From Levilactobacillus suantsaii (GTDB taxonomy: Bacteria; Bacillota; Bacilli; Lactobacillales; Lactobacillaceae): a stretch of 64,000 bases of DNA. The notes beneath the pieces were generated by a model, which had not been told where the DNA came from, did not search any database, and saw only the letters and a program-made list of their open reading frames with translations. The stretch covers positions 62,001 to 126,000 of the forward strand of contig NZ_QXIL01000001.1 in assembly GCF_004115745.1 (NCBI RefSeq), written 5' to 3'. Below, piece after piece: positions 1-64,000 of the stretch (within the stretch, counting starts at the first letter, position 1; the number at the start of each line of letters is the position of its first letter). Both the position numbers and the translations under genes were made by a program.

Positions 1-560
1 ACGTAATGGTCGCTGATCACCATAGTGGCTGAATCCTGCTTCCAACGAATGATACTGCTGATGATGCGCTTACGGCTCATACTATCGATGCCGCTAAAGG
101 GCTCGTCGAGTAAGTACACCGCGGCTTCGCGGGATAACGTCAACGCGATGATGAATTTTTCCCGGGTCCCCTTCGACAGCGTCGCGAGTTTCTGGTCATC
201 GTCAATCTGTAAAAAGGTAATCAAATCCAGATATTTTTTAGCCGAGAAGTCCGGGTACGCCAACGCGTAAAAGTCACGAATCTGACTAAGTTTATCGCCG
301 GGGCGAAACCCCTGAAGCGCCTCACTAAAACTGACAAAGGCTCGGCGGGTCGCCGCCGTCGTTTGACCGTGCACGGCAATGGTCCCCTTTTCTCCCTTGG
401 CGAGTCCCGCAATCAAGCGCATCAAAGTCGTTTTGCCGGCCCCATTTTCGCCTAACAGCCCAACGATTTTTCCCGGATTCAGTTGCAAAGTAACGTTCGT
501 CAAAATCTGCTTAGTGTTGCGCCGGTAATTTAAATTGGTAATGTCAATCGCTTCAGTCAT
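1..560 (-). CDS. ABC transporter ATP-binding protein (YtrB-like), 3' end cut by window
   Basis: ATP-hydrolysing subunit of an ABC transporter. About 186 codons are present and the C-terminus runs off the window. Reading from the ATG at 558-560 I see a Walker A motif GENGAGKT about 40 residues in, a degenerate signature LSKGTREK, and a Walker B VYLLDEP followed by a D-loop-like GIDS. The start overlaps the last bases of the upstream GntR gene by 8 nt, so the two are translationally coupled. A YtrA-type GntR regulator directly in front of an ABC ATPase is the arrangement of ytrAB-type operons, which respond to cell-envelope antibiotics in bacilli. Substrate unknown; the permease should lie beyond the left edge. 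Confidence 0.85.
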   Translation of the reverse strand, partial: MTEAIDITNLNYRRNTKQILTNVTLQLNPGKIVGLLGENGAGKTTLMRLIAGLAKGEKGTIAVHGQTTAATRRAFVSFSEALQGFRPGDKLSQIRDFYALAYPDFSAKKYLDLITFLQIDDDQKLATLSKGTREKFIIALTLSREAAVYLLDEPFSGIDSMSRKRIISSIIRWKQDSATMVISDHY

Positions 561-927
561 CTGCGTCCCTCCGTTTCTCGATATACGTTTCAATTGCCTG
601 TAGGATTTCAGTATCGCTTAACTTCAACGCGTGTAGTTGACGATAAAAGGCTTGGCTGTAAGTACGTAGTAACTCGTGCTTCAACGTCGTAATCTTGGCA
701 GCATCCGCGGTCACAAAATTTCCTCGCCCCCGCTGCGGCACAATATAGCCTTCGGCAATCATTTCGCGTAACGCCCGCTGAACCGTATTAACGTTGACGG
801 TCAGGTCGACCGCCAGTTGTCGAACTGCAGGCAGCTTGTCGCCAAGTTGTAGGTCACCAGCTACTATTCGGTGATACAGGTAGTTCTTGATCTGATAATA
901 AATCGGCACCTTATCGTCAAACAGCAT
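553..927 (-). CDS. GntR-family transcriptional regulator, YtrA subfamily
   Basis: A 124-aa repressor with a winged-helix N-terminal domain: IYYQIKNYLYHRIVAGDLQ, LPAVRQLA and NVNTVQRALREM are the typical GntR signature. Only a short helical tail of about 50 residues follows, as in the YtrA subfamily, with no large ligand-binding domain. The start is the ATG at 925-927 because GAGGTGAG lies just upstream; a longer reading to 975 would run through the operator. It is the first gene of an operon with the overlapping ABC ATPase. A perfect inverted repeat lies at 943-966, just upstream of the Shine-Dalgarno, so autorepression is the obvious reading. Confidence 0.88.
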   Translation of the reverse strand: MLFDDKVPIYYQIKNYLYHRIVAGDLQLGDKLPAVRQLAVDLTVNVNTVQRALREMIAEGYIVPQRGRGNFVTADAAKITTLKHELLRTYSQAFYRQLHALKLSDTEILQAIETYIEKRRDADD

Positions 928-942
928 GTGTCTCACCTCACT

Positions 943-966
943 AGTGTTATATCTTTCTATAACACT
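943..966. promoter_or_regulatory. Inverted-repeat operator for the YtrA-type repressor
   Basis: Perfect 9-bp arms AGTGTTATA and TATAACACT are separated by 6 bp, and a further partial copy ATAACAC follows at 967-973. It lies 16 bp upstream of the GntR start codon. YtrA-type regulators bind palindromes at their own promoter, so this is the probable operator. The assignment is by position and symmetry only. Confidence 0.7.
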
Positions 967-1071
967 ATAACACAATTCCCCCCAAAAAGAAATTCAGTCG
1001 CACGGGGGACGCTTCCTATTTGGGCGTGGGACTCGTCTTATCTGATTGGCTGAATAGTTGTGCCCCAACAC

Positions 1072-1099
1072 AAAAAAGCCGACCCCCAACGGATCGGCT
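1072..1099 (-). terminator. Intrinsic terminator of the AP2 gene
   Basis: On the minus strand a GC-rich stem (AGCCGATCC with GGGTCGGCT, one mismatch) is followed by six T residues. It lies 20 nt beyond the stop codon of the AP2-domain gene. Confidence 0.8.
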
Positions 1100-1119
1100 C
1101 ATGATTGATCAGATTTAAT

Positions 1120-1614
1120 TTAACTCTCAGCGGGAACTTCTAACTTCAAATCATTCTTCTGCGCTAATTGTTTCTCGGCAGCCTTCCGTGCCGCCACAGC
1201 ATCGTAGAAGTCGCTAAAAGTTTGGTTCAAGACATAGTGACCATGGTAAAATAGGCGTGCCGCCCACTTACCTGACCGCTTATCAAAACTAACTCCAATT
1301 ACTCCCGAAATATTCCGGGAACTAATCTTCGTTAAAGCAGCCACGTTAGACCCGTTAACCAGGGGTAAGTTCGTGGCGTTCCCAATTTGCTTCCGGGTGC
1401 GGGGGTCCTTGGTTAACCGGGCTTTGCTAATATCTCGCCGATAGCAGCCGCAGCTGACCGTAATCCCGTGGCGTAGCCGGTAACTGTCAACCGTGACCAA
1501 TTGGCCACAGCTACATTTGCATAGCCAAGTCGCGTTACCATTCTTTGCAGTCCCGTCGCGACGGATAACCGTCAGTCTGCCGAATTGTTGTCCACTCAAG
1601 TCTAAGAGTCTCAT
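1120..1614 (-). CDS. AP2 DNA-binding domain protein with N-terminal zinc-finger-like module
   Basis: A 164-aa protein. Residues about 5-65 carry FGRLTVI followed by CKCSCG and SCGC, four or five cysteines resembling the zinc-ribbon at the N-terminus of phage HNH/AP2 homing-type proteins. Residues about 95-155 form an AP2 domain (GVIGVSFDKRSGKWAARLF, then an FSDFYDAVAARKAAE helix). I see no HNH catalytic motif, so it should bind DNA without cutting it. The start is the inner ATG at 1612-1614, because GGAGG lies 8 nt upstream and overlaps the outer ATG. It is monocistronic with its own terminator. Proteins of this type sit on phages and homing elements; here it stands alone, which suggests a remnant or domesticated copy. 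Target unknown. Confidence 0.75.
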   Translation of the reverse strand: MRLLDLSGQQFGRLTVIRRDGTAKNGNATWLCKCSCGQLVTVDSYRLRHGITVSCGCYRRDISKARLTKDPRTRKQIGNATNLPLVNGSNVAALTKISSRNISGVIGVSFDKRSGKWAARLFYHGHYVLNQTFSDFYDAVAARKAAEKQLAQKNDLKLEVPAES

Positions 1615-1829
1615 AAACAATTCCTCCATTCTTATATTCTTAGAAAGCTTGATTTACCAGAATCTACCCCGATTTCACTCTTTGCTCCCCCGTGGAAAAA
1701 TATCCTTATATATTATTCTACACATCAAACTAAAAGTTAGCTTAAACTAATCATAGGTTGAGACGTTTGCGTGACTCCAGATACAAAGGATTTTATCATG
1801 CCAACCACCCAGAAAGGAAATGATTTACC

Positions 1830-2201
1830 ATGACAATTTTGATAACCATCTTAATTATTCTCGTTGCCCTCGAACATTTAGGCATTATGGCTCTCGAAAT
1901 CTGGGGACACCCTGCCCAACAAGCCCGGGCTTTCGGGATGCCCTTAGCCTTCGTCCAGCAACCACAGGCCCGTACGGCGTTAGCCAACCAAGGAATTTAC
2001 AACGGGATGTTGGGACTCGTGATCTTATCCAGTTGGTGGTTGTTAGCTGGCACCGCTCAGCACATCACGTTAGCGCTCTTACTACTGTTCATCGTCGTGG
2101 TGGCCCTCTTTGGCAGTTTAACTGCCAATCGTAAAATCTTCTGGCTTCAGGGATGCCCCGCCTTGATCACGCTACTCCTACTGCTAGGTTGGTGGCTTTA
2201 A
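1830..2201 (+). CDS. DUF1304 family integral membrane protein
   Basis: A 123-aa hydrophobic protein with four predicted membrane segments (about residues 3-24, 55-75, 77-95 and 103-121). The N-terminal ALEHLGIMALEIWG and the QGIYNGMLG motif before the second helix are typical of the DUF1304 family, whose function is not known. The start ATG is preceded by AGAAAGGAAATG at the right distance. The gene is monocistronic; a strong separate promoter begins only 20 bp after its stop codon. Confidence 0.8.
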   Translation: MTILITILIILVALEHLGIMALEIWGHPAQQARAFGMPLAFVQQPQARTALANQGIYNGMLGLVILSSWWLLAGTAQHITLALLLLFIVVVALFGSLTANRKIFWLQGCPALITLLLLLGWWL

Positions 2202-2221
2202 TAAATTCTTTAAAAAGATGG

Positions 2222-2250
2222 TTTACAGACGTCGGGTCACACGTTATAAT
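2222..2250 (+). promoter_or_regulatory. Strong sigma-70 type promoter for the 34-codon microgene
   Basis: TTTACA at 2222-2227 and a consensus TATAAT at 2245-2250 are separated by exactly 17 bp. The predicted transcript starts near 2257, 18 nt before an ATG with its own Shine-Dalgarno. This is among the best promoters in the window, and its only product before a terminator is about 135 nt. Confidence 0.75.
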
Positions 2251-2274
2251 GAAGTCACATATTCAGGTGAGAAC

Positions 2275-2379
2275 ATGCCGCGGTTTCGATTATTGGAGGA
2301 TTTAATTGAGCTTAAGCCATTATTAACACCATTGGACCCGTACACATACTTCTATTCTGCTGGTTGCGTTCATTCGTAA
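2275..2379 (+). CDS. Putative 34-aa microprotein with dedicated promoter and terminator
   Basis: A 34-codon reading frame with AGGTGAG placed 3 nt before the ATG. It encodes a peptide with a basic start (MPRFR), an amphipathic leucine-rich middle (LLEDLIELKPLLTPLDP), and an aromatic, cysteine-containing end (YTYFYSAGCVHS). There is no signal peptide or transmembrane segment. The stop codon lies inside the stem of the terminator, so translation of the last codons must open the hairpin. It could be a genuine small protein, a leader or signalling peptide, or a small RNA with an accidental frame. I recognise no family. Its complete set of expression signals is the main support. Confidence 0.5.
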   Translation: MPRFRLLEDLIELKPLLTPLDPYTYFYSAGCVHS

Positions 2380-2391
2380 CTAGCTTTTTTT
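2361..2391 (+). terminator. Intrinsic terminator overlapping the microgene stop codon
   Basis: The stem TGGTTGCG with CGTAACTA (8 bp, two G-U pairs) has a 6-nt loop and is followed by GC and seven T residues. The TAA stop at 2377-2379 is part of the descending arm. Confidence 0.7.
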
Positions 2392-2497
2392 ATGGCCTTT
2401 TCCCGATGACTTAATTCAGCCTACCGGGTGGAGCTTAACGGCAGCTTAATTTTTCAGAAATAAAACCTAAAACCGTGAGATGTTTACCGCACAATTT

Positions 2498-2538
2498 AAA
2501 ATGGGATCCTACTAATGTTCGCGTAGGATCCCATTTTT
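2498..2538. terminator. Long perfect hairpin, bidirectional terminator
   Basis: The arms AAAATGGGATCCTAC and GTAGGATCCCATTTT pair perfectly over 15 bp, with A and T tracts on both sides. It separates the rightward microgene from the leftward operon at 2588-2938 and can stop transcription from either side. A second, weaker GC-rich stem with T residues on the minus strand lies at about 2549-2579. The rest of the 2392-2587 gap shows nothing I can name. Confidence 0.75.
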
Positions 2539-2587
2539 AACGATAATTAAAAAGAGCGCGGCCCTGGCCCCACTCTAACGTGTTCCC

Positions 2588-2704
2588 TTACATCTGACTA
2601 ATGGCAATCCACAGTAAACCTAAATGATAAATGACCACCAGCATCATGGCAATAAAGAGCCATCCACCAGCATAGTACACATAATACATTCCTGGATGCT
2701 TCAT
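2588..2704 (-). CDS. 38-aa single-pass membrane microprotein
   Basis: A small protein beginning MKHPGMYYVYYAGGW, followed by one hydrophobic helix (LFIAMMLVVIYHLGLLWIAI) and ending SQM. A very strong Shine-Dalgarno, GAAGGAGGTC, stands at good spacing before the ATG at 2702-2704. It lies 42 nt downstream of the 63-aa gene on the same strand and is probably co-transcribed with it. Family not recognised. The near-ideal ribosome site and the membrane-type composition make it a convincing coding gene despite its length. Confidence 0.7.
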   Translation of the reverse strand: MKHPGMYYVYYAGGWLFIAMMLVVIYHLGLLWIAISQM

Positions 2705-2746
2705 CCTGCGACCTCCTTCAGTGGGACGGACAAGTTTACCAACACT

Positions 2747-2938
2747 TCAACTGACCCAATCGGGCCGATTAGCAGTTCGTCGCTCCTTGGCGGCGAGCAT
2801 GATGGCTTCTTGCTCAGCAATAGTCGCGGTGAACTGTTGCATCTGATCATGAGTAACGACTTGCGTACCATGTTTCTGGGCGCGCCATGTAAGCATCTGA
2901 AATTTACGCTTTTCTTCCGACAGCTGATTATCTAACAT
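2747..2938 (-). CDS. Hypothetical 63-aa helical, charged protein
   Basis: The sequence starts MLDNQLSEEKRKFQMLTWRAQ and is hydrophilic and probably all-helical (KRKFQ, MQQFTATIAEQEAIMLAAKERR), with no membrane segment. The inner ATG at 2936-2938 is chosen because GGGGGG lies 6-11 nt upstream; the reading upstream to 2986 crosses the -10 box. A promoter with TATAAT lies just upstream. First gene of a two-gene unit with the 38-aa membrane protein. Function unknown; a soluble helical protein paired with a single-pass membrane peptide suggests they may interact, but that is a guess. Confidence 0.6.
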   Translation of the reverse strand: MLDNQLSEEKRKFQMLTWRAQKHGTQVVTHDQMQQFTATIAEQEAIMLAAKERRTANRPDWVS

Positions 2939-2988
2939 TTGGTTCCCCCCAAATACTTGCGCCAGTGTTCTAATTCCTGTCACCAATT

Positions 2989-3017
2989 ATTATAAGCGTT
3001 TTTTCCCAATCGGTCTA
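2989..3017 (-). promoter_or_regulatory. Promoter of the two-small-gene operon
   Basis: On the minus strand TAGACC (3012-3017) and a consensus TATAAT (2989-2994) are separated by 17 bp. This places the transcript start about 40 nt before the 63-aa gene. Confidence 0.55.
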
Positions 3018-3140
3018 CTCATAAGGCCAAATGTTACAAAACATTTACACAGTCCGCCATTTCGGGGCTGTTTTACTTTTATTTAGTCATTAACTTACCA
3101 AATGTAACTGCTTTTACTTAAATTGGTATAGTTAAAGTGT

Positions 3141-3152
3141 GCAACCGGTTGC
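3141..3152. promoter_or_regulatory. LacI/GalR-type palindromic operator upstream of the OsmC-like gene
   Basis: GCAACCGGTTGC is a perfect 12-bp palindrome with the central CG and GCAA/TTGC arms of LacI/GalR-family operators. It lies 9 bp after a TATAGT (3127-3132) that could be the -10 box of the OsmC-like gene, where a bound repressor would block transcription. It differs from the cre consensus at three positions, so CcpA is less likely. The remaining bases between 3000 and 3292 show nothing else I can name. Confidence 0.45.
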
Positions 3153-3292
3153 CATGTGACTAAATGGACGATTAGTAACAATAGTTGTTTGACTCAACTT
3201 TTAATGGTTTAGATTTATCTTGTTTTAGCTGTCCCCACCGTAAATCAATTGTGTTTTCCAGCCGAACGGGGTAGGCTAAAGGGGTTTCAACC

Positions 3293-3748
3293 ATGTCCAT
3301 TGATCGTCAAAAATTCCCGCCACTTTACCGGACCGTTGCTATCAACGACGATGGCCTCGATAGCCACTCCTACATTCCTGGCGGTCTCGATGCCGTCACC
3401 AGTTCACCGCTAGCTGCTAAGCCGGGGGCGAACCCCGAACAATTTGTCGGCTTAGCGCTGAGCACGTGCTTGAACGCCACACTCGAAGCCATCGAAAAGC
3501 GTCGGAACTTGCCACACCGCTCACAGGTACACACTATCGTTGAATTTGCCCGCGATGTCCAGGGGTTTCAATTCTACGTCAACGCCCAAGTCCGAATCCC
3601 CGGCATTGATCCCCAGACGGCCCAGGCCATGGTGGATTTAGCGGAACGCCGTTGTCCTGTGGCTAAATTGATGGGTGGTAGTAACAACGTCACCGTTACC
3701 TTAGTTAACGACTTCAGTCCGGTGACACCAGTGGCTGACAAAGCCTAA
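3293..3748 (+). CDS. OsmC/Ohr-family peroxiredoxin-like protein
   Basis: A 151-aa protein of the OsmC/Ohr family, which reduces organic hydroperoxides with a pair of cysteines. Both cysteines are visible in their usual contexts: the first in GLALSTCLNATLEAI (near residue 60) and the second in AERRCPVAKLMGGS (near residue 123), about 63 residues apart. NPEQFVGLALSTC matches the helix that starts with the conserved glutamate and arginine partners. It is monocistronic, ends in a strong hairpin and has a long untranslated 5' region with a palindromic operator candidate. Ohr versus OsmC subtype is not settled, since the N-terminal region is unlike classical Ohr. Confidence 0.85.
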   Translation: MSIDRQKFPPLYRTVAINDDGLDSHSYIPGGLDAVTSSPLAAKPGANPEQFVGLALSTCLNATLEAIEKRRNLPHRSQVHTIVEFARDVQGFQFYVNAQVRIPGIDPQTAQAMVDLAERRCPVAKLMGGSNNVTVTLVNDFSPVTPVADKA

Positions 3749-3788
3749 AAATGGACCGCCCAGCAATCTTGCCATGGCGGTCCATTTG
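3748..3788. terminator. Bidirectional terminator between convergent genes
   Basis: The 10-bp perfect arms ATGGACCGCC and GGCGGTCCAT lie between the OsmC-like gene and the leftward small gene, flanked by A-rich and T-containing ends. Confidence 0.75.
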
Positions 3789-3791
3789 AGA

Positions 3792-3965
3792 TTAATGATG
3801 AGAAAAGTGCGCCTTTAGGCGGTGCCACCACGACTGCGGGTGGCGTTCCCCATACACATACGATTGCGACCGTCGACCGGGATGCCGGTCCTCACGCTCG
3901 TCGTCCATGAAGACAATCTTGCGCCAGCGCTTGGCTTCTTCATCACTCATGCGCTTTTTACTCAT
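3792..3965 (-). CDS. Hypothetical 57-aa basic protein co-transcribed with MarR
   Basis: Begins MSKKRMSDEEAKRWRKIVF, with a charged, arginine- and histidine-rich body (REDRHPGRRSQ, HRLKAHFSHH). No membrane segment or known domain. The start is the ATG at 3963-3965, ten bases after GGGAG; a TTG at 3974 would sit too close to that site. It follows the MarR stop codon by 26 nt, so it is the second gene of that operon. Function unknown. Confidence 0.6.
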   Translation of the reverse strand: MSKKRMSDEEAKRWRKIVFMDDEREDRHPGRRSQSYVYGERHPQSWWHRLKAHFSHH

Positions 3966-3991
3966 TGACTTCAATCTCCCTTATCCTTTTC

Positions 3992-4459
3992 TCATGTCCG
4001 ATCGTGTGGATTATCACGCGTCTTAAATCGGGTGATCTGGCTGAAATCCCGAATAAAGTTAAGGAGTTCATGTGCCTGAGCTTCACCGTAGATATCAAGC
4101 CAACCTTGGAACCGGTGCTCAATCCGTTGACGGATTAACCGTTCGGCTTGTTCACCAGTTGGCGTCGCCAAAAGATACAAGCGCCGGCGGTCATTTTCAT
4201 CGGGCTGTTGGCGCAAATAGCCCTGACGAATCAAAACGCGAATCTGCCGGGAGACGGCACTACGCGTCACTTGGCGTTGAATGGCAATATCCATCAACGT
4301 GACGTGTTCGTGCTGGGTGACTTCCCGCAAGATCAGATACTGTTCAAATGACAGATGAAACGTCTTGGTTGGTTCCGATACGAATTCATCCAGGTGCTTC
4401 AACGAACTCATATAAACATCAATAAAGGCGTCCAGCAAAGCTGTTTTTTCTTCGGCCAT
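3992..4459 (-). CDS. MarR-family transcriptional regulator
   Basis: A 155-aa winged-helix repressor. The recognition region VTLMDIAIQRQVTRSAVSRQIRVLIRQGYLRQQ and the wing DENDRRRLYLLATPTGE (residues about 55-110) are textbook MarR, with dimerising helices at both ends. GGTGGAG precedes the ATG. A short inverted repeat at 4503-4519 upstream of the start is a likely autoregulatory site. The downstream small basic gene is probably in the same transcript; the divergent neighbour is licD. The ligand cannot be deduced. Confidence 0.88.
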   Translation of the reverse strand: MAEEKTALLDAFIDVYMSSLKHLDEFVSEPTKTFHLSFEQYLILREVTQHEHVTLMDIAIQRQVTRSAVSRQIRVLIRQGYLRQQPDENDRRRLYLLATPTGEQAERLIRQRIEHRFQGWLDIYGEAQAHELLNFIRDFSQITRFKTRDNPHDRT

Positions 4460-4502
4460 GAATCTCCACCTACAATTCTCAAAATACGATTTTTATCTTA
4501 GC

Positions 4503-4519
4503 ATTTACATTCCGTAAAT
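4503..4519. promoter_or_regulatory. Inverted repeat, candidate MarR operator
   Basis: ATTTAC and GTAAAT arms are separated by 5 bp, about 45 bp upstream of the MarR start in the marR-licD divergent region. MarR proteins bind short palindromes of this size at their own promoters. Assignment by position only. Confidence 0.45.
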
Positions 4520-4638
4520 ACCAGTTTTTTTCGTGAGCGAGGTCAGTCGCACTGCTAAAGTTATGTTAGAATAGAGAAACGCTTTTGGCCACGGTAAACA
4601 TGATTATGATGCTTAATTAGCCACACAATTGTTAATCA

Positions 4639-4661
4639 CTGTTACATTTTTCCCGTAACAG
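4639..4661 (+). repeat. Hairpin immediately before the licD ribosome site
   Basis: Perfect 7-bp arms CTGTTAC and GTAACAG, with a 9-nt loop, end 5 nt before AGAAAGGA of licD. It could be an operator or an mRNA hairpin that tunes ribosome access. There is no T tract, so it is not a terminator. Confidence 0.4.
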
Positions 4662-4679
4662 ACCAGAAAGGAACTTGCT

Positions 4680-5501
4680 ATGTCCGGTTTAATCGATCGC
4701 ATTCACCGGGTTGAGTTGGGTAACTTAGCCCAATTTGTGAAAATATGTACTAAGCTGCAACTCCCCTACACGTTACTTGGTGGGTCTTTATTGGGAGCCA
4801 TCCGTCATCAGGGCTTCATCCCCTGGGATGACGACGTGGACGTTGGCCTCTTACGCGCAGATTACGACCAATTATTAGCTGCCGCCCCGGCACTTTTGCA
4901 GTCGACCCACTACTTCTTACAGACACCTGATAGCGATCCCAACTACGCGTTGAGTTACGCCAAGCTTTTAGATCGTAACACCTATATCGAAGAGAAAAAT
5001 AACGTTAATCACGCCCGTAAAGGAGTCTTTATCGATATTTTCCCACTCGACCGGGTGCCCCAGGAACCCACGCACCAACGTGAGCAACTGGCTAAGTTCC
5101 AATGGTACAACACCCGGATTTTACTACAACTCCGGTACCACCTGGTCAATAACCCCTTGGTCAAGTTGCAACCCCCTCTGGATACTGCCCAGCGTGCGGA
5201 CGTGCAGGTATTAAAGGATGCCCGCACCGCGGTCATGACCCAATACCAGTCCCAAGCGGACCTGCCAAACGTCAAGAATTTAGCTTCCCAATACGCTTAC
5301 GATAAGGAAGTCTTTACCATTACACAGGTTACTGACCTAACAATGGTTCCCTTTGAGCAATTACGCGTACAAGTCCCCCGCGATTATGCGACAATTTTAA
5401 CAGGGATGTACGGCGATTACATGGCATTACCGCCGAAAAATCAACGGACCGAAAAACACCTGGAACGGTTAATCATGGATAATCAAGTCTTTACCGATTA
5501 A
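4680..5501 (+). CDS. licD: LicD-family phosphotransferase
   Basis: A 273-aa LicD protein. This family transfers phosphocholine or related phosphodiester groups onto teichoic acids or surface glycans, and has a nucleotidyltransferase-like active site. The hallmark LLGGSLLGAIRHQGFIPWDDDVDVGL (residues about 32-58), with the metal-binding DDDVD, is intact, and GVFIDIFPLD follows near residue 118. AGAAAGGA precedes the ATG. The gene stands alone between marR and the polyphosphate operon; no choline uptake or licC-like gene is in the window, so the substrate is open. Confidence 0.85.
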   Translation: MSGLIDRIHRVELGNLAQFVKICTKLQLPYTLLGGSLLGAIRHQGFIPWDDDVDVGLLRADYDQLLAAAPALLQSTHYFLQTPDSDPNYALSYAKLLDRNTYIEEKNNVNHARKGVFIDIFPLDRVPQEPTHQREQLAKFQWYNTRILLQLRYHLVNNPLVKLQPPLDTAQRADVQVLKDARTAVMTQYQSQADLPNVKNLASQYAYDKEVFTITQVTDLTMVPFEQLRVQVPRDYATILTGMYGDYMALPPKNQRTEKHLERLIMDNQVFTD

Positions 5502-5578
5502 GTGGCCCTAAGCTTTAAGTTTACCCCCAAAACGCGTCATCCCGTTACCCCCATTTTGAACAGAAAGTAGATGAGTAT

Positions 5579-7110
5579 ATGGCTGATAATTATTTCGGCG
5601 CTATTTTGGTTAACGTCACGAGCATGGAACTCTCAATTGTCAATCTAAAAACCGGTCAACGAGCCGAGCACGTTAAGTCAACGGTCGCCATCGGGGAAAA
5701 TATTTACAACCATGTCTATATCGACTTGCAGACCGTCGTGGACGCTGCCGAAGCACTCCGCGGTTTTCTTCAAATCATCAAAGATTATGGCATCACCCGT
5801 TACAAGATTTGGGGCTCCCAAGCCCTCTCCAGTGCCCCAACGCAGACTTTATCCGCGACCAGCTCTACGTGCGGACCGGCCTTAGGATCCACTGGTTATC
5901 GTTAAGCGAAGAATCCTTCGTCCGTAACGAAGCCGTTGCGATTCATTTTGCCGACTACCGCAAGCTGACCGCCGACCACGCGGCCATTATTGGCCTCAAT
6001 TCTGGGAGCACGACCTTCTCGTTTTTCGCCAACCACGAGCTCAAAGCAGCCCCTAACATGAAACTGGGGCCAACTCGGGCCAAGGAAGTCCTGCAAAACT
6101 TACGGATGACCGCGCCTAACCCCCTCGCTGTGCTTGACGACTACATCAACAGTAAGGTTGACGATTTCTACCGCTTTATCCCGGAAGATCTCCAACAGGC
6201 GACGAACCAAGTCATCCTGATTGGTGCCACTCCCCTCAACAACTATTTCATTCCGGAAGGCGATACCAGCTACACCCTGTCGATTTCGCGGTTCCGCCAA
6301 TTTACCCACGAAGTTACCGCGGCTTCCGACCAATACTTAATGGAACACCTCAAAGTCAGTAAAGAATCCATCGGGCTCGTCTTACCCGAGGTTTTACTGA
6401 TTCAAAAACTCCTCGCTGTCGTCCATGCCGAACAAGTCCACCTGGTCAATCTAAACGTCCTTGACGGGTTGACCACCAACCGGGCCATCGCAAGCGGCTA
6501 CCATAAAAAGTACGACTTTTCCCAGCAGATCTTAGGGTCGGCGTTAGCCATTGCCCAACGCTACCGGGTCGAACCTCACCACATGAAATTAGTGGAAAAG
6601 TTTGCCCTCCACCTATTCGACCAGTTGAAGAGTCTGCACCATTTGAAAGCACGCGACCGACTATTGCTTCAGATTGCGGCCATCCTGCACGATAGTGGTT
6701 GCTTCATCGACACTCACCAGCACTACCTACATTCGGATTACGTCTTGCGTCAGTCTGAGATCTTGGGGCTCTCTACCGAAGAGATTCAGATTATCGCAGC
6801 AGTCTCACGGTACCACAGCGCTCGCACTCCGGTCAGCGAACTGGCTCACTTCCGGCAACTTGGCGCCTCGAAACGGCTCGCCATCGCCAAGTTAGCGGCT
6901 ATTTTACGGTTGGCCGATTCCCTAGACGATGCCCACCAACAAACGGTGGAACGGATTTCCGTTTCCGTGCGACCAACGCAAGTCATCATCACGGCCTTTA
7001 GCGACGATGATCTCGCGTTGGTCCACTGGGCATTCTCCCGTAAAGCTGAATTCTTTACGGACGTCTTTGGGCTCCAGCCCGTTTTCAAACAGAGGAGGTT
7101 ACATAAATGA
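5579..7110 (+). pseudogene. ppx: Exopolyphosphatase Ppx1 (Ppx/GppA with C-terminal HD domain), frameshifted
   Basis: Together the two frames make a protein of about 510 aa: an actin-fold Ppx/GppA domain, then an HD domain (LLLQIAAILHDSGCF, then YHSARTP). Residues 1 to about 86 are read in one frame, ending YKIWGSQALSSA; the continuation PNADFIRDQLYVRTG lies in the -1 frame. The switch falls at a run of four C at 5835-5838, and one extra C would restore a single frame. Unrepaired translation stops at 5905 after 108 codons. The family hydrolyses terminal phosphates of polyphosphate. The gene overlaps ppk by 4 nt. It may be a real mutation, a switchable tract or a base-calling error. Confidence 0.85.
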
Positions 7111-9274
7111 CAGTCGATTTCACGAAGCCAACTTATTACACCAACCGGGAACTCAGTTGGCTCGACTTTAACGCTCGGGTCCTTGATGAAGCCCGGGACA
7201 AGGCCAACCCACTCTTAGAGCGGGTCCGGTTTTTGGGAATCACTCAAAGTAACGTTGACGAATTCTTTATGGTGCGGGTGGCGTCCCTCGCCAAATTAGC
7301 AGCCGTCAACTATCCGAAGCCGGACGCCTCAGGCATGACCGCAGAAGACCAACTGATTGCGGTCAACGCCAAGGCTCACGACCAAGTCATCAAACAATAC
7401 ACCACGTTGACGCGGATGTTGTTGCCCCTATTAGGAAATTTAAACATCCATTTAAAGACCGTCGACGATTTGACCGCCGAGCAACAACGCTTCATCGAAC
7501 ACTACTTTACTAACGAATTATCACCGGCACTGACGCCCATGGCGGTCGACAGCTCGCGGCCCTTCCCGTTCATCGGCAACAACACCTTGAATCTGGCCTT
7601 GCGCTTGCATAAATCCGGTGATAAACACGACAAACGCTTCGCTACGGTCCAAGTGCCCGACATTTTCTCCCGGACGGTGCGGTTACCCGGGGCAGAGAAC
7701 GACTTTATCTTGCTCGAAGACATCATCAAGACATTCATTGGTAACCTGTTTGTCGGCTACAAAGTCCAAGAAACGGCGACCTACCGGGTCATCCGGGACA
7801 TGGACCTCGACGTGGCCGAAGAAGACACCTCCGATTTACTGAAGGAAGTCCAACATCAGTTGAAGCAACGGGAACACGGGGGGGGGCCGTGCGACTCGAA
7901 GTCGAATCTGGAATCTCTAACGCCCTCCAGAAGCGGTTGGCGACATCTATCAAGGTGCCGGCCTACGCCATTTACAGCATTGCCGGCCCAATTGATTTGA
8001 CCTTCTTAGGCAAGTGGACCAAGCAGATTACCAACCACGCCGACGAAAGTTACTCGAAGTTCACCCCCGCCCAAACACCCGGCATGGGGACCGAAGACGA
8101 CTTGTTCGCAACGATTCGTGACCACGACGTTTTCGTCCAACACCCCTACGATTCCTTCGATGCCGTGACCAACTTGGTCCGGCAAGCCGCCAGTGACGAC
8201 GAAGTTTTAGCCATCAAGATGACCCTCTACCGGGTCTCGGCCAACTCCCCCATCATCAAATCCTTGGGGACCGCGGCCCAGAACGGTAAACAGGTCACCG
8301 TATTAGTCGAAGTCAAAGCACGATTCGATGAGGAAAGCAACGTCCGCTGGGCACGCCAACTGGAAAAGATGGGCTGTCACGTGATTTACGGGTTGATTGG
8401 CCTGAAGACCCACTGTAAATTAACGCTGATCGTGCGCCGTGAAGAAGATGGTATCCGTCGCTACATGCACATGGGAACCGGGAACTACAACGACGTCACC
8501 GCTAACTTCTACACCGACATGGGGTTATTCACCACCAACACGGACATGGGCATCGATGCCTCCAACATTTTCAACATGTTGTCCGGTTACTCCGAACCAC
8601 CGTATTTCCACCAGTTACACATCTCACCAGATGGCATTCGCGAATTCCTGTCTAATCGGATCGATGAGGAAATCAACAACGCGCGATTAGGACAACCGGC
8701 CTGGATTAAAATGAAGATGAATTCCTTGTCTGACTCGGCCATGATTGCCAAGCTCTACGAGGCTTCTCACGCCGGCGTCCACATTGAATTAGTCGTTCGG
8801 GGCATCTGCTGTCTCAACGTCGGCATTCCGGGGGTCAGTGACAACATCGCCGTCCATTCTATCGTCGGCCGTTTCTTAGAACACAGCCGCATCTACGCCT
8901 TTGCCAACGGAGGCGATGAGCAAGTCTACCTGTCCAGTGCCGATCTGATGACGCGTAACCTGAACCGCCGGGTCGAACTGCTCTTCCCGGTTCAACAACC
9001 GCAACTTCGCCAACGGATTTTTGATATTTTCCAGACCATGTGGGATGATAATGTTAAGACACGGGTGTTGCAGGCCGACCGCGAATACGGTCGCGTCGAT
9101 CGCCGGGGACTGGAACCTCTGGATGCACAGACCGCGTTTATGCATGCCGCTGAAGCGAAGACCAAGCAACTGCCGCAAGACACGGACCAACCCGTGGGCG
9201 CCCCGCGGCGTTTTCGGCCGATGCTGAGTCCGAAGAATCAGCCCAAATCCCCTATTGATCGGAGTCCTCAATAA
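7107..9274 (+). pseudogene. ppk: Polyphosphate kinase, frameshifted at a G9 tract
   Basis: Polyphosphate kinase 1 reversibly adds ATP gamma-phosphate to polyphosphate. The N-terminal part (start YYTNRELSWLDFNARVLDEA, residues about 1-257) is in one frame. The catalytic C-terminal phospholipase-D-like domains are in the -1 frame, including IKMTLYRVS, VEVKARFDEESN, the HCKLTLI region near GLIGLKTH (active histidine) and YMHMGTGNYN. The break is at nine G residues, 7878-7886; seven or ten would give one frame of about 722 aa, normal for the family. Unrepaired translation stops at about 8000, before the catalytic residues. RNA polymerase slippage on a G9 tract could restore some full-length protein. 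The start overlaps ppx1 by 4 nt; GAGGAGG precedes it. Confidence 0.88.
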
Positions 9275-10200
9275 TGAAAAACCTCGTCGTGATCGACCTG
9301 GGTTCTAACTCAGTTCGGATGACCGTGACTGAAGTCGATAGTCACGGCAATTACCAGACGGTCAACCAACTCAAACGCTACGTGCGGTTATCCGCCAACA
9401 TGGGACCGAAACGGGTCCTCCAACCGGAAACCATCGACCGCACCATGGCTGCGTTAGTCGATTTCAAGGCCATCTATAGTAAGTTAGATCATCCTGAGAT
9501 TCACGCCGTAGCCACCGCGGCCGTGCGCCAGGCAACCAACCAAAAGGCCTTCTTGAAACAAGTCAAGGAAAAGATTGGCTTGAGTTTAGAAGTCATTTCG
9601 GGAGCCACCGAAGCCCGCTACGATTATCTAGGCGTGGTCAACACTTTGCCCATCATCAACGGCCTGGTGGTCGACACCGGGGGTGGGTCGTCCGAACTGA
9701 TCCTAGTTCAAAACCAACAACTCAAGCACGTGGTGTCGATACCTTTAGGTTCCGTCACGTTATCCCAAAATTATCTCGAAAGTGACAAAATTAAACCGGA
9801 CTCGTTGTTCAAAGCCATGACCTTCGTCAACAACGTCTTTAACGACATCTGGTGGCTCCGAGAAGCAACGAATCTGCCCATCGTCGGTTTGGGGGGCGCT
9901 AACCGGACGCTGGCCAAAATCAACCGGCGCAAAAAGAATTTCTTGAACGCCGAAGATGTTCACGGCTACAAGCTCACCGATGAAGACGTCTACGAGACCC
10001 TGACACGCTTGTTAGGGGCGACCCTGGAGGAACGGAAGAAGGTCCCCGGACTCGCCAAGGAACGGGCTGATATCATCATTGGTGGCCTCATCCCGGTCAC
10101 ATTACTCATGCGGTTGCTAGATTCGCAGCAAATCATCTTCTCTAACGCTGGTCTGCGGGATGGCATCCTCTTTGAATATCTGAATAAGCTAAAAGCTTAG
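9274..10200 (+). CDS. ppx2: Ppx/GppA-family phosphatase (Ppx2)
   Basis: A 308-aa intact member of the exopolyphosphatase/pppGpp phosphatase family. The actin-like ATPase-fold motifs are present: IDLGSNSVRM at the start, ATAAVRQATN near residue 85, the phosphate-binding VDTGGGSSELILV near residue 128, and IVGLGGANRTLA near residue 208. It lacks the C-terminal HD domain of Ppx1, so it is the short form. The start ATG shares one base with the ppk stop, so it is the third gene of the ppx1-ppk-ppx2 operon. It is followed by a 17-bp perfect terminator. With ppx1 and ppk broken, this is the only intact polyphosphate gene here. Confidence 0.88.
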   Translation: MKNLVVIDLGSNSVRMTVTEVDSHGNYQTVNQLKRYVRLSANMGPKRVLQPETIDRTMAALVDFKAIYSKLDHPEIHAVATAAVRQATNQKAFLKQVKEKIGLSLEVISGATEARYDYLGVVNTLPIINGLVVDTGGGSSELILVQNQQLKHVVSIPLGSVTLSQNYLESDKIKPDSLFKAMTFVNNVFNDIWWLREATNLPIVGLGGANRTLAKINRRKKNFLNAEDVHGYKLTDEDVYETLTRLLGATLEERKKVPGLAKERADIIIGGLIPVTLLMRLLDSQQIIFSNAGLRDGILFEYLNKLKA

Positions 10201-10233
10201 TCCCAACACTTATGTTGGACGGCTAAATTTAAA

Positions 10234-10275
10234 AAGCGGCTGACACAAGATCTAAAAGTCTTGTGTCAGCCGCTT
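10234..10275. terminator. Strong bidirectional terminator after the polyphosphate operon
   Basis: A perfect 17-bp stem (AAGCGGCTGACACAAGA with its complement) around an 8-nt loop, with A residues before and T residues after, placed between convergent genes. Confidence 0.85.
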
Positions 10276-10306
10276 TACGTTTAACCAATCCTAGCCAGCC
10301 CAACGG

Positions 10307-10615
10307 TTAGCCAATGTGGTTTTCCTGTAAGATGGCGTCCACTTCTTTTTGAATTTTTTCGGGCTTGGCCCATTCCTGGAATTCAGTAAAGTCTTCAGCG
10401 GGCATCTCGTAATTTTCGTTAACGTAATCTTCATAGGCCTGCACGTGTGGGGTGTGTGCGATGTTCAGTTGCAAAATACGCACTTGCTTGATCAGTCCCC
10501 GTTCGGCCGCGAGTTCCACCCGGCCGTTTTGGACCATGTCGCTGATTTCCATGTACTTCGACCCGTCTAAACGGGTAATTTCCTCGATTAAGGTAAACGT
10601 TTCATGACTTTTCAT
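10307..10615 (-). CDS. Conserved hypothetical 102-aa acidic protein
   Basis: A soluble acidic protein, start MKSHETFTLIEEITRLDG, with a predicted alpha/beta N-terminal half and an acidic helical C-terminal half (YEDYVNENYEMPAEDFTEFQEWAKPEKIQKEVDAIL). No known catalytic motif, signal peptide or membrane segment. GGAGGAAAG precedes the ATG. It is monocistronic and convergent with ppx2. I do not recognise the family beyond a lactobacillus-type hypothetical protein. Confidence 0.7.
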   Translation of the reverse strand: MKSHETFTLIEEITRLDGSKYMEISDMVQNGRVELAAERGLIKQVRILQLNIAHTPHVQAYEDYVNENYEMPAEDFTEFQEWAKPEKIQKEVDAILQENHIG

Positions 10616-10758
10616 TACTAACTTTCCTCCAGTGCTAGCTCCATTATACCAAGGATTCGCCGAAACAACAGCCCCGCTTCCCCTGCTCGTATGGCCGGGT
10701 TAACTCAGCTGTGGCCCCACTTAAATTGCGGTATGCCAGCGTTTCTCTCGGAGCACAC

Positions 10759-10839
10759 AAAAACCACTACCAGGGAATGGTAGTGGTCGGCATAAGAGAG
10801 AAAGAGAATTGATTAGAAGGTAATTATTAATACCTTACA
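10759..10839 (-). ncRNA. Candidate cre-controlled small RNA with a pyrimidine-rich single-stranded region
   Basis: A self-contained unit of about 80 nt on the minus strand. It has a consensus promoter (10846-10874), a first hairpin AAGGTA/TACCTT (about 10813-10832), an unpaired stretch AATTCTCTTTCTCTCT (10795-10810), then a perfect 9-bp terminator stem CCACTACCA/TGGTAGTGG with five T residues (10759-10786). The only start codon opens eight codons without a ribosome site, so it looks noncoding. CU-rich loops are the seed type many Gram-positive small RNAs use to cover Shine-Dalgarno sequences; S. aureus RsaI, which is CcpA-repressed, is a precedent in kind. Homology is not claimed. One possible target is the GAGAAAG ribosome site of nagB. 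Confidence 0.6.
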
Positions 10840-10845
10840 GCTACT

Positions 10846-10874
10846 AATATACCCACATTTGAAAGCGCTGTCAA
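10846..10874 (-). promoter_or_regulatory. Small RNA promoter overlapped by a perfect cre site
   Basis: On the minus strand TTGACA (10869-10874) and TATATT (10846-10851) are 17 bp apart. On the plus strand TGAAAGCGCTGTCA at 10860-10873 fits the catabolite-responsive element consensus TGWNANCGNTNWCA at every position and covers the -35 box. CcpA binding there should repress transcription when preferred sugars are present. Confidence 0.7.
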
Positions 10875-10918
10875 TGCCTTTTCACTAAAAAGTTAAGGGT
10901 TTTCGTTATCCAGCCTCT

Positions 10919-10949
10919 AAAAAAAGGTCGGAAAGTTGCCTTTCCGACC
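10919..10949 (-). terminator. Terminator of tagH
   Basis: A perfect 10-bp stem GGTCGGAAAG/CTTTCCGACC with a 4-nt loop is followed by seven T residues on the minus strand. It ends the tagH transcript before the small RNA promoter. Bases 10950-11089 hold only the A/T-rich 3' untranslated region. Confidence 0.8.
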
Positions 10950-11089
10950 ATACCATTTAGTCTGCACCAAATGAGAGATAGATCCTTGACCGGATTCATT
11001 GGGCAACCCGATTAAGGGGTAAATAAATGGTAAGTTAAAGATACCACTAAAATTAAAATAAATCTATCTGTTTTTTAATTATTTTTTAA

Positions 11090-12175
11090 TTATTTGAGTT
11101 CCGTCGTGGCGTTCGGGTCGTGCAGGACCGTTTCGGGGTGAATCAAGTTACTTGGTTGTTGTACCACGTCACTCAACGAATGCCCCGAAATGTTGACCAG
11201 GCAGACCAAGACGAAGAGGACACCCACGACCGTGGTTAGGATGCGATTGCTGAGACTCATCTTTTCACTGATTACTGACCCGTAGAACTCTTTCTTCACG
11301 TCCGCAGCGACCGCCTTGTTTTCCGGCTCGGCTTTTTGACGTTCATCGGTCACGCTTTGTTGGTAGGCATCGATGTCAAACGACTTCTGGTTGGCCTTCA
11401 TTTGCCGCTGGAAGTGCTTCTTTTCTTTCTTAGTCTGGGTCTTGAACCACTTAGTGAACGCCCGGTAATTCTTGACGACCGTCTTGGTATCACCCAGTTC
11501 TTTTAGGGTCCCGTAATGAATCCAAGCGACCCGATCACACAAGATTTCGATTTGTTTCAAGGAATGACTGACGAAGATGATCGTCTTGCCCTCATCCTTA
11601 AATTCTGCAATCTTATCCACACACTTTTGATAGAAGGTATCGTCCCCAACGGACAAAGCTTCATCAATGATCAAGATATCGGGGTTCACGTGAACCGCGA
11701 TGGAGAAACCTAACCGTGACTTCATCCCGGAAGAGTAGCTCTTGACTGGTTGATACAAGAAATCACCAATATCAGCAAACGACACGATGTCGTCCATCAA
11801 AGCATCAATCTCAGGATTGGTCAGCCCCTGCATCAATGCCTTCAACCGAATGTTTTCTAAACCGGTCAAGTTACCCCGCAACCCGGCCCCAATCGCGATA
11901 ATCGAGGTGTCTCCGCGAACATCCACGACCCCCGTCGTTTGGGGAATGATCCCGGAGATGATGTTGGATAACGTGGACTTACCGGAACCGTTGACCCCGA
12001 TCAAGCCCAGCGTCTCACCGGGTTTAACTTCTAAGGAGATGCCCATTAATGACCAAAAATGCGGCACCTTGCTGTTGCGTAACGAAAAAAACGACCGCAG
12101 CTTTTCGGACTGGCTCTTGTATAAGTCGTACTCCTTCGTGACGTTTTGGACCTTAATTTTATATGCATTATCCAT
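11090..12175 (-). CDS. tagH: Teichoic acid export ABC ATPase TagH
   Basis: A 361-aa ATPase of the TagGH exporter, which flips lipid-linked wall teichoic acid across the membrane. Residues 1-250 are the ATPase domain: Walker A GVNGSGKST, signature KSYSSGMKSRLGFS, Walker B DILIIDEALSVGD and the switch histidine VSHS. Near residues 310-330 is one membrane segment (ILTTVVGVLFVLVCLVNIS), then a short extracellular tail, as in TagH of bacilli. The TagG permease, normally adjacent, is not in this window. It is monocistronic with its own terminator. Confidence 0.88.
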   Translation of the reverse strand: MDNAYKIKVQNVTKEYDLYKSQSEKLRSFFSLRNSKVPHFWSLMGISLEVKPGETLGLIGVNGSGKSTLSNIISGIIPQTTGVVDVRGDTSIIAIGAGLRGNLTGLENIRLKALMQGLTNPEIDALMDDIVSFADIGDFLYQPVKSYSSGMKSRLGFSIAVHVNPDILIIDEALSVGDDTFYQKCVDKIAEFKDEGKTIIFVSHSLKQIEILCDRVAWIHYGTLKELGDTKTVVKNYRAFTKWFKTQTKKEKKHFQRQMKANQKSFDIDAYQQSVTDERQKAEPENKAVAADVKKEFYGSVISEKMSLSNRILTTVVGVLFVLVCLVNISGHSLSDVVQQPSNLIHPETVLHDPNATTELK

Positions 12176-12342
12176 GAATTAAACTTCCTAACTCAGTTAT
12201 TAGCGTGCTCGATGAGTCCGGCGCACCACTTGGTGATTTGTCACCCGTTTACCCCGAACTCATTCAATCTGTAGTATTATACCAGAAAAAAACGATAAAC
12301 GACAAAAATCCCTGTGAGCTTAGACATTTCTTTAGCCCACCG

Positions 12343-12373
12343 AAAAAATGGCACTGCGCTACCGCCGTGCCAT
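12343..12373 (-). terminator. Terminator of the glucosaminidase gene
   Basis: The stem ATGGCAC/GTGCCAT is followed by six T residues on the minus strand, about 20 nt after the stop codon. Confidence 0.75.
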
Positions 12374-12391
12374 TGAAAATCAGTTAGTCAC

Positions 12392-13819
12392 TCAGTCCAA
12401 CGCCCGGGCATCGACCCAGTAATTGGTCTTATCACCGCTGAACTTGAGCCGATACCACGTTGTCTGGTACCGCGGCTTGACCCCTTTCAAGTTCACCGTC
12501 ACCTTAGTTCCTGACTTGGCCTTTTTAGGCCAGGCCACTTGTTTTTGATCAAAATGCGTCTTCTTCACGTGATTGTATAGATGATACGTCGTGAATTTTT
12601 GGCTCAACTTCTTAGTCGTCTTCTCAGGTGTGTAGACCACGTAATCGTACTGGGGCGCGGCCGCAATTTCATCAGCGGCGACCCAATACTTGGTCTTACC
12701 AACAATGATGCGGTACCAGGTTGACTTGTTCCCATCCTGGGTCTTCACCGCTTGATTGTCTGCCTTATAACTCTTAGCCTTCAGCTGACTGATTTTCCCC
12801 TGGGCTTTAGCCAGGTACGGGGAATTAAAGACGTGGTTGTAGTAACTGCCCTTAGTCGAATTGAGTTTGATGGTCGCCTGTCCCGCCGTGTAGGTCACCT
12901 TCGGTAAGGTCAAAACCGAGTCGTAAACCCAGTACTTCTTCGCGGATTTTTTATTGGTCAATGTAATCCGGTACCAAGTGGTTTTCTTGCCGGTCGTTGG
13001 TGATTGCTTCACGCCCCGCATGTTAACGTAGACCAGTTGGCCCGTACCGACCTTCAATTTCTTCCACGCGGTCTTCGTCACCTTAGCCCGCGTCCCTTTG
13101 ATGTGGTTATAGACTCGATAACTGGTATGTTTAGCACTCAACCGGGCCGTTTGGGTTCCACTAGCCCCGTAGTACTTAGCCGTGGCGTAGGTCACGGTCG
13201 GGGCACTACTGCTGCTATCCGCCACACTGGACGAACTGCTACTGCTGGTCGTGCTGTTACTTCCGTCTAAGTTTGCCAGGTTGTATTGTTGAATCAACGT
13301 AATCAGCGTGGCCCCGTACGTCGGCGCCGTAGCGTAGGTGCCCGTCAACGCGTTGGCCGCGTCGGCATAAGTCACCGCATTCTCCCGCCACGTTCCACTA
13401 TAATAGGTAGGATCCGAACTGATTCCGTTACGTAGAAGCTTCGCGTTATCAGTCATCGAGGCCTTCGCGCTGGGGTACTTCCGAAAGTTAGCGTCCGTCG
13501 TGTACAGTTGACCGTTGGCGTCATATTCCGACGTGGGCATACTGACGGATTGGCCGTTATAGCTGCCCTTGATGCCAAAATAATTATTCGCCTGTAGCGT
13601 CAGTTGGCTGGTCCCCCAACCACTTTCTAGCGCAGCCTGCGCCAACATCACCGACGGGTACAGATTGTACTGATTAGCCACCGTTTGGACGGGACTTTTC
13701 AGCGATGAAATAAACGTTTGCTGGGTAGTAGCCGCATGACTGGTCAACCCAATCACCCCACTAAGACCGACACTTACAACGACGGCCGCGGCTAAAAACC
13801 ACTGTTTGCTTCCCTTCAT
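12392..13819 (-). CDS. Secreted N-acetylglucosaminidase (LytG/FlgJ-like) with C-terminal GW/SH3-like repeats
   Basis: A 475-aa secreted peptidoglycan hydrolase. Residues 1-30 form a signal peptide ending SHAA. Residues about 35-185 are a glycoside hydrolase family 73 domain (VMLAQAALESGWGTSQL with the catalytic glutamate, NNYFGIKGSY, FRKYPS, TYATAPTYGATLITLI). A serine-rich linker follows near 190-205. Then come three imperfect repeats of about 90 residues, each containing YNH, a lysine-rich stretch and TTWYRI..KYWV, like GW/SH3_8 modules that bind teichoic acid. GGGGGGAAC precedes the start. It should cleave glycan strands during growth or separation. Adjacent to tagH, whose product exports the likely ligand. 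Confidence 0.85.
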   Translation of the reverse strand: MKGSKQWFLAAAVVVSVGLSGVIGLTSHAATTQQTFISSLKSPVQTVANQYNLYPSVMLAQAALESGWGTSQLTLQANNYFGIKGSYNGQSVSMPTSEYDANGQLYTTDANFRKYPSAKASMTDNAKLLRNGISSDPTYYSGTWRENAVTYADAANALTGTYATAPTYGATLITLIQQYNLANLDGSNSTTSSSSSSSVADSSSSAPTVTYATAKYYGASGTQTARLSAKHTSYRVYNHIKGTRAKVTKTAWKKLKVGTGQLVYVNMRGVKQSPTTGKKTTWYRITLTNKKSAKKYWVYDSVLTLPKVTYTAGQATIKLNSTKGSYYNHVFNSPYLAKAQGKISQLKAKSYKADNQAVKTQDGNKSTWYRIIVGKTKYWVAADEIAAAPQYDYVVYTPEKTTKKLSQKFTTYHLYNHVKKTHFDQKQVAWPKKAKSGTKVTVNLKGVKPRYQTTWYRLKFSGDKTNYWVDARALD

Positions 13820-13914
13820 GATGTTCCCCCCTAAAATCGCTTCCAGAATAAGAATACCATAATTCCAGAAAGCGGTGCCGAAAATTAGTCGGGGAAACCG
13901 GGAAAACTTGCGGT

Positions 13915-14643
13915 TTATTTGAGTTGACTCGCTGCTTGCTCATCCAAAATCACGGTAACGTTCGGATGAGTCTGCAAAAAGCTGGCTGGAACGTCTGCCG
14001 TCACGGGGCCTTGCAGCATCGCAGCCACGGCCGCGGCCTTTTCAGCGCCGTAGGCCACAATCAAGATCTGCTTAGCCTTCAAAATCGTCCCAATGCCCAT
14101 TGAATAAGCGTAACGGGGTACTTCATCAGCATTGTCGAAGAAGCGCGCGTTGGCCGCAATCGTCGAAGGAGTCAGGGCCACCTTGTGCGTAGTCGATTGC
14201 GGGGCCGTCCCGGGTTCATTGAACCCCACGTGGCCGTTACGTCCTAAGCCTAAGAGCTGCAAATCAATTGGGTTCGCAGCAATAATACTTTCATACCGCT
14301 TGGTCTCGGTATCCGCATCGGTGTTTAACCCATCAGGAACGTAGGAATGTGCGAACGGCTTGGCGTTAAACAAATGGTGTTGCATAAAGTAACGGTAGCT
14401 TTGGGGATGATCCGAGCCCAAGCCCACGTATTCGTCTAAATTGATAGACGTTAATTGGCTGAAGTCCAGGTCACTAGCCGTCAATTGGTCATAAATGGAA
14501 ATAGGCGTACTTCCCGTAGCTAAACCAAAGACCTTAGCGCCAGCGGCTAACGCTTGTTGGAAAACCTTGAAACCCGCTACGCCCCCGGCAGCGGGATCCT
14601 TTACGATTTGAACGTGCATATTCTGTAATTGTGTCATCATCAT
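13915..14643 (-). CDS. nagB: Glucosamine-6-phosphate deaminase
   Basis: A 242-aa NagB, which converts glucosamine-6-phosphate to fructose-6-phosphate and ammonia. [16 protein letters not shown], the active-site [24 protein letters not shown] and [13 protein letters not shown] are diagnostic, and the length is typical of the short Gram-positive enzyme. Three ATG codons in a row begin the frame; AGAAAGG lies 8 nt before the first. It opposes glmS, encoded nearby, and both promoters carry similar TGGTMTA boxes, suggesting a common NagR/DasR-like regulator. The ribosome site sequence GAGAAAG could pair with the CU-rich small RNA at 10.8 kb (inference). Confidence 0.92.
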
Positions 14644-14677
14644 GCATCTGACCTTTCTCCCTTAATGGTATATCCCA

Positions 14678-14706
14678 ATTATAATCGCTCTAGACCAGTT
14701 TTGCAA
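14678..14706 (-). promoter_or_regulatory. nagB promoter with a DasR/NagR-like half-site in the spacer
   Basis: TTGCAA (14701-14706) and TATAAT (14678-14683) are 17 bp apart. The spacer holds ACTGGTCTAGA (14689-14699), which equals one full half of the known dre operator of GntR/HutC-type DasR and NagR regulators. A second related box with TATACCA lies at 14663-14676, between the -10 box and the start codon. Confidence 0.6.
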
Positions 14707-14791
14707 GGATTTACCTCAACTATCGTATTAGGCTGTGACTATTTCTTGCCGTTAACTTACCTAGCTTGGTGGATAACCAAACTAACGACGT

Positions 14792-14822
14792 AAAAAAGCC
14801 CAAGGGACGTTTCCCTCGGGCT
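14792..14822 (-). terminator. Terminator of the 40-aa basic protein gene
   Basis: On the minus strand AGCCCGAGGGA pairs with TCCCTTGGGCT (two central mismatches) and is followed by six T residues, 23 nt after the small gene stops. Confidence 0.75.
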
Positions 14823-14845
14823 GGCTGCCACTTAGCATGGCAACG

Positions 14846-14968
14846 TTATTTACGCCGGACACCCCGACGGTTCGCGTTTAATTCGTTTTGTTGTTTCCGG
14901 AACTTCTCAAATGTGGCGTCCCGTTGTTTTTGATTTTTATGAGAGTTTTCACGTTTCGTATACTTCAT
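14846..14968 (-). CDS. 40-aa highly basic small protein
   Basis: Starts MKYTKRENSHKNQKQRD and ends NRRGVRRK. About a third of the residues are Lys or Arg and there is no hydrophobic segment, so it probably binds nucleic acid or the ribosome. GAAGGTGACG lies before the ATG at 14966-14968. A good promoter (TTGCGT, 17 bp, TATAGT) stands at 15005-15033 and a terminator follows, so it is a complete single-gene unit. Family not recognised; function unknown. Confidence 0.7.
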   Translation of the reverse strand: MKYTKRENSHKNQKQRDATFEKFRKQQNELNANRRGVRRK

Positions 14969-15004
14969 GGTCGTCACCTTCTTTTTCTCTTGTGTTATGC
15001 GAAT

Positions 15005-15033
15005 ACTATATAACGAAAAGTTAGGGAACGCAA
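15005..15033 (-). promoter_or_regulatory. Promoter of the 40-aa basic protein gene
   Basis: TTGCGT (15028-15033) and TATAGT (15005-15010) with a 17-bp spacer on the minus strand, 37 nt before the start codon. The stretch 15034-15196 upstream shows only a weak minus-strand stem near 15090. Confidence 0.6.
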
Positions 15034-15196
15034 GATTTTAGGATTGGTTAGCCCCTAATTAGGAGCACATTACTCATTTCTAAAAGCCCTTGCTGCCGGG
15101 GCTGTTTAGCCGAGCACTAGGTATTTTAAAATATCGACAGCACCAAGTCGCATTGGTTGGTCCACTGTTGTTCTCATGATAATTACCGCGAGGACT

Positions 15197-15226
15197 AAAA
15201 AGGACCCGCCGCTTTCGCGCAGGTCC
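15197..15226 (-). terminator. Terminator of glmS
   Basis: The stem GGACCTGC/GCGGGTCC, with a GCGCGAAAGC apex, is followed by five T residues on the minus strand, 15 nt after the glmS stop. Confidence 0.8.
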
Positions 15227-15240
15227 CCAATTGCTAATTC

Positions 15241-17058
15241 TTATTCAACCGTAACACTCTTAGCCAGGTTCCGTGGCTTATCGACATCCAAGCCCTTGTT
15301 CAGGCTGGTGTAGTAGGCCAATAACTGGGCCGGAACCACCGTCAGCAACGGCATCAACATTTCATCAACGTCTGGTAAGACCAGTGTGTCGCCATCGATA
15401 GCTAAACCTTCGCGCACGATGGTCATGGTCTTGGCGCCCCGGGCCATGGTTTCTTGCAGGTTGCTCCGGGTCAGGCCAGCCGTCTTTTCCTGGGTGATAA
15501 ACCCAATCACCGGCGTCCCCTTTTCAATCAAGGCAATCGTCCCGTGCTTCAGTTCTCCAGAAGCAAACCCTTCGGCTTGAACGTAGGAGATTTCCTTAAG
15601 CTTCAAGGCCGCTTCCAGAGAAACGGCGTGGTCGATGCTCCGGCCAATGTAGAAGGCTCGGTTAGACGCCATCAAGTAGTCGTTCGCCAACTGCTCAATC
15701 TTGCCCTTTTCATCGACGATAGCCTGCATTCCCGTGGCCACTAACCCTAATTGTTGGCGCACGTTAAAGTTTTGCGCTACGATTTGCCCATTGACTTCAC
15801 CTAAGGCTTTAGCCAAGATAGCTTCCAACGCGATTTGGGCGGTGTAGGCCTTAGTCGAAGCCACGGCGATTTCTGGACCCGCATGAAGCAACAGCGTGAA
15901 GCTAGCTTCCCGCGACAGCGTGGAATTTTGCACGTTGGTGATCGTCAAACTTGGGTAACCGGCGTCATTGACGTTGACCAGAACTTCACGACTATCGGCC
16001 GTTTCACCGGACTGCGTCAAGAAGACGAAGAATGGCTTCTCGGACAGCATTGGTTGCTCGTACGCAAATTCGGAGGAAACATGAACTTCCGTTGGGATGT
16101 GGGCCAAGCGTTCAAAGAGCCGCTTGCCGACTAAACCAGCGTGGTAACTAGTCCCGGCACCGATGATGTAGAGCCGGTCGGCCGCCTGCATGGCCTGAAT
16201 CAGGTTCTGGTCGATTTGTGGCTGGCCGTGTTCGGATAAGTAAGTTTGGGCTAACTTCCGCATCACGTTCGGTTGCTCGTCGACTTCCTTCAACATGTAG
16301 AAGGGATACGTCCCCTTATCCGTTTCGTCGGCATTCATGTCCACGTGGAATGGTTTCCGGTCAACAGCGTTGCCGTCAGCATCTTCAATGGCGACCTTGT
16401 CCGGCGTGATGGTGACGACTTCGCCATCCATCAATTCCAAGAAGTCGTGAGTTTCGCGTAACATGGCCATCGCATCGGAGCAGACCACGTTAAAGCCATC
16501 GGCTACCCCAATCAATAGCGGACTCTTGTTCTTGGCAACGAATAAAGTATCGGGTTGTTCCCGGTCCATCAACAAGAAAGCATACGAAGATCCTTTTAAT
16601 AAGCCCAAAGCCTTTAAGAACGCGGATTTAGCGTCTAAGTTGTCTTCGACTGCGAACTTATCGATCAACTGAACCACGACTTCAGTATCGGTCTGGCTCT
16701 TGAATGGCACATCACTCAAGTACTGGGCCTTGAGTTCTTGGAAGTTGTCGATCACACCGTTGTGGACCAAGTAGAACCGGTCGTCGTTTGAGAAGTGCGG
16801 GTGCGCGTTATCCACGCTGACGACCCCGTGAGTCGCCCAGCGGGTATGGCCAATCCCGGTGGAGCCGTGCACGTCCGGGGTGATTTTTTCCCGTAACTGC
16901 GAAATCCGGCCCTTGGTCTTGACCAGGTAATCCTGGCCCTTCTGGTCGTTTACGTAAATCCCTGCCGAATCGTATCCCCGGTACTCCAGCTTCTGGAGCC
17001 CTTCAACCAGGATCTTAACGGCATTGTCGTTACCCGTAACACCAACAATTCCACACAT
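15241..17058 (-). CDS. glmS: Glutamine-fructose-6-phosphate aminotransferase (isomerizing)
   Basis: A 605-aa GlmS, which makes glucosamine-6-phosphate from fructose-6-phosphate and glutamine, the first step towards UDP-GlcNAc. The N-terminal nucleophile cysteine follows the start (MCGIVGVTGN) and GHTRWATHG is present. Two SIS isomerase domains follow (IIGAGTSYHAGL; FIGRS-like YIGRSIDHAVSLEAALKLKEISY), then AEGFASGELKHGT. AAAGGAAG precedes the ATG. Its leader (to about 17180) shows no glmS ribozyme core; instead a short hairpin lies beside the ribosome site, and DasR-like boxes flank the promoter. glmM is immediately upstream but has its own terminator. Confidence 0.95.
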   Translation of the reverse strand: MCGIVGVTGNDNAVKILVEGLQKLEYRGYDSAGIYVNDQKGQDYLVKTKGRISQLREKITPDVHGSTGIGHTRWATHGVVSVDNAHPHFSNDDRFYLVHNGVIDNFQELKAQYLSDVPFKSQTDTEVVVQLIDKFAVEDNLDAKSAFLKALGLLKGSSYAFLLMDREQPDTLFVAKNKSPLLIGVADGFNVVCSDAMAMLRETHDFLELMDGEVVTITPDKVAIEDADGNAVDRKPFHVDMNADETDKGTYPFYMLKEVDEQPNVMRKLAQTYLSEHGQPQIDQNLIQAMQAADRLYIIGAGTSYHAGLVGKRLFERLAHIPTEVHVSSEFAYEQPMLSEKPFFVFLTQSGETADSREVLVNVNDAGYPSLTITNVQNSTLSREASFTLLLHAGPEIAVASTKAYTAQIALEAILAKALGEVNGQIVAQNFNVRQQLGLVATGMQAIVDEKGKIEQLANDYLMASNRAFYIGRSIDHAVSLEAALKLKEISYVQAEGFASGELKHGTIALIEKGTPVIGFITQEKTAGLTRSNLQETMARGAKTMTIVREGLAIDGDTLVLPDVDEMLMPLLTVVPAQLLAYYTSLNKGLDVDKPRNLAKSVTVE

Positions 17059-17140
17059 AATCTATCTTCCTTTTCTGACTGGCGTTCTGAAAATGACGCC
17101 GGTTTTGATTTTATGATGAAAATGAATTAGCTTTCTTAAA

Positions 17141-17158
17141 ATTGGTATAGACTGAAAT
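17141..17158. promoter_or_regulatory. Candidate NagR/DasR-like operator in the glmS leader
   Basis: ATTGGTATAGACTGAAAT resembles the TGGTMTAKACCA operators of GntR/HutC-family GlcNAc regulators, with a strong left half. It lies about 25 nt after the predicted transcript start, where a repressor would act as a roadblock. A related TAATGGTATATC lies upstream of the -35 box at 17229-17240. Confidence 0.45.
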
Positions 17159-17186
17159 AAATTGAAAGCTAACCCTGAATGACTAT

Positions 17187-17215
17187 ACTTTACAGCCTTC
17201 AGTCGAGGTTGTCAA
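17187..17215 (-). promoter_or_regulatory. glmS promoter
   Basis: Consensus TTGACA (17210-17215) and TAAAGT (17187-17192) are separated by 17 bp on the minus strand, giving a leader of about 120 nt. Confidence 0.65.
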
Positions 17216-17275
17216 TTCAAAAATCCAATAATGGTATATCTTATATTTAAAATTTAATTAAGCTAGATTAAAGTG

Positions 17276-17307
17276 TAAAAAAACGTTGCCGCCCTGGCAA
17301 CGTTTTT
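17276..17307. terminator. Terminator after glmM
   Basis: A perfect 10-bp stem AAACGTTGCC/GGCAACGTTT with a 5-nt loop, flanked by A and T tracts on both strands, directly after the glmM stop. Confidence 0.8.
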
Positions 17308-17322
17308 GAGGCTTTATCAGGT

Positions 17323-18687
17323 TTACTGGTCATCTTTAACGCCGACTTCGGCCCGCACAACTTCCGCGATCCGTTCCACGAATGTCGCCACGGCTTCTTC
17401 GGTTGGGGCTTCCGCCATCACCCGTAAGAGGGGTTCCGTCCCGGAAGGCCGCACAAGAACCCGGCCATCGCCATTCATTTCTTTTTCAACGGTCGCAATC
17501 ATCGCCTTGACCTTCGGGTTATCCATGGCCGTGGCCTTATCGGCGACCTTGATGTTGACTAACTTTTGCGGGTAGGTCGTGACGTCAGCCGCTAATTCGG
17601 ACAACTTCTTGCCGGTCGCCTTCAAAATGTGCAGCAATTGCAAACTGGTCAGTAGACCATCCCCAGTCGTATTGAAGTCCAAGAAGACGATGTGGCCAGA
17701 CTGTTCACCACCAAGATTATACCCGGACTTGAGCATTTCTTCAACCACGTAGCGATCTCCAACTTTGGTCTTAACCGACTTCAAGCCGTTTGCTTCCATC
17801 GCTTTGTACATCCCCAGGTTACTCATGACCGTGGTCACGATGGTATCCTTCTTCAGCCGGCCGTGTTCGGACATATACTTACCGCAAATGTACATAATCT
17901 TGTCCCCATCTACGATATCACCGTTCTCATCGACCGCGATGCACCGGTCCCCGTCACCATCAAAGGCCAAGCCAATCTGAGCGCCCTTTTCGACAACGAA
18001 CTTTTGCAGGTTCTCCGGGTGCGTCGATCCGACCTGATCGTTGATGTTGATGCCGTTGGGCTGCGTCGCAATCGTATCAAAATCCAGGTTAAAGTCAGCG
18101 TATAACCGTGAGACCAAGCCACTAGTCGAGCCGTTGGCCGCATCGACGGCGATATGTAGTCCCTCTAAATCATCCGAAATGGTTTGTTCCAAGAATTGAA
18201 TGTACTTTTGGCTACCCTCGGAGTAATCTTCAACGGTGCCTAAGCCGTCCGTTGCGGGCCGGGGTTGGTCGTCGTTAGGCGCATCCAGTAGGGCCTCGAT
18301 TTCTTCTTCCATCTCATCAGACAACTTGTAGCCATCGTTCCCAAAATACTTGATACCGTTGTATTCCGCAGGGTTATGCGACGCGGTGATCATGACCCCG
18401 GCTGCGGCGCCCTGAGTCCGGACCAAGTAAGCCACGGCGGGCGTGGTGATGACGCCTAACCGTAACACTTCGATACCGACCGACAGGAGGCCAGCAACTA
18501 AGGCGTTTTCTAATAATTCACCCGAAATCCGGGTGTCCCGGGCCACTAAGACTTGGGGATGCTTGTTTTCGCTATCGGCATGCTGCGTTAACACGTAGCC
18601 CCCGTAACGGCCCACTTTAAACGCCAGTTCCGGCGTCAATTCCTGATTGGCAACGCCCCGTACACCATCTGTTCCAAAGTATTTCAT
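17323..18687 (-). CDS. glmM: Phosphoglucosamine mutase
   Basis: A 454-aa GlmM, converting glucosamine-6-phosphate to glucosamine-1-phosphate. [14 protein letters not shown] at the start, the phosphoserine loop [19 protein letters not shown], the metal site FDGDGDRC, and [10 protein letters not shown] and [15 protein letters not shown] near the end are all intact. The start is the ATG at 18685-18687 after TGAGGA; an ATG 15 nt further upstream overlaps that ribosome site. Order cdaA-cdaR-glmM is the classical Firmicute operon, tying c-di-AMP synthesis to wall precursor supply; GlmM is known to bind and inhibit CdaA. Confidence 0.95.
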
Positions 18688-18723
18688 GACAGAATTCCTC
18701 ATTTCTCAAAATTAATTTATTGG

Positions 18724-19689
18724 CTAATCGTCACTCGCACTGACCTTGACCTTAATGGTTGTGGGATCAAAGGCGGTCACCTTATTGTCATCGGTGTCGA
18801 GCGTCACAGTCTTAGTATCTGAGCTCTTCACGTTGCTGACATCCACATCAACCTGCGCCTTGGACAGAGCCTTCAACTGAGAAGAACTCCCAAAGGCTTT
18901 AACCTTGGTCGTCGAACTGCTTAGTTTATATGTCTTTCCGGACGAGCCATTCTTGGCATTTAGCTTCACGGGCACCGTCTTGCTATCACCCTTTGAAGTA
19001 ATCGGCAAATTAGCGGTGGTGGTCGACGGCGTCAAAATCACGTTGACCGTCTTGCCCTTTTTATCCAAGGCTTCGATGACCGCTTGACTGTTCACGGTCT
19101 TCTTGGTGTTTTGCGGCACGGACAATTGCGCAATGACCTGGTCGATCCGGGCGATTTCGTTAGCGGCCCCGGTTGCCTTAACGCTGGAAACGTCAGTCGT
19201 TGGTGAGCCCGCCGTGTAGCCCGACGCAATGTTGTCCTTATTGTACTTGACCTTGACCGGGAAGGAAACGGTCCGCCGTGGTTCAATATCCACGGTGATT
19301 TTGGCTGGAGAAATCGACGATTCGATTTCCCGGTTCAAGCCTTCCTGGTGTAACGATACCTTGTGCTTCCCCACGCCCAAATCACTGAGCGACGCGTAGA
19401 CCTTAAAGTTCTGGGTGTTAGCGGTGGTCGTGACCAACGCCAACGGTCCGTGGAGCGTGACCTTGACCTTTTCCGGGTAGCCAGTCACGAAGTACTTATT
19501 GTTGTTCACATTCAATTGTAACGGAACGGACACCTTCACGGTCTTAGTCGCCGTGAGGGACGTCTTGCTGGAACTGGACGATTGCTGGTTACTCCCCGTT
19601 TGCGTGCTATTCACGTAAAAGAACAGTAAAATCGCCAGAATCAAAGCTAAGACCCGGTAGATCCACGCCGTATAGTGTTGACTTTTCAT
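18724..19689 (-). CDS. cdaR: CdaA regulatory protein (YbbR domains)
   Basis: A 321-aa membrane-anchored extracellular protein with one N-terminal transmembrane helix (IYRVLALILAILLFFYVNS). A Ser/Gln linker follows, then about three YbbR repeats rich in beta strands (VKVSVPLQLNVNNN, TVSFPVKVKYNKDN, TVPVKLNAKNG). It is the usual partner that modulates the diadenylate cyclase CdaA. Its start shares one base with the cdaA stop, so the genes are coupled, and glmM follows. Confidence 0.88.
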   Translation of the reverse strand: MKSQHYTAWIYRVLALILAILLFFYVNSTQTGSNQQSSSSSKTSLTATKTVKVSVPLQLNVNNNKYFVTGYPEKVKVTLHGPLALVTTTANTQNFKVYASLSDLGVGKHKVSLHQEGLNREIESSISPAKITVDIEPRRTVSFPVKVKYNKDNIASGYTAGSPTTDVSSVKATGAANEIARIDQVIAQLSVPQNTKKTVNSQAVIEALDKKGKTVNVILTPSTTTANLPITSKGDSKTVPVKLNAKNGSSGKTYKLSSSTTKVKAFGSSSQLKALSKAQVDVDVSNVKSSDTKTVTLDTDDNKVTAFDPTTIKVKVSASDD

Positions 19690-20537
19690 TACCGGCGCCC
19701 CCTATGCAAGTGTCGATTGATCCAATCTAACGCTGTATCAAAAATATTGTGGTTCTGCGTGGCCTCATCGTTGACTAACTCGTGCTTCAAAAACTTCAAA
19801 TAATCTTCTTGCGTTAACCCACGTAATAATTCGTTATTCTTGGTGATGGAAACCTCACCGGTCTCTTCGGAAATAACGATGGTCAACGCGTCGGTGACCT
19901 CTGAGATTCCTACAGCGGCCCGGTGACGAGTCCCCAATTCTTTGGGAATCAAGTTACTCTCCGACAACGGTAGGTAAGCCGCGGCCACAGCAATCCGGTT
20001 GTTGCGAATAATCACGGCCCCATCATGCAGGGGCGTATTGGGAATAAAGATGTTGATCAAAAGTTCTCCGGTTAATTCAGCATCCAAATCAATCCCCGTT
20101 TCGATGTAGTCTTCGAGTCCCGTATCCTGTTGAATCGTCATCAAGGCCCCGATACGGCGCTTCGACATATACTGAATCGCCTTATCCAGCCCCGCAATCA
20201 TCCGGTTAGCGGCTTCATTTTCGTTGCGCATCCGGACAAATAACGAGCCTCGGCCAAGATGTTCCAGCCCCCGTCTGATTTCAGGCTGGAAGATAATAAT
20301 CACCGCAATAACTCCCCAGTTGATCACCTGGTCCATTAACCACGAAACCGTGTTGAGACCAAAGTAACTACTAATTACCTTGACCACCAGAATCAAGATG
20401 ACGCCCCGGAAAAGTTGAATGGCCTTCGTTCCCCGTAACATGACGATCAGTTCGTAGATAACGAACCAGACCACCAGGATATCCAAGACGTTGACCAAGT
20501 TCCCTAACGTTAGGAGATTTCCCCAGTTCAGGTTCAT
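19689..20537 (-). CDS. cdaA: Diadenylate cyclase (c-di-AMP synthase) CdaA
   Basis: A 282-aa membrane enzyme that condenses two ATP into c-di-AMP, which controls potassium and osmolyte balance and wall integrity in this group. Three hydrophobic helices occupy about residues 10-95. The DAC domain follows with both catalytic motifs, LHDGAVII and GTRHRAAVG. The inner start at 20535-20537 is chosen for its AGGGAAAG site; a reading from 20564 is possible. First gene of cdaA-cdaR-glmM. Confidence 0.93.
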   Translation of the reverse strand: MNLNWGNLLTLGNLVNVLDILVVWFVIYELIVMLRGTKAIQLFRGVILILVVKVISSYFGLNTVSWLMDQVINWGVIAVIIIFQPEIRRGLEHLGRGSLFVRMRNENEAANRMIAGLDKAIQYMSKRRIGALMTIQQDTGLEDYIETGIDLDAELTGELLINIFIPNTPLHDGAVIIRNNRIAVAAAYLPLSESNLIPKELGTRHRAAVGISEVTDALTIVISEETGEVSITKNNELLRGLTQEDYLKFLKHELVNDEATQNHNIFDTALDWINRHLHRGRR

Positions 20538-20797
20538 TTGACTTTCCCTCCAAATCGAATTCAAATTTCATTATATCACGCTCACCGTGGAAACGCCTTA
20601 ATTCCCCCCAAGGTCCATTGAATCTGTTCATTATCGGCCCTCATCCCCCGCTAACACCGTCTAAATATACAAAATTTATTAAGGTCCCGGTTAAGTTTCA
20701 AGTCCCCACTTAATTTCTGGTAAGATAGAAAGCATATTGTGTTTCTCCAGATTCAATTCGCTGTAAAATAGAGTTGGGTCATGAAAGGATTGGGTGA

Positions 20798-21454
20798 TTG
20801 ATTATGAATCGGCGGGCTAAATGGGAAATTCGCGGCTTTTTCGTGGCGTGGATGCTCTATTTATTTTTTCGGGCGCGCGATCCCTTTTCATTTTTATTAC
20901 TGAACACGTTTCTAGGGTACATCCCTATCGAAATTAGTTTTCACCTAGGTCGGCAACGATCGGCCTGGCTGTTCTGGCCGTTGGTCATTATCTGGCTGCT
21001 GTTTTATCCGAACGCTCCATATCTACTGACCGACCTGTTCCATCTCTCCCTCCTCCAACCTTATGCGGCCAGCGGGCTCTTGCGGGTCACCCCGCACATC
21101 TGGATCTACTTCACTTACTTGATGACCAGTGCCCTCTTCTGTGCCTTCCTGGGTTTTTGGAGCCTCAACTTCGTGAGCGAAAGCATCTCCAACCGTCTAG
21201 CGGACGGGCACCTGGTGGTCCGCTTATTGGTCGTGTTGATTTTGACCTTTCTGTCTTCCGTTGGCGTCTATATTGGCCGCTTTCTCCGAATCCACACGGT
21301 CTACTTGTTCCTAAACCCCGAGCAGTTTATTCGACCGCTCCTCGACATGTGGACGTCCAACCTCTGGATATTCGTCCTGCTAATGACTTTCATCCAGCTC
21401 TTCTGTTACTGGATATTACACCTCATCATGACCGCTAAAAAGACAGCGGCTTAA
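20798..21454 (+). CDS. DUF1361 family membrane protein
   Basis: A 218-aa polytopic protein with about six membrane segments. LFYPNAPYLLTDLFHL near residue 68 and SSVGVYIGRFLRI near residue 155 are typical of DUF1361, whose role is unknown. AAAGGA is 8 nt before the TTG at 20798 but 14 nt before the ATG at 20804, so TTG is preferred. It is a single gene, divergent from cdaA and ended by a strong terminator. Confidence 0.8.
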   Translation: MIMNRRAKWEIRGFFVAWMLYLFFRARDPFSFLLLNTFLGYIPIEISFHLGRQRSAWLFWPLVIIWLLFYPNAPYLLTDLFHLSLLQPYAASGLLRVTPHIWIYFTYLMTSALFCAFLGFWSLNFVSESISNRLADGHLVVRLLVVLILTFLSSVGVYIGRFLRIHTVYLFLNPEQFIRPLLDMWTSNLWIFVLLMTFIQLFCYWILHLIMTAKKTAA

Positions 21455-21469
21455 CCTTAATTTCAAACC

Positions 21470-21506
21470 GGCGACGCGATTCGGCAACGAATCGGTCGCC
21501 TTTTTT
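21470..21506 (+). terminator. Terminator of the DUF1361 gene
   Basis: A long interrupted stem GGCGAC-GATTCG/CGAATC-GTCGCC with a GCAA loop, followed by six T residues. Confidence 0.82.
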
Positions 21507-21566
21507 GTTGCCGTTAACGTCAAAACGCGGCCGCCACCTTCAGGTAACGTCCGCGTTCAGTCAGTG

Positions 21567-23702
21567 TTAATCACTATCTTCGTTATTCAATGACATGACC
21601 AACACGTTTTCGGCATAGTTCACGTACTGCCGCAAGTGCGAAGCCATGGTCCAGGAAATATTGCCCGCTTCCAGCAAGTTTTGAATCCCGGTCCGTTCGG
21701 CACTCAACGCCCGCACCCGCAAGCGACTGAATTGATGCTGGTAATCAGCTTCGTGGGTCGGGGTCTCCACTGCCTTGGCTCGCTCGATTCGGTTACGATA
21801 GTGGACAATCAAGTGGTAAATCGCCTGGTTATCGAACTGCGTCTCATCGATATCCGTTCGGGCTAGGTACTCCGACAACGTTTTAATCGCTGCCTTGGCC
21901 GTCTGGCGTTCAATCAAATTACTTTCCGCGTGTAACCGGTCGGTATCTTCGGAATGCAACCAGTAAGTCGCGTTACGCCACAAGTGCCGGAAAAACAGTA
22001 ACCAGTACCGCAGCACACTCGGAACGCCGTGACCGCCAACTTGGGTGACCCGACTCTCCATCCGTTCGATTCGCCGTAAAGCCCCCACGTAGCTGGTCTT
22101 GGTAATCTCACCAGACTCACGCATGCTCTTCAACTCGGCCCGTTCGCCCTTGAGCGCTACTTGACGGAGCTTCAATTCGTCACTTAGGACCCGTTGCATG
22201 GTATCATCCGCCCGGTAATTCATTTCCAAGCGGCGAATCACGAATTGATAATCCAAAATCAGGTCGTAAGCCGCCCGCTGATTATTCGGTCGCCGCAATT
22301 CTTCAATCTTGGAAATAGCCAACCGCATAATATAGGCGCGGGCTTCATCTTCACTAATTTGGCGTACGGGTTCCGCCGGATACTCTTCTTCCGGCTCATC
22401 GTCCTCAATATCTAACCCATCGCTCATATCACTCGCACTGCCCCGGGTCTGCAACGGCGTCCCGTCAGTTGAAATCAGGGGTAACATCAACGTCGCGGCC
22501 ACTAAACTGATAATAATGACCCCGGACGCCACGAACAACATCAACGACCGCGTCGGGAATCCGGCGCCACTGGAAACCGTCAACGGCACGGACAGGACCC
22601 CGGCCATGGTGACGGCGCCCCGTACCCCGGATAACCCAGACAAGATGGCTGTCCGAAAGCTCGGATGTTCAGTGGTCGTATGGCGTAACCGTTGAAAAAT
22701 AATGTACCCGTAAGTCCAGAAAGTTCGAATCACCACGAGGATTATCCAGGTCCCCAACGCAAAGAGGAGTGCTTGGCCCGTGTTGAATTGGCCACCTTTG
22801 ATCAACTTGGTGGTGGCTACGGGTAATTCGATACCTAAAATCACAAACACAATGCCGTTCAACGAATAAATAATAATGTCCCAGACTTTTTCGGTCACCA
22901 GTTTCAATTCTGGTGAGTCTTCCACAATTTGACTCTCACGGGCATGGTAGAGCACACCCGCCGTGACGACCGCAATCACGCCGGACGCGTGAATAATTTC
23001 CTCGGTCACCAGATAGACCACAAACGGCGTGGCAATCTGCAAGACCGTGTTAAAAATCACGTCATCGATACCTTGGCGACGCAAGAAATCCATCAAAAGC
23101 TGCACGGCCGTCATAATAATCAAGCCGGCTAAGAAGCCAACGATACTGATATAGAAGAAATCACCCGCGGCCGTCTTCAATGAGAAGTAGCCGGTCACCG
23201 TGGCCGCAATCGCGTACTTAAAGGCAATCAACCCGCTGGCATCGTTGATCAGACTTTCGCCACTGACCAAGTGCAAGAGGCTTTCCGGTAATTTGACCTG
23301 TTTAGAAATCGACTGCACGGCCACCGGGTCGGTAGGTGACAGGATGCCCGCCAAGGCAAAGGCCACCGTCAGCGGCATCTTGGGAATCAACCAGTAAATC
23401 AGAAAACCACCTAAAATCGTGGTCAGAAAAACTAACAAAATAGCGTTGCCGAAGATGGGACCACGAAGCCGCCAGAGTTCCTTACGCGGGAAGCGGCGCC
23501 CATCGTTATACAGCAAAGGTGCAATAAATAGAAGTAAAAACCAATCGGTTTCGAGGGGTACCTCGAAATTCCAAATCAGGGCCACCACCAGGCCTAACGC
23601 AATTTGGATTAAACTGACTGGGACAAACGTGAGGTAGTGACTGATAATGTTTGAAAGCAGGACTAACACAATCAATAGGATCACTGCTTCAATAATTGGC
23701 AA
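21567..23702 (-). CDS. Monovalent cation:proton antiporter, CPA1/NhaP family
   Basis: A 711-aa transporter with about 12 membrane helices in residues 1-410, followed by a cytosolic helical region of about 280 residues with many charged residues. The ion-binding motif FALAGILSPTDPVAV, GESLINDASGLIAFK and LSGVRGAVTMAGVLSVP are diagnostic of CPA1 Na+/H+ exchangers. The start is TTG at 23700-23702 with GGGGGACC upstream. The long C-terminal tail is typical of the NhaP/YvgP-like type in Gram-positive bacteria and may be regulatory. It follows murB by 15 nt, so the two share a transcript. Confidence 0.88.
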   Translation of the reverse strand: MPIIEAVILLIVLVLLSNIISHYLTFVPVSLIQIALGLVVALIWNFEVPLETDWFLLLFIAPLLYNDGRRFPRKELWRLRGPIFGNAILLVFLTTILGGFLIYWLIPKMPLTVAFALAGILSPTDPVAVQSISKQVKLPESLLHLVSGESLINDASGLIAFKYAIAATVTGYFSLKTAAGDFFYISIVGFLAGLIIMTAVQLLMDFLRRQGIDDVIFNTVLQIATPFVVYLVTEEIIHASGVIAVVTAGVLYHARESQIVEDSPELKLVTEKVWDIIIYSLNGIVFVILGIELPVATTKLIKGGQFNTGQALLFALGTWIILVVIRTFWTYGYIIFQRLRHTTTEHPSFRTAILSGLSGVRGAVTMAGVLSVPLTVSSGAGFPTRSLMLFVASGVIIISLVAATLMLPLISTDGTPLQTRGSASDMSDGLDIEDDEPEEEYPAEPVRQISEDEARAYIMRLAISKIEELRRPNNQRAAYDLILDYQFVIRRLEMNYRADDTMQRVLSDELKLRQVALKGERAELKSMRESGEITKTSYVGALRRIERMESRVTQVGGHGVPSVLRYWLLFFRHLWRNATYWLHSEDTDRLHAESNLIERQTAKAAIKTLSEYLARTDIDETQFDNQAIYHLIVHYRNRIERAKAVETPTHEADYQHQFSRLRVRALSAERTGIQNLLEAGNISWTMASHLRQYVNYAENVLVMSLNNEDSD

Positions 23703-23717
23703 AGAAGGTCCCCCTTT

Positions 23718-24626
23718 CTATGCTTGTGGTTCTTCGCCGATAATCCGGACCTCGGTCTCAAGACGAACCTGGTCCCGTTGCCAAATGACTTGTTGAATAT
23801 GGTGAATCAACTCTAAGTAGTCGGTCGCCGTGGCGTGATCGATGTTGACGATAAAGCCCGCATGCTTGGTCGATACCTGAGCACCACCCCATTTTAACCC
23901 CTGGAGGCCGGCTTCCTGAATCAATTGACCCGTGTAATGCCCTGTCGGCCGTTTGAAGACACTTCCGCAAGACGGTAAGTCTAGCGGTTGTTTGGCCGCG
24001 CGGCGGGCATTGAAGTCGTCCATTTGGGCCTGAATCTGGTCGCCGTTACCCGGCGTCAGACTGAAGGTCGCCGTCAAAACGATATCGTGATAATCCTGAA
24101 TCGAACTGTGACGGTAACCGAAATCGAGTTCCGCTTGGTTCAAAGTTCGAACCTCACCTTCCGGAGTCAAAATCTCCGCGGAAGTTGCTACAGCCGCGAT
24201 TTCGCCCCCGTAAGCCCCAGCGTTCATAAAGATGGCGCCACCAACACTGCCGGGAATCCCCGCAGCAAATTCAAGGCCGCTCAACTGATGCGCCTGGGCC
24301 ACCTGGGTCACTTCGATCATCGCCGCACCCGCCGCCGCAGTTACCGTATGTGCCACGTCGTCGACCGTCACGGTCTTAAACTTCGTCAGGATCATCACTA
24401 ATCCCCGGATACCGCCATCCCGGACGATCAGGTTGCTGGCATTGCCAATCACCGTCACGTCAAGGTCCAATTGATGAGCATAAGCCAATAATGACTTGGC
24501 CTCTTGCACGTTGGTCGGAAAGGCCAGGTAGTCGGCTGGACCCCCAGTCTTAGTGTGCGTGTAATCAGCCAGTGACGCGTGTTCTAAAATCTTAACTGCT
24601 GGAAATGCCGTTGCGATATCTTCCAT
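23718..24626 (-). CDS. murB: UDP-N-acetylenolpyruvoylglucosamine reductase
   Basis: A 302-aa FAD-dependent MurB, which reduces UDP-GlcNAc-enolpyruvate to UDP-MurNAc with NADPH. The FAD-binding TKTGGPADYLAFP and VIGNASNLIVRDGGIRG, GLEFAAGIPGSVGGAIFMNAGAYGGE, and the active-site serine context LPSCGSVFKRP followed by AGLQGLKWGGAQVSTKHAGFIVN are present, as in type IIb enzymes. The promoter lies about 225 nt upstream, leaving an unusually long and GC-rich leader. It forms an operon with the downstream antiporter. Confidence 0.94.
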   Translation of the reverse strand: MEDIATAFPAVKILEHASLADYTHTKTGGPADYLAFPTNVQEAKSLLAYAHQLDLDVTVIGNASNLIVRDGGIRGLVMILTKFKTVTVDDVAHTVTAAAGAAMIEVTQVAQAHQLSGLEFAAGIPGSVGGAIFMNAGAYGGEIAAVATSAEILTPEGEVRTLNQAELDFGYRHSSIQDYHDIVLTATFSLTPGNGDQIQAQMDDFNARRAAKQPLDLPSCGSVFKRPTGHYTGQLIQEAGLQGLKWGGAQVSTKHAGFIVNIDHATATDYLELIHHIQQVIWQRDQVRLETEVRIIGEEPQA

Positions 24627-24850
24627 GAGTAGTAATTTCCCTTCATCTTGAAAAGTTTAACCCGGTCAGTTTGCGCCCGACCGGCGGGGCGTCACCAGAA
24701 CCTGCCAACCGCGATTACGGTGCAGTCGGTGTCAGTGCTAGCTTAATGATTCTCATACGGGTCGCTTCCCGGTTTCACATGCCTTCAAAGCGTGCAAAGA
24801 CCTGCAAATAACTCCCATGGGTGGACTGACCGTGAGTTTTAGTAGCACTA
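24627..24850 (-). promoter_or_regulatory. Long structured murB leader, candidate cis-regulatory RNA
   Basis: An extended -10 promoter (TGCTAAAAT on the minus strand, 24857-24865) predicts a start near 24850 and about 225 nt before murB. The leader is GC-rich with several pairings. One is a long-range stem CGGTCAGT with ACTGACACCG. Another is a hairpin CGGG/CCCG. Just before the ribosome site are two mutually exclusive hairpins, CGCCC/GGGCG and CCGGTC/GACCGG. That is the architecture of a switch, but I cannot match it to any known riboswitch, T-box or ribosomal leader. It could also be an independent small RNA. Confidence 0.4.
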
Positions 24851-24957
24851 AGTAACATTTTAGCATGAATTTTCACAAAACAACACGCAGAACCCCTGGA
24901 AGCCGGGAAAAGTCCTTTTTCTGGTATACTAGACGTATTCATGGAGGTGTGTTTGAC

Positions 24958-25722
24958 GTGAAATTTATTTCTTGGAACGTCAATGGCTTACGGGCCATCG
25001 TTAAAAAGGACTTTATGGGCATCTTTAAAAATTTAGACGCTGACTTCTTTGGGATTCAAGAGACCAAGCTCCAAGCCGGTCAAATCGATTTGGACATCCC
25101 CGGCTATTACCAATACTGGAACTACGCTGAACGTAAGGGCTATTCTGGCACAGCACTCTTTACCAAACATAAGCCGTTGAACGTCCACTACGGTATCGAT
25201 GCGCCCGACTTCGACCATGAGGGCCGGGCCATCACCCTCGAATACCCCGACTTTTACTTACTGACCTGTTACGTCCCCAATTCCGGCGCTAAGCTGAAAC
25301 GGTTGGACTTCCGCATGGGCTGGGAAGACGCCTTTTTAGGCTACATCAATCGACTCAACGCCGACAAACCGGTCATCTTCTGTGGCGACCTCAACGTCGC
25401 CCACGAAAAGATCGACCTGAAGAACCCGCAATCTAACCACCATAACGCCGGATTCTCTGACGAGGAACGGGGAAAGTTTTCGACTCTGCTGGATGCCGGC
25501 TACGTGGACACTTTCCGCCACTTCTACCCGGACGCCACTGGTCGCTACTCTTGGTGGAGCTATCGGTTCCACGCCCGCGATACCAATGCCGGCTGGCGTA
25601 TCGACTACTTCGTGACCAGCCAGCGCTTGCAAGATCAGCTCCAAGACGCTAAAATACTAGACCAGGTCATGGGATCCGACCATTGTCCGGTCGAACTCGA
25701 CGTGGCCGATTTAACCGTCTAA
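24958..25722 (+). CDS. xth: Exodeoxyribonuclease III / AP endonuclease
   Basis: A 254-aa ExoIII-family DNA repair enzyme that incises abasic sites and trims 3' ends. MKFISWNVNGLRA, IQETKLQ with the metal-binding glutamate, YSGTALFTK, CGDLNVAHEKIDLKNP, WRIDYFVTS and the final GSDHCPVEL catalytic histidine are intact. The start is GTG at 24958-24960, eight bases after GGAGGTG; a longer frame from 24865 would cross the promoter. The next gene, a DnaQ-like exonuclease, follows by 22 nt. Confidence 0.93.
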   Translation: MKFISWNVNGLRAIVKKDFMGIFKNLDADFFGIQETKLQAGQIDLDIPGYYQYWNYAERKGYSGTALFTKHKPLNVHYGIDAPDFDHEGRAITLEYPDFYLLTCYVPNSGAKLKRLDFRMGWEDAFLGYINRLNADKPVIFCGDLNVAHEKIDLKNPQSNHHNAGFSDEERGKFSTLLDAGYVDTFRHFYPDATGRYSWWSYRFHARDTNAGWRIDYFVTSQRLQDQLQDAKILDQVMGSDHCPVELDVADLTV

Positions 25723-25744
25723 TCGTAGAAAGGAAGATGTCGTC

Positions 25745-26281
25745 GTGAACTTCGTTGCCATGGACTTTGAAACGGCTAACGCCAAGCGGTACAGTGCTTG
25801 TTCTTTGGCCCTGACCGTGGTCCGCAATAGCCAAGTCGTCGATGAATTTTATTCATTAATTAAACCGGATACTGATTTTTTCTGGCGCAATATCCAGATT
25901 CACGGCATCCACACCGCCGACGTCGCCAACGCCCCCACCTTTCCCGAAGTCTGGGAACACGTGGCGCCGTTCTTCCAACGCGACCGGTTGGTGATTGCCC
26001 ACAACGCGCCTTTCGACAATGGCGTCTTGCGCAGCAGCCTCGAACATTACCGGTTACCAGCGGCGCGCTATTTGACCCTAGACACCGTCAAGACCAGCCG
26101 GAAGTTCTTCCCCGAATTTCCCAACCACAAGCTCGACACGGTCTGCAATCAACTCAGCATCGACTTACACCATCACCACAACGCCCTAGATGATAGCCTC
26201 GCTTGCGCGAATATCTTGCTGTATGAGGCCAACCACTTTGGGACCGAACCTTTGAAGTCGTTCATTAAGGTGACGGCGTAA
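25745..26281 (+). CDS. DnaQ-like 3'-5' exonuclease (DEDDh)
   Basis: A 178-aa exonuclease with the DEDD motifs MDFETAN near residue 6, HNAPFDNGVL near residue 95, and HHNALDDSLACANI near residue 145, where the histidine makes it DEDDh. It resembles stand-alone DNA polymerase III epsilon-like proteins of lactobacilli. GTG start after AAAGGAAG. It is probably co-transcribed with xth, which suggests a role in DNA repair or end trimming; the exact substrate is unknown. Confidence 0.87.
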   Translation: MNFVAMDFETANAKRYSACSLALTVVRNSQVVDEFYSLIKPDTDFFWRNIQIHGIHTADVANAPTFPEVWEHVAPFFQRDRLVIAHNAPFDNGVLRSSLEHYRLPAARYLTLDTVKTSRKFFPEFPNHKLDTVCNQLSIDLHHHHNALDDSLACANILLYEANHFGTEPLKSFIKVTA

Positions 26282-26311
26282 TAGCTAGCTTAACATTCAG
26301 TCTCTGAAATC

Positions 26312-26355
26312 AAAAAAGTCACGCTCAACTTCGACGAGTTAAGCGTGACTTTTTA
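26312..26355. terminator. Bidirectional terminator between xth operon and hcrB
   Basis: The stem AGTCACGCT-AACT/AGTT-AGCGTGACT is flanked by six A and five T residues, between convergent units. Confidence 0.8.
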
Positions 26356-26425
26356 CTTATTTTAGGATTATCAAGGTAATTGACGGAATGTGTGGACGAG
26401 AACACCTCAACGCTAGCTTCAGCAG

Positions 26426-28861
26426 TTAGTCCGTGACGGCCAGTTCGTCAGCCAACGCACTCGTCGCGGCGATGCGGCCGAAGGTGAAGATATCGGCTAG
26501 TGAATTGCCACCGAGCCGGTTGCCGGCATGAATCCCCCCAGCCACTTCACCGGCCGCGTACAAGCCGTCGATGGCCGTGCCACCGGCCGTCAAGACATGG
26601 GCGCCGGTGTCGATCTTCAACCCACCCATGGTGTGGTGGGTCGCTGGTTTCCGTGGCGTAGCGTAGAACGGCGCGACCTTGACTTTCAGGTCAAAGGCGT
26701 TCTTGTGGAACTCTGGATCATCGCCAGCGTCGACATAGCTGTTGTAGTCGTGAACCGTCTTGACCAGCGTGTCCGGGTCAACCTTGATCTGACGCGCCAA
26801 ATCTTCTAACGTATCGGCTCTAAACAACGTCCCCGCTTCAACTTGTTGGTCAATCTTCGCTTGCGTCGTGTTGTACGCGGTCTTCTTGATTTCATCATCG
26901 GCGAGGAGATAGAACAGACTACCGTTGTCGATGGCGGCCTGGGTGAGTTGGTCCCGACTGCCGTACTCGTTGACGAACCGCTTTCCCTGCTGGTTGATCA
27001 TCACGTAGTTCTGCGGCGGCACTTGCAGGCCACTAAAGAGTTCACCGGTATCCGGGTCAGAAACGGGCATCATCTGCGAGAAGCCCATGCCAACCAAGTC
27101 GGCGCCCACAGCAGTCGCTAAGCGAATGCCGTCCCCGGTCATAGCCGGGGAGTTGGTGGTCTTGATGTCATCATCGATGTTAGTCCAGTACGTGTTGTAC
27201 TGTTTCAACATCTTGGTGTTAGCCGCAAATCCACCGGAAGCTAAGATGACGGCTTGGGCGTGAACGGCTAATTCTTGGTGGTCAACGCCCTGGGCCTGAA
27301 CGCCGACGACCCGGCCATTTTCGGTGGTCAGTTGCGTGACGTCCGTTTCGGTCATGATAGTGCCCCCATGACTGGTGACATATTGCTTAAGCGTCTTGAT
27401 GTACGCAAAGCCCAGGTCGCCCATTGGCTTGTGACCGCGCCGCCAGATGGCACCGACCGGCATCGTGACCTGCGTCTTATCGAACTCGACGCCGATCTTT
27501 TCCAACCATTGTACGGATTCCAAGGCGTGGTCGGTCAATTCTTTGACCAAGTCGTATTGGCCGTAAATCTTATGGCCCTGTAAGTCGCGCCGCTTCCCGC
27601 CCAAATAAGTTTGGATGCGGTGGAGCAACTTCGAATCGAACAAGTAACCACGTTGATCCGTGTTCTCTTGCAAGTAATCGTTGATTTGGTCCTTCAAGGC
27701 CCGGAAGTCTGGGCGATATTCGGGATCGATAGTCGCTTCATCAATCTCCGTAATTTCCTTCAAGGTGTGTTTTTCACCCAGAATGGCGTCAAACTGGCGT
27801 TGCCAATCGGGGTCGGCCGCGTTCATCGGTCCCCCAGCCCGGACGGTGTTCCCACCGACTGCCGGGAATTTTTCTAAGACCAGCACGCGTTTGCCACTTT
27901 GGAGTATTTTAGCGGCGGCAGTCAGACCAGCCCCACCGGCACCTACAACGACCACGTCGGTATCGAGGTCTTTGATTGCCGGTTTAGCAGCGGCAGTTTG
28001 CTTCGGCCGCTTCTTCAAGATGTCGGGGTCAGCACCGGCTTGCTTAACCGCTTCAGCCACCCCATCAATGACGCCGTGACTGGTAATCGATGCTCCGGAG
28101 ACGGCATCGACATCCAGCGTTTGCCCGTCAACGATTTGCTTGGGAATCCGTTCAAAGGCCACGTCGGCGATGCCTTCCGTTTCCGTGGACGCGTCAATCT
28201 GGATGTTCTCGATTCGGTCCTTCGATAAGGTAACCTGCATCGGGAGTTCCCCGTTGTGGCCGGTCGCCGTCACGTCATAGGTCCCGGGTTGATAGTTAAT
28301 CTCATCGGGCACGTTCATGGCTTCGACCACCTTAGTGAACTTCATGAACTTCTTAAAGCAACTGGTCAAGAAGTCGACCGTGCCGCTAGATTTCAAGTTA
28401 CCCTGTTCGTCAAACGCAGTGTGAGCGCGACCCAGTAAGAATTCTGAGCCGGGCATGACGTTAGCGCCGACGCCGGGGGCATCTAAGACTTGGCGCAGAT
28501 GCAGTTGCACACGGGAAGAGCCTTGGACACTGTAAGAGGCCCCAACGATCATCACTGGTTTGCCATCTAACGGGTGGGCCTTAAAGGACAACCATTCCAA
28601 GAGACTCTTCAACGCGGAAGGCAACGAGTGGTTATGTTCGGGCGTTGCCACGATGACCCCGTCAGCCGCCGTAATCTTTTGGATGAAGTTTTGGATGACC
28701 GGACTGTCCGTTTGGTCTTGCGATTCGTTAAACATCGGGACGTCGGTCAGTTCTAAGATTTCAATTTCCGCTTGGTCTTGAAAATGAGTCTGCATGTACG
28801 TCAGTAACTGACGGTTATATGACTTACGGGCGTTGGTGCCCACGATTCCGATAAATTTCAT
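26426..28861 (-). CDS. hcrB: Three-domain flavin reductase / flavocytochrome c-like enzyme, probable hydroxycinnamate reductase HcrB
   Basis: An 811-aa fusion. Residues 1 to about 190: an NADPH-dependent FMN reductase-like flavodoxin fold ([28 protein letters not shown]). About 205-285: an FMN_bind domain with the flavinylation motif [13 protein letters not shown]. About 300-811: a fumarate reductase-type FAD domain ([29 protein letters not shown], and [12 protein letters not shown] and [11 protein letters not shown] further on, ending [31 protein letters not shown]). The length, the preceding hcrA-like gene and the divergent LysR gene match the hcrRABC locus of L. plantarum, which reduces hydroxycinnamic acids. 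Other 2-enoate substrates remain possible. No signal peptide, so cytosolic. Confidence 0.8.
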
Positions 28862-28864
28862 AGT

Positions 28865-29482
28865 TTACTCCTTTCCAGCTGTGAGTTGACTCCAGGAAAA
28901 CTGACGGGTCTCCTCAAAGAACTTGTTTTGCGGTGTGATTTTTTGCATCAACGTGACAAATTCAGTGAAGGCTTGAAAATCCTTGTCCAATTCCTGCGCC
29001 TTCGCTTGATCGACCAGGTCCCCCTGTTCGTCAAAGGCTTGTAACGAGTGGCCCAACATGTATTCGACGTTGGGCATGACCAGCGCTTTTAATTCGGGCG
29101 CTTCTAAAATCTGGCGTAAATGCGCCTGGGCACGAGAAGTTCCTAAAGACCCATACGATGCACCGACGACCATCACGGGTTTGTTGATCAACGGCCGCGT
29201 GGTATAGGACAACCATTCGATGGCGCTCTTCAAAACGGCCGGAATAGAGTGGTCATATTCGGGGGTCGCAAAAATGACCCCGTCCGCGTGTTCGATCTGG
29301 TCCGCCAACTGCTGTACGGCAGCTGGCGCGTCCCGTTGTTCTGGTTCATTAAAGGCTGGTAAATCAGCGATTTCACAAATTTCTAATTCCGCAGTTGACG
29401 CAAAATGGCGTTGCATATACTGTAACAACTGCCGGTTGGTCGATTTCACGGCGTTAGTGCCGACAATTCCAACTAATTTCAA
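28865..29482 (-). CDS. hcrA: NADPH-dependent FMN reductase, probable HcrA
   Basis: A 205-aa flavodoxin-fold reductase (MKLVGIVGTNAVKS, DGVIFATPEYDHSIPAVLKSAIEWLS, VMVVGASYGSLGTSRAQAHLRQIL). It is clearly homologous to the first domain of the next gene, so one of the two arose by duplication. TTG start after AAAGGACG; the hcrB start follows after three bases. In L. plantarum the equivalent protein works with HcrB in hydroxycinnamate reduction, presumably by feeding reduced flavin. No long 3' extension. Confidence 0.75.
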   Translation of the reverse strand: MKLVGIVGTNAVKSTNRQLLQYMQRHFASTAELEICEIADLPAFNEPEQRDAPAAVQQLADQIEHADGVIFATPEYDHSIPAVLKSAIEWLSYTTRPLINKPVMVVGASYGSLGTSRAQAHLRQILEAPELKALVMPNVEYMLGHSLQAFDEQGDLVDQAKAQELDKDFQAFTEFVTLMQKITPQNKFFEETRQFSWSQLTAGKE

Positions 29483-29530
29483 GATTCAACGTCCTTTCTA
29501 GGTGTTCACTCACATCTGCTACACATTTTG

Positions 29531-29549
29531 ATAATAAAAAGGTTATTAT
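29531..29549. promoter_or_regulatory. A/T-rich inverted repeat in the hcrA-hcrR divergent region
   Basis: Perfect 7-bp arms ATAATAA/TTATTAT with a 5-bp spacer lie 49 bp upstream of hcrA. The hcrA side has no recognisable -35 box, as expected for an activator-dependent promoter. A second, widely spaced repeat GGGGCG/CGCCCC lies at 29559-29589. Either may be the HcrR site; assignment is by position. Confidence 0.4.
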
Positions 29550-29686
29550 TAAGGGACCGGGGCGGATGAGATTCGGTAAAAAACGCCCCAGTTCTACAAA
29601 TGCTAGTTTACGAGTAACTGCTTAGTTTGTGAAATATTTATTTATCTATTGTCCCATAGCAATTTTGTTATCAAGGAGGAATTCGT

Positions 29687-30631
29687 ATGCCCAAAGCAGA
29701 CCCCTTTCGGATGCGGCGCTTCTTAGACGTCCTGCTCAAACACGGCAACTTTACCCGGGCAGCCAAAGATCTTTACATCTCGCAACCCTACCTTACGCAA
29801 ACGATTCAAAACGCCGAAACCGAACTCGGCGTTGCCATCATCAACCGGGCCACGAGCCCCATTAGATTGACTGCCGCCGGGCGGATTTATTACCAATACC
29901 TAACCACGTTAGAGAACGAACAAGCTCAGTTTCATAAACGGCTGAGTCAATACACGGCCCCCGCCAAGCAAGTCATCCGGGTAGGCATCCTGTCCAGCTT
30001 AGGCTACTACCTATTGCCACTGATTTTGCCAGACTTTTTACAGGTGCATCCCACGGTCAAAATCGACCTGACTGAAGACATCTCCGAACGCAACGAGCAA
30101 CGCTTATTACACCACGACTTAGATTTTCTGATTGGTCAAGATCCCCAAACCATCGCGGCTGGCTTGACGGTCCACGACCGCGGCCATGACGGGTACTACG
30201 CCATCATTCCGCACACGTCTGCCCTATACCAGCCACATCAGGCTTACATCAACCCCCACTCACTTTCAATGGACCAACTTATGCAGGCGCCACTGGTCTT
30301 ATCGCCGCAGGGATCGTCGATTCGGCGGCAAGTCGATTACCTGTTGCAAAAATTCCACGTTGACCCGCACATCGTGGTCGAAAGCAGCAATACTTTGACC
30401 GTCCAAAAACTGGCGCAACGGGGGCTGGGCGTGACCTTTCTGCCGGACAGCGTCACCGTTACGCCGGATAGTGCGCACTACAACCTCTATCCGTTACCCC
30501 AAGACCTGGTCTCACTAACTTACTTCATCGCCTCTCCAGCCGGAAAAGAATTAACGACTCCAGAAAAGGATTTTGTGACCCTCTTTTTGACGAACCTCGA
30601 GGCCAGTCTGGCGGACCCCTCTTCGCGCTAA
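29687..30631 (+). CDS. hcrR: LysR-family regulator, probable HcrR
   Basis: A 314-aa LysR protein. The N-terminal winged helix is FRMRRFLDVLLKHGNFTRAAKDLYISQPYLTQTIQNAETELGVAIINR, and the two-lobed effector domain follows from about residue 95 (VIRVGILSSLGYYLLPLILPDFL). AAGGAGGAA precedes the ATG. It is divergent from hcrA, the usual LysR arrangement, and corresponds to HcrR of the L. plantarum hydroxycinnamate locus. It probably activates hcrAB in response to a phenolic acid. The inducer is inferred from synteny only. Confidence 0.82.
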   Translation: MPKADPFRMRRFLDVLLKHGNFTRAAKDLYISQPYLTQTIQNAETELGVAIINRATSPIRLTAAGRIYYQYLTTLENEQAQFHKRLSQYTAPAKQVIRVGILSSLGYYLLPLILPDFLQVHPTVKIDLTEDISERNEQRLLHHDLDFLIGQDPQTIAAGLTVHDRGHDGYYAIIPHTSALYQPHQAYINPHSLSMDQLMQAPLVLSPQGSSIRRQVDYLLQKFHVDPHIVVESSNTLTVQKLAQRGLGVTFLPDSVTVTPDSAHYNLYPLPQDLVSLTYFIASPAGKELTTPEKDFVTLFLTNLEASLADPSSR

Positions 30632-30649
30632 GACACGTCACACGAAGAA

Positions 30650-30691
30650 CTGGACGGTGAGTCCGCTAAAATGCGCGAACTCACCGTCCAG
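30650..30691. terminator. Long-loop hairpin after hcrR
   Basis: Perfect 13-bp arms CTGGACGGTGAGT/ACTCACCGTCCAG with a 16-nt loop lie between convergent genes. There is no clean T tract, so termination efficiency is uncertain. Confidence 0.55.
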
Positions 30692-30733
30692 AAAACAGTT
30701 GACTATCATATGTTTAATTTTAGACCGGCGTCA

Positions 30734-30871
30734 TTACTTGGCGCCTTTTTTAGTGGGCTCCTTTTGCTCGCGGTGTTCGGCGATATTGCAGCCATCGGGA
30801 CCACAAACGGCACTCGCGTCCGCGTCGCCTAGCGATTTAAAATTCGGTGTCGTCGATTGTTTTTCAGTCAT
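30734..30871 (-). CDS. 45-aa two-cysteine microprotein coupled to the DsbA-like gene
   Basis: Starts MTEKQSTTPNFKSLGDADAS, contains VCGPDGC (Cys23 and Cys28, C-X4-C) and ends KKGAK. A GAGGAGG ribosome site overlaps the end of the DsbA-like gene, and the ATG begins one base after that gene's stop codon, so the two are translationally coupled. The paired cysteines next to a thiol oxidoreductase suggest a substrate, a metal carrier or a redox partner. Family not recognised. Confidence 0.7.
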   Translation of the reverse strand: MTEKQSTTPNFKSLGDADASAVCGPDGCNIAEHREQKEPTKKGAK

Positions 30872-30872
30872 T

Positions 30873-31523
30873 TTAATCGACCTCCTCAGCCAAGACCTGT
30901 CGCAAGGCACTTACCATGGTGTCGTAGGGTTGCGCACCGGAAATGCCATACTTGTCGTTCAACACGAAGAACGGAGCACCCTGAATCCCCAGCTGTTGAG
31001 CTTCGGCCTCATCACGGCGAACGTCTTGTGCATACTTGTCACTTGCTAACACGTCATCAACCGCCGCTGCGGGTAAACCAGCATCCACGACCGCACGCCG
31101 TAAAACGGTATGGTCTGCGATAGACGCGCCTTCGCTAAAGTAAACGTGGTACAACGCGGTGATCACTTGCTCCGTCACAACCGCATCACCTGACGCCTGA
31201 GCCAACTTGATCAATCGGTGAGCATCCATGGTGTTCGTTGGGATAGCGTGAGCTAAATCAATCGTCAACCCATCGCCAGCGCCCATTTGCTCAATCTGGG
31301 CCATTTGTGCCTGTGCCTGGTCGACCGTCATGCCGTGACCGCCAGCAAAGTTGTCGGTCATCGTCTTCGTGGTCGTCGTCGGTAAGGTCGGATCCAGTTG
31401 AAACGCCTTGAACTCCAAGGGCGTCTCGTCAGCAATGCCTAATTCCTTGATGGCGCGCTTCATGCGCGTCGACCCAATATAACAAAACGGACAAGCAATA
31501 TCGGACCAGTACTTAATTTTCAT
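30873..31523 (-). CDS. DsbA-family thiol oxidoreductase, FrnE-like
   Basis: A 216-aa thioredoxin-fold protein with the active site ACPFCYIG near residue 11, a helical insert, and the cis-proline loop QGAPFFVLNDKYGISGAQP near residue 180. The FrnE-type pattern (no signal peptide, CPFC, GAPFFV..YGISGAQ) points to a cytosolic disulfide oxidoreductase or isomerase. The start is the ATG at 31521-31523 after GGAGGCGC; a longer frame runs into the operator. First gene of an operon with the 45-aa cysteine protein. A 22-bp palindrome upstream is shared with the ArsR-rhodanese gene. Confidence 0.87.
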   Translation of the reverse strand: MKIKYWSDIACPFCYIGSTRMKRAIKELGIADETPLEFKAFQLDPTLPTTTTKTMTDNFAGGHGMTVDQAQAQMAQIEQMGAGDGLTIDLAHAIPTNTMDAHRLIKLAQASGDAVVTEQVITALYHVYFSEGASIADHTVLRRAVVDAGLPAAAVDDVLASDKYAQDVRRDEAEAQQLGIQGAPFFVLNDKYGISGAQPYDTMVSALRQVLAEEVD

Positions 31524-31534
31524 GTTGCGCCTCC

Positions 31535-31556
31535 TATTCAATTACTTAGTTGAATA
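31535..31556. promoter_or_regulatory. 22-bp operator upstream of the DsbA-like gene
   Basis: Perfect 7-bp arms TATTCAA and TTGAATA separated by 8 bp. The same arrangement, with one mismatch, occurs at 32279-32300 upstream of the ArsR-type gene. ArsR-family dimers bind palindromes of this size. Confidence 0.7.
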
Positions 31557-31598
31557 GATTCAGTTTAACAGTTTGCTCTAATTTGTCAATTCACCGGC

Positions 31599-32243
31599 CT
31601 ATCCTGTCACAGCCACCTGCCAATCATAATAACTCGCATGCAGGCTGTAGGCCTGACGTCCCCGTTGGCGTAGCCACTGCGTCGCTTGATTCGTGAGACT
31701 ACAAAGTGGCCCCCGACAATACACAATCAATTCCTGATCAGCTGGAATCTCAGTCAGGCGGTCGCTAAGTTCATCGACGGGGATATTATAGGCCCCGTCA
31801 ATATGTCCCACCTGAAATTCCTCCGCTGGGCGAACATCCAAGAGTTGCACGTCATCGCGGTCCATCAGTTTCAGGGCCGTCGACAAATCTAACGTTTGGA
31901 TGCGTTTAACCGTATCATCGTGGCGTTGAATGGTCTGCATGGTGGGCAACTGGGCCTCCCCCACGTCACGTAACAAGTAGAAAAGCTGTTCGACCTGGGC
32001 GGACGCCAAACAATAAATGGCGTAATTGCCCCGCTGAACACGGCCCACCAAATTGGCCTCCCGCAACGCCTGGAGGTGCCGCGACGTGTTGGCAATGCTC
32101 ATTCCGGTTTGCTGCGCTAAGGTCGCCACTGTTTTGGGACTTTGGGCTAATAAATCCATGATCTCTAAACGCCGGTCGCTCGCCAAACTTTTGCCAATCT
32201 TCGCCAGTTCCCGATACAGCTGCGCATGCTGGCCTGCTGCCAT
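31599..32243 (-). CDS. ArsR-type regulator fused to a rhodanese domain
   Basis: A 214-aa fusion. Residues about 5-95 are an ArsR winged helix (LASDRRLEIMDLLAQSPKTVATLAQQTGMSIANTSRHLQALREANLVGRVQRGNYAIYCLA). Residues about 120-212 are a rhodanese domain with LLDVRPAEEFQVGHIDGAYNIP and the active loop VYCRGPLCSLTNQA, where the catalytic cysteine follows tyrosine. The start is the ATG at 32241-32243 after AAGGAG. The rhodanese cysteine could sense persulfide, sulfide or oxidants, with the ArsR part as output. A 22-bp operator upstream is shared with the dsbA-like operon, so it probably controls itself and that operon. Confidence 0.85.
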   Translation of the reverse strand: MAAGQHAQLYRELAKIGKSLASDRRLEIMDLLAQSPKTVATLAQQTGMSIANTSRHLQALREANLVGRVQRGNYAIYCLASAQVEQLFYLLRDVGEAQLPTMQTIQRHDDTVKRIQTLDLSTALKLMDRDDVQLLDVRPAEEFQVGHIDGAYNIPVDELSDRLTEIPADQELIVYCRGPLCSLTNQATQWLRQRGRQAYSLHASYYDWQVAVTG

Positions 32244-32278
32244 ATCATCAGACTCCTTTCCGTGTCGTTGACTGCTAT

Positions 32279-32300
32279 TAATCAACGATTTAATTGAATA
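32279..32300. promoter_or_regulatory. 22-bp operator upstream of the ArsR-rhodanese gene
   Basis: TAATCAA and TTGAATA arms separated by 8 bp, differing at one base from the perfect copy at 31535-31556. It lies 36 bp upstream of the start codon. Confidence 0.65.
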
Positions 32301-32344
32301 GCTTTATTTTACTGTCTTGTCCGCGTTTGTCAACTTTCGGGCCA

Positions 32345-32391
32345 CGCTAAAAGAACCTGGGAGACTTCCCCCCAGGTTCTACGCTAATTTT
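32345..32391 (-). terminator. Terminator after the GNAT pseudogene
   Basis: A long stem built on AGAACCTGGG/CCCAGGTTCT extends to CGCTAAA/TAGCG with an internal loop, 14 nt past the stop codon. Confidence 0.7.
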
Positions 32392-32405
32392 TCACCATGC
32401 TAGGC

Positions 32406-32915
32406 TTATTGCAACGGGTAAACCATTTCAACGGCCGTAACTTGTTCACCGTCGTCATCGGTCACCGTTTGCTCAGCCGTTTGGGTCCGTTGAAAGCCCA
32501 TCTTTTGGTAGAGCTTCATGGCCGCCACGTTGCGCGTTTGCACCAACAGTCCCACTGCTTCTAAGGTACTGGCCGTTTCTGCCCAATACAGGGCTTCATC
32601 GACCATCGCCGTGCCAATCCCTTGGCGCTAATAAGCCTTTTCGATGGCAATCCCCAACTCACCCACGTTGCCTTGTGGGGTGGGCGCAATCGACAACACC
32701 CCGATCAAGCGGTCACCAAGACTGGCGACCAACAACAAGTGGGTCGGACTCTGATTGATCTGTTCTAACTGATCGGCTTCTTGCACAACGCTGATCGGGT
32801 CGTCAGCGTCTGCCAACGTAAACGTGTCACTTTCTCGCTGCAATTGCGTGAGTAACCGCAAAAGTTGCGCAGCGTCAGTGGCTTCTGGTAGCCGAATGGC
32901 GACTTCTTCACTCAT
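32406..32915 (-). pseudogene. GNAT-family N-acetyltransferase interrupted by an amber codon
   Basis: The single frame encodes a 169-codon GNAT acetyltransferase, start MSEEVAIRLPEATDAAQ, with LLLVASLGDRLIGVLSI and, later, VGLLVQTRNVAAMKLYQKMGF. An in-frame TAG at 32628-32630 falls between AIEKAY and RQGIGTAMVDEAL, exactly at the residue before the acetyl-CoA loop, where the family often has tryptophan; TGG to TAG is one base. Without readthrough the product lacks the cofactor site. The start overlaps the tsaE stop by 8 nt; a RimI-like enzyme behind tsaE is the common order, so the ancestral role may be protein acetylation. Confidence 0.8.
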
Positions 32916-33384
32916 GACATGAAGCCTGTAATTGGGCGACCAACTGGTCAAAGTGGTCCCCGTGCGGCTCAAAGCTCAACGTCCGCTGATTTTCCCCGGC
33001 TGCGTCGTCACGCTTAAAGATAATCCGCAAATAATGTTCTGGCAATTCGTCGGCGATAAACTTGGACCATTCGACCACGTTAACGCCATCGCCATTGAAG
33101 TATTCCTCTAAGCCCAATTCATCCCCACTGCCATCTTCCAAGCGGTAGACGTCCATATGATATAACGGTAACCGCCCGTCTTGGTACTCGCGGATGATGG
33201 TAAACGTCGGACTCTTGACGTTCCGTTTAATGCCCAGGCCCGCCGCTAATCCCTTGGTAAAGGTCGTTTTACCGGCACCCAGGTCTCCATCTAGTAAAAT
33301 GACATCCTTGGCACGTAGGCCGGGCGCGAGTTGCTGCCCGATTGCCATGGTCATCTCTGGACTTGTGACCGTCATTTTTAACAT
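32908..33384 (-). CDS. tsaE: tRNA threonylcarbamoyladenosine biosynthesis ATPase TsaE
   Basis: A 158-aa P-loop ATPase needed for the t6A37 modification of ANN-decoding tRNAs. Walker A LDGDLGAGKTTFTKGLA, the following VKSPTFTIIREYQDGRLPLYHMDVYRL, and ELGLEEYFNGDGVNVVEWSKFI are diagnostic. The start is the ATG at 33382-33384 after GAAGGGG, removing 13 residues from the longest reading. Its stop overlaps the GNAT pseudogene start. It follows the pta terminator, so it has its own promoter or depends on readthrough. Confidence 0.92.
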   Translation of the reverse strand: MLKMTVTSPEMTMAIGQQLAPGLRAKDVILLDGDLGAGKTTFTKGLAAGLGIKRNVKSPTFTIIREYQDGRLPLYHMDVYRLEDGSGDELGLEEYFNGDGVNVVEWSKFIADELPEHYLRIIFKRDDAAGENQRTLSFEPHGDHFDQLVAQLQASCHE

Positions 33385-33428
33385 TTTGCCAACCCCTTCA
33401 CCGTTAAATTTATTACTGCCCAAATAAT

Positions 33429-33458
33429 ACCCGGATTACGGCTAAAGCGCAATCCGGG
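33429..33458 (-). terminator. Hairpin after pta
   Basis: The perfect 8-bp arms CCCGGATT/AATCCGGG are followed on the minus strand by TATTATTT, about 35 nt past the pta stop. The T tract is weak. Confidence 0.6.
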
Positions 33459-33493
33459 TATCGGGTTAATTAACTAAGTCTCAAATCGAACCC

Positions 33494-34468
33494 CTAAAGG
33501 GCTTGAGCCGCCGTGATGATGGCAACCTTGTAAACATCCTCTTCGTTGCAACCCCGTGACAAATCGGAAACGGGTTTGTTCAGGCCTTGCAAAATCGGCC
33601 CGATAGCTTCGAAACCGCCGAAGCGTTGGGCAATCTTGTAGCCGATGTTCCCGGACTGAAGTTCTGGGAAGACGAAGACGTTGGCGTGCCCCGCCACGCT
33701 AGAATCGGGCGCCTTTAACGCCGCAACGTCGGGCACCATGGCGGCGTCGAATTGCAACTCGCCGTCGAGCGCTAAATCGGGAGCGGCTTCGTGGGCCAAC
33801 TTAGTCGCTTCTTGGACCTTAGTGACCATGTCACCCTTAGCTGAACCCTTGGTGGAGAAGCTCAGCAAAGCGACTTTCGGGTCAATATCGAAGACCTTCG
33901 CCGTGTGGGCGCTTTCGACCGCCACTTCGGCCATCCCAGCCGCATCTAGTTCGATATTGATGGCACAATCCGCAAAGACGACCCGCTGGTCCCCTTTTTG
34001 CATGATGAAGGCGCCACTGATTCGGCGCACGCCTTCCTTAGTTTTAATGATTTGTAAGGCGGGCCGGACCGTGTCCCCGGTGGCGTGAATCGCCCCAGAA
34101 ACCATTCCGTCGGCTTGGCCCATGTAGACCATCATGGTCCCCACGTAATTCGGGTCTTTGAGCATTTCTTGTGCCTGTTCTGGGGTGTTCTTCCCCTTCC
34201 GCCGCACCACTAGCGCGTCCAGCATCGCCTTGGCCTGGTCGGCTGGCAAATTGGCTGGGTCTAATAACGTGAGCTGGCTAGTATCGATGTTGTGGGCTTG
34301 GGCCGTTTTATCAATTTCAGTTGGACTCCCCAACACGATGGCTTGAATCAAGCCATCCTTGACTAAGCGACTAGCTGCGCCCAGGATCCGCTGATCGGCA
34401 CCCTCGGGGAAAACGATGGTTTTATGTTGTCCGTTAATCTTTTGTTTCAGACTATCAAAAAGTTCCAT
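33494..34468 (-). CDS. pta: Phosphate acetyltransferase
   Basis: A 324-aa short-form Pta, interconverting acetyl-CoA and acetyl-phosphate. KTIVFPEGADQRILGAA at the start, the NYVGTMMVYMGQADGMVSGAIHATGDTVRPALQII core and LQSGNIGYKIAQRFGGFEAIGPILQGLNKPVSDLSRGC near the end are fully conserved. The ATG is preceded by a GGAGGTC site. It lies directly downstream of ung, as in other lactobacilli. The ackA partner is not in the window. Confidence 0.95.
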   Translation of the reverse strand: MELFDSLKQKINGQHKTIVFPEGADQRILGAASRLVKDGLIQAIVLGSPTEIDKTAQAHNIDTSQLTLLDPANLPADQAKAMLDALVVRRKGKNTPEQAQEMLKDPNYVGTMMVYMGQADGMVSGAIHATGDTVRPALQIIKTKEGVRRISGAFIMQKGDQRVVFADCAINIELDAAGMAEVAVESAHTAKVFDIDPKVALLSFSTKGSAKGDMVTKVQEATKLAHEAAPDLALDGELQFDAAMVPDVAALKAPDSSVAGHANVFVFPELQSGNIGYKIAQRFGGFEAIGPILQGLNKPVSDLSRGCNEEDVYKVAIITAAQAL

Positions 34469-34515
34469 AGGTGAAGACCTCCATAAAATATCCGACGAAT
34501 CAATTCTCTTCTTGC

Positions 34516-35229
34516 TTACGCCTGATTAGCCTGTGAAGCGTCATCGACACTGACCGTCTCCGGCAGTTGCCAATCGATGGGCGTTTCCCCTAATGATGTG
34601 AGTGCGATGTTGGTTTTGGAAAATGGCTTGGAGCCGAAGAAGCCCCGGTTAGCCGACAAGGGACTAGGATGGGCCGATTGCAAGACGATGTTGGTCTGGG
34701 TATCGATCAACTCAATCTTGTTACGTGCGGCCCGCCCCCACAAAATGAAGACGACGGGTTCCGGTCGCTCGGACAACTTACGAATTGCCGCGTCGGTCAG
34801 CCGTTCCCAGCCGTGACCCTTATGGGAAAAGGCAGCGCCGTCGCGGACCGTTAGGACTGAGTTCAACAATAAGACGCCCTGGTCGGCCCATTTCTTGAGG
34901 TACCCGTGGTTCACGGGCGTACACCCCACGTCAGTCTGTAATTCCTTATAGATATTAAGTAACGACGGTGGAATCTTGGTTCCCGGCAGCACGGAGAAGC
35001 TACACCCATGTGCCTGCCCCGGGTTGTGGTACGGATCCTGGCCCAAGATGACCACCTTGACCTTGCTAAACGGGGTCCATTCGAACGCCGTGAAAATATG
35101 GTACATGTCCGGATCGATCCGGTAATGCTGATATTCCGTCACCAGAAACTGCCGCAGGTTTTGATAATAATCCTGCTTAAACTCTGGTTCTAAGACCGGC
35201 CACCAGTCATTGTGAATAAACGGTTTCAT
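34516..35229 (-). CDS. ung: Uracil-DNA glycosylase
   Basis: A 237-aa family-1 UDG that removes uracil from DNA. The water-activating loop [57 protein letters not shown] and the DNA-intercalating [23 protein letters not shown] are all present. The start at 35227-35229 follows GAGGTGTT. A short C-terminal tail beyond the enzyme core ([12 protein letters not shown]) is unremarkable. Confidence 0.95.
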
Positions 35230-35399
35230 TGCCAACACCTCAGGTCTCATTTTATCATACTGGCTAACGAAATGATATTCTCGAACGCGAAGTCGAAAAC
35301 ATGGTAAAATAAGACAAATACCCGTTACTCGACGCCACTCCCAATTTAAACTGGTCGGCGCCTTAACGGCAGATTATTTTATCTTGTTGGAGGTGCCCC

Positions 35400-35960
35400 A
35401 TGCGTCAATTGTATCTCAATCAGACGGCCCTTTCCGCCCGTGCGACCACGGTGATTCGGGACGCCCAGAACCAATCGTGTTACCTACTCGTCGGCAAATG
35501 GGGACTCCGTGCTGACGTCTTGACGGTCTATCTCATCAACGGCTCACTCGAAGCCGAAGTCAAACAGGACTCCTTGGGGTTGTTACCCCGGTTTCGCTTG
35601 TTATACCGCCGCCAACCGGTCGGTCGGGTCAGCAAGACCTTCGGCGTTATTCGCGAAGTCCTCTTTGTTCGTGGCCTTAACTGGGTAATTATGGGCAATC
35701 TAAACAACGGTCGTTTCCGGATTTTTCACGGTCGCGACCTGATTGCCAACATTACCCGGGTCTCCCCGGATGGTTTGACCATGTCCCTCGAAGTCGATCA
35801 GACCGACCACGAGGCACTGGTCGTCTGTCTAGCCGCCATCCTCGACCGCTGGGCTAAGCGCCAGCAAAAGGTCCCGGGGCTGGTAAAGAACCGGGGCTGG
35901 GCGCCCGGCTTTTCCTCAGAAATCGCCCCCTTTACGACTCAAATCAAAAAATCGCGTTAA
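35400..35960 (+). CDS. LURP-one-related / YxjI-like protein
   Basis: A 186-aa protein of the tubby-like LURP-one family: beta-rich, with YLLVGKWGLRADVLTVYLINGSLEAEVKQ, LLPRFRLLYRRQPVGRVSKTFG and FRIFHGRDLIANITRV. These proteins are small twelve-strand barrels of unknown role, sometimes suggested to bind phospholipid. GGAGGTG precedes the ATG. Monocistronic; its stop codon is inside the stem of the following terminator. Confidence 0.7.
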   Translation: MRQLYLNQTALSARATTVIRDAQNQSCYLLVGKWGLRADVLTVYLINGSLEAEVKQDSLGLLPRFRLLYRRQPVGRVSKTFGVIREVLFVRGLNWVIMGNLNNGRFRIFHGRDLIANITRVSPDGLTMSLEVDQTDHEALVVCLAAILDRWAKRQQKVPGLVKNRGWAPGFSSEIAPFTTQIKKSR

Positions 35961-35988
35961 CCGTCGGCTGGCGGTTAACGCGATTTTT
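35951..35988. terminator. Bidirectional terminator overlapping the LURP-one gene stop
   Basis: Perfect 13-bp arms ATCGCGTTAACCG/CGGTTAACGCGAT with A and T tracts on both sides, shared by this gene and the convergent smpB. Confidence 0.82.
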
Positions 35989-35994
35989 AGTAAA

Positions 35995-36468
35995 TTAGTA
36001 ATGTTTCATTACCCGAGCAATCTGCCAGTCTTGTTCCCGTCGTTTCAGAGACTCACGCTTATCATACTCGTGTTTCCCATGAGCGACACCAATCAAGACC
36101 TTCGCAAAACCGTGCTTAAGGTATACCTTCAGTGGAATCAAGGTGACCCCCTTATCCTGCGTGGCTAACCCTAAGCGCCGAATCTGCTTCTTATGCAGCA
36201 ACAACTTTCGGTTGCGTAGCGGATCATGGTTGAACTGGTTGCCTTGAACGTACTCACTGATGTGGACGTTCATCAACCAAGCCTCACCATTGCGAATCTG
36301 GGCGAACCCATCTTGCAAGTTGATTCGCCGTTCCCGCATCGATTTAATCTCGGTCCCGGTCAGGACCAAGCCGGCTTCAACGGTCTCGGTAACGGTATAA
36401 TCATGCCGGGCCTTCCGGTTTTGTGCCAGTTGGTTGTCCGGTGTTTTTTTCGGTTTACGTTTAGCCAA
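35995..36468 (-). CDS. smpB: SsrA-binding protein SmpB
   Basis: A 157-aa SmpB, the tmRNA partner in ribosome rescue. [72 protein letters not shown] and the basic tail [30 protein letters not shown] match the family throughout. The TTG start follows GAGGTG. Second or later gene of the secG-est-rnr-smpB series. The tmRNA gene itself is not in the window. Confidence 0.95.
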
Positions 36469-36483
36469 GTGTGTTCACCTCGC

Positions 36484-38913
36484 TTAATGTTGACTCCCGC
36501 GGTTGGCGGAACGGTGTTGGCCGCTCTGGTGGTTCCGGTTACGGTTGCCATTCTGGTTACGGTGTTCCGTCGACCGGTTCGTGGTGTTGGACCGGTGCGG
36601 GTTATTCCGGTTGCGGTTGCCATTACGATGGTTGCGGTTATTGCCGTTTCCATTACGGCCACCGTTACCGTGCTGGTTGTTGTTCCGGTTATTGCCGAAA
36701 CGACCCCCACGGGAGCGATGTTCCCGGTGCGGCAACAAGTCACTGACCGGCGCCTTTTCCGGATTCAACAATTCGAAGTCGATTTCACTTTGTTCCTTAT
36801 CAACGTGAATGACCTTGACCCGAATTGGTTGGCCAATCCGGTACGTCCGCCGCGTGTTACGGCCGACTAAGGCCAAGTACTTTTCCACGTATTCGTAGTA
36901 ATCGTCCTTCATCCGACTGATGTGGATCAGGCCTTCGATAGTGTTTGGCAGTTCAACGAACATCCCAAACTTCATCACGGAGCTGACCACGGCGTCGAAT
37001 TCTTCGCCCACGTGGTCGGCCATGTATTCGGCCATCTTCATATCGTTGGTGTCGCGTTCGGCATCGACGGCCCGGCGTTCCATCTCGGACGTATGCGTCC
37101 CGATTTCTTCCAGAACGGGGGCAAATTGTTCCTTCGAAGCCGCGTTGATCCCGTGATCTGCGTAGTAGTGAATCATCCGGTGCACCATGGTATCAGGGTA
37201 CCGCCGAATTGGGGAGGTAAAGTGAGTGTAGAACTGTGCACCCAAGCCAAAGTGACCTAAGGACTGGTCACTGTACCGGGCCTGCTTCAAGCTCCGTAAC
37301 ATCATGACCGAGACCATGGCCTCTTCTGGCTTACCAGCGACTTGCTTCAAGACGCCTTGCATCATCTTTGGCCGCAAGTGGTTCGGGTCACCCTTGACGT
37401 TAATCCCAAAGGCCGTTAAGAATTCGAAGAAGCTACGTACCCGGTCGCCATCTGGCGTTTCGTGGACCCGATATAAGAACGGGACCTTGGCGCGGAAGTA
37501 GTGTTCCGCAACCGTTTCGTTAGCAGCCAGCATGAAGGATTCAATCATCCGTTCAGCTAAACCTCGAGTCCGTAACTTCACGTCAATCGCGTGGCCCTTG
37601 TCGTCCACGATGATTTCGGCTTCGCGATCATCAAAGTCAATGGCGCCCCGGTTCTTCCGGTGCTTGAGTAAGATACGGTGTAAATCACCCATCGTTTCAA
37701 ACATCGGCACTAAGTCCTTGTACCGATCCATGGTGACCTCATCGTGGGCTTCCAAGATTTGGTTAACGGCCGTGTAGGTCATCCGTGCCTTAGAGCGCAT
37801 CACGGACGGGTGAATGCGGTGCTTGACCACGTTCCCGTCATGGTCGATTTCCATTTCACAGCTCATGCATAACCGCAACTCGCCTTCGTTCAACGAGCAG
37901 ATGCCGTTTGACAGGCGCCGCGGTAACATTGGAATGACCCGGTCAGTCAGGTAAACGGAAGTGCCCCGTTTATAGGCTTCCTTATCAATCAACGACCCTG
38001 GCGTGACGTAATGGGACACGTCGGCGATGTGGACCCCTAAATGGTAGTTTCCGTTGGGTAACTGCCAAGCAGTCACGGCATCGTCCAAGTCCTTGGAGGA
38101 CTCGCCATCGATGGTGACCAGGTTCTGGTTCGTGACGTCTTCACGGCCGGTCATTTCCTCGGGCAAGACGTGGTCCGGAATATCATCGGCGGCCTGTAAA
38201 ACGTCCTCCGGGAAGTCCGCGGGGATGTTGTGTTGGTACACAATCTGTAAAATATCGATACCGGGATCATCGACACTCCCGATGACCTGCTTGGCAATCC
38301 CAACCATGGCGTCCGGATGAGCGTCGTTCGGGTATTCCGTGATTTCGGCCGTGACCACTTCGCCCGGCGTCGGCTTCAAGCCAACATCGGTCACATAGAA
38401 CTTGTACTTCAATAACTTCTTGTCCGTCAAACTCACTTGACCCACGTAGCCGGCATCGTCGTCGGTCTGGAGGAATTCTCCCACGACCTGTTCGTAATGC
38501 CGTTCCACGATCTCCACGACCTTACCTTCGGGGCCCTTGCCCGTCCGGGGATCGCCGGCGCGAATCAACTCGATGTTGACCGTGTCGCCGTTTAAAGCGC
38601 GCATGGTGTTATCGGGCGCAATATAGGCGTCGGGTTCGACCTTGTTTTCGTCGTACGCCACGAAGCCAAAGCCCTTGTCGTTACCGTGAAAAATCCCGGT
38701 TAAAATCTTTTGACTGGGGTCCAACTGAAAATGGCCCCGGTCCGTCACCTGAACTAAGCCATCGCGTTCGAGCTGCGCGAGCTCTTGGACGATAAGCTTA
38801 AAGGCTGCCGAACCGTGGTAATGCAGGGCATCCGAAATGCCCTCAACGGTGTATGTCTGATCCGCGTGTGCGCGGAAGAATGCTGTAATATCTGTTTTTA
38901 AATTATCTTGCAC
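36484..38913 (-). CDS. rnr: Ribonuclease R with an Asn/Arg/Gly-rich C-terminal tail
   Basis: An 809-aa processive 3'-5' exoribonuclease that degrades structured RNA and works with SmpB in trans-translation. An N-terminal winged helix, cold-shock domains, the RNB core (LVTIDGESSKDLDDAVTAW with catalytic aspartates, HIADVSHYV, GTSVYLTDRVIPMLP, YTHFTSPIRRYPD) and an S1 domain (FDAVVSSVMKFGMFVELPNTIEGLIHIS) appear in order. The last 80 or so residues are low-complexity, made of Asn, Arg, Gly and His rather than the usual lysine-rich tail. GTG at 38911-38913 follows CGAGGA and is preferred to a longer start that would overlap est. Confidence 0.95.
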   Translation of the reverse strand: MQDNLKTDITAFFRAHADQTYTVEGISDALHYHGSAAFKLIVQELAQLERDGLVQVTDRGHFQLDPSQKILTGIFHGNDKGFGFVAYDENKVEPDAYIAPDNTMRALNGDTVNIELIRAGDPRTGKGPEGKVVEIVERHYEQVVGEFLQTDDDAGYVGQVSLTDKKLLKYKFYVTDVGLKPTPGEVVTAEITEYPNDAHPDAMVGIAKQVIGSVDDPGIDILQIVYQHNIPADFPEDVLQAADDIPDHVLPEEMTGREDVTNQNLVTIDGESSKDLDDAVTAWQLPNGNYHLGVHIADVSHYVTPGSLIDKEAYKRGTSVYLTDRVIPMLPRRLSNGICSLNEGELRLCMSCEMEIDHDGNVVKHRIHPSVMRSKARMTYTAVNQILEAHDEVTMDRYKDLVPMFETMGDLHRILLKHRKNRGAIDFDDREAEIIVDDKGHAIDVKLRTRGLAERMIESFMLAANETVAEHYFRAKVPFLYRVHETPDGDRVRSFFEFLTAFGINVKGDPNHLRPKMMQGVLKQVAGKPEEAMVSVMMLRSLKQARYSDQSLGHFGLGAQFYTHFTSPIRRYPDTMVHRMIHYYADHGINAASKEQFAPVLEEIGTHTSEMERRAVDAERDTNDMKMAEYMADHVGEEFDAVVSSVMKFGMFVELPNTIEGLIHISRMKDDYYEYVEKYLALVGRNTRRTYRIGQPIRVKVIHVDKEQSEIDFELLNPEKAPVSDLLPHREHRSRGGRFGNNRNNNQHGNGGRNGNGNNRNHRNGNRNRNNPHRSNTTNRSTEHRNQNGNRNRNHQSGQHRSANRGSQH

Positions 38914-38926
38914 TATAAATTCCTCG

Positions 38927-39676
38927 TTATTTTTCAAAGATTGGGTGTAAAAACGCTAAGAGATCCGTTTCGAGCGCGTGGTGGGCCGAATTAACGGTCA
39001 GCACGTGACCCGCACCGGCATACTCGTGATAATCAACTTGAGACGCGGGATAAGCGTCCGCGAGCCACTGCCCCGAACGCGGATCAATCATCTGATCCGC
39101 CGTTCCCTGAGCAATGAACACGGGTTGCTGAATATCTCGCAAACGGGTGGCTGTGGTATCCGCAAAGGCCTGAATGGCCGTTAATTGGGCTGTCAAGTGG
39201 TCTTTGAGCCACGCCACCTTTTGTTCTTGGGCTGGTCCCAGAATGTTCTGCGCCCGGTAGGTGGCACGCGCCATCTCGATGAAGGTCGTCGGCACGTGTG
39301 TCTGTCCCCGGAAGATGACCGGTGACGCGAACGTGCCGCCCCCCACCAATTGCGGGTCTTCTAGTAAGGCGCGGGTGGCAAAGAGCCCCCCTAAAGACAA
39401 CCCAAAGATGGCGATTTTCTGGTACCCCCGTTCTCGTAAGAACGCAATTGCCGCTTGTGTGTCTTGCCACCATTTCTGCGGGGAACCGTCCCGTAAAATA
39501 TCAACGGGATCCCCCGTGGCATGACCGGTAAAGATTGGCGCGAGAACGGTATATTGTTTACTTTCTAGTTTCCGGGCTAGCAAGCGCATGTCGTTAGAGC
39601 TACCCGAATAAGCGTGTAATAAAATTACTGCGTGAGGACCCTGCTCAAAAAAGAGCGGGGTTGGTTTTCGAATCAT
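38927..39676 (-). CDS. est: Carboxylesterase, alpha/beta hydrolase (Est30-like)
   Basis: A 249-aa serine esterase of the monoacylglycerol-lipase-like carboxylesterase family. The oxyanion region AVILLHAYSGSSNDMRLLA near residue 16, the nucleophile elbow FGLSLGGLFA near residue 94, FIAQGTADQMIDP (aspartate) near residue 190 and AGAGHVLTV (histidine) near residue 222 complete the triad. GGTGG precedes the ATG. It always sits between secG and rnr in lactobacilli. Physiological substrate unknown. Confidence 0.9.
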   Translation of the reverse strand: MIRKPTPLFFEQGPHAVILLHAYSGSSNDMRLLARKLESKQYTVLAPIFTGHATGDPVDILRDGSPQKWWQDTQAAIAFLRERGYQKIAIFGLSLGGLFATRALLEDPQLVGGGTFASPVIFRGQTHVPTTFIEMARATYRAQNILGPAQEQKVAWLKDHLTAQLTAIQAFADTTATRLRDIQQPVFIAQGTADQMIDPRSGQWLADAYPASQVDYHEYAGAGHVLTVNSAHHALETDLLAFLHPIFEK

Positions 39677-39754
39677 GTCAAACCACCGCTTTCCACTATC
39701 GAAGATTGATTCAGACCGCTGCCGGTCTTTAAAAGCGACCAGACAGATTTAACT

Positions 39755-39789
39755 AAAAAGCCCCCTGTTAATAAACCGGACAGGAGGCT
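39755..39789 (-). terminator. Terminator between secG and est
   Basis: The stem AGCCTCCTGT/ACAGGGGGCT (one G-T pair) is followed by five T residues on the minus strand. It separates secG from the est-rnr-smpB unit. Confidence 0.78.
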
Positions 39790-39796
39790 TAAATCT

Positions 39797-40033
39797 CTAG
39801 TGTGAAGATAGATATACTAAAGCCAGTGCCAATGCGAAAAAGACGAGACCTAAGACGACCGTCACCTTTTGCATAAAGGCTTCAAACCCTCGCGGCTTTT
39901 GCTTGGAGAAGAGGTCATCGGCACCCCCGGAGAGGGCGGATAACGCATCATTCGTCTTAGCAGGCTGCATCATAACCGCAATGATAATTAAAACACTGAC
40001 AATTAAAATACAGGTCATTAAAAAATTATACAC
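39797..40033 (-). CDS. secG: Preprotein translocase subunit SecG
   Basis: A 78-aa two-helix membrane protein of the Sec channel. The helices are at residues about 4-23 and 57-76, and the conserved loop between them is MMQPAKTNDALSALSGGADDLFSKQKPRGFE. The start is GTG at 40031-40033 with GGAGG upstream. Its own terminator follows. Confidence 0.93.
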   Translation of the reverse strand: MYNFLMTCILIVSVLIIIAVMMQPAKTNDALSALSGGADDLFSKQKPRGFEAFMQKVTVVLGLVFFALALALVYLSSH

Positions 40034-40119
40034 AAATTTGCCTCCTACCTACCGAATAGGTCTAACTATACTCCCCTTAATCTATCATAATCGGCCGCTT
40101 TTTACCAGCCCTAGCCCTT

Positions 40120-41679
40120 TCATTCGGGTAAATACCCGGCTGGGTGATCCATGCGACGCATCTGTTGGCGCACGTACGCCCGATTATGCTGATAAGTCAA
40201 AATAATCAGGGTATCCCCCGACCGGATCAACGTGTCGCCATGAGGAATCACCTGGCGTTCCCCGCGTTGGACACCCACCAGTAACGACCCCAAAGGCCAT
40301 TTCAGATCCCGTACTTGGCATTCGACCAGTGCAGAATCTTCCCCAATGGGGTACTCCACTCTATCCGACAAACCGTGCGCGTCTGGGTCAGCTGGCGTCA
40401 CCATTTGTTCCAATAATGCTTCGTAGATGGGGGCACCACCCAAGAGATCGACGGTGATGTAGGCCACGATAGCCACTACCGCCAGTGGCAAGAGATGTTG
40501 CAGGCTCTCGACCATTTCGGTAATCAGTAAAATCGCCGTGAATGGCGCCTTGGAGATTCCGGCGAAGTACCCCGCCATCGCGTAGATAATAAAGTTTGCG
40601 ATAAAACCGGCAGGCAACCACCCCAAAGCCACGAAGCTTTGCGCCCCGATGGCACCAAGCAACGCCCCTAACGTTAAGATGGGTAAAAAAATACCGCCCG
40701 GGAGTCCCGAACTATAACTAATCATGGAAAAGACTAATCGTAAAACGAAGTACCCAATTAGGGGGACTAATAACGGTGTGGTCTGGGCGAAATCCACAAT
40801 CATTTGGTTACCGCCACCCAGTGATTCCGGCCAGAACAATCCGATGGGAATCACTAACAGGAAGGGCACAATCCCGTTGAGGTGGGCTGGTAACCAGGTT
40901 AGCTTGGCATAGACCTTGCCCCCGCGCAACGTCCCCTGCTGGTACACGTAGCCCAGCAGGCCCAAGCCAACGCCCAAAATAAGTAATAAGCCATAATACT
41001 TCAACGGAAGCGCCCGTTGATAGGCAATGTGTAAGACCGGTGTCAGGCCGAAGACCTCGCTCGATACGAAATCGGCGACCACGGCACTGGTCAGCGACGT
41101 GATCCAAACCAACGTCGAAAAGCTATGATAAACCTCTTCCAGGACGAATAACGTGGAGGCGATTGGGGCGTTGAACGCCGCAGACAACCCCGCGGCCGCC
41201 CCACCGGCAATCATTAGCCGACGTCGGCGACCGTTAAAGTTCAATCGTTCGGCGAGCCCCTGGGCAACCGTACCACCTAATTGAATCGATGGTCCTTCCC
41301 GTCCTAGAAATAAGCCCGCACCAATCCCTAAAATACCGCCAACAAATTTCTTCCACAAAACTGGCCGCCAAGGATAATCTAAGTCTCCCGCCAGTTGACC
41401 TTCAATTTGAGGTATCCCAGACCCCTTGATCATGCCGGTTTGCTTGACCAAATGACCGACAAATACGGCCACTAAGACCAACAAAATAGCCCAGGGGAGC
41501 ACCCAGATGGGGTGTCCCCCGAGCCAGCCATAGATGACCCGCATCAGTTTGAGGAGTTGTTCAATGCTTAAGCGAAACGCACTCACGACGATGCCGGCGC
41601 CGATTCCCACCAGAATCCCGAACCAGATAGCCTGGACCCGGGTAAAATCGTGGTGCGTTGTCTGTTGCGATTGTTGCAT
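40120..41679 (-). CDS. clcA: ClC-type chloride channel/antiporter with C-terminal TrkA-C domain
   Basis: A 519-aa ClC transporter with about 10-12 membrane helices. The chloride-binding motifs GSGIPQIEG, FLGREGPSIQLGG and SGLPGGIFLPILTLGALLG are present. Residues about 445-510 form a TrkA-C/RCK-C domain (VECQVRDLKWPLGSLLVGVQRGERQVIPHGDTLIRSGDTLIIL), a common regulatory addition in lactobacilli. Probably a Cl-/H+ exchanger useful in acid stress. Monocistronic. Confidence 0.9.
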   Translation of the reverse strand: MQQSQQTTHHDFTRVQAIWFGILVGIGAGIVVSAFRLSIEQLLKLMRVIYGWLGGHPIWVLPWAILLVLVAVFVGHLVKQTGMIKGSGIPQIEGQLAGDLDYPWRPVLWKKFVGGILGIGAGLFLGREGPSIQLGGTVAQGLAERLNFNGRRRRLMIAGGAAAGLSAAFNAPIASTLFVLEEVYHSFSTLVWITSLTSAVVADFVSSEVFGLTPVLHIAYQRALPLKYYGLLLILGVGLGLLGYVYQQGTLRGGKVYAKLTWLPAHLNGIVPFLLVIPIGLFWPESLGGGNQMIVDFAQTTPLLVPLIGYFVLRLVFSMISYSSGLPGGIFLPILTLGALLGAIGAQSFVALGWLPAGFIANFIIYAMAGYFAGISKAPFTAILLITEMVESLQHLLPLAVVAIVAYITVDLLGGAPIYEALLEQMVTPADPDAHGLSDRVEYPIGEDSALVECQVRDLKWPLGSLLVGVQRGERQVIPHGDTLIRSGDTLIILTYQHNRAYVRQQMRRMDHPAGYLPE

Positions 41680-41706
41680 GCTACGAGTTCCTCCTCTAAA
41701 TTTTGT

Positions 41707-42978
41707 CTACGCTCCAGTGTAGCACAAAATTAACGATGGCCCGTAAACTTCCGGCGAAAAATCATACCGCCACTCAAAATGAGGCCGAACAAGCCCCAAC
41801 CTGAGAAGCTTCCAGTCGGCGTTGGCTCCCCCCGTTTGCGGTAGCTTGACGCGTGCGTGAGGGGCGTGGTTGATTGCAGAGCGAGACGTTTGCCGGTCAA
41901 CTGCAATCCGTTGCGTCCGCTTTAGCGTTTGAACACGTCGGTGTCCGGGTCGTTCAGGTCGGTCCTTAAATTGGGCCACGGTCGTTGGTAAGTCAAGGCC
42001 TTGCAACTGGTCGTGGTGGTCCTCAGTTAAAGTCGTATGGGACGTTACTGGCCTAGTTTGAGCCCTTTTTAGTGATACTTTAGTCGGTTGTGTTGGGAGA
42101 AACCAATTTACCACGCCAGGTTGTTTATGCGTCACCTGTGGTACTTTTTTTACTGGTGTTGGGCGCACCTGCACCCGCAATGGTTTAGTTTCTTGAACTT
42201 CTGACTGAGGCAGCTTACTTGTCACTGGCTTCGATTGTACCGGTGGGATTGGGCCTACTGGCGGTGTTGGCGCCATCGGCTTTGGGTGAGACTGTAAAGA
42301 CGGTTGCAACTGCGTTGGTAGCGTTACTGATGGGATTACCATTGGTTTAGATTGTGGTTGTGGAACTGATGTCACCACCTGTGAAGATTCTGGCTCACTA
42401 GTTGATGGCGTGGTAGCTGGTTGCTGCTCCGTTGGTCTGTGTATAGACTTAGGAACGACGTAAATCGTCATATCATTTTTCTTTTTAGTAATTCTTCGTT
42501 CACTATCGACCTTATTCGCAAAAGTATATCCTTTAGGCAGTTGATAATCTGGAACCCCTCCGACTGTAACCCACTGTAAGGATATCTTTTGATTGGGATC
42601 TACTTCTTTATTTTTATGACTAATATCAACGTAAAAAATAGTTCCAGATGCCTTGCTACCTCTATATGTAACTGTGTATTCCACCTGAGAAGACTGTGCT
42701 TTCTCGTTATTTTCACGACTATAACCATAGCCTTTTCCATCATAGATATCTCCAAGTCCTGGAACCAATTCATTTTCCATAACAGGAACATCATGTTTGG
42801 TCTTCAATTCTTTTCTTAAATATTCGGTATCCTTTCCGTTTTTGTATTCAAGCAAGTAATGTATCGTTACCTTAAGCTTATTATTTTCCGCGGCTTTAGC
42901 GCACCCCACGGACCCACTCCAACTACCACTCAAAACGGTGATCCCCACGATGACGGCCAACTGTTGCCATTTCTTCAT
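41707..42978 (-). CDS. LPXTG-type surface protein whose sorting-signal anchor is out of frame
   Basis: A 423-codon secreted protein. It has a signal peptide (cleavage probably after AKA near residue 30), a MucBP-like beta-rich region (KVTIHYLLEYKNGK to about residue 180), and a long proline-, lysine- and threonine-rich wall-spanning region, then KLPQTGGANADW. The present frame ends without a membrane anchor. Reading five instead of six G at 41828-41833 gives LPQTGEPTPTGSFSG, a hydrophobic WGLFGLILSGGMIF and the basic end RRKFTGHR, stopping at 41730: a complete sortase signal. So the tract decides between wall-anchored and probably secreted forms, or is a sequence error. Confidence 0.8.
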   Translation of the reverse strand: MKKWQQLAVIVGITVLSGSWSGSVGCAKAAENNKLKVTIHYLLEYKNGKDTEYLRKELKTKHDVPVMENELVPGLGDIYDGKGYGYSRENNEKAQSSQVEYTVTYRGSKASGTIFYVDISHKNKEVDPNQKISLQWVTVGGVPDYQLPKGYTFANKVDSERRITKKKNDMTIYVVPKSIHRPTEQQPATTPSTSEPESSQVVTSVPQPQSKPMVIPSVTLPTQLQPSLQSHPKPMAPTPPVGPIPPVQSKPVTSKLPQSEVQETKPLRVQVRPTPVKKVPQVTHKQPGVVNWFLPTQPTKVSLKRAQTRPVTSHTTLTEDHHDQLQGLDLPTTVAQFKDRPERPGHRRVQTLKRTQRIAVDRQTSRSAINHAPHARVKLPQTGGANADWKLLRLGLVRPHFEWRYDFSPEVYGPSLILCYTGA

Positions 42979-43061
42979 TGGTTATCCCTCCCTTTCACAG
43001 GAAGGGTCCGGTAACCATGACTCCATTTTTTCCAACAAAGTCATTTTAAAATTGGGGCCAC

Positions 43062-43099
43062 AAAAAATCGCGCCTTCCCCTCAAAGGGAAAAGCGCGAT
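43062..43099 (-). terminator. Terminator of eno
   Basis: The stem ATCGCGC/GCGCGAT, with an inner CCCTTT/AGGGG pairing, is followed by six T residues on the minus strand, about 20 nt after eno. Confidence 0.8.
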
Positions 43100-43120
43100 C
43101 AGAACGTAATTTAATTAAAA

Positions 43121-44452
<1,332 letters not shown>

Positions 44453-44499
44453 TTATGAAAGTTTGACTTCACGGGAACAAAACACCCATCCCACGTTTC

Positions 44500-44528
44500 A
44501 TTCTATAAGTTTAACTTTGAACTTTCAA
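44500..44528 (-). promoter_or_regulatory. eno promoter
   Basis: TTGAAA (44523-44528) and TAGAAT (44500-44505) with a 17-bp spacer on the minus strand, about 60 nt before the start codon. Confidence 0.55.
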
Positions 44529-44544
44529 TTATATTTTGTTAGTT

Positions 44545-45303
44545 TTACAAATTTTGGTAGTTTGCGAGCTGAATAAATGACTCTTCGGGCAAACTGGACC
44601 CGCCGGCGAGCACCCCGTCGATATTATCCCGGGCCATTAACCCGGAAATATTGTCGGGCTTGACACTACCGCCATATAGGATTCGTACCCCGTTGGCCAA
44701 ATCATCCGAGTAAATATCAGCAATGGTTTGACGAATCAGATAGCAGCCTTCTTCGGCCTGGTCGGAAGACGCCCGTGAGCCACTGCCAATCGCCCAGCTG
44801 GGTTCGTAAGCGATGACCATGCGCGCAGCATCTTCGGCTGGGACTCCCTTGAGGGCCGCGCTGACTTGGTTGACCACCCAATGAATCTTCTCGCCGGAAC
44901 TCTGACGGCCCATGGTTTCATCACAGCAAATGATGGGTGTCATGCCATTACGAAAGACCGCGTGGACCTTCCGGTTGATGACGTCATCGGTCTCGTTGAA
45001 GTACCGCCGGCGTTCCGAGTGGCCCACGATGACGTAGGGAATCGCTATTTGGCGTAACGCCTTGGGGCTAATTTCCCCCGTATAGGCTCCTTCATCTTCA
45101 TAGTAGCAGGTCTCCGCCGCAATCCGTAAGACTTGATCGACGTTGGCTTCTAGCATCGTCTCCAAGAACAATGCCGGTGCCGCAATCGCCGTTTCCACCT
45201 TATCGGGCGCCGGGAGTTTTCCCTGGACCGCCGTGACAAACGCGCGGGCCTCCGCGACCGACTTATTCATTTTCCAGTTTCCTGCAATCAGTGGTATCCG
45301 CAT
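44545..45303 (-). CDS. tpiA: Triosephosphate isomerase
   Basis: A 252-aa TIM barrel, interconverting dihydroxyacetone phosphate and glyceraldehyde-3-phosphate. [10 protein letters not shown] (catalytic lysine), [12 protein letters not shown] (catalytic histidine), [12 protein letters not shown] (catalytic glutamate) and [11 protein letters not shown] are present. The start is the ATG at 45301-45303 after AAAGGGGCG. It lies between the pgk terminator and eno. Confidence 0.96.
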
Positions 45304-45397
45304 CTCTGTCGCCCCTTTACCTAAAATCACTTATGCTCTACATCTTACCGGACTTCCCAGCATTCTGCCAGTAAAAGCCCTTTCAGGTCGAGCCACT

Positions 45398-45427
45398 AAA
45401 AAACCGTGATGCTGCCACCACGGTTTT
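45398..45427. terminator. Terminator between pgk and tpiA
   Basis: The stem AAACCGTG/CACGGTTT with a T tract on the minus strand lies 10 nt after pgk, so tpiA transcription needs readthrough or its own promoter. Confidence 0.75.
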
Positions 45428-45436
45428 GAAGTTACC

Positions 45437-46639
45437 TTACTTGTCAGAAATTGCCGCGATACCAGGCAACGTCTTTCCTTCCAGGTATTCCAGCGAAGCG
45501 CCACCACCGGTTGAGATGTGGGATAGCTTGTCAGCTACACCGAGTTGTTGTACGGCAGCAGTTGAGTCACCACCACCGACAATCGTCTTGGCGTCACTCA
45601 AAGTTCCTAAGAACTTACCGATTTCCAGCGTGCCTTCGGCGTAGTTGCTCATTTCAAAGACACCCATTGGGCCGTTCCAAACAACCGTCTTAGCGGTCTT
45701 TAAAACGTCTTCGAACGTCTTGATGGACTTTGGTCCGATATCTAAGGCCATGTAACCATCCGGCACATCGCCCTCGACCGTCTTGTGTGGCGCATCGTTA
45801 TCGAACTTTTCAGCGACCACGGAGTCTTCTGGCAGAACCAACTTATCGCCGGCCTTATCCAAGATTTCCTTGGCTAAGTCGATCTTGTCCTTTTCAACTA
45901 AGGAGTTCCCAATCTTCATGCCCTTAGCGGCGTAGAAGGTGTAGGTCATTCCCCCACCGATCAAGACCTTGTCAGCCTTAGACAGCAGGTTGTCGATAAC
46001 CCCGATCTTATCGGAAACCTTCGCACCACCTAAGATGGCAACGAATGGGTGTTCAGGGTTGTCCACGGCACCACCGATGAACTTGATTTCCTTTTCCATC
46101 AAGAAACCAGCAGCGGTTTGAGTCATGTTGGAAGCAATGCCGACGTTGGAAGCGTGGGAACGGTGAGCCGTACCGAACGCATCGTTGACGAAGACGTCAC
46201 CCAACGAAGCCCAGTACTTCCCTAATTCAGGGTCGTTACCAGATTCACGCTTGACGTACTTGCCGTCCTTCACGTCTTCGTAACGGGTGTTTTCCATCAC
46301 TAAGACGTCGCCGTCGTTTAAGCCATCGATGGCATCTTCGAGTTGCTTACCTTCCGTCGTTGGGACGAAAGTGACCGGCTTGTTCAATAAGTTGGACAAG
46401 CGTTCTGCAACTGGCCGCATGGACAAGCCGGGCTTGTCATCTTCGGTCTTAACCCGACCCAAGTGGGACAACAAGATAGCCTTGCCACCGTGTTCGACGA
46501 CGTACTTGATGGTTGGTAATGCCGCAACGATTCGGTTATCGTTACCGATCACACCGTCTTTAATCGGGACGTTAAAGTCAACACGCATGAGGACTTTTTT
46601 GCCCTGTAACTCTAAATCAGAAACTGTTAATTTTGCCAA
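45437..46639 (-). CDS. pgk: Phosphoglycerate kinase
   Basis: A 400-aa two-lobed kinase making ATP from 1,3-bisphosphoglycerate. [83 protein letters not shown] and [16 protein letters not shown] are intact. It belongs to the cggR-gapA-pgk-tpiA-eno series, with a terminator on each side. Confidence 0.97.
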
Positions 46640-46744
46640 TTTAGAAAATCCTCCTTCAATTTAGGACTTATAATGATTACTTTCACAATATACAGCACTT
46701 CCACCCGAATTTCAAAGGACTTCTTCTAATTCCGGGTGCCAAAC

Positions 46745-46781
46745 AAAAATGCGGCGAGGAATACCCTCCCTCGTCGCATTC
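46745..46781. terminator. Terminator between gapA and pgk
   Basis: The 12-bp arms AATGCGGCGAGG/CCTCGTCGCATT (one mismatch) are followed by TTTGTTTGG on the minus strand. It would let gapA be made in excess over the downstream genes. Confidence 0.75.
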
Positions 46782-46826
46782 CTGCGGAACTTCTTCTGGC
46801 ACGTGACCGTGTCAGTTAAGATTTAA

Positions 46827-47837
46827 TTAAAGCGTTGCGAACTTCAATAAAGTACGAACCATGTTGCAAGTGAAGCCCCATTCGTTGTCGTACCAAGCAA
46901 CCGTCTTAACTAATTGGGTGTCACCGGCAGTGGTGATTTCCGTTTGAGTTGGGTCAAAGACGGAACCATGAGGGTCGTCGATGATGTCAGTGGAAACAAT
47001 TTCGTCAGCGTTGTAACCGAAAGCATCGTTGTTTTCAGTGTGCTTCTTCATTGCTTCGTTAACATCGTCAGCCGTAACCTTCTTGTCCAGAACGGCAACT
47101 AATTCAGTCAAGGAACCGTCAACAACACCAACCCGTTGGGCGTGGCCTTGTAACTTACCTTGTAAGTCAGGAACAACTAAGCCGATCGCCTTAGCAGCAC
47201 CAGTAGAGTGAGGAATGGTGTTGATTGAGGCAGTCCGGTTGTTCCGCATCTTCTTGCCACGAGGGCCATCCAAAATCATTTGGGTAGAAGTGAAGGCGTG
47301 GATCGTAGTCATGGTACCAGCCTTGATACCGAAGTCCTTGTTCAAGAAGTAAGCCATTGGTGCCAAGCAGTTCGTGGTGCAAGAACCAGCGGAAACGATC
47401 TTGTCGTCTTCGCTCAAGACATCCAAGTTAACGCCTGGAACAACGGTCGTAACAGGACCAGCTGGTGCGGAGATCAGAACCCGCTTAGCGCCAGCATCAA
47501 GGTGCGCTTGGGACTTTTCTTTAGAAGTGTAGAAACCGGTACATTCGAGGACGTAGTCAACCCCATCGTTCTTAACCCAAGGAATGTCTTGAGCCTTTGG
47601 TTCAGCGTATACAGGGTATTCCTTGCCGTCAACGACGATGCCCTTTTCCGTTGATGAAACTTCACCAGGGAAACGGCCATGAGTTGAGTCATACTTCAAT
47701 AAGTAAGCCAACATGGAAGGCGTCGTCAAATCGTTGATTGCGACAACTTCAATGTCAGATGATTGAAGTTCGTGAATCCGCTTGAAAGCCAACCGACCGA
47801 TACGGCCGAAACCATTAATACCAATCTTTACAGTCAT
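46827..47837 (-). CDS. gapA: Glyceraldehyde-3-phosphate dehydrogenase (glycolytic, NAD-dependent)
   Basis: A 336-aa Gap[19 protein letters not shown] at the start, the catalytic cysteine in [17 protein letters not shown] near residue 155, and [16 protein letters not shown] at the end are conserved. The start is the ATG at 47835-47837 after GAAGGAGG. It follows cggR by 68 nt, as in the classical operon. Highly biased codons indicate strong expression. Confidence 0.97.
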
Positions 47838-47905
47838 ACTGTGATTTCCTCCTTCAGGAAGCAAACAAAGATAATTTTTTTAAAAAGCAGTACATACGAA
47901 GTGTA

Positions 47906-48934
47906 TCACTTTTTTAAAACAAAGTCAGCAGCTCCTTGGTCGGTGATCAACCAAGTCTGAGCTGGCGCTAAATGCATGTACGCCTGGATAGCGGCCCCTT
48001 TCTCGGAGCCACCCGCTACGGCGATGACCAGCGGTTTGGCCGCCAAATCGGCAATGTCTAACCCGATAGGTGGAAATTTCCGAACGACGTGACCCGCCGC
48101 ATCGAAGAAGTACCCGAAGGCCTCCCCCACGGCGTGTGCCGCGTTCAGATCTGCCACCACATCCGGTGCCATGTTTCGCCGTTTGGCCATGGCAGACGCT
48201 TCGCCAATCCCGTGGATCACCACGTTACTGTGCGCAATCAATTGCAACACGTCGTGGATAGCCGGTTCTGCAAATAACGACTTGTAAGTTGCGGTGTTCA
48301 ATTGTTCCGGAACGTAGAGCGCCCGAAACTGCCCGTTCGTCCGTTGCGCCATCTGGGCGCTGACCGCGTTGGCCTGAATCTCAGGGGCTTCACCGATGCC
48401 CCCGCGCGCTGGCACGAACAACAATTGCCGTTGGGTGCTCAACGCCGGGGTCAGTCCTGCCGCCACCGCAGCCAAGGTATGACCACCCATGACGGCAATG
48501 GTGCTAGCACCTATCGGCAACTGGTCGGCTAAGACCCGCTTAGTGGCCTGGGCCAACCCTGTCAACGTCCCGCTAGGTAGCGAGCTGTCGCCCGGAACTA
48601 ACGTACAGTGGGCAATCCCCAACTGCCGGGCTAGGGCCTGCTCCTGTTGATGGCGCCCCGCTAAGGTATCAATCACGGGGTGTAACCCCGCCACGACCCG
48701 TTGGCCTGCTGGCGTGATCTGCATCCCTTTGACCGTCATCTGGATAAAGCCCAGATTGGCCAAGGCATCGGTAGTCGTCCGCACGGTCCGTTCAGTACAG
48801 GCGAGATGGTAGGCTAAGGTGCGTCGGCCAACGGGTTGCAGTCGTTCGACAGCTTGAAGAACCCGGAAACGGGTCGTCAGTTTTGCGACCATCTGGGGAA
48901 CAATTGCCTCGACCCATTGCCATTCGTCTTGCAT
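47906..48934 (-). CDS. cggR: Central glycolytic genes regulator CggR
   Basis: A 342-aa SorC-family repressor of the gapA operon. In bacilli its sugar-phosphate-binding domain is relieved by fructose-1,6-bisphosphate. The N-terminal winged helix (FRVLQAVERLQPVGRRTLAYHLACTERTVRTTTDALANLGFIQ) precedes the effector domain (STIAVMGGHTLAAVA, LFVPARGGIGEAPEIQANAVSAQMA, VVIHGIGEASAMAKRRN, VAGGSEKGAAIQAYMHLAP). The start is the ATG at 48932-48934 after GGAGGTAAGG; the longest reading adds 27 unlikely residues. It is first in the glycolytic series. Confidence 0.95.
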   Translation of the reverse strand: MQDEWQWVEAIVPQMVAKLTTRFRVLQAVERLQPVGRRTLAYHLACTERTVRTTTDALANLGFIQMTVKGMQITPAGQRVVAGLHPVIDTLAGRHQQEQALARQLGIAHCTLVPGDSSLPSGTLTGLAQATKRVLADQLPIGASTIAVMGGHTLAAVAAGLTPALSTQRQLLFVPARGGIGEAPEIQANAVSAQMAQRTNGQFRALYVPEQLNTATYKSLFAEPAIHDVLQLIAHSNVVIHGIGEASAMAKRRNMAPDVVADLNAAHAVGEAFGYFFDAAGHVVRKFPPIGLDIADLAAKPLVIAVAGGSEKGAAIQAYMHLAPAQTWLITDQGAADFVLKK

Positions 48935-49041
48935 CCAAACCTTACCTCCCAGTGGGACACTAATTGACCAGGGGGGCAAAAACGCGCCCACCCCACTCAA
49001 AAAAATAGCGGTCAACCTTTGCTAACCTAACTTACTGTGAC

Positions 49042-49071
49042 ATTATAAGCCCGCATCCCAGTAAATGGCAA
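49042..49071 (-). promoter_or_regulatory. Promoter of the cggR-gapA unit
   Basis: TTGCCA (49066-49071) and a consensus TATAAT (49042-49047) with an 18-bp spacer on the minus strand, about 100 nt before the cggR start. GGGAC and GTCCC elements in the leader near 48955 recall CggR operators, but I could not define a site. Confidence 0.55.
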
Positions 49072-49118
49072 GCCATTCCCCTTATAAATTTAGGCTTCCC
49101 GCGGACAAAATCACTCAC

Positions 49119-49147
49119 AAAAAAAGGCACCGTCCCCCGACGGTGCC
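49119..49147 (-). terminator. Terminator of the first tRNA-Arg gene
   Basis: A perfect 9-bp stem GGCACCGTC/GACGGTGCC is followed by seven T residues on the minus strand, 17 nt after the tRNA. Confidence 0.85.
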
Positions 49148-49163
49148 ACCTGCTGATTTCCGA

Positions 49164-49235
49164 TGCGCCCGGAGGGAATCGAACCCCCATTTCAAGAACC
49201 GGAATCTTACGTGCGATCCATTACACTACGGGCGC
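49164..49235 (-). tRNA. tRNA-Arg (anticodon CCG), copy 1
   Basis: 72 nt. The 7-bp acceptor stem GCGCCCG/CGGGCGC has discriminator A, and the T arm GGGGGTTCGATTCCCTC is present. The anticodon loop TTCCGGT gives CCG, reading CGG codons. CCA is not encoded. A good promoter (TTGTAT, 17 bp, TATAGT) lies at 49265-49293. Identical over its whole length to the gene at 50187-50258. Confidence 0.93.
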
Positions 49236-49264
49236 ATAGTTGCTGTGCTCAACAACACTTAATT

Positions 49265-49293
49265 ACTATAACTGATTCTGAATAAAAATACAA
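49265..49293 (-). promoter_or_regulatory. Promoter of tRNA-Arg copy 1
   Basis: TTGTAT (49288-49293) and TATAGT (49265-49270) are 17 bp apart on the minus strand, about 30 nt before the tRNA. Confidence 0.6.
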
Positions 49294-49486
49294 GGCTGTT
49301 TTTAAAATTCCACCTTTTAACCGTTTTCACCTCTATTTTACCACCTCGTTTTGCCACGCCAGCGCTCCTCATGCCAAGTTTTCCGTCACGAGCAGCACGT
49401 TTCCCCGGTCCAAGCCGCGTTTCCGCTTTCAGTAAAGCATGCTATAATGGCAACATTAGTAATGCTTGCAGAAGGAGCTTGCCACC

Positions 49487-50095
49487 ATGTCACATCAAAA
49501 AACGTTCCGCCTAGTCATCGATGCCCTCTTAATGGCCATCGTCCTGTTACAGAATATTTTTCCATTCATTGGGTATATTCCCTTCGGTCCGTTCAGTATG
49601 ACCCTGATTGGGTTGACCGTCATCGTGGCCGGGGTCGCACTTGGCCCCAAAGATGGCGCCTTAATCGGTGGCTTCTGGGGATTAATCACCTTCATTCGGG
49701 CTTTCACCTGGCCGTCTAGTCCAGTCGCCCCACTGGTCTTCGTCAACCCTTTCGTCTCGATTCTTCCCCGGCTTCTGATGGGGATTGGGGCCGGGTATCT
49801 CTACCGTTGGGGCCGTGACAAACAGACCTGGCGAATGCACCACTCCATGCGCTTAGCCGCCGCTGGAGCCGCCCTCATCAACAGTCTGTTAGTCCTCGGT
49901 CTGGTCTATTTCTTCTACCAAACACCAGCCGTGGCCCAAGCCTTTGGCGCTAAAGGTAACCAAACGCTAGGGTACGTCTTGATGGTCTCCTTACTCACCA
50001 ACGCCGTGCCGGAACTGATTTTAGACGTTATCATAGCACCGGTGATTGCCGCTCCTCTGCGACTGCATTGGGACCGCATCAAGCCCACTAAATAA
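49487..50095 (+). CDS. ECF transporter S component (vitamin/pantothenate-type family)
   Basis: A 202-aa membrane protein with six predicted helices, the substrate-binding part of an energy-coupling factor transporter. FPFIGYIPFGPFSMTLIGLTVIVAGVALGPKDGALIGGFWGLITFIRA near residues 25-75 is typical of this S-component family, which includes PanT-like proteins. It must share an EcfAA'T module encoded elsewhere. The start is the ATG at 49487-49489 after AGAAGGAG. A TATAAT lies at about 49443. No riboswitch is visible in the short leader. The gene sits between two identical tRNA-Arg genes facing the other way. Substrate not determined. Confidence 0.83.
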   Translation: MSHQKTFRLVIDALLMAIVLLQNIFPFIGYIPFGPFSMTLIGLTVIVAGVALGPKDGALIGGFWGLITFIRAFTWPSSPVAPLVFVNPFVSILPRLLMGIGAGYLYRWGRDKQTWRMHHSMRLAAAGAALINSLLVLGLVYFFYQTPAVAQAFGAKGNQTLGYVLMVSLLTNAVPELILDVIIAPVIAAPLRLHWDRIKPTK

Positions 50096-50110
50096 ACCAT
50101 TTACGATACT

Positions 50111-50136
50111 GACCCGGACGAGTACCGGGTCTTTTT
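50111..50136 (+). terminator. Terminator of the ECF S component gene
   Basis: A perfect 7-bp stem GACCCGG/CCGGGTC with a 7-nt loop and five T residues, 15 nt after the stop codon. Confidence 0.8.
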
Positions 50137-50148
50137 GATTTTTACGCA

Positions 50149-50179
50149 CAAAAAAATCGCAACCACCATGGATTGCGAT
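50149..50179 (-). terminator. Terminator of the second tRNA-Arg gene
   Basis: The stem ATCGCAA/TTGCGAT is followed by seven T residues on the minus strand, 8 nt after the tRNA. Confidence 0.8.
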
Positions 50180-50186
50180 CACGTGA

Positions 50187-50258
50187 TGCGCCCGGAGGGA
50201 ATCGAACCCCCATTTCAAGAACCGGAATCTTACGTGCGATCCATTACACTACGGGCGC
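50187..50258 (-). tRNA. tRNA-Arg (anticodon CCG), copy 2
   Basis: Same 72-nt cloverleaf as copy 1, with anticodon CCG and no encoded CCA. It has its own promoter, TTGTAA (50312-50317), 17 bp, TATAGT (50289-50294), and a different terminator. Beyond the tRNA itself the flanks differ, so this is not a recent duplication of the whole unit. Confidence 0.93.
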
Positions 50259-50288
50259 ATGGGTCATGTCCTTAACAGAACACTAACC

Positions 50289-50317
50289 ACTATACTCGAC
50301 CCTAGTTTGAATTACAA
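50289..50317 (-). promoter_or_regulatory. Promoter of tRNA-Arg copy 2
   Basis: TTGTAA and TATAGT with a 17-bp spacer on the minus strand, nearly the same boxes as for copy 1 in a different sequence context. Confidence 0.6.
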
Positions 50318-50333
50318 GGGCTAATTTTAATTT

Positions 50334-51062
50334 TTAAACGTAATAGATTACTAAGCCCGACAGTGAGAGATTTCCTTGAATCACCACGGTTGGGCCGTTG
50401 CCCGGAAGATGCTGCCCCTTCTCGTCGATATCGGCGAGATTATTCGCCAGGGCAAACTTCACTGGCCAATCTTTCGGGAGGTACAACTCGACCCCACTCA
50501 ACGAGGCTGACACGTCAATCGTCGCTCCCGTTGGCGCTAAGCGCACATCAGTCAGATAGAGCTTGACGTTACCCAGCCGCGCGTCGATGCGGGCATGGGT
50601 GAAGTTTTGGGACTGCAGATAGCGGATACTACTGCTCATGTTGACCCGCACCGTGGTTTCGGCCTCGTCGGTGGTCATGCGCTCCGTCGTTGCCTGGCCA
50701 TTCCAGTGATTGTTTTGATTCGACCGGTACGAGTAGAACTTAGTTTTAAAATAGTTGTGCGGGTTCAAAATCAAGGACAGCCCGATTGTCACCAACAACG
50801 CCACCCCCAGAATCGTCCAGGGCGCTAATGCCGTGATACCTAAGGGCTTAGCGAAAAGAATCGCCAAAAAGGCCAGCCCGAAAACTGTTCCACTGATTGT
50901 CCGGTGAGCCACGCTAAAAATCACAATCGCCAGCAGGAAGATCCCCGTTAAGAGTTGCCAAAATCCAAACTGAGCGGAAATCCACCCCAAGCGGCTGGCG
51001 ACCAGTAAAACCGCTCCTAGTATGAAGAAACTCCCCCAAAACCATCGTCGTTTGGTTGTCAT
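50334..51062 (-). CDS. LiaF-like membrane protein, probable partner of the LytTR regulator
   Basis: A 242-aa protein with an N-terminal cluster of four membrane helices (about residues 8-27, 32-50, 55-72 and 78-100) and a soluble C-terminal part. That part has beta-strand repeats (INMSS-like VNMSSSIRYLQSQNFTHARIDARLGNVKLYLTDV, TIDVSASLSGVELYLP), as in the LiaF/DUF2154 family of envelope stress inhibitors. Its start overlaps the LytTR gene stop by 4 nt. By analogy with LytTR regulatory systems it may hold the regulator at the membrane. No histidine kinase is nearby. Confidence 0.72.
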   Translation of the reverse strand: MTTKRRWFWGSFFILGAVLLVASRLGWISAQFGFWQLLTGIFLLAIVIFSVAHRTISGTVFGLAFLAILFAKPLGITALAPWTILGVALLVTIGLSLILNPHNYFKTKFYSYRSNQNNHWNGQATTERMTTDEAETTVRVNMSSSIRYLQSQNFTHARIDARLGNVKLYLTDVRLAPTGATIDVSASLSGVELYLPKDWPVKFALANNLADIDEKGQHLPGNGPTVVIQGNLSLSGLVIYYV

Positions 51063-51520
51063 GTTACCGACCCCTTTCCTTCTAATGCCCGTTTCAACTC
51101 GCCGTAGTAGCGCCGGGACACGTATAACTGCTTTAGCGACCGTTGAAACGTCACTAAATTTCCAGTCAATGACTTACTCAGAGAGGCCACCTGGTGGAGG
51201 TTGAGCACCGCCGATTTCGACCCACGGTAAAAGTAACTGGGCAGTTGATCGGCGAGTTGATACAATGGGACCCGCGTGGCGTAAGTCTCTTGAGCGGTAT
51301 GCACCATCACCCGGTGCCCCGTCGCCTCACAAAAGAGGATTGTGCCCACCGGAACCCGAACCAAGCTCCCCTGCCAGCGCACCGCTAATTGCTGCGTTGG
51401 GTCATCTAAGGCGGCCAATTGCCGTTTCAAGTCGGCGACAGCGGCCGTTTGCGCCTTAGGGACCCGTAACACGACTTCCGGTTCCGTTAACTGATCATCC
51501 TGTTCGAGTCGTACTTTCAC
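51059..51520 (-). CDS. LytTR-type DNA-binding regulator without receiver domain
   Basis: A 153-aa protein. A short N-terminal helical part (to about residue 50) is followed by a LytTR domain, VPVGTILFCEATGHRVMVHTAQETYATRVPLYQLADQLPSYFYRGSKSAVLNLHQVASLS and LYVSRRYYGELKRAL. There is no response-regulator receiver, so it is not a classical two-component protein. GTG start after GAGGGGGTG. It forms a two-gene unit with the overlapping LiaF-like membrane protein. Pairs of LytTR regulator and membrane inhibitor control competence- or bacteriocin-type genes in streptococci; targets here are unknown. Confidence 0.82.
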   Translation of the reverse strand: MKVRLEQDDQLTEPEVVLRVPKAQTAAVADLKRQLAALDDPTQQLAVRWQGSLVRVPVGTILFCEATGHRVMVHTAQETYATRVPLYQLADQLPSYFYRGSKSAVLNLHQVASLSKSLTGNLVTFQRSLKQLYVSRRYYGELKRALEGKGSVT

Positions 51521-51820
51521 GGTAGCACCCCCTCTCTGATTAATCTTAGTACACCACAGCCTCCGTCCAAAGTAAATCCTAAGCGCACCAGTGGTCGTAT
51601 TAACGCCCTAACTGGTCCCCCACACGTGCTACCGTACCCAGACCATTTCTCAATAGAATACGTGACGTTTAGTCAAATTCTGGTATGATAGTCATAGTTA
51701 GATGGCACGGAGCAGTAGGGGAAGGCGTATCGTTTGACCTATACTGACCAATGCAGTAAACTAGCACCATGTTAGCAAACTGCTAGCCATACACGATTAC
51801 TCAAAGGAGGCTTTCTTGTC
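51521..51820. other. Divergent regulatory region between the LytTR gene and clpP
   Basis: About 300 bp with no gene. A TATGAT at 51684-51689 with GTGACG 16 bp upstream is the likely clpP promoter, leaving a leader of about 125 nt. The leader contains an inverted repeat CTAGCA/TGCTAG at about 51762-51785. Only one AGTCAAA half resembling a CtsR box is present (51671-51677), not the tandem heptad. No second structure is evident. Confidence 0.4.
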
Positions 51821-52417
51821 ATGAATTTAGTACCAACGGTTATTGAACAATCATCCCGTGGCGAACGGGCTTATGATATCTATTCACGACTTTTGAAAGA
51901 CCGGATTATTATGCTTTCCGGTCCTGTCGAAGATGACATGGCAAACGCCATCATTGCGCAATTACTCTTCTTGGACGCCCAAGATTCCACGAAGGATATT
52001 TCCCTTTACATCAACTCACCTGGTGGCGTGGTTTCTTCCGGATTGGCAATTTACGATACGATGAACTTCATCCAATCCGACGTGCAAACCATCACGTTGG
52101 GGATGGCCGCTTCGATGGCCAGTGTTCTGGCCTCATCCGGGACTAAGGGTAAGCGGTTTGCTTTACCTCACGCCCAAGTTCTGATTCACCAACCTTCTGG
52201 TGGTGCTCAGGGTCAACAAACCGAAATTGAGATTGCGGCGAAGGAAATCCTGAAGACCCGGAAGTTGATCAACCAGATTTTGGCGGACAACTCGGGACAA
52301 TCAATCGAACGAATCAACAAAGATACCGAACGGGACAACTACTTAAGTGCCCAGGAGGCCGTTGATTACGGGTTGATTGATCACATCATGACCAACAGCT
52401 CCGAACAAAAGAAGTAA
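51821..52417 (+). CDS. clpP: ATP-dependent Clp protease proteolytic subunit
   Basis: A 198-aa ClpP. The catalytic triad is visible: serine in [16 protein letters not shown] near residue 98, histidine in [17 protein letters not shown] near residue 123, and aspartate in [18 protein letters not shown] near residue 172. [21 protein letters not shown] forms the oxyanion region. AAAGGAGG precedes the start. It forms the tetradecameric chamber used by ClpC/ClpX/ClpE in protein quality control. Single gene with a strong terminator. Confidence 0.96.
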
Positions 52418-52434
52418 GCTCAAATCCTTGCGAC

Positions 52435-52470
52435 AAAAACGTTCTCGCCTTGCGACGGGAACGTTTTTTT
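52435..52470 (+). terminator. Terminator of clpP
   Basis: The stem AAACGTTC-GC/GGGAACGTTT is followed by seven T residues, about 20 nt after the stop. Its A tract may also serve the convergent UPF0210 gene. Confidence 0.8.
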
Positions 52471-52487
52471 GTGCTTGTTTTTCGTGA

Positions 52488-53831
52488 TTAGTTTTTAAAC
52501 GAGTGAATCGGGGCCGGAATATGCCCCCCACGAGCAATCAAGGCCGTGGGTTGACTCGGGTTGACCGGCATGACCGGCGCGCGGCCAAATAAGCCCCCGA
52601 ATTCGACTTCGTCACCGACCGTCTTGCCGGGGGCCGGGATGACCCGGACCGCGGTGGTCTTGTTGTTGATCATTCCGATAGCGGCCTCGTCGGCAATCAT
52701 GCCACTAATGCTGGCTGCACTGGTGTCACCAGGAATCGCAATCATGTCTAGCCCGACTGAGCAAACCGCCGTCATGGCTTCCAATTTTTCTAAACCGAGG
52801 CGACCCGCGCGAACGGCGCGAATCATTTCGGCGTCTTCCGAGACCGGGATAAAGGCCCCGGACAGGCCACCAACGTGTTCACAGGCCATCACGCCACCCT
52901 TTTTGACCGCGTCGTTCAATAACGCTAAGGCGGCCGTAGTGCCCGGGGCGCCTACGCTGTCCAGGCCAATCTCCTCGAGGATCTCAGCAACCGAATCCCC
53001 TTCATTGGGCGTCGGGGCTAGTGATAGGTCCACGATACCAAACGGCACGCCTAAGCGTTGCGCCGCAATCGTTCCCACGAATTGGCCCATCCGGGTGACC
53101 TTGAAGGCCGTCTTCTTAATCTGTTCAGAAACCACGTCAATGCTTTGGCCACGGACCTGTTCGAGCGCCCGTTTGACCACGCCCGGGCCACTAATACCCA
53201 CGTTGATGACTCGGTCGGCTTCCCCAACGCCGTGGAAGGCCCCGGCCATGAAGGGATTATCCTCCACGGCATTGGCAAAGACCACCAGGCTCATACAGTT
53301 GACCGGGTCGATGGCCGCCGTTTGCTTCACGATGTGGCCCAGTTCACCGACCGCATCGAGGTTGATGCCGGCTTTGGTGGACCCGATATTGACCGAACTG
53401 CAGACCCGGCTGGTCTCGGCTAAAGCTTGGGGGATCGAGGCAATCAACTTGCGGTCCCCGCTTTGATAACCCTTTTGGACCAGCGCCGAAAACCCACCAA
53501 TCAAGTCTACGCCCAAAGCTTCTGCGGCTCGTTCCATGGTCTGTGCGTAAGCCACGTAATCTGCATCCCCACTGGCCGCAGCAATCAGGGCTATCGGCGT
53601 GACCGCGATACGCTTGTTGATGATGGGCACACCGTATTCCGTTTGAATCTGTTCGGCGACCTTGACCAGGTCTTGCGCACTGCGGGTAATCTTGTCGTAG
53701 ATTTTCCGCCGGGCTTTAGCCCCATCACTATCGATGCAATCAAACAGCGAGATGCCCATGGTCACAGTCCGGATATCTAAGTTTTCTTCGTCTATCATTT
53801 GAATCGTTTCGAGAATTGAGCGACTTTCCAT
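52488..53831 (-). CDS. UPF0210 / PFL-family protein (DUF711)
   Basis: A 447-aa protein of the UPF0210 family (DUF711), sometimes described as pyruvate formate-lyase-like in fold. [27 protein letters not shown] at the start, [51 protein letters not shown] and [13 protein letters not shown] at the end match the family. Catalytic activity unknown. It follows the ACT-domain gene by 9 nt, an arrangement conserved in many Firmicutes. Confidence 0.85.
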
Positions 53832-53840
53832 GGGAACCCC

Positions 53841-54110
53841 CTATACTTTCTGAATGGCATCAAAGAGCGACTCCCGTTGCATCCGGATTGTCAGCTGCTT
53901 TTGCTGTCCTAATGTTTCTAACGCCTGCTTCACGGCCGTAAAGCTCAGGACCTGTTCGTCCCATTCTCCCAGTAACATCATGGTGAAGTTCTGGTCCATG
54001 ATGGTCTGTGACACATCGACAATGTTGATGTGTTTCTGGGCTAGCGTGGTCGCCACTTCGGCAATGATTCCCACGTGGTCTTGGCCAATCACCGTAATAA
54101 TTGCTCGCAT
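53841..54110 (-). CDS. ACT domain protein (UPF0237)
   Basis: An 89-aa single ACT domain, starting [47 protein letters not shown], the typical amino-acid-binding fold of GcvR-like proteins. The start is the ATG at 54108-54110 after GGAGGC. It forms a two-gene operon with the UPF0210 gene. Probably a ligand-sensing partner of that protein; ligand unknown. Confidence 0.85.
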
Positions 54111-54217
54111 CTTATTTGCCTCCAATTGAACTCATTATTTTCTCATAATAGCATGTCCCACCCGTAAATGCATCCATTTTATCAAATCACCACACGCCCA
54201 ATGACTAGACCCCGACA

Positions 54218-54253
54218 CAAAAAGCGCTCCGCCACTAAGGAACGGAACGCTTC
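54218..54253 (-). terminator. Terminator of the rapZ-yvcK-whiA operon
   Basis: The stem AAGCGTTCCG/CGGAGCGCTT, with inner G-T pairs, is followed by five T residues on the minus strand just after whiA. Confidence 0.78.
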
Positions 54254-54260
54254 TTGATCG

Positions 54261-55202
54261 TTAAGCCGTGGCTTCCCCCTCACGGAGGTGCTTGGCATAA
54301 TCATTGATTTTACGTAACCGGTGATTGATTCCCGACTTCGAAATCGGGCCTCCGGGCACCAGGTCGCCCAGTTCCTTCAAACTGACTTCCTGGTGTGCTA
54401 AACGGGTCTCCGCCACCTCACGCAGCTTGGTCGGTAATTGTCCCAAGCCCACCGTGGCCTCGATATACTGAATGTTATCGATTTGCCGGGTCGAAGCGGT
54501 CGCCACCTTATCCAGGTTGGCGTTTTCGCAGTTGACCAGCCGGTTGACCGAGTTACGCATGTCGCGCATGATGCGGACATCCTCGAATTTCAGCATGGCC
54601 GTCGTAGCACCAATCAAAGACAAGAAGTCAGCGATGTGTTCGGCCCCTTTTAAATAGGTGATGTAGCCACTACGCCGTTCGATTGAGCGGGCGTGCAAGT
54701 TATACTGGTTCATCATCCGCGCAATCATCTGGTTATGTTCTTCATACAAAGAGTAGATCTCCAGGTGATAACGACTGGTTTCCGGGTTGTTGACCGAGCC
54801 GCCCGCTAAAAAGGCGCCCCGGAGATACGAGCGCATCTGCAGGTCCGACTTTAAAATGCTCGCGGGCACGGCTTCGGACAATTGGGACCCGTCAAAGATG
54901 CCCAGGTCCGATAAGACGTCGGTCACACCACTCTTCACCCGGACGATGTAAAGGTTATTCTTCTTGAGCTTCATCTTACGCCGCACTAGCAATTCACTTT
55001 CCAAATCGTAGAACTGCTTCAACAGTTGGTACATTCGCCGCGCGATGGCGGGATTTTCCGTCTGGACGTTCAATACGAAATGATGATTGGCTAACCCTAA
55101 GGTCCCATTCATCCGAATCAAAGCCACCAGTTCTGCCTTGGCGTTGTCCCGGTGGACTTCTAACGTGGTGAGTTCTTTTTTGACTTCACTGGCATAGGAC
55201 AT
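54261..55202 (-). CDS. whiA: DNA-binding protein WhiA
   Basis: A 313-aa WhiA, with a LAGLIDADG-derived N-terminal domain ([47 protein letters not shown]) and a C-terminal helix-turn-helix ([32 protein letters not shown]). In B. subtilis it affects chromosome segregation and cell division; in actinobacteria it controls sporulation. Third gene of rapZ-yvcK-whiA, two bases after yvcK. Confidence 0.94.
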
Positions 55203-55204
55203 GG

Positions 55205-56218
55205 TTAAGACCCCCGATTCATGCGATAAGTGGGTTGACCAATCAGGTTCAACAGTTCGTGGACGACTTCCTTACCGTTATGGAACGCACCGTTATCGCG
55301 TAATTCGAGAAAGTCCGTCGAGATGACCCGGCAGCCCTGGTTACGCAAGCCTTGAAAATCATGCTTGACGGGTTGCGAGATTTCATCCCACCGTTGGTAA
55401 TCGATGTAGCGGTCCGGCACCTTTCGGGTGTTGACCAAAACGGTATCGATAAAGTTCGCGTGTAAGTGGCGGTTCAAGACCCGCACGTGGTCGGCGTCGG
55501 TGAAATTTTCTGTTTCACCTTTTTGGGTCATGATGTTACAGATGTACACCACTTCAGCCGGACTGGTGCGCACGGCATTACCCACGCTACTAATCATTAA
55601 GTTCGGTAAAATACTGGTAAATAAACTCCCGGGCCCCAACACGATTTGGTCGGCGGACATAATCGCGTCGATCACCGGTTGAACCGCTTGGGGTTGCTGG
55701 TGGTGGTCACTGGTCTCGACCCACACCCGTTTAATCAGCTTATGTGCGGCGGTGATCTCGGACTCACCACTTAACGTGCTACCGTCCGAAAACTGGGCGT
55801 GCAACTCTAAGGGCTCGTTAGCGGCCGGATAGATGTGCCCGTTGACCCGCATCAACTGGGACAACTCTTGAACAGCATCAAAAATTCCGCCCTTCATCTC
55901 TGAGAGGGCTGCAATAATCAGGTTCCCGATGGCGTGGCCCGCAAAAAAGTCGTCGGTCGTTTCAAACCGATATTGGAACAGGTCCTTGTAAATCGAGGGG
56001 ACCTCAGCCAAAGCGACCATCACGTTACGGATGTCACCCGGCGGCACCACGTTGACGTAGTGGCGAATAATGCCGGATGAGCCCCCGTCATCAGCGACGG
56101 TCACGACCGCCGTAATATCGACGTTTTGGTCACGCAGATTCCGTAAAATGACCGGTAATCCGGTACCCCCACCGATCACGACAATTTTGGGCCGGTGCGT
56201 ATGCATTGGATCTATCAT
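55205..56218 (-). CDS. yvcK: YvcK/CofD-like gluconeogenesis factor
   Basis: A 337-aa protein with the nucleotide-sugar-binding motif [20 protein letters not shown] near residue 10, [33 protein letters not shown], and LVNTRKVP further on. In B. subtilis YvcK binds UDP-GlcNAc and supports cell shape and growth on gluconeogenic carbon. The ATG overlaps the rapZ stop by 4 nt; an internal ATG four codons on is an alternative start. Confidence 0.93.
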
Positions 56219-57099
56219 GAGCGGTTAGCGGACTCCTTTCGTTTCTCAATGTCGCGGTGGGTCACATGGACGGGATATTCATCCCCCAAGGCCTGGCCCA
56301 GTCGTTCAGCTAACGCGACTGACCGATGTTGGCCTCCCGTACACCCAATGGCGACAGTAAGATTTGATTTGCCTTCTTTTTTATATCCCGGCATGATCGA
56401 CTGTAATAAGCCCAAGAAGCGTTGGTAGAAAGCTTCGGTCTGGGGCTGTTTCATCACGTAGTCGTACACCGGTTGGTCCAATCCCGTCTGGTCCCGTAGT
56501 TCGGGTAAATAATACGGGTTGGGCAAGAACCGGACGTCCATCACGATATCGGCATCAATTGGTAACCCATACTTAAAGCCAAAAGACATCAATTCGACGT
56601 GGAACGTTTGGGTAGTTTCCGTTTCATAGTTATGGAAGATTTCCTCCCGCAACTTCCGGGGGGCAATCTCAGTGGTATCAATCACTAGTTGGGCAGCTTG
56701 ACGAATCGGCGCCAGTAACCGGCGCTCACGCTGAATGCCTTCCATCACCCGACCATTACGGGCCAACGGGTGGGAGCGTCGGGTTTCCTTATACCGGGAC
56801 ACCAATTCCTCGTCGGAGGCGTCCAAAAACAGCACCTGCGCCTGCATCGTGCCGTGAATAGCGACGTCGTTCAACATCCGGACAATCTCATCGTAGAAGG
56901 CCCGGGAACGCAAATCAATGACCAAAGCAATCTTATTCAACTTGCCAGATTCGCGTACCAGGTCCCAAAACTTTGGCAATAACGATGGCGGTAAATTATC
57001 GATACAGAAGTAGCCCAAATCCTCGAAACTTTGCATGGCAACGGTCTTACCGGCACCACTCATGCCCGTAATAATCACCAAATGAACCTGTTCTGTCAT
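56215..57099 (-). CDS. rapZ: RNase adapter / nucleotide-binding protein RapZ
   Basis: A 294-aa RapZ (YvcJ) with Walker [33 protein letters not shown] at the start, [36 protein letters not shown], and the C-terminal sugar-phosphate-sensing [17 protein letters not shown]. In enterobacteria RapZ senses GlcN6P and controls glmS mRNA; in bacilli the role is less clear. The start is the ATG at 57097-57099 after GGAAGGTG, dropping 51 residues of upstream reading frame. First gene of the operon. Confidence 0.94.
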
Positions 57100-57259
57100 A
57101 GTTGTCACCTTCCTTGTGGTCAAAAAACATCTTAGAGCAGTATAACACACCGGGCGTGTCTTTCCCAATGATTCCCAAAAAACGCCGGCTAGTCCACCGC
57201 CAATGCGTAGGCGACACCCCCCTTCCTTAAGCTTTACTAAAGGGTTGGGCAAGCGACCT

Positions 57260-57304
57260 AAAAAAACGACCCTCCTTAGTCAACGTGACTGAGGAAGGTC
57301 GCTT
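57260..57304. terminator. Terminator after the HdeD-like gene
   Basis: The long stem GCGACCTTCCTCAGTC/GACTAAGGAGGGTCGT (a few G-T pairs) is followed by seven T residues on the minus strand. Confidence 0.8.
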
Positions 57305-57337
57305 TAAATTTTGCCATCAGCGATGAAATATCAGCAT

Positions 57338-57883
57338 TTAGCTACGGCTACGAGCAATCGCAATCCAGATGGCGTTCACCCCAAAGAGTCCAAAGAAGAT
57401 GGCAATCAAGGTGTTTAATGAAACAGCCGCCACGATGGGATTGACGAACAGCAAGATCCCAATAATCAAGGTTAACAAGTCCAAGATGATCGAAACCCAG
57501 TAAAAGCCCCCACCAAAATCACGCAGGTGCCGGCCGACGAGCAACCGTTCCAGTGAATCAACAATGAACCACAACGCAAAGAGGTACCCTAACGTGACGA
57601 TGGCACTGGACATATCGAAGAAAAAGACCAGTGCAATCAGAATATCGATAATCCCGAGCAGCAGCGCAAAATTTGCGCGCATCCCCGTAACGTCGTGTAG
57701 TTTCCGGTAGCCGGCAATGGTGGTCAATCCACTTAAAAGCGCAAGGGTCGCGAAAATAATAGCAAGTCCCGTTAAGCCAATCTTTGGCGAGCGGAATAGG
57801 CCGTACCCGGCAACCAGAAACAGGATGCCTAGGATGAATTCCCCCCAATCAAAGCCCCAGCGGGTTCGGTTCATATTAAACAT
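57338..57883 (-). CDS. HdeD/DUF308-family membrane protein
   Basis: A 181-aa protein with six membrane helices arranged as three repeats (WGEFILGILFLVAGYGLF, FALLLGIIDILIALVFFF, WVSIILDLLTLIIGILLFVNPIVA), as in the HdeD/DUF308 family. Members are linked to acid stress in enterobacteria; the role in lactobacilli is unknown. The start is the ATG at 57881-57883 after GAGGAAG at a rather long spacing, so the ATG three codons later is also possible. Monocistronic. Confidence 0.75.
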   Translation of the reverse strand: MFNMNRTRWGFDWGEFILGILFLVAGYGLFRSPKIGLTGLAIIFATLALLSGLTTIAGYRKLHDVTGMRANFALLLGIIDILIALVFFFDMSSAIVTLGYLFALWFIVDSLERLLVGRHLRDFGGGFYWVSIILDLLTLIIGILLFVNPIVAAVSLNTLIAIFFGLFGVNAIWIAIARSRS

Positions 57884-57978
57884 GATGTTGACACTTCCTC
57901 TCACAAATTCAGTCAGATGCGACTGGTTTAAACCATTGTACTGGTTTTCCGTGGTTCTCACAAGTTAAGGGGTCACAC

Positions 57979-58021
57979 TAACGGCGCGTTTCCCTGGTTT
58001 AATCCGGGAAACGCGCCGTTA
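57979..58021. terminator. Long perfect hairpin after uvrA
   Basis: The 15-bp arms AACGGCGCGTTTCCC/GGGAAACGCGCCGTT enclose an 11-nt loop. The T-rich side faces the plus strand; on the minus strand no T tract follows. It probably ends uvrA or insulates the HdeD-like gene. Confidence 0.6.
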
Positions 58022-58062
58022 ATTTTTAGTTAATTTCAATTTTTACCTGGAATTCGAACAGC

Positions 58063-60909
58063 TTACTGATCTGTTTCGGTGCGCTTGCGGTCCCGTTCCA
58101 ACACGGGTTTCAGGTACTGACCCGTATAGCTGTTCTTCACTTGGGCCAATTCCTCAGGCGTCCCGGTAGCGACCACGTAACCGCCGGCTTCCCCACCCTC
58201 AGGACCTAAGTCGATCAGATGGTCGGCCGTCTTGATGACATCGAGATTGTGTTCGATGACCAACACCGTGTTGCCCTTGTCGACTAACCGGTGGAGCACT
58301 TCCAACAGGCGCTTGATGTCGTCGGTGTGCAATCCAGTGGTGGGTTCATCCAGAATATAAAAGTTCTTGCCGTTTTGTTGCTTGTGTAGTTCAGCCGCCA
58401 ACTTCATCCGTTGGGCTTCCCCACCGGATAAGGTCGTGGCGGGTTGACCCAACTTCACGTAGCCCAAGCCGACATCCTGAATCGTTTGTAATTTCCGGGT
58501 AATCTTCGGAATCGCTTCGAAGAATTTGAGGGCTTCACTGACTGTCATGTCCAAGACGTCGGCGATGTTCTTGCCCTTGTACTCGACTTCCAGAGTCTCA
58601 GAATTGTACCGCGTTCCGTGGCAGACTTCACACGGCACGTAAACGTCGGGCAAAAAGTTCATTTCAATCTTTAAGATGCCGTCACCGTGGCAGGCCTCAC
58701 ACCGACCGCCCTTGGTGTTGAAACTAAAGCGGCCCTTCTGGTAGCCCCGCAGTTTGGCGTCATTGGTCTGAGCGAACAACGCCCGCACATCGTCGAAGAC
58801 TCCGGTGTAGGTCGCCGGGTTACTCCGCGGTGTCCGACCAATCGGACTTTGGTCGATGTCAACTAAGCGTTCGATGTTTTTGACACCCGCAACGCTCTTG
58901 TATTTGCCGGGCTTGGCTGAATTCCGATTCAGCTTCTGGGCCAGGACCCGCTTCAAAATGCTGTTGACCAACGTGGATTTCCCGGAACCGGAGACCCCGG
59001 TCACGACCACAAACTCACCTAACGGAAAGTCCACGGTGATGTCCTTCAAGTTGTTCTCGGCCGCACCGGTCAAGCGAATCTGCTTGCCGTTGCCCTGACG
59101 GCGTTCTAACGGCACCGGAATGTACTTCTTCCCGGAGAGGTATTGGCCGGTCAACGACTTACTTGAGCGCATCACTTGCTTAGGCGTGCCGGCGGCCATG
59201 ACCTGGCCCCCGTTTTCCCCGGCTCCCGGACCAATGTCAACGATGTAGTCGGCAGCCCGCATGGTGTCTTCATCGTGTTCGACCACGATCAGGGTGTTCC
59301 CTAAATCACGCATTTGCTTCAATGACGAAATCAACCGGTCGTTATCTCGTTGGTGCAACCCGATGGACGGTTCGTCCAGGATATACAGCACCCCGGACAG
59401 GTTCGACCCAATCTGGGTGGCCAACCGAATCCGTTGGGCTTCCCCACCGGACAAAGTCCGCGCCGAACGACTCAGCGTTAGGTAGTTGACCCCCACGTTG
59501 CGTAGGAAGGTCAACCGGTCGCGAATTTCCTTTAAAATGGGGTGGGCAATCGTGGCGTCTTGTTCGCCAAAAGTCAACCCCTTGAAGAACGTTAATTCCT
59601 TATCAACGGGTAAATCGGAGACTTCCCCGATGTGTTGGCCGTCGATTTTGACACTCAACGCCTTTTCGTTGAGCCGGTAGCCGTGACAGGTATGACAAGT
59701 CAATTCGGTCATGTACTTGCGCATCACGTCGCGGGTGAAGTCACTGTTGGTCTCGTGGTAGCGCCGGTTGACGTTCGGGATGACCCCTTCGAATGCCACG
59801 TCGACGTCACGCACGCCACCAAAGTCGTTTTCGTAGTGGAAGTGGAACTGCTTGCCCTGTGACCCGTAAAGGACTAAGTCGCGGTCTTTTTTGGCCAGCT
59901 TATTAAAGGGTGTATCCATGTCAACGTTGAAGGCAGCACAAGCCTGTTCCAGTAAGGCTGGGTAGTACTGTGAACTGATGGGGTTCCAAGGCTCTAAAGC
60001 CCCTTCCCGCAAGGTCTTGGTCTTGTCCGGAACAACTAAGTCCAAGTCGACTTCCAGTTTGACACCTAACCCGTCACAATCGGGGCAAGCACCAAACGGG
60101 GCGTTGAAGGAGAACAGCCGTGGTTCCAGTTCACCAACCGTAAACCCACAAATCGGGCAGGCGTAGTGTTCGGAAAACACCATCGGTTCGCCATCAATCA
60201 AATCGGCGATCGCATAACCCCCACTCAAGCGTAACGCCGCTTCGAAGGAGTCAAACAAGCGGGACCGAATCCCCTTCTTGACCACGATTCGGTCGATGAC
60301 GATGGCGATGTCGTGACGTTGATTCTTATTAAGTTCCGCCACGTCGTCGAGGTCTTGGGTCTCGCCATCCACGCGAACGCGAACGAAACCTTCCCGGCGA
60401 ATCTTTTCGAAAATCTGCTTATGCTGGCCCTTCTTGCCCCGCACGATGGGCGACAAAATCTGGAGCTTGGTCCGTTCTGGCAAGGCCAAAATCTGGTCTA
60501 CCATCTGTTCAACACTTTGGCTGGTAATCTTCGTGCCGTCGTTAGGACAGATGGGCGTGCCGACCCGCGCCCATAAAAGCCGCAGGTAGTCGTTGATTTC
60601 CGTAACGGTCCCCACGGTCGACCGTGGGTTCTTCGAGGTCGTCTTCTGGTCGATAGAGATGGCCGGACTCAGCCCATCGATGGAGTCCACGTCCGGTTTG
60701 TCCATCTGGCCTAAGAACTGCCGCGCGTAGGAAGATAAGCTCTCCACGTAGCGCCGTTGGCCTTCCGCGTATAGCGTGTCAAAGGCTAACGAGCTCTTCC
60801 CTGAACCGGAAAGACCACTGATGACCACAAACTTATTCTTAGGAATCGTGACGTCAATATCTTTTAAGTTATGGGCCCGTGCCCCATGAATGACAATCTT
60901 ATCGTTCAT
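58063..60909 (-). CDS. uvrA: Excinuclease ABC subunit A
   Basis: A 948-aa UvrA, the damage-recognising ATPase of nucleotide excision repair. It has two ABC modules with Walker [20 protein letters not shown] near residue 35 and [17 protein letters not shown] near residue 640. The zinc fingers [18 protein letters not shown]...CPDC and [16 protein letters not shown]...CEVC are intact, and the signatures [17 protein letters not shown] and [15 protein letters not shown] are present. ATG at 60907-60909 chosen; the preceding TTG is also possible. It follows uvrB by 23 nt in one operon. Confidence 0.97.
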
Positions 60910-60932
60910 CAAGTTTTCTTAGCTCCTTCTTC

Positions 60933-62939
60933 CTAATCACCAATCTCCGTCTTCATGTCCATGATGGTATCCCGTAAGGACGCCGCTTGTTCGAAGTCGA
61001 GTTTTTTCGCGGCTGCGCGCATCTCGTCTTCCAGACGGGCAATCAGCTTCTCCTGGTCGGCCTTATCCATATCCTCGAAGTCGTTAGTGACAAAGTCGTC
61101 GCTCTCGCCACTCTGGTCGTCCTTCTTGGTCACGGAAATCAGGTCACGGATTGGTTTGACAATCGTCTTCGGGGTAATCCCATGCTTTTGATTATAAGCC
61201 TGTTGAATCTTCCGCCGCCGAGCGGTCTCATCAATGGCGGCTTGCATCGAGTCAGTGACGCTATCCGCGTACATGATGACGTGCCCGTGAACGTTCCGGG
61301 CCGCCCGGCCGATAGTTTGAATCAGCGACCGTTCGTTTCGTAAGAACCCTTCCTTGTCGGCATCCAAAATGGCAATCAACGAGACTTCAGGAATATCGAT
61401 ACCTTCCCGCAAGAGGTTGATGCCGACTAAGACATCGTACTTGCCTAAACGCAAGTCCCGCATGATTTCGGTCCGTTCCAAAGTCTTGATGTCAGAATGC
61501 AGGTAGGCGACTTTAATGCCCAAGTCTTTCAAATAATCGGTCAAATCTTCGGCCATCTTCTTGGTCAAGGTGGTCACAAAGGTCCGTTCGTTGGCCTCGA
61601 CCCGTTGGTTGATTTCACCCACCAGATCGTCCATTTGACCCATGATGGGGCAGACTTCGATGGTCGGATCCAATAACCCCGTCGGTCGAATAATTTGTTC
61701 GACCACGTGATTGGTCTGATCTTCTTCGTACGGCCCTGGCGTGGCGGACATGTAGACGACCTGATTGACGTGTTGTTCGAACTCATTGAGCTTTAACGGG
61801 CGGTTATCGAGCGCACTAGGCAACCGGAAGCCGTAGTCAATCAACTGTTGCTTGCGGGCACGGTCCCCGTTGTACATCCCCCGCACTTGGGGCATGGTGA
61901 CGTGCGATTCATCGACCACCAGCAAAAAATCTTTGGGGAAGAAATCGAGTAAGGTGTACGGCGGTTCGCCCGCTTGGCGACCTTCCATCCAGCGTGAGTA
62001 GTTTTCAATCCCACTGGTGTAGCCCATCTCGCGCATCATTTCCACGTCGTAGGTGGTCCGTTGCTTCAGCCGTTGAGCTTCCAGTAACTTCCCCTGACTT
62101 TCGAACTCGGCCACCCGGTCCTTCATTTCACCTTCGATTCCAGCAGTGGCTTTCGCCATGATATCCTCATTGGTCAAAAAGTGGGTCGCCGGAAAGATAG
62201 CCACGTGGTCGCGGTCGCCGACGATTTCCCCGGTCAAGGCATCGACCTCGCGAATCCGGTCGATTTCGTCGCCGAAGAATTCGACCCGTAACGCGTGTTC
62301 GTCCCGCGATGCCGGGAAGATTTCGACCACATCACCGTGGACCCGGAACCGGCCCCGTTGGAAGTCGTAATCGTTGCGTTCGAATTGAATATCGACTAAT
62401 TTCCGTAGTAACGCGTCCCGTTCGATTTCTTGACCGACCCGGAGTGAAACCACGTGGTTCTGGTATTCTTTGGGATCCCCTAATCCGAAGATCGAGGAGA
62501 CGGAGGCCACGACGATGACATCGTTACGTTCCAGTAAGGAACTAGTTGCTGAGTGCCGTAATTTATCAATCTCATCATTAATAGATGAGTCTTTTTCAAT
62601 ATAAGTGTCGCTCGAAGGGACGTAAGCTTCCGGTTGGTAGTAGTCATAATAACTGACGAAATACTCCACCGCGTTATGCGGGAAAAACTGTTTGAATTCC
62701 CCGTAGAGCTGTCCCGCTAACGTTTTATTATGCGACAAAATCAGCGTCGGTTTATTGACGTTTTTGATCACGTTGGAAATGGTGAAGGTTTTCCCCGTTC
62801 CCGTGGCGCCTAGTAGAATCTGCGCCTTTTCGTGATTCTGGATTCCCTTGGTCAGTTCCTTGATGGCCTCGGGTTGATCCCCCGTTGGCTGATAGTTGGA
62901 GACCAAATCAAACTTCTGGTCCGTTTGTCGATCAATCAT
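60933..62939 (-). CDS. uvrB: Excinuclease ABC subunit B
   Basis: A 668-aa UvrB helicase-like damage verifier. Walker [19 protein letters not shown], the beta-hairpin [51 protein letters not shown], the helicase motifs [46 protein letters not shown], and the C-terminal UVR domain ([28 protein letters not shown]) that binds UvrC are all present. GGAGGGAC precedes the start. First gene of uvrBA. Confidence 0.97.
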
Positions 62940-62977
62940 GCAGGTCCCTCCTTACCCGTTCAAAATGAATTTCAGCG

Positions 62978-63006
62978 AAAAAAATGGGAAACGTAGCGCT
63001 CCCCAT
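62978..63006 (-). terminator. Terminator of the GNAT-like gene
   Basis: The stem ATGGGGAGCGC/CGTTTCCCAT (imperfect) is followed by seven T residues on the minus strand. Confidence 0.65.
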
Positions 63007-63043
63007 CACGTTCAAATAGTTTACCACACCGAACATACTTTCG

Positions 63044-63589
63044 CTAGTTTGCGGTTCGGGTGTCAAATTTATCTTGATAAATGGTCACGTTGGCACTCCG
63101 GGAGCCCCGAACTACCGTGGTTCGTTGGACCTGCGTCAGCCCCTGGTCGGTCCAAAAGGTCGGCGCGTCACGGTCGCCCATAAAGACGCTCAGCTGGAGT
63201 TGCACCGCATCGACCGTCAGTAACGTCTGGACCAGACTTTGGTACAACTCGCCCTGTTGCGCGCGCGACAGTTGCTTATCGGGTAACCACAACCCCAGCC
63301 ACACTAAGCTGGGAAGTGGGTAATCAATGATGAGGTCCACGATAAGTACCAAGCGGTCGTGGTCAAACACGCCCAGGTAGGCTTTTTGGTCCGCCGTCGC
63401 GTTGAGCGGAACGTCTTCCACGTCTTGCACCGCTTCGCGCCGCGTCACCGGATGGTCTTGAAAATGCCCAAAATATTCCGGGTGTTGGGCCTGAAACTCA
63501 TAAATCAAGTCGTCATCAGCGTGGGTCAACGCCCGCACCGTGGTACCAGTGCCTTCGAGGCGGTGATTCCACACAGTTGCTAATGTCAT
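63044..63589 (-). CDS. GNAT-like acetyltransferase
   Basis: A 181-aa protein resembling the GNAT superfamily in layout. The N-terminal VRALTHADDDLIYEFQAQHPEYFG is like the substrate-side helices. YLGVFDHDRLVLIVDLIIDYPLPSLVWLGLWLPDKQLSRAQQGELYQSLVQ covers the central strands and what should be the cofactor loop, though the usual RGxGxG/A is replaced by SRAQQGE. It ends GDRDAPTFWTDQGLTQV. The weak cofactor motif makes activity uncertain. It lies one base after the HD hydrolase gene and is probably co-transcribed with it. Confidence 0.65.
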   Translation of the reverse strand: MTLATVWNHRLEGTGTTVRALTHADDDLIYEFQAQHPEYFGHFQDHPVTRREAVQDVEDVPLNATADQKAYLGVFDHDRLVLIVDLIIDYPLPSLVWLGLWLPDKQLSRAQQGELYQSLVQTLLTVDAVQLQLSVFMGDRDAPTFWTDQGLTQVQRTTVVRGSRSANVTIYQDKFDTRTAN

Positions 63590-63590
63590 G

Positions 63591-64000
63591 TTAGTCCTCC
63601 TTGGCGTGCTTCAACAGTTGATTCGTCAGCGCGGCGAGCTTCTGCCGGTCACTAAAGTCGGCCGACAACAGTTCGGCCAGGACTTCCTTTAAAAAGTACT
63701 GGACACACGCCATTTGTTTGAATTGTAAAATCGTGGCCAAGCTTTCGCGGTAGATCTCCGTGTAGACCGGTTCGGGATTACCCTTTTCGATTTCCCCAAA
63801 GGACTCGTACAGTAAGTCGACCTTATCGGCGACCGATAAGATACGGCCTTCTAGAGTATCGTCCTTGCCTTCACCTAGTCGCCGAGCGTACGCCGCTTGG
63901 AACTGTTCGGGAATTTCATTGTGGATGAAATTGGCAGTCAACGAATCCTCAACGTCGGCCAGCATCTTGCGCAGTTCCGGTGTCGCGTATTTCACCGGCG
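63591..64000 (-). CDS. HD-domain hydrolase, YfbR-like 5'-nucleotidase, N-terminus beyond window
   Basis: The C-terminal 135 residues of a protein that continues off the right edge; the first visible residues PVKYATPELRKMLADVE correspond to the middle of YfbR/HD-domain nucleotidases. ILSVADKVDLLYESFGEIEKGNPEPVY contains the last metal-binding aspartate of the HD domain. The catalytic HD motif itself lies outside. The family removes phosphate from deoxynucleoside monophosphates. The true start is not in the window. Confidence 0.75.
   Translation of the reverse strand, partial: PVKYATPELRKMLADVEDSLTANFIHNEIPEQFQAAYARRLGEGKDDTLEGRILSVADKVDLLYESFGEIEKGNPEPVYTEIYRESLATILQFKQMACVQYFLKEVLAELLSADFSDRQKLAALTNQLLKHAKED

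Follow-up and report, generated by a model that had tools for sequence, protein, structure and literature searches.

A candidate sulfur-responsive ArsR-rhodanese regulon with a probably split FrnE-type DsbA in Levilactobacillus suantsaii and other lactic acid bacteria

The window, meaning the whole stretch of 64,000 nucleotides of Levilactobacillus suantsaii analyzed here (contig NZ_QXIL01000001.1, positions 62,001 to 126,000), carries a gene that joins an ArsR-type DNA-binding domain to a rhodanese domain. This gene is followed by an operon for a DsbA protein of the FrnE type and a microprotein with two cysteines. Each of the two transcription units is headed by a promoter-like pair and by one copy of a palindrome with the consensus TATTCAA-N8-TTGAATA. 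The features of the locus, in window coordinates, are as follows.

32306..32333, minus strand: promoter-like pair of the regulator gene, with -35 TTGACA at 32328-32333, a 16-bp spacer and -10 TAAAAT at 32306-32311; the operator starts 5 bp downstream
32279..32300, no strand: operator 1, TAATCAACGATTTAATTGAATA, with one mismatch to the consensus
31599..32243, minus strand: ArsR-rhodanese regulator, 214 aa, with the helix-turn-helix (HTH) at residues ~20-66, the rhodanese domain at ~122-209, and Cys176 and Cys181 in the motif CRGPLC
31562..31589, minus strand: promoter-like pair of dsbA, with -35 TTGACA at 31584-31589, a 16-bp spacer and -10 TAAACT at 31562-31567; the operator starts 5 bp downstream
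31535..31556, no strand: operator 2, TATTCAATTACTTAGTTGAATA, matching the consensus exactly
30873..31523, minus strand: FrnE-type DsbA, 216 aa, with a CPFC active site, no C-terminal C-X4-C tail and no further cysteine
30734..30871, minus strand: two-cysteine microprotein, 45 aa (CGPDGC), 1 base past the dsbA stop codon; proposed detached FrnE C-X4-C tail

The regulator gene starts at an ATG at 32243 with a ribosome-binding site, 35 bp from the edge of operator 1. Its product matches the Pfam model HTH_5 with 46.4 bits (cut-off 22) and the NCBIfam model HTH_metalloreg with 66.9 bits (cut-off 55), and the rhodanese domain is recognized by Pfam with E = 1.9e-16. The DsbA protein matches FrnE with E = 1.1e-40. 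A preliminary description had reported the same palindrome at both genes, and this is borne out by the exact and one-mismatch copies listed above; the interval that it gave takes in both palindromes and the ArsR-rhodanese gene, with the DsbA and microprotein genes falling just outside. The cassette of the window is a reduced form, consisting of DsbA and the microprotein with neither a thioredoxin (Trx) nor a thioredoxin reductase (TrxB).

Several other features lie nearby. The interval between the microprotein gene and a convergent LysR gene contains an inverted repeat, CTGGACGGTGAG ... CTCACCGTCCAG, at 30650-30691, which is perhaps a two-way terminator. The LysR gene is divergent from an FMN-reductase gene and a gene for an 811-aa FMN-reductase/FMN-binding/FAD fusion (26426-30631, by Pfam), and flavin genes related to these recur near the regulator in loci L057 and L071, as judged by clustering. 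On the other side, between the regulator and tsaE, a GNAT acetyltransferase frame (32406-32972) is split in two by a stop codon at 32628-32630.

Bare counts of palindrome matches are not significant, either in the window or in the genome. The window holds four matches at up to three mismatches, with 2.38 expected. A genome-wide search for the motif, as the preliminary description had proposed, did find it at only these two places at one mismatch or fewer in the 2.43-Mb genome (70 contigs, 99.88% complete), a count that is not significant in itself, as the reversed control pattern gives one genome-wide match at the same threshold. The significance of the palindrome comes from its position and conservation rather than from raw counts. 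At two mismatches the genome has 14 sites, including one inside the window at 42801-42822. Nine of these lie within frames of more than 290 codons, two (L120 and L122) lie only in frames of 60-61 codons, and three (L119, L121 and L124) lie in none; the latter five were kept out of the regulon, no thiol-related gene having been recognized by sight after any of them.

Conservation was computed across 58 loci, namely the window and 57 fetched loci, which were reduced to 42 non-redundant loci by dropping regulators whose aligned sequences were 93% or more alike; a second regulator copy in genome G366, also with CRGxxC, was left out of the locus counts. A site for the regulator's own gene (up to two mismatches, within 200 bp upstream) is present in 30 of the 42 loci. 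The same threshold yielded sites in 47 of 8400 shuffled upstream regions and in 3 of 277 control upstream regions, and all three of the latter belong to divergent genes that use the regulator's own site, leaving 0 of 274 independent. A second site, within 1 kb after the regulator and before the next operon, occurs in 28 of the 42 loci; 24 loci have both sites and 8 have neither. With redundancy kept, the own site is found in 42, the following site in 41 and both in 36 of the 58 loci. The preliminary description had staked its proposal on the presence of the motif in orthologous loci, and most of these do carry it.

The sites also fall in front of particular genes. Across the 42 loci there are 43 sites at one mismatch or fewer, of which 33 stand before the regulator (13), Trx (10), DsbA (5) or TrxB-like genes (5); three more precede cluster c52, which lies beside msrB, five precede other genes, including divergent neighbors, and two precede no called gene. 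The 12 regulators that have no own operator at up to two mismatches include four with a Trx gene directly upstream (L092, L098, L100, L101), the other eight being those of L064, L065, L066 (which has three mismatches), L071, L082, L090, L104 and L105. A variant operator, TATTCTACG-N4-CGTAGAATA, is found upstream of Trx in L092 and L103, with one end base different in L103. The regulators of these two loci read SKNLQ rather than SRHLQ in the presumed recognition helix, so that regulator and operator may possibly have co-evolved.

The placement of the sites relative to the predicted promoters is nearly constant. By our own promoter scoring, 29 of 30 regulator sites have their operator start between -3 and +6 bp relative to where the best-scoring -10 ends, and 22 of 30 target sites have it between +4 and +6 bp. 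This position is the geometry of a repressor site, and binding of the regulator to it is predicted.

The genes behind the second operator form varying sets drawn from thioredoxins (WCPPC, WCAQC, WCPDC), thioredoxin reductase, DsbA and the microprotein, joined in several loci by a 443-aa disulfide-reductase-like flavoprotein. Adjoining the regulator, L088 has two exact palindromes, and L089 a single one-mismatch palindrome, before msrB and then an MsrA-like gene (MsrB by Pfam, MsrA by sight). In the 42 loci, Trx occurs in 25, DsbA in 18 and the microprotein in 19, with at least one of the three in 32; the other 10 have none of them within ~5.5 kb, a figure to be read with the fact that contig ends cut some loci. 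Within the genus, 6 of 35 genomes have DsbA (E ≤ 1e-40), and precisely these six hold the regulator, a co-occurrence that is not independent functional evidence because the genes form one linked cassette. A separate microprotein is present in four of these 35 genomes, and in the remaining two of the six it is fused to thioredoxin. The predicted targets read as thiol repair genes, and for the window this reading leans on its relatives. In passages of a ribose transcriptome of L. sakei (PMC3146418), the ratios are negative for both the ArsR-rhodanese gene LSA0217 and trxA1 (LSA0218), which is weakly consistent with shared control.

Evidence of a different kind comes from operons that are separate from the regulator. 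In genomes G119 and G143, a Trx-TrxB-DsbA-microprotein operon is unlinked to the regulator, lying ~706 kb away or on another contig, and a palindrome with one mismatch directly precedes each of these operons (TATTCAATGAATTCGTTGAATG and AATTCAACGAAGTCGTTGAATA). These loci were found with a microprotein profile, the palindrome being no part of the query. Their palindromes support a trans-acting regulon. The same profile matched 20 of 301 family genomes, and 19 of these 20 belong to the 43 in which the regulator was found. In G266, G319 and G298, unlinked microprotein genes that lie beside an HxlR-like gene and an MBL-fold gene (named by sight) have no palindrome at up to two mismatches. A second group under different regulation is seen in loci L170, L171 and L172, with an HxlR-like gene, another FrnE-type DsbA, an MBL-fold protein and a CGPDGC microprotein but no palindrome.

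It could be argued that the palindromes are terminator-like elements or sites of a different regulator that lie next to the ArsR-rhodanese gene by chance. AT-rich palindromes are common at loose thresholds, and 1 of the 30 target sites, the second one in L060, resembles a hairpin. The concentration of sites at these operons over 42 loci, the nearly fixed -10 geometry and the unlinked target operons make this explanation extremely improbable. The circuit outlined in the preliminary description, in which the ArsR-rhodanese protein controls itself, DsbA and the microprotein, gains support, its chemistry apart, from the conserved operator and the two unlinked operons.

The microprotein has no Pfam or NCBIfam match, and a possible origin for it is suggested by the distribution of cysteines in the DsbA family. 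The CPFC active site is present in every DsbA-cluster protein of the non-redundant loci (20 of 20), and none of the 33 such proteins in the full set of 58 loci has the C-terminal C-X4-C tail. Among 11 FrnE-type homologues from outside, taken from 199 phylum genomes, nine have C-X4-C in a C-terminal tail, and the two that do not are the most distant (27-30% identity). The tail of Deinococcus FrnE reads GCEDGQC; the otherwise similar entry 5cp1 has serine for its first cysteine. Conversely, a CGPxGC protein, separate or fused to thioredoxin, accompanies DsbA in all 31 loci in which DsbA lies within ~5.5 kb of the regulator, the fusion being found in L092, L101 and L103. Most simply, then, the microprotein would be the detached C-terminal C-X4-C tail of a FrnE-type DsbA, and the two proteins may work together. 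The DsbA of this system resembles Deinococcus FrnE and Streptomyces SCO1869 in its DsbA fold and CPxC motif, but the C-X4-C tail that is fused in those proteins is carried here on a separate microprotein or a thioredoxin fusion.

Profile comparisons gave faint matches for the microprotein. It matched the C-terminus of the FrnE-like SCO1869 (EACGPDGCAV) with E = 2.2 and slr1513 (CGPEGC) with E = 0.99; matches to two cellulases, at E = 0.022 and 0.14, were judged not meaningful. Because the E-values are too weak, the link between the microprotein and FrnE rests on position and motif. The slr1513 product is the cyanobacterial SbtB, which shares the motif near its C-terminus and is otherwise a different protein; the CGPxGC loop of SbtB is a redox switch. 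FrnE-like DsbA proteins (~30% identity) also occur on many plasmids, with 275 records from Klebsiella, 96 from Enterobacter and 95 from Escherichia.

The preliminary description had also placed a candidate sensor cysteine in the rhodanese domain, and the alignment agrees: Cys176 and Cys181, in the loop CRGxxC, are the only invariant cysteine columns and are conserved in 58 of 58 regulators. No cysteine of the HTH domain is conserved across these 58 sequences, so that neither an ArsR-type cysteine metal site nor a pair of the BigR/SqrR type is present. BigR, SqrR and YgaV sense with two cysteines inside the ArsR domain. The window regulator shares with them the ArsR fold and, in some of its distant relatives, a persulfide-handling neighborhood; it differs in that the invariant pair lies in the fused rhodanese domain and the ArsR domain has no conserved cysteine. 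Sequence matches to the BigR and YgaV structures cover the HTH part only, and the BigR model scores 28.5 bits on the regulator against a cut-off of 155. No solved structure matched the whole ArsR-rhodanese architecture by sequence, and an AlphaFold2 model of the regulator, built from two sequences, was discarded with a mean pLDDT of 46.

The rhodanese loop bears on the function of the protein, and Cys176 is the predicted catalytic cysteine of the domain. Rhodaneses usually have an active-site loop of the CxxGxR type, with arginine at the sixth position; the loop here is CRGxxC, with no arginine at that position, in 58 of 58 regulators. An intact Pfam rhodanese domain would fit a protein that is mainly a working sulfurtransferase, with a DNA-binding domain that controls its own gene only. 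This is very improbable in view of the departure from the usual loop and of the recurrence of the operator both before the thiol operon and at unlinked operons.

Some distant regulators adjoin genes for persulfide or sulfur handling. In L135, an exact palindrome lies just upstream of the regulator, and the neighbors are an MBL enzyme and a TauE protein. The best match of the MBL enzyme is structure 3r2u, which we take to be CstB; further matches include ETHE1, a persulfide dioxygenase (4chl), and related entries, and the enzyme reaches the cut-off of no NCBIfam model. L135 is thus similar to CstB/ETHE1 operons in having the regulator followed by a persulfide-dioxygenase-type enzyme, but the window locus has no such gene; CstB operons are under CstR-type regulators. 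DsrE lies beside the regulator in L108, L111 (assigned through clustering with L108) and L136, the last of these having a site with two mismatches immediately before the regulator gene. L104, which has no operator, encodes a protein of the Pfam family Sulf_transp and a rhodanese-domain protein that resembles CoA-disulfide reductase, the latter scoring below the NCBIfam cut-off. Control of persulfide or sulfide metabolism, as with BigR/SqrR, is suggested by gene neighborhood for some of these distant regulators, not for that of the window. Our best guess for the ligand is a sulfane-sulfur or organosulfur signal, because of these sulfur-gene neighborhoods.

A general oxidant sensor could look much the same from its targets. 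In that case H2O2, HOCl or quinones would join Cys176 and Cys181 in a disulfide, with no sulfur transfer and with the rhodanese fold as scaffold, and a loop with two cysteines does suit a simple disulfide switch. Furthermore, the Trx, TrxB and MsrB-MsrA targets (MsrA by sight) are functions that allicin induces in B. subtilis, where passages of PMC6943732 name trxA, trxB, msrA and msrB. Such a sensor is nevertheless rather unlikely, since Asp136, Arg138, His147 and the loop cysteine are invariant in 42 of 42 regulators and since some neighbors in distant relatives come from persulfide- and sulfur-handling families.

Relatives of the regulator (E ≤ 1e-20) are patchy in distribution: the genus has them in 6 of 35 genomes, the family sample in 43 of 397 and the order sample in 15 of 295, counts that include the genome itself and come from overlapping samples. 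A profile search of the phylum sample at E ≤ 1e-30 gave 3 of 249, again including the genome itself. A scan of named genomes returned one relative, in L. plajomi, and a scan of viral contigs with the regulator family profile returned none. Plasmids are a richer source, with 197 records matching the window regulator at E ≤ 1e-20 and 128 matching a Leuconostoc-type regulator at E ≤ 1e-50. Eleven loci (L073-L081, L083 and L084) are near-identical copies of the module in seven genera, on contigs of ~9 to 50 kb, and so point to recent horizontal spread. The plasmid relatives examined outside the lactic acid bacteria number five: in that from Priestia, genes for Trx, an SDR and an AhpD/CMD protein lie close to the regulator, and those from Deinococcus, Rhodococcus, Phaeobacter and Enterobacter have no Trx or DsbA among the genes listed.

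The plasmids also supply most of what can be said for a metal or metalloid sensor (Cu, Cd or As), in which the rhodanese cysteine pair would be a soft-metal site and DsbA and the thioredoxins would serve metal tolerance. All three lactic acid bacterial module plasmids examined carry dps beside the regulator together with copper genes (a multicopper oxidase or a P-type ATPase), and one also carries arsC. A copC-family gene lies near the Deinococcus relative, the regulator belongs to the ArsR family, and FrnE is cadmium-inducible according to the title of a cited reference. Against these points stand the HTH domain with no conserved cysteine in 58 sequences, the fact that no metal efflux gene was found directly behind an operator among the genes identified in the mapped loci, and the persulfide and sulfur genes beside distant relatives. 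A metal sensor is accordingly judged improbable.

Among the known systems closest to the fuller module are clusters for tolerance of thiosulfinates such as allicin. Passages of PMC8417944 describe a Pantoea alt cluster with DsbA, TrxB and a TetR regulator, and passages of the PfAR-1 work (PMC7119367) and of a review (PMC8001868) state that a FrnE-like dsbA alone raises allicin resistance in Pseudomonas. The likeness lies in a horizontally moved FrnE-like DsbA accompanied by Trx or TrxB. The combination with Trx and TrxB occurs in the relatives and plasmids, and the window has DsbA only. The difference lies in the regulator, which is of the TetR type there and an ArsR-rhodanese protein here. 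Among the flanking genes identified in the lactic acid bacterial loci, osmC, kef, Old Yellow Enzyme and AhpD/CMD were not recognized. A passage of PMC10826663, citing Lim 2015, calls Leuconostoc and Weissella allicin-resistant and names no gene. A search of open-access full text, which takes in little of the subscription literature, listed nothing recognizable as an operator or ligand study of an ArsR-rhodanese protein, or as a study of this cassette in lactic acid bacteria.

The sources of the plasmids were compared with those of controls. Kimchi or garlic is the source of 25 of the 60 matches listed from the 128 module plasmids and of 8 of the 60 listed from 229 Rep_3 controls; these rows are not independent, their origins were counted by eye, and a "kimchi jar" among the controls was taken as kimchi. 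Among rows listed with a stated source the figures are 25 of 56 and 8 of 51 (one-sided Fisher p = 0.001), and among the L. plantarum rows listed they are 8 of 22 and 2 of 22 (p = 0.034). A first control proved to be mostly Enterococcus and was replaced. In a RepB control, 7 of 60 rows were from Leuconostoc, Weissella or Pediococcus, and three of the five with a source came from kimchi, one of which itself bears the module. The enrichment of module plasmids in kimchi and garlic is weak and the sampling bias is real. Tolerance of garlic thiosulfinates, though unproven, is a good guess at what the module does.

The reading that we prefer, and consider fairly probable, is a sulfur- or disulfide-responsive ArsR-rhodanese repressor of its own gene and of the dsbA-microprotein operon, with a split FrnE as its output. 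A dimer of the ArsR type would bind TATTCAA-N8-TTGAATA just downstream of or over the -10 and thereby repress both units. A thiol-reactive sulfur species (sulfane sulfur, a persulfide, an organic polysulfide or a thiosulfinate) or a disulfide stressor would then react with the cysteine pair of CRGxxC, and the resulting disulfide or sulfur-bridged pair would release the regulator from DNA. The induced products would reduce or isomerize damaged thiols, with the microprotein supplying the FrnE-type DsbA with a second redox pair (C-X4-C) in trans, and in many relatives the same switch would govern more genes, those for thioredoxins and thioredoxin reductase among them. A wider proposal is offered tentatively, as possible though doubtful: that this is a mobile regulon for organosulfur and persulfide stress, spread on plasmids, which works through a rhodanese-ArsR switch and a split FrnE and is the genetic basis of allicin tolerance in the Leuconostoc and Weissella of kimchi.

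Compared with the preliminary description, sequence comparison adds a fuller thioredoxin module in many relatives, the likely identity of the microprotein as a FrnE tail, and the sulfur-gene neighbors of distant regulators. The ArsR-rhodanese family would thereby acquire a defined operator, cysteine pair and target set, which would turn the ligand question into a simple reporter assay. A microprotein that had no name can probably be explained as a piece of FrnE now encoded on its own, and a candidate gene module is at hand for the allicin resistance reported in kimchi bacteria.
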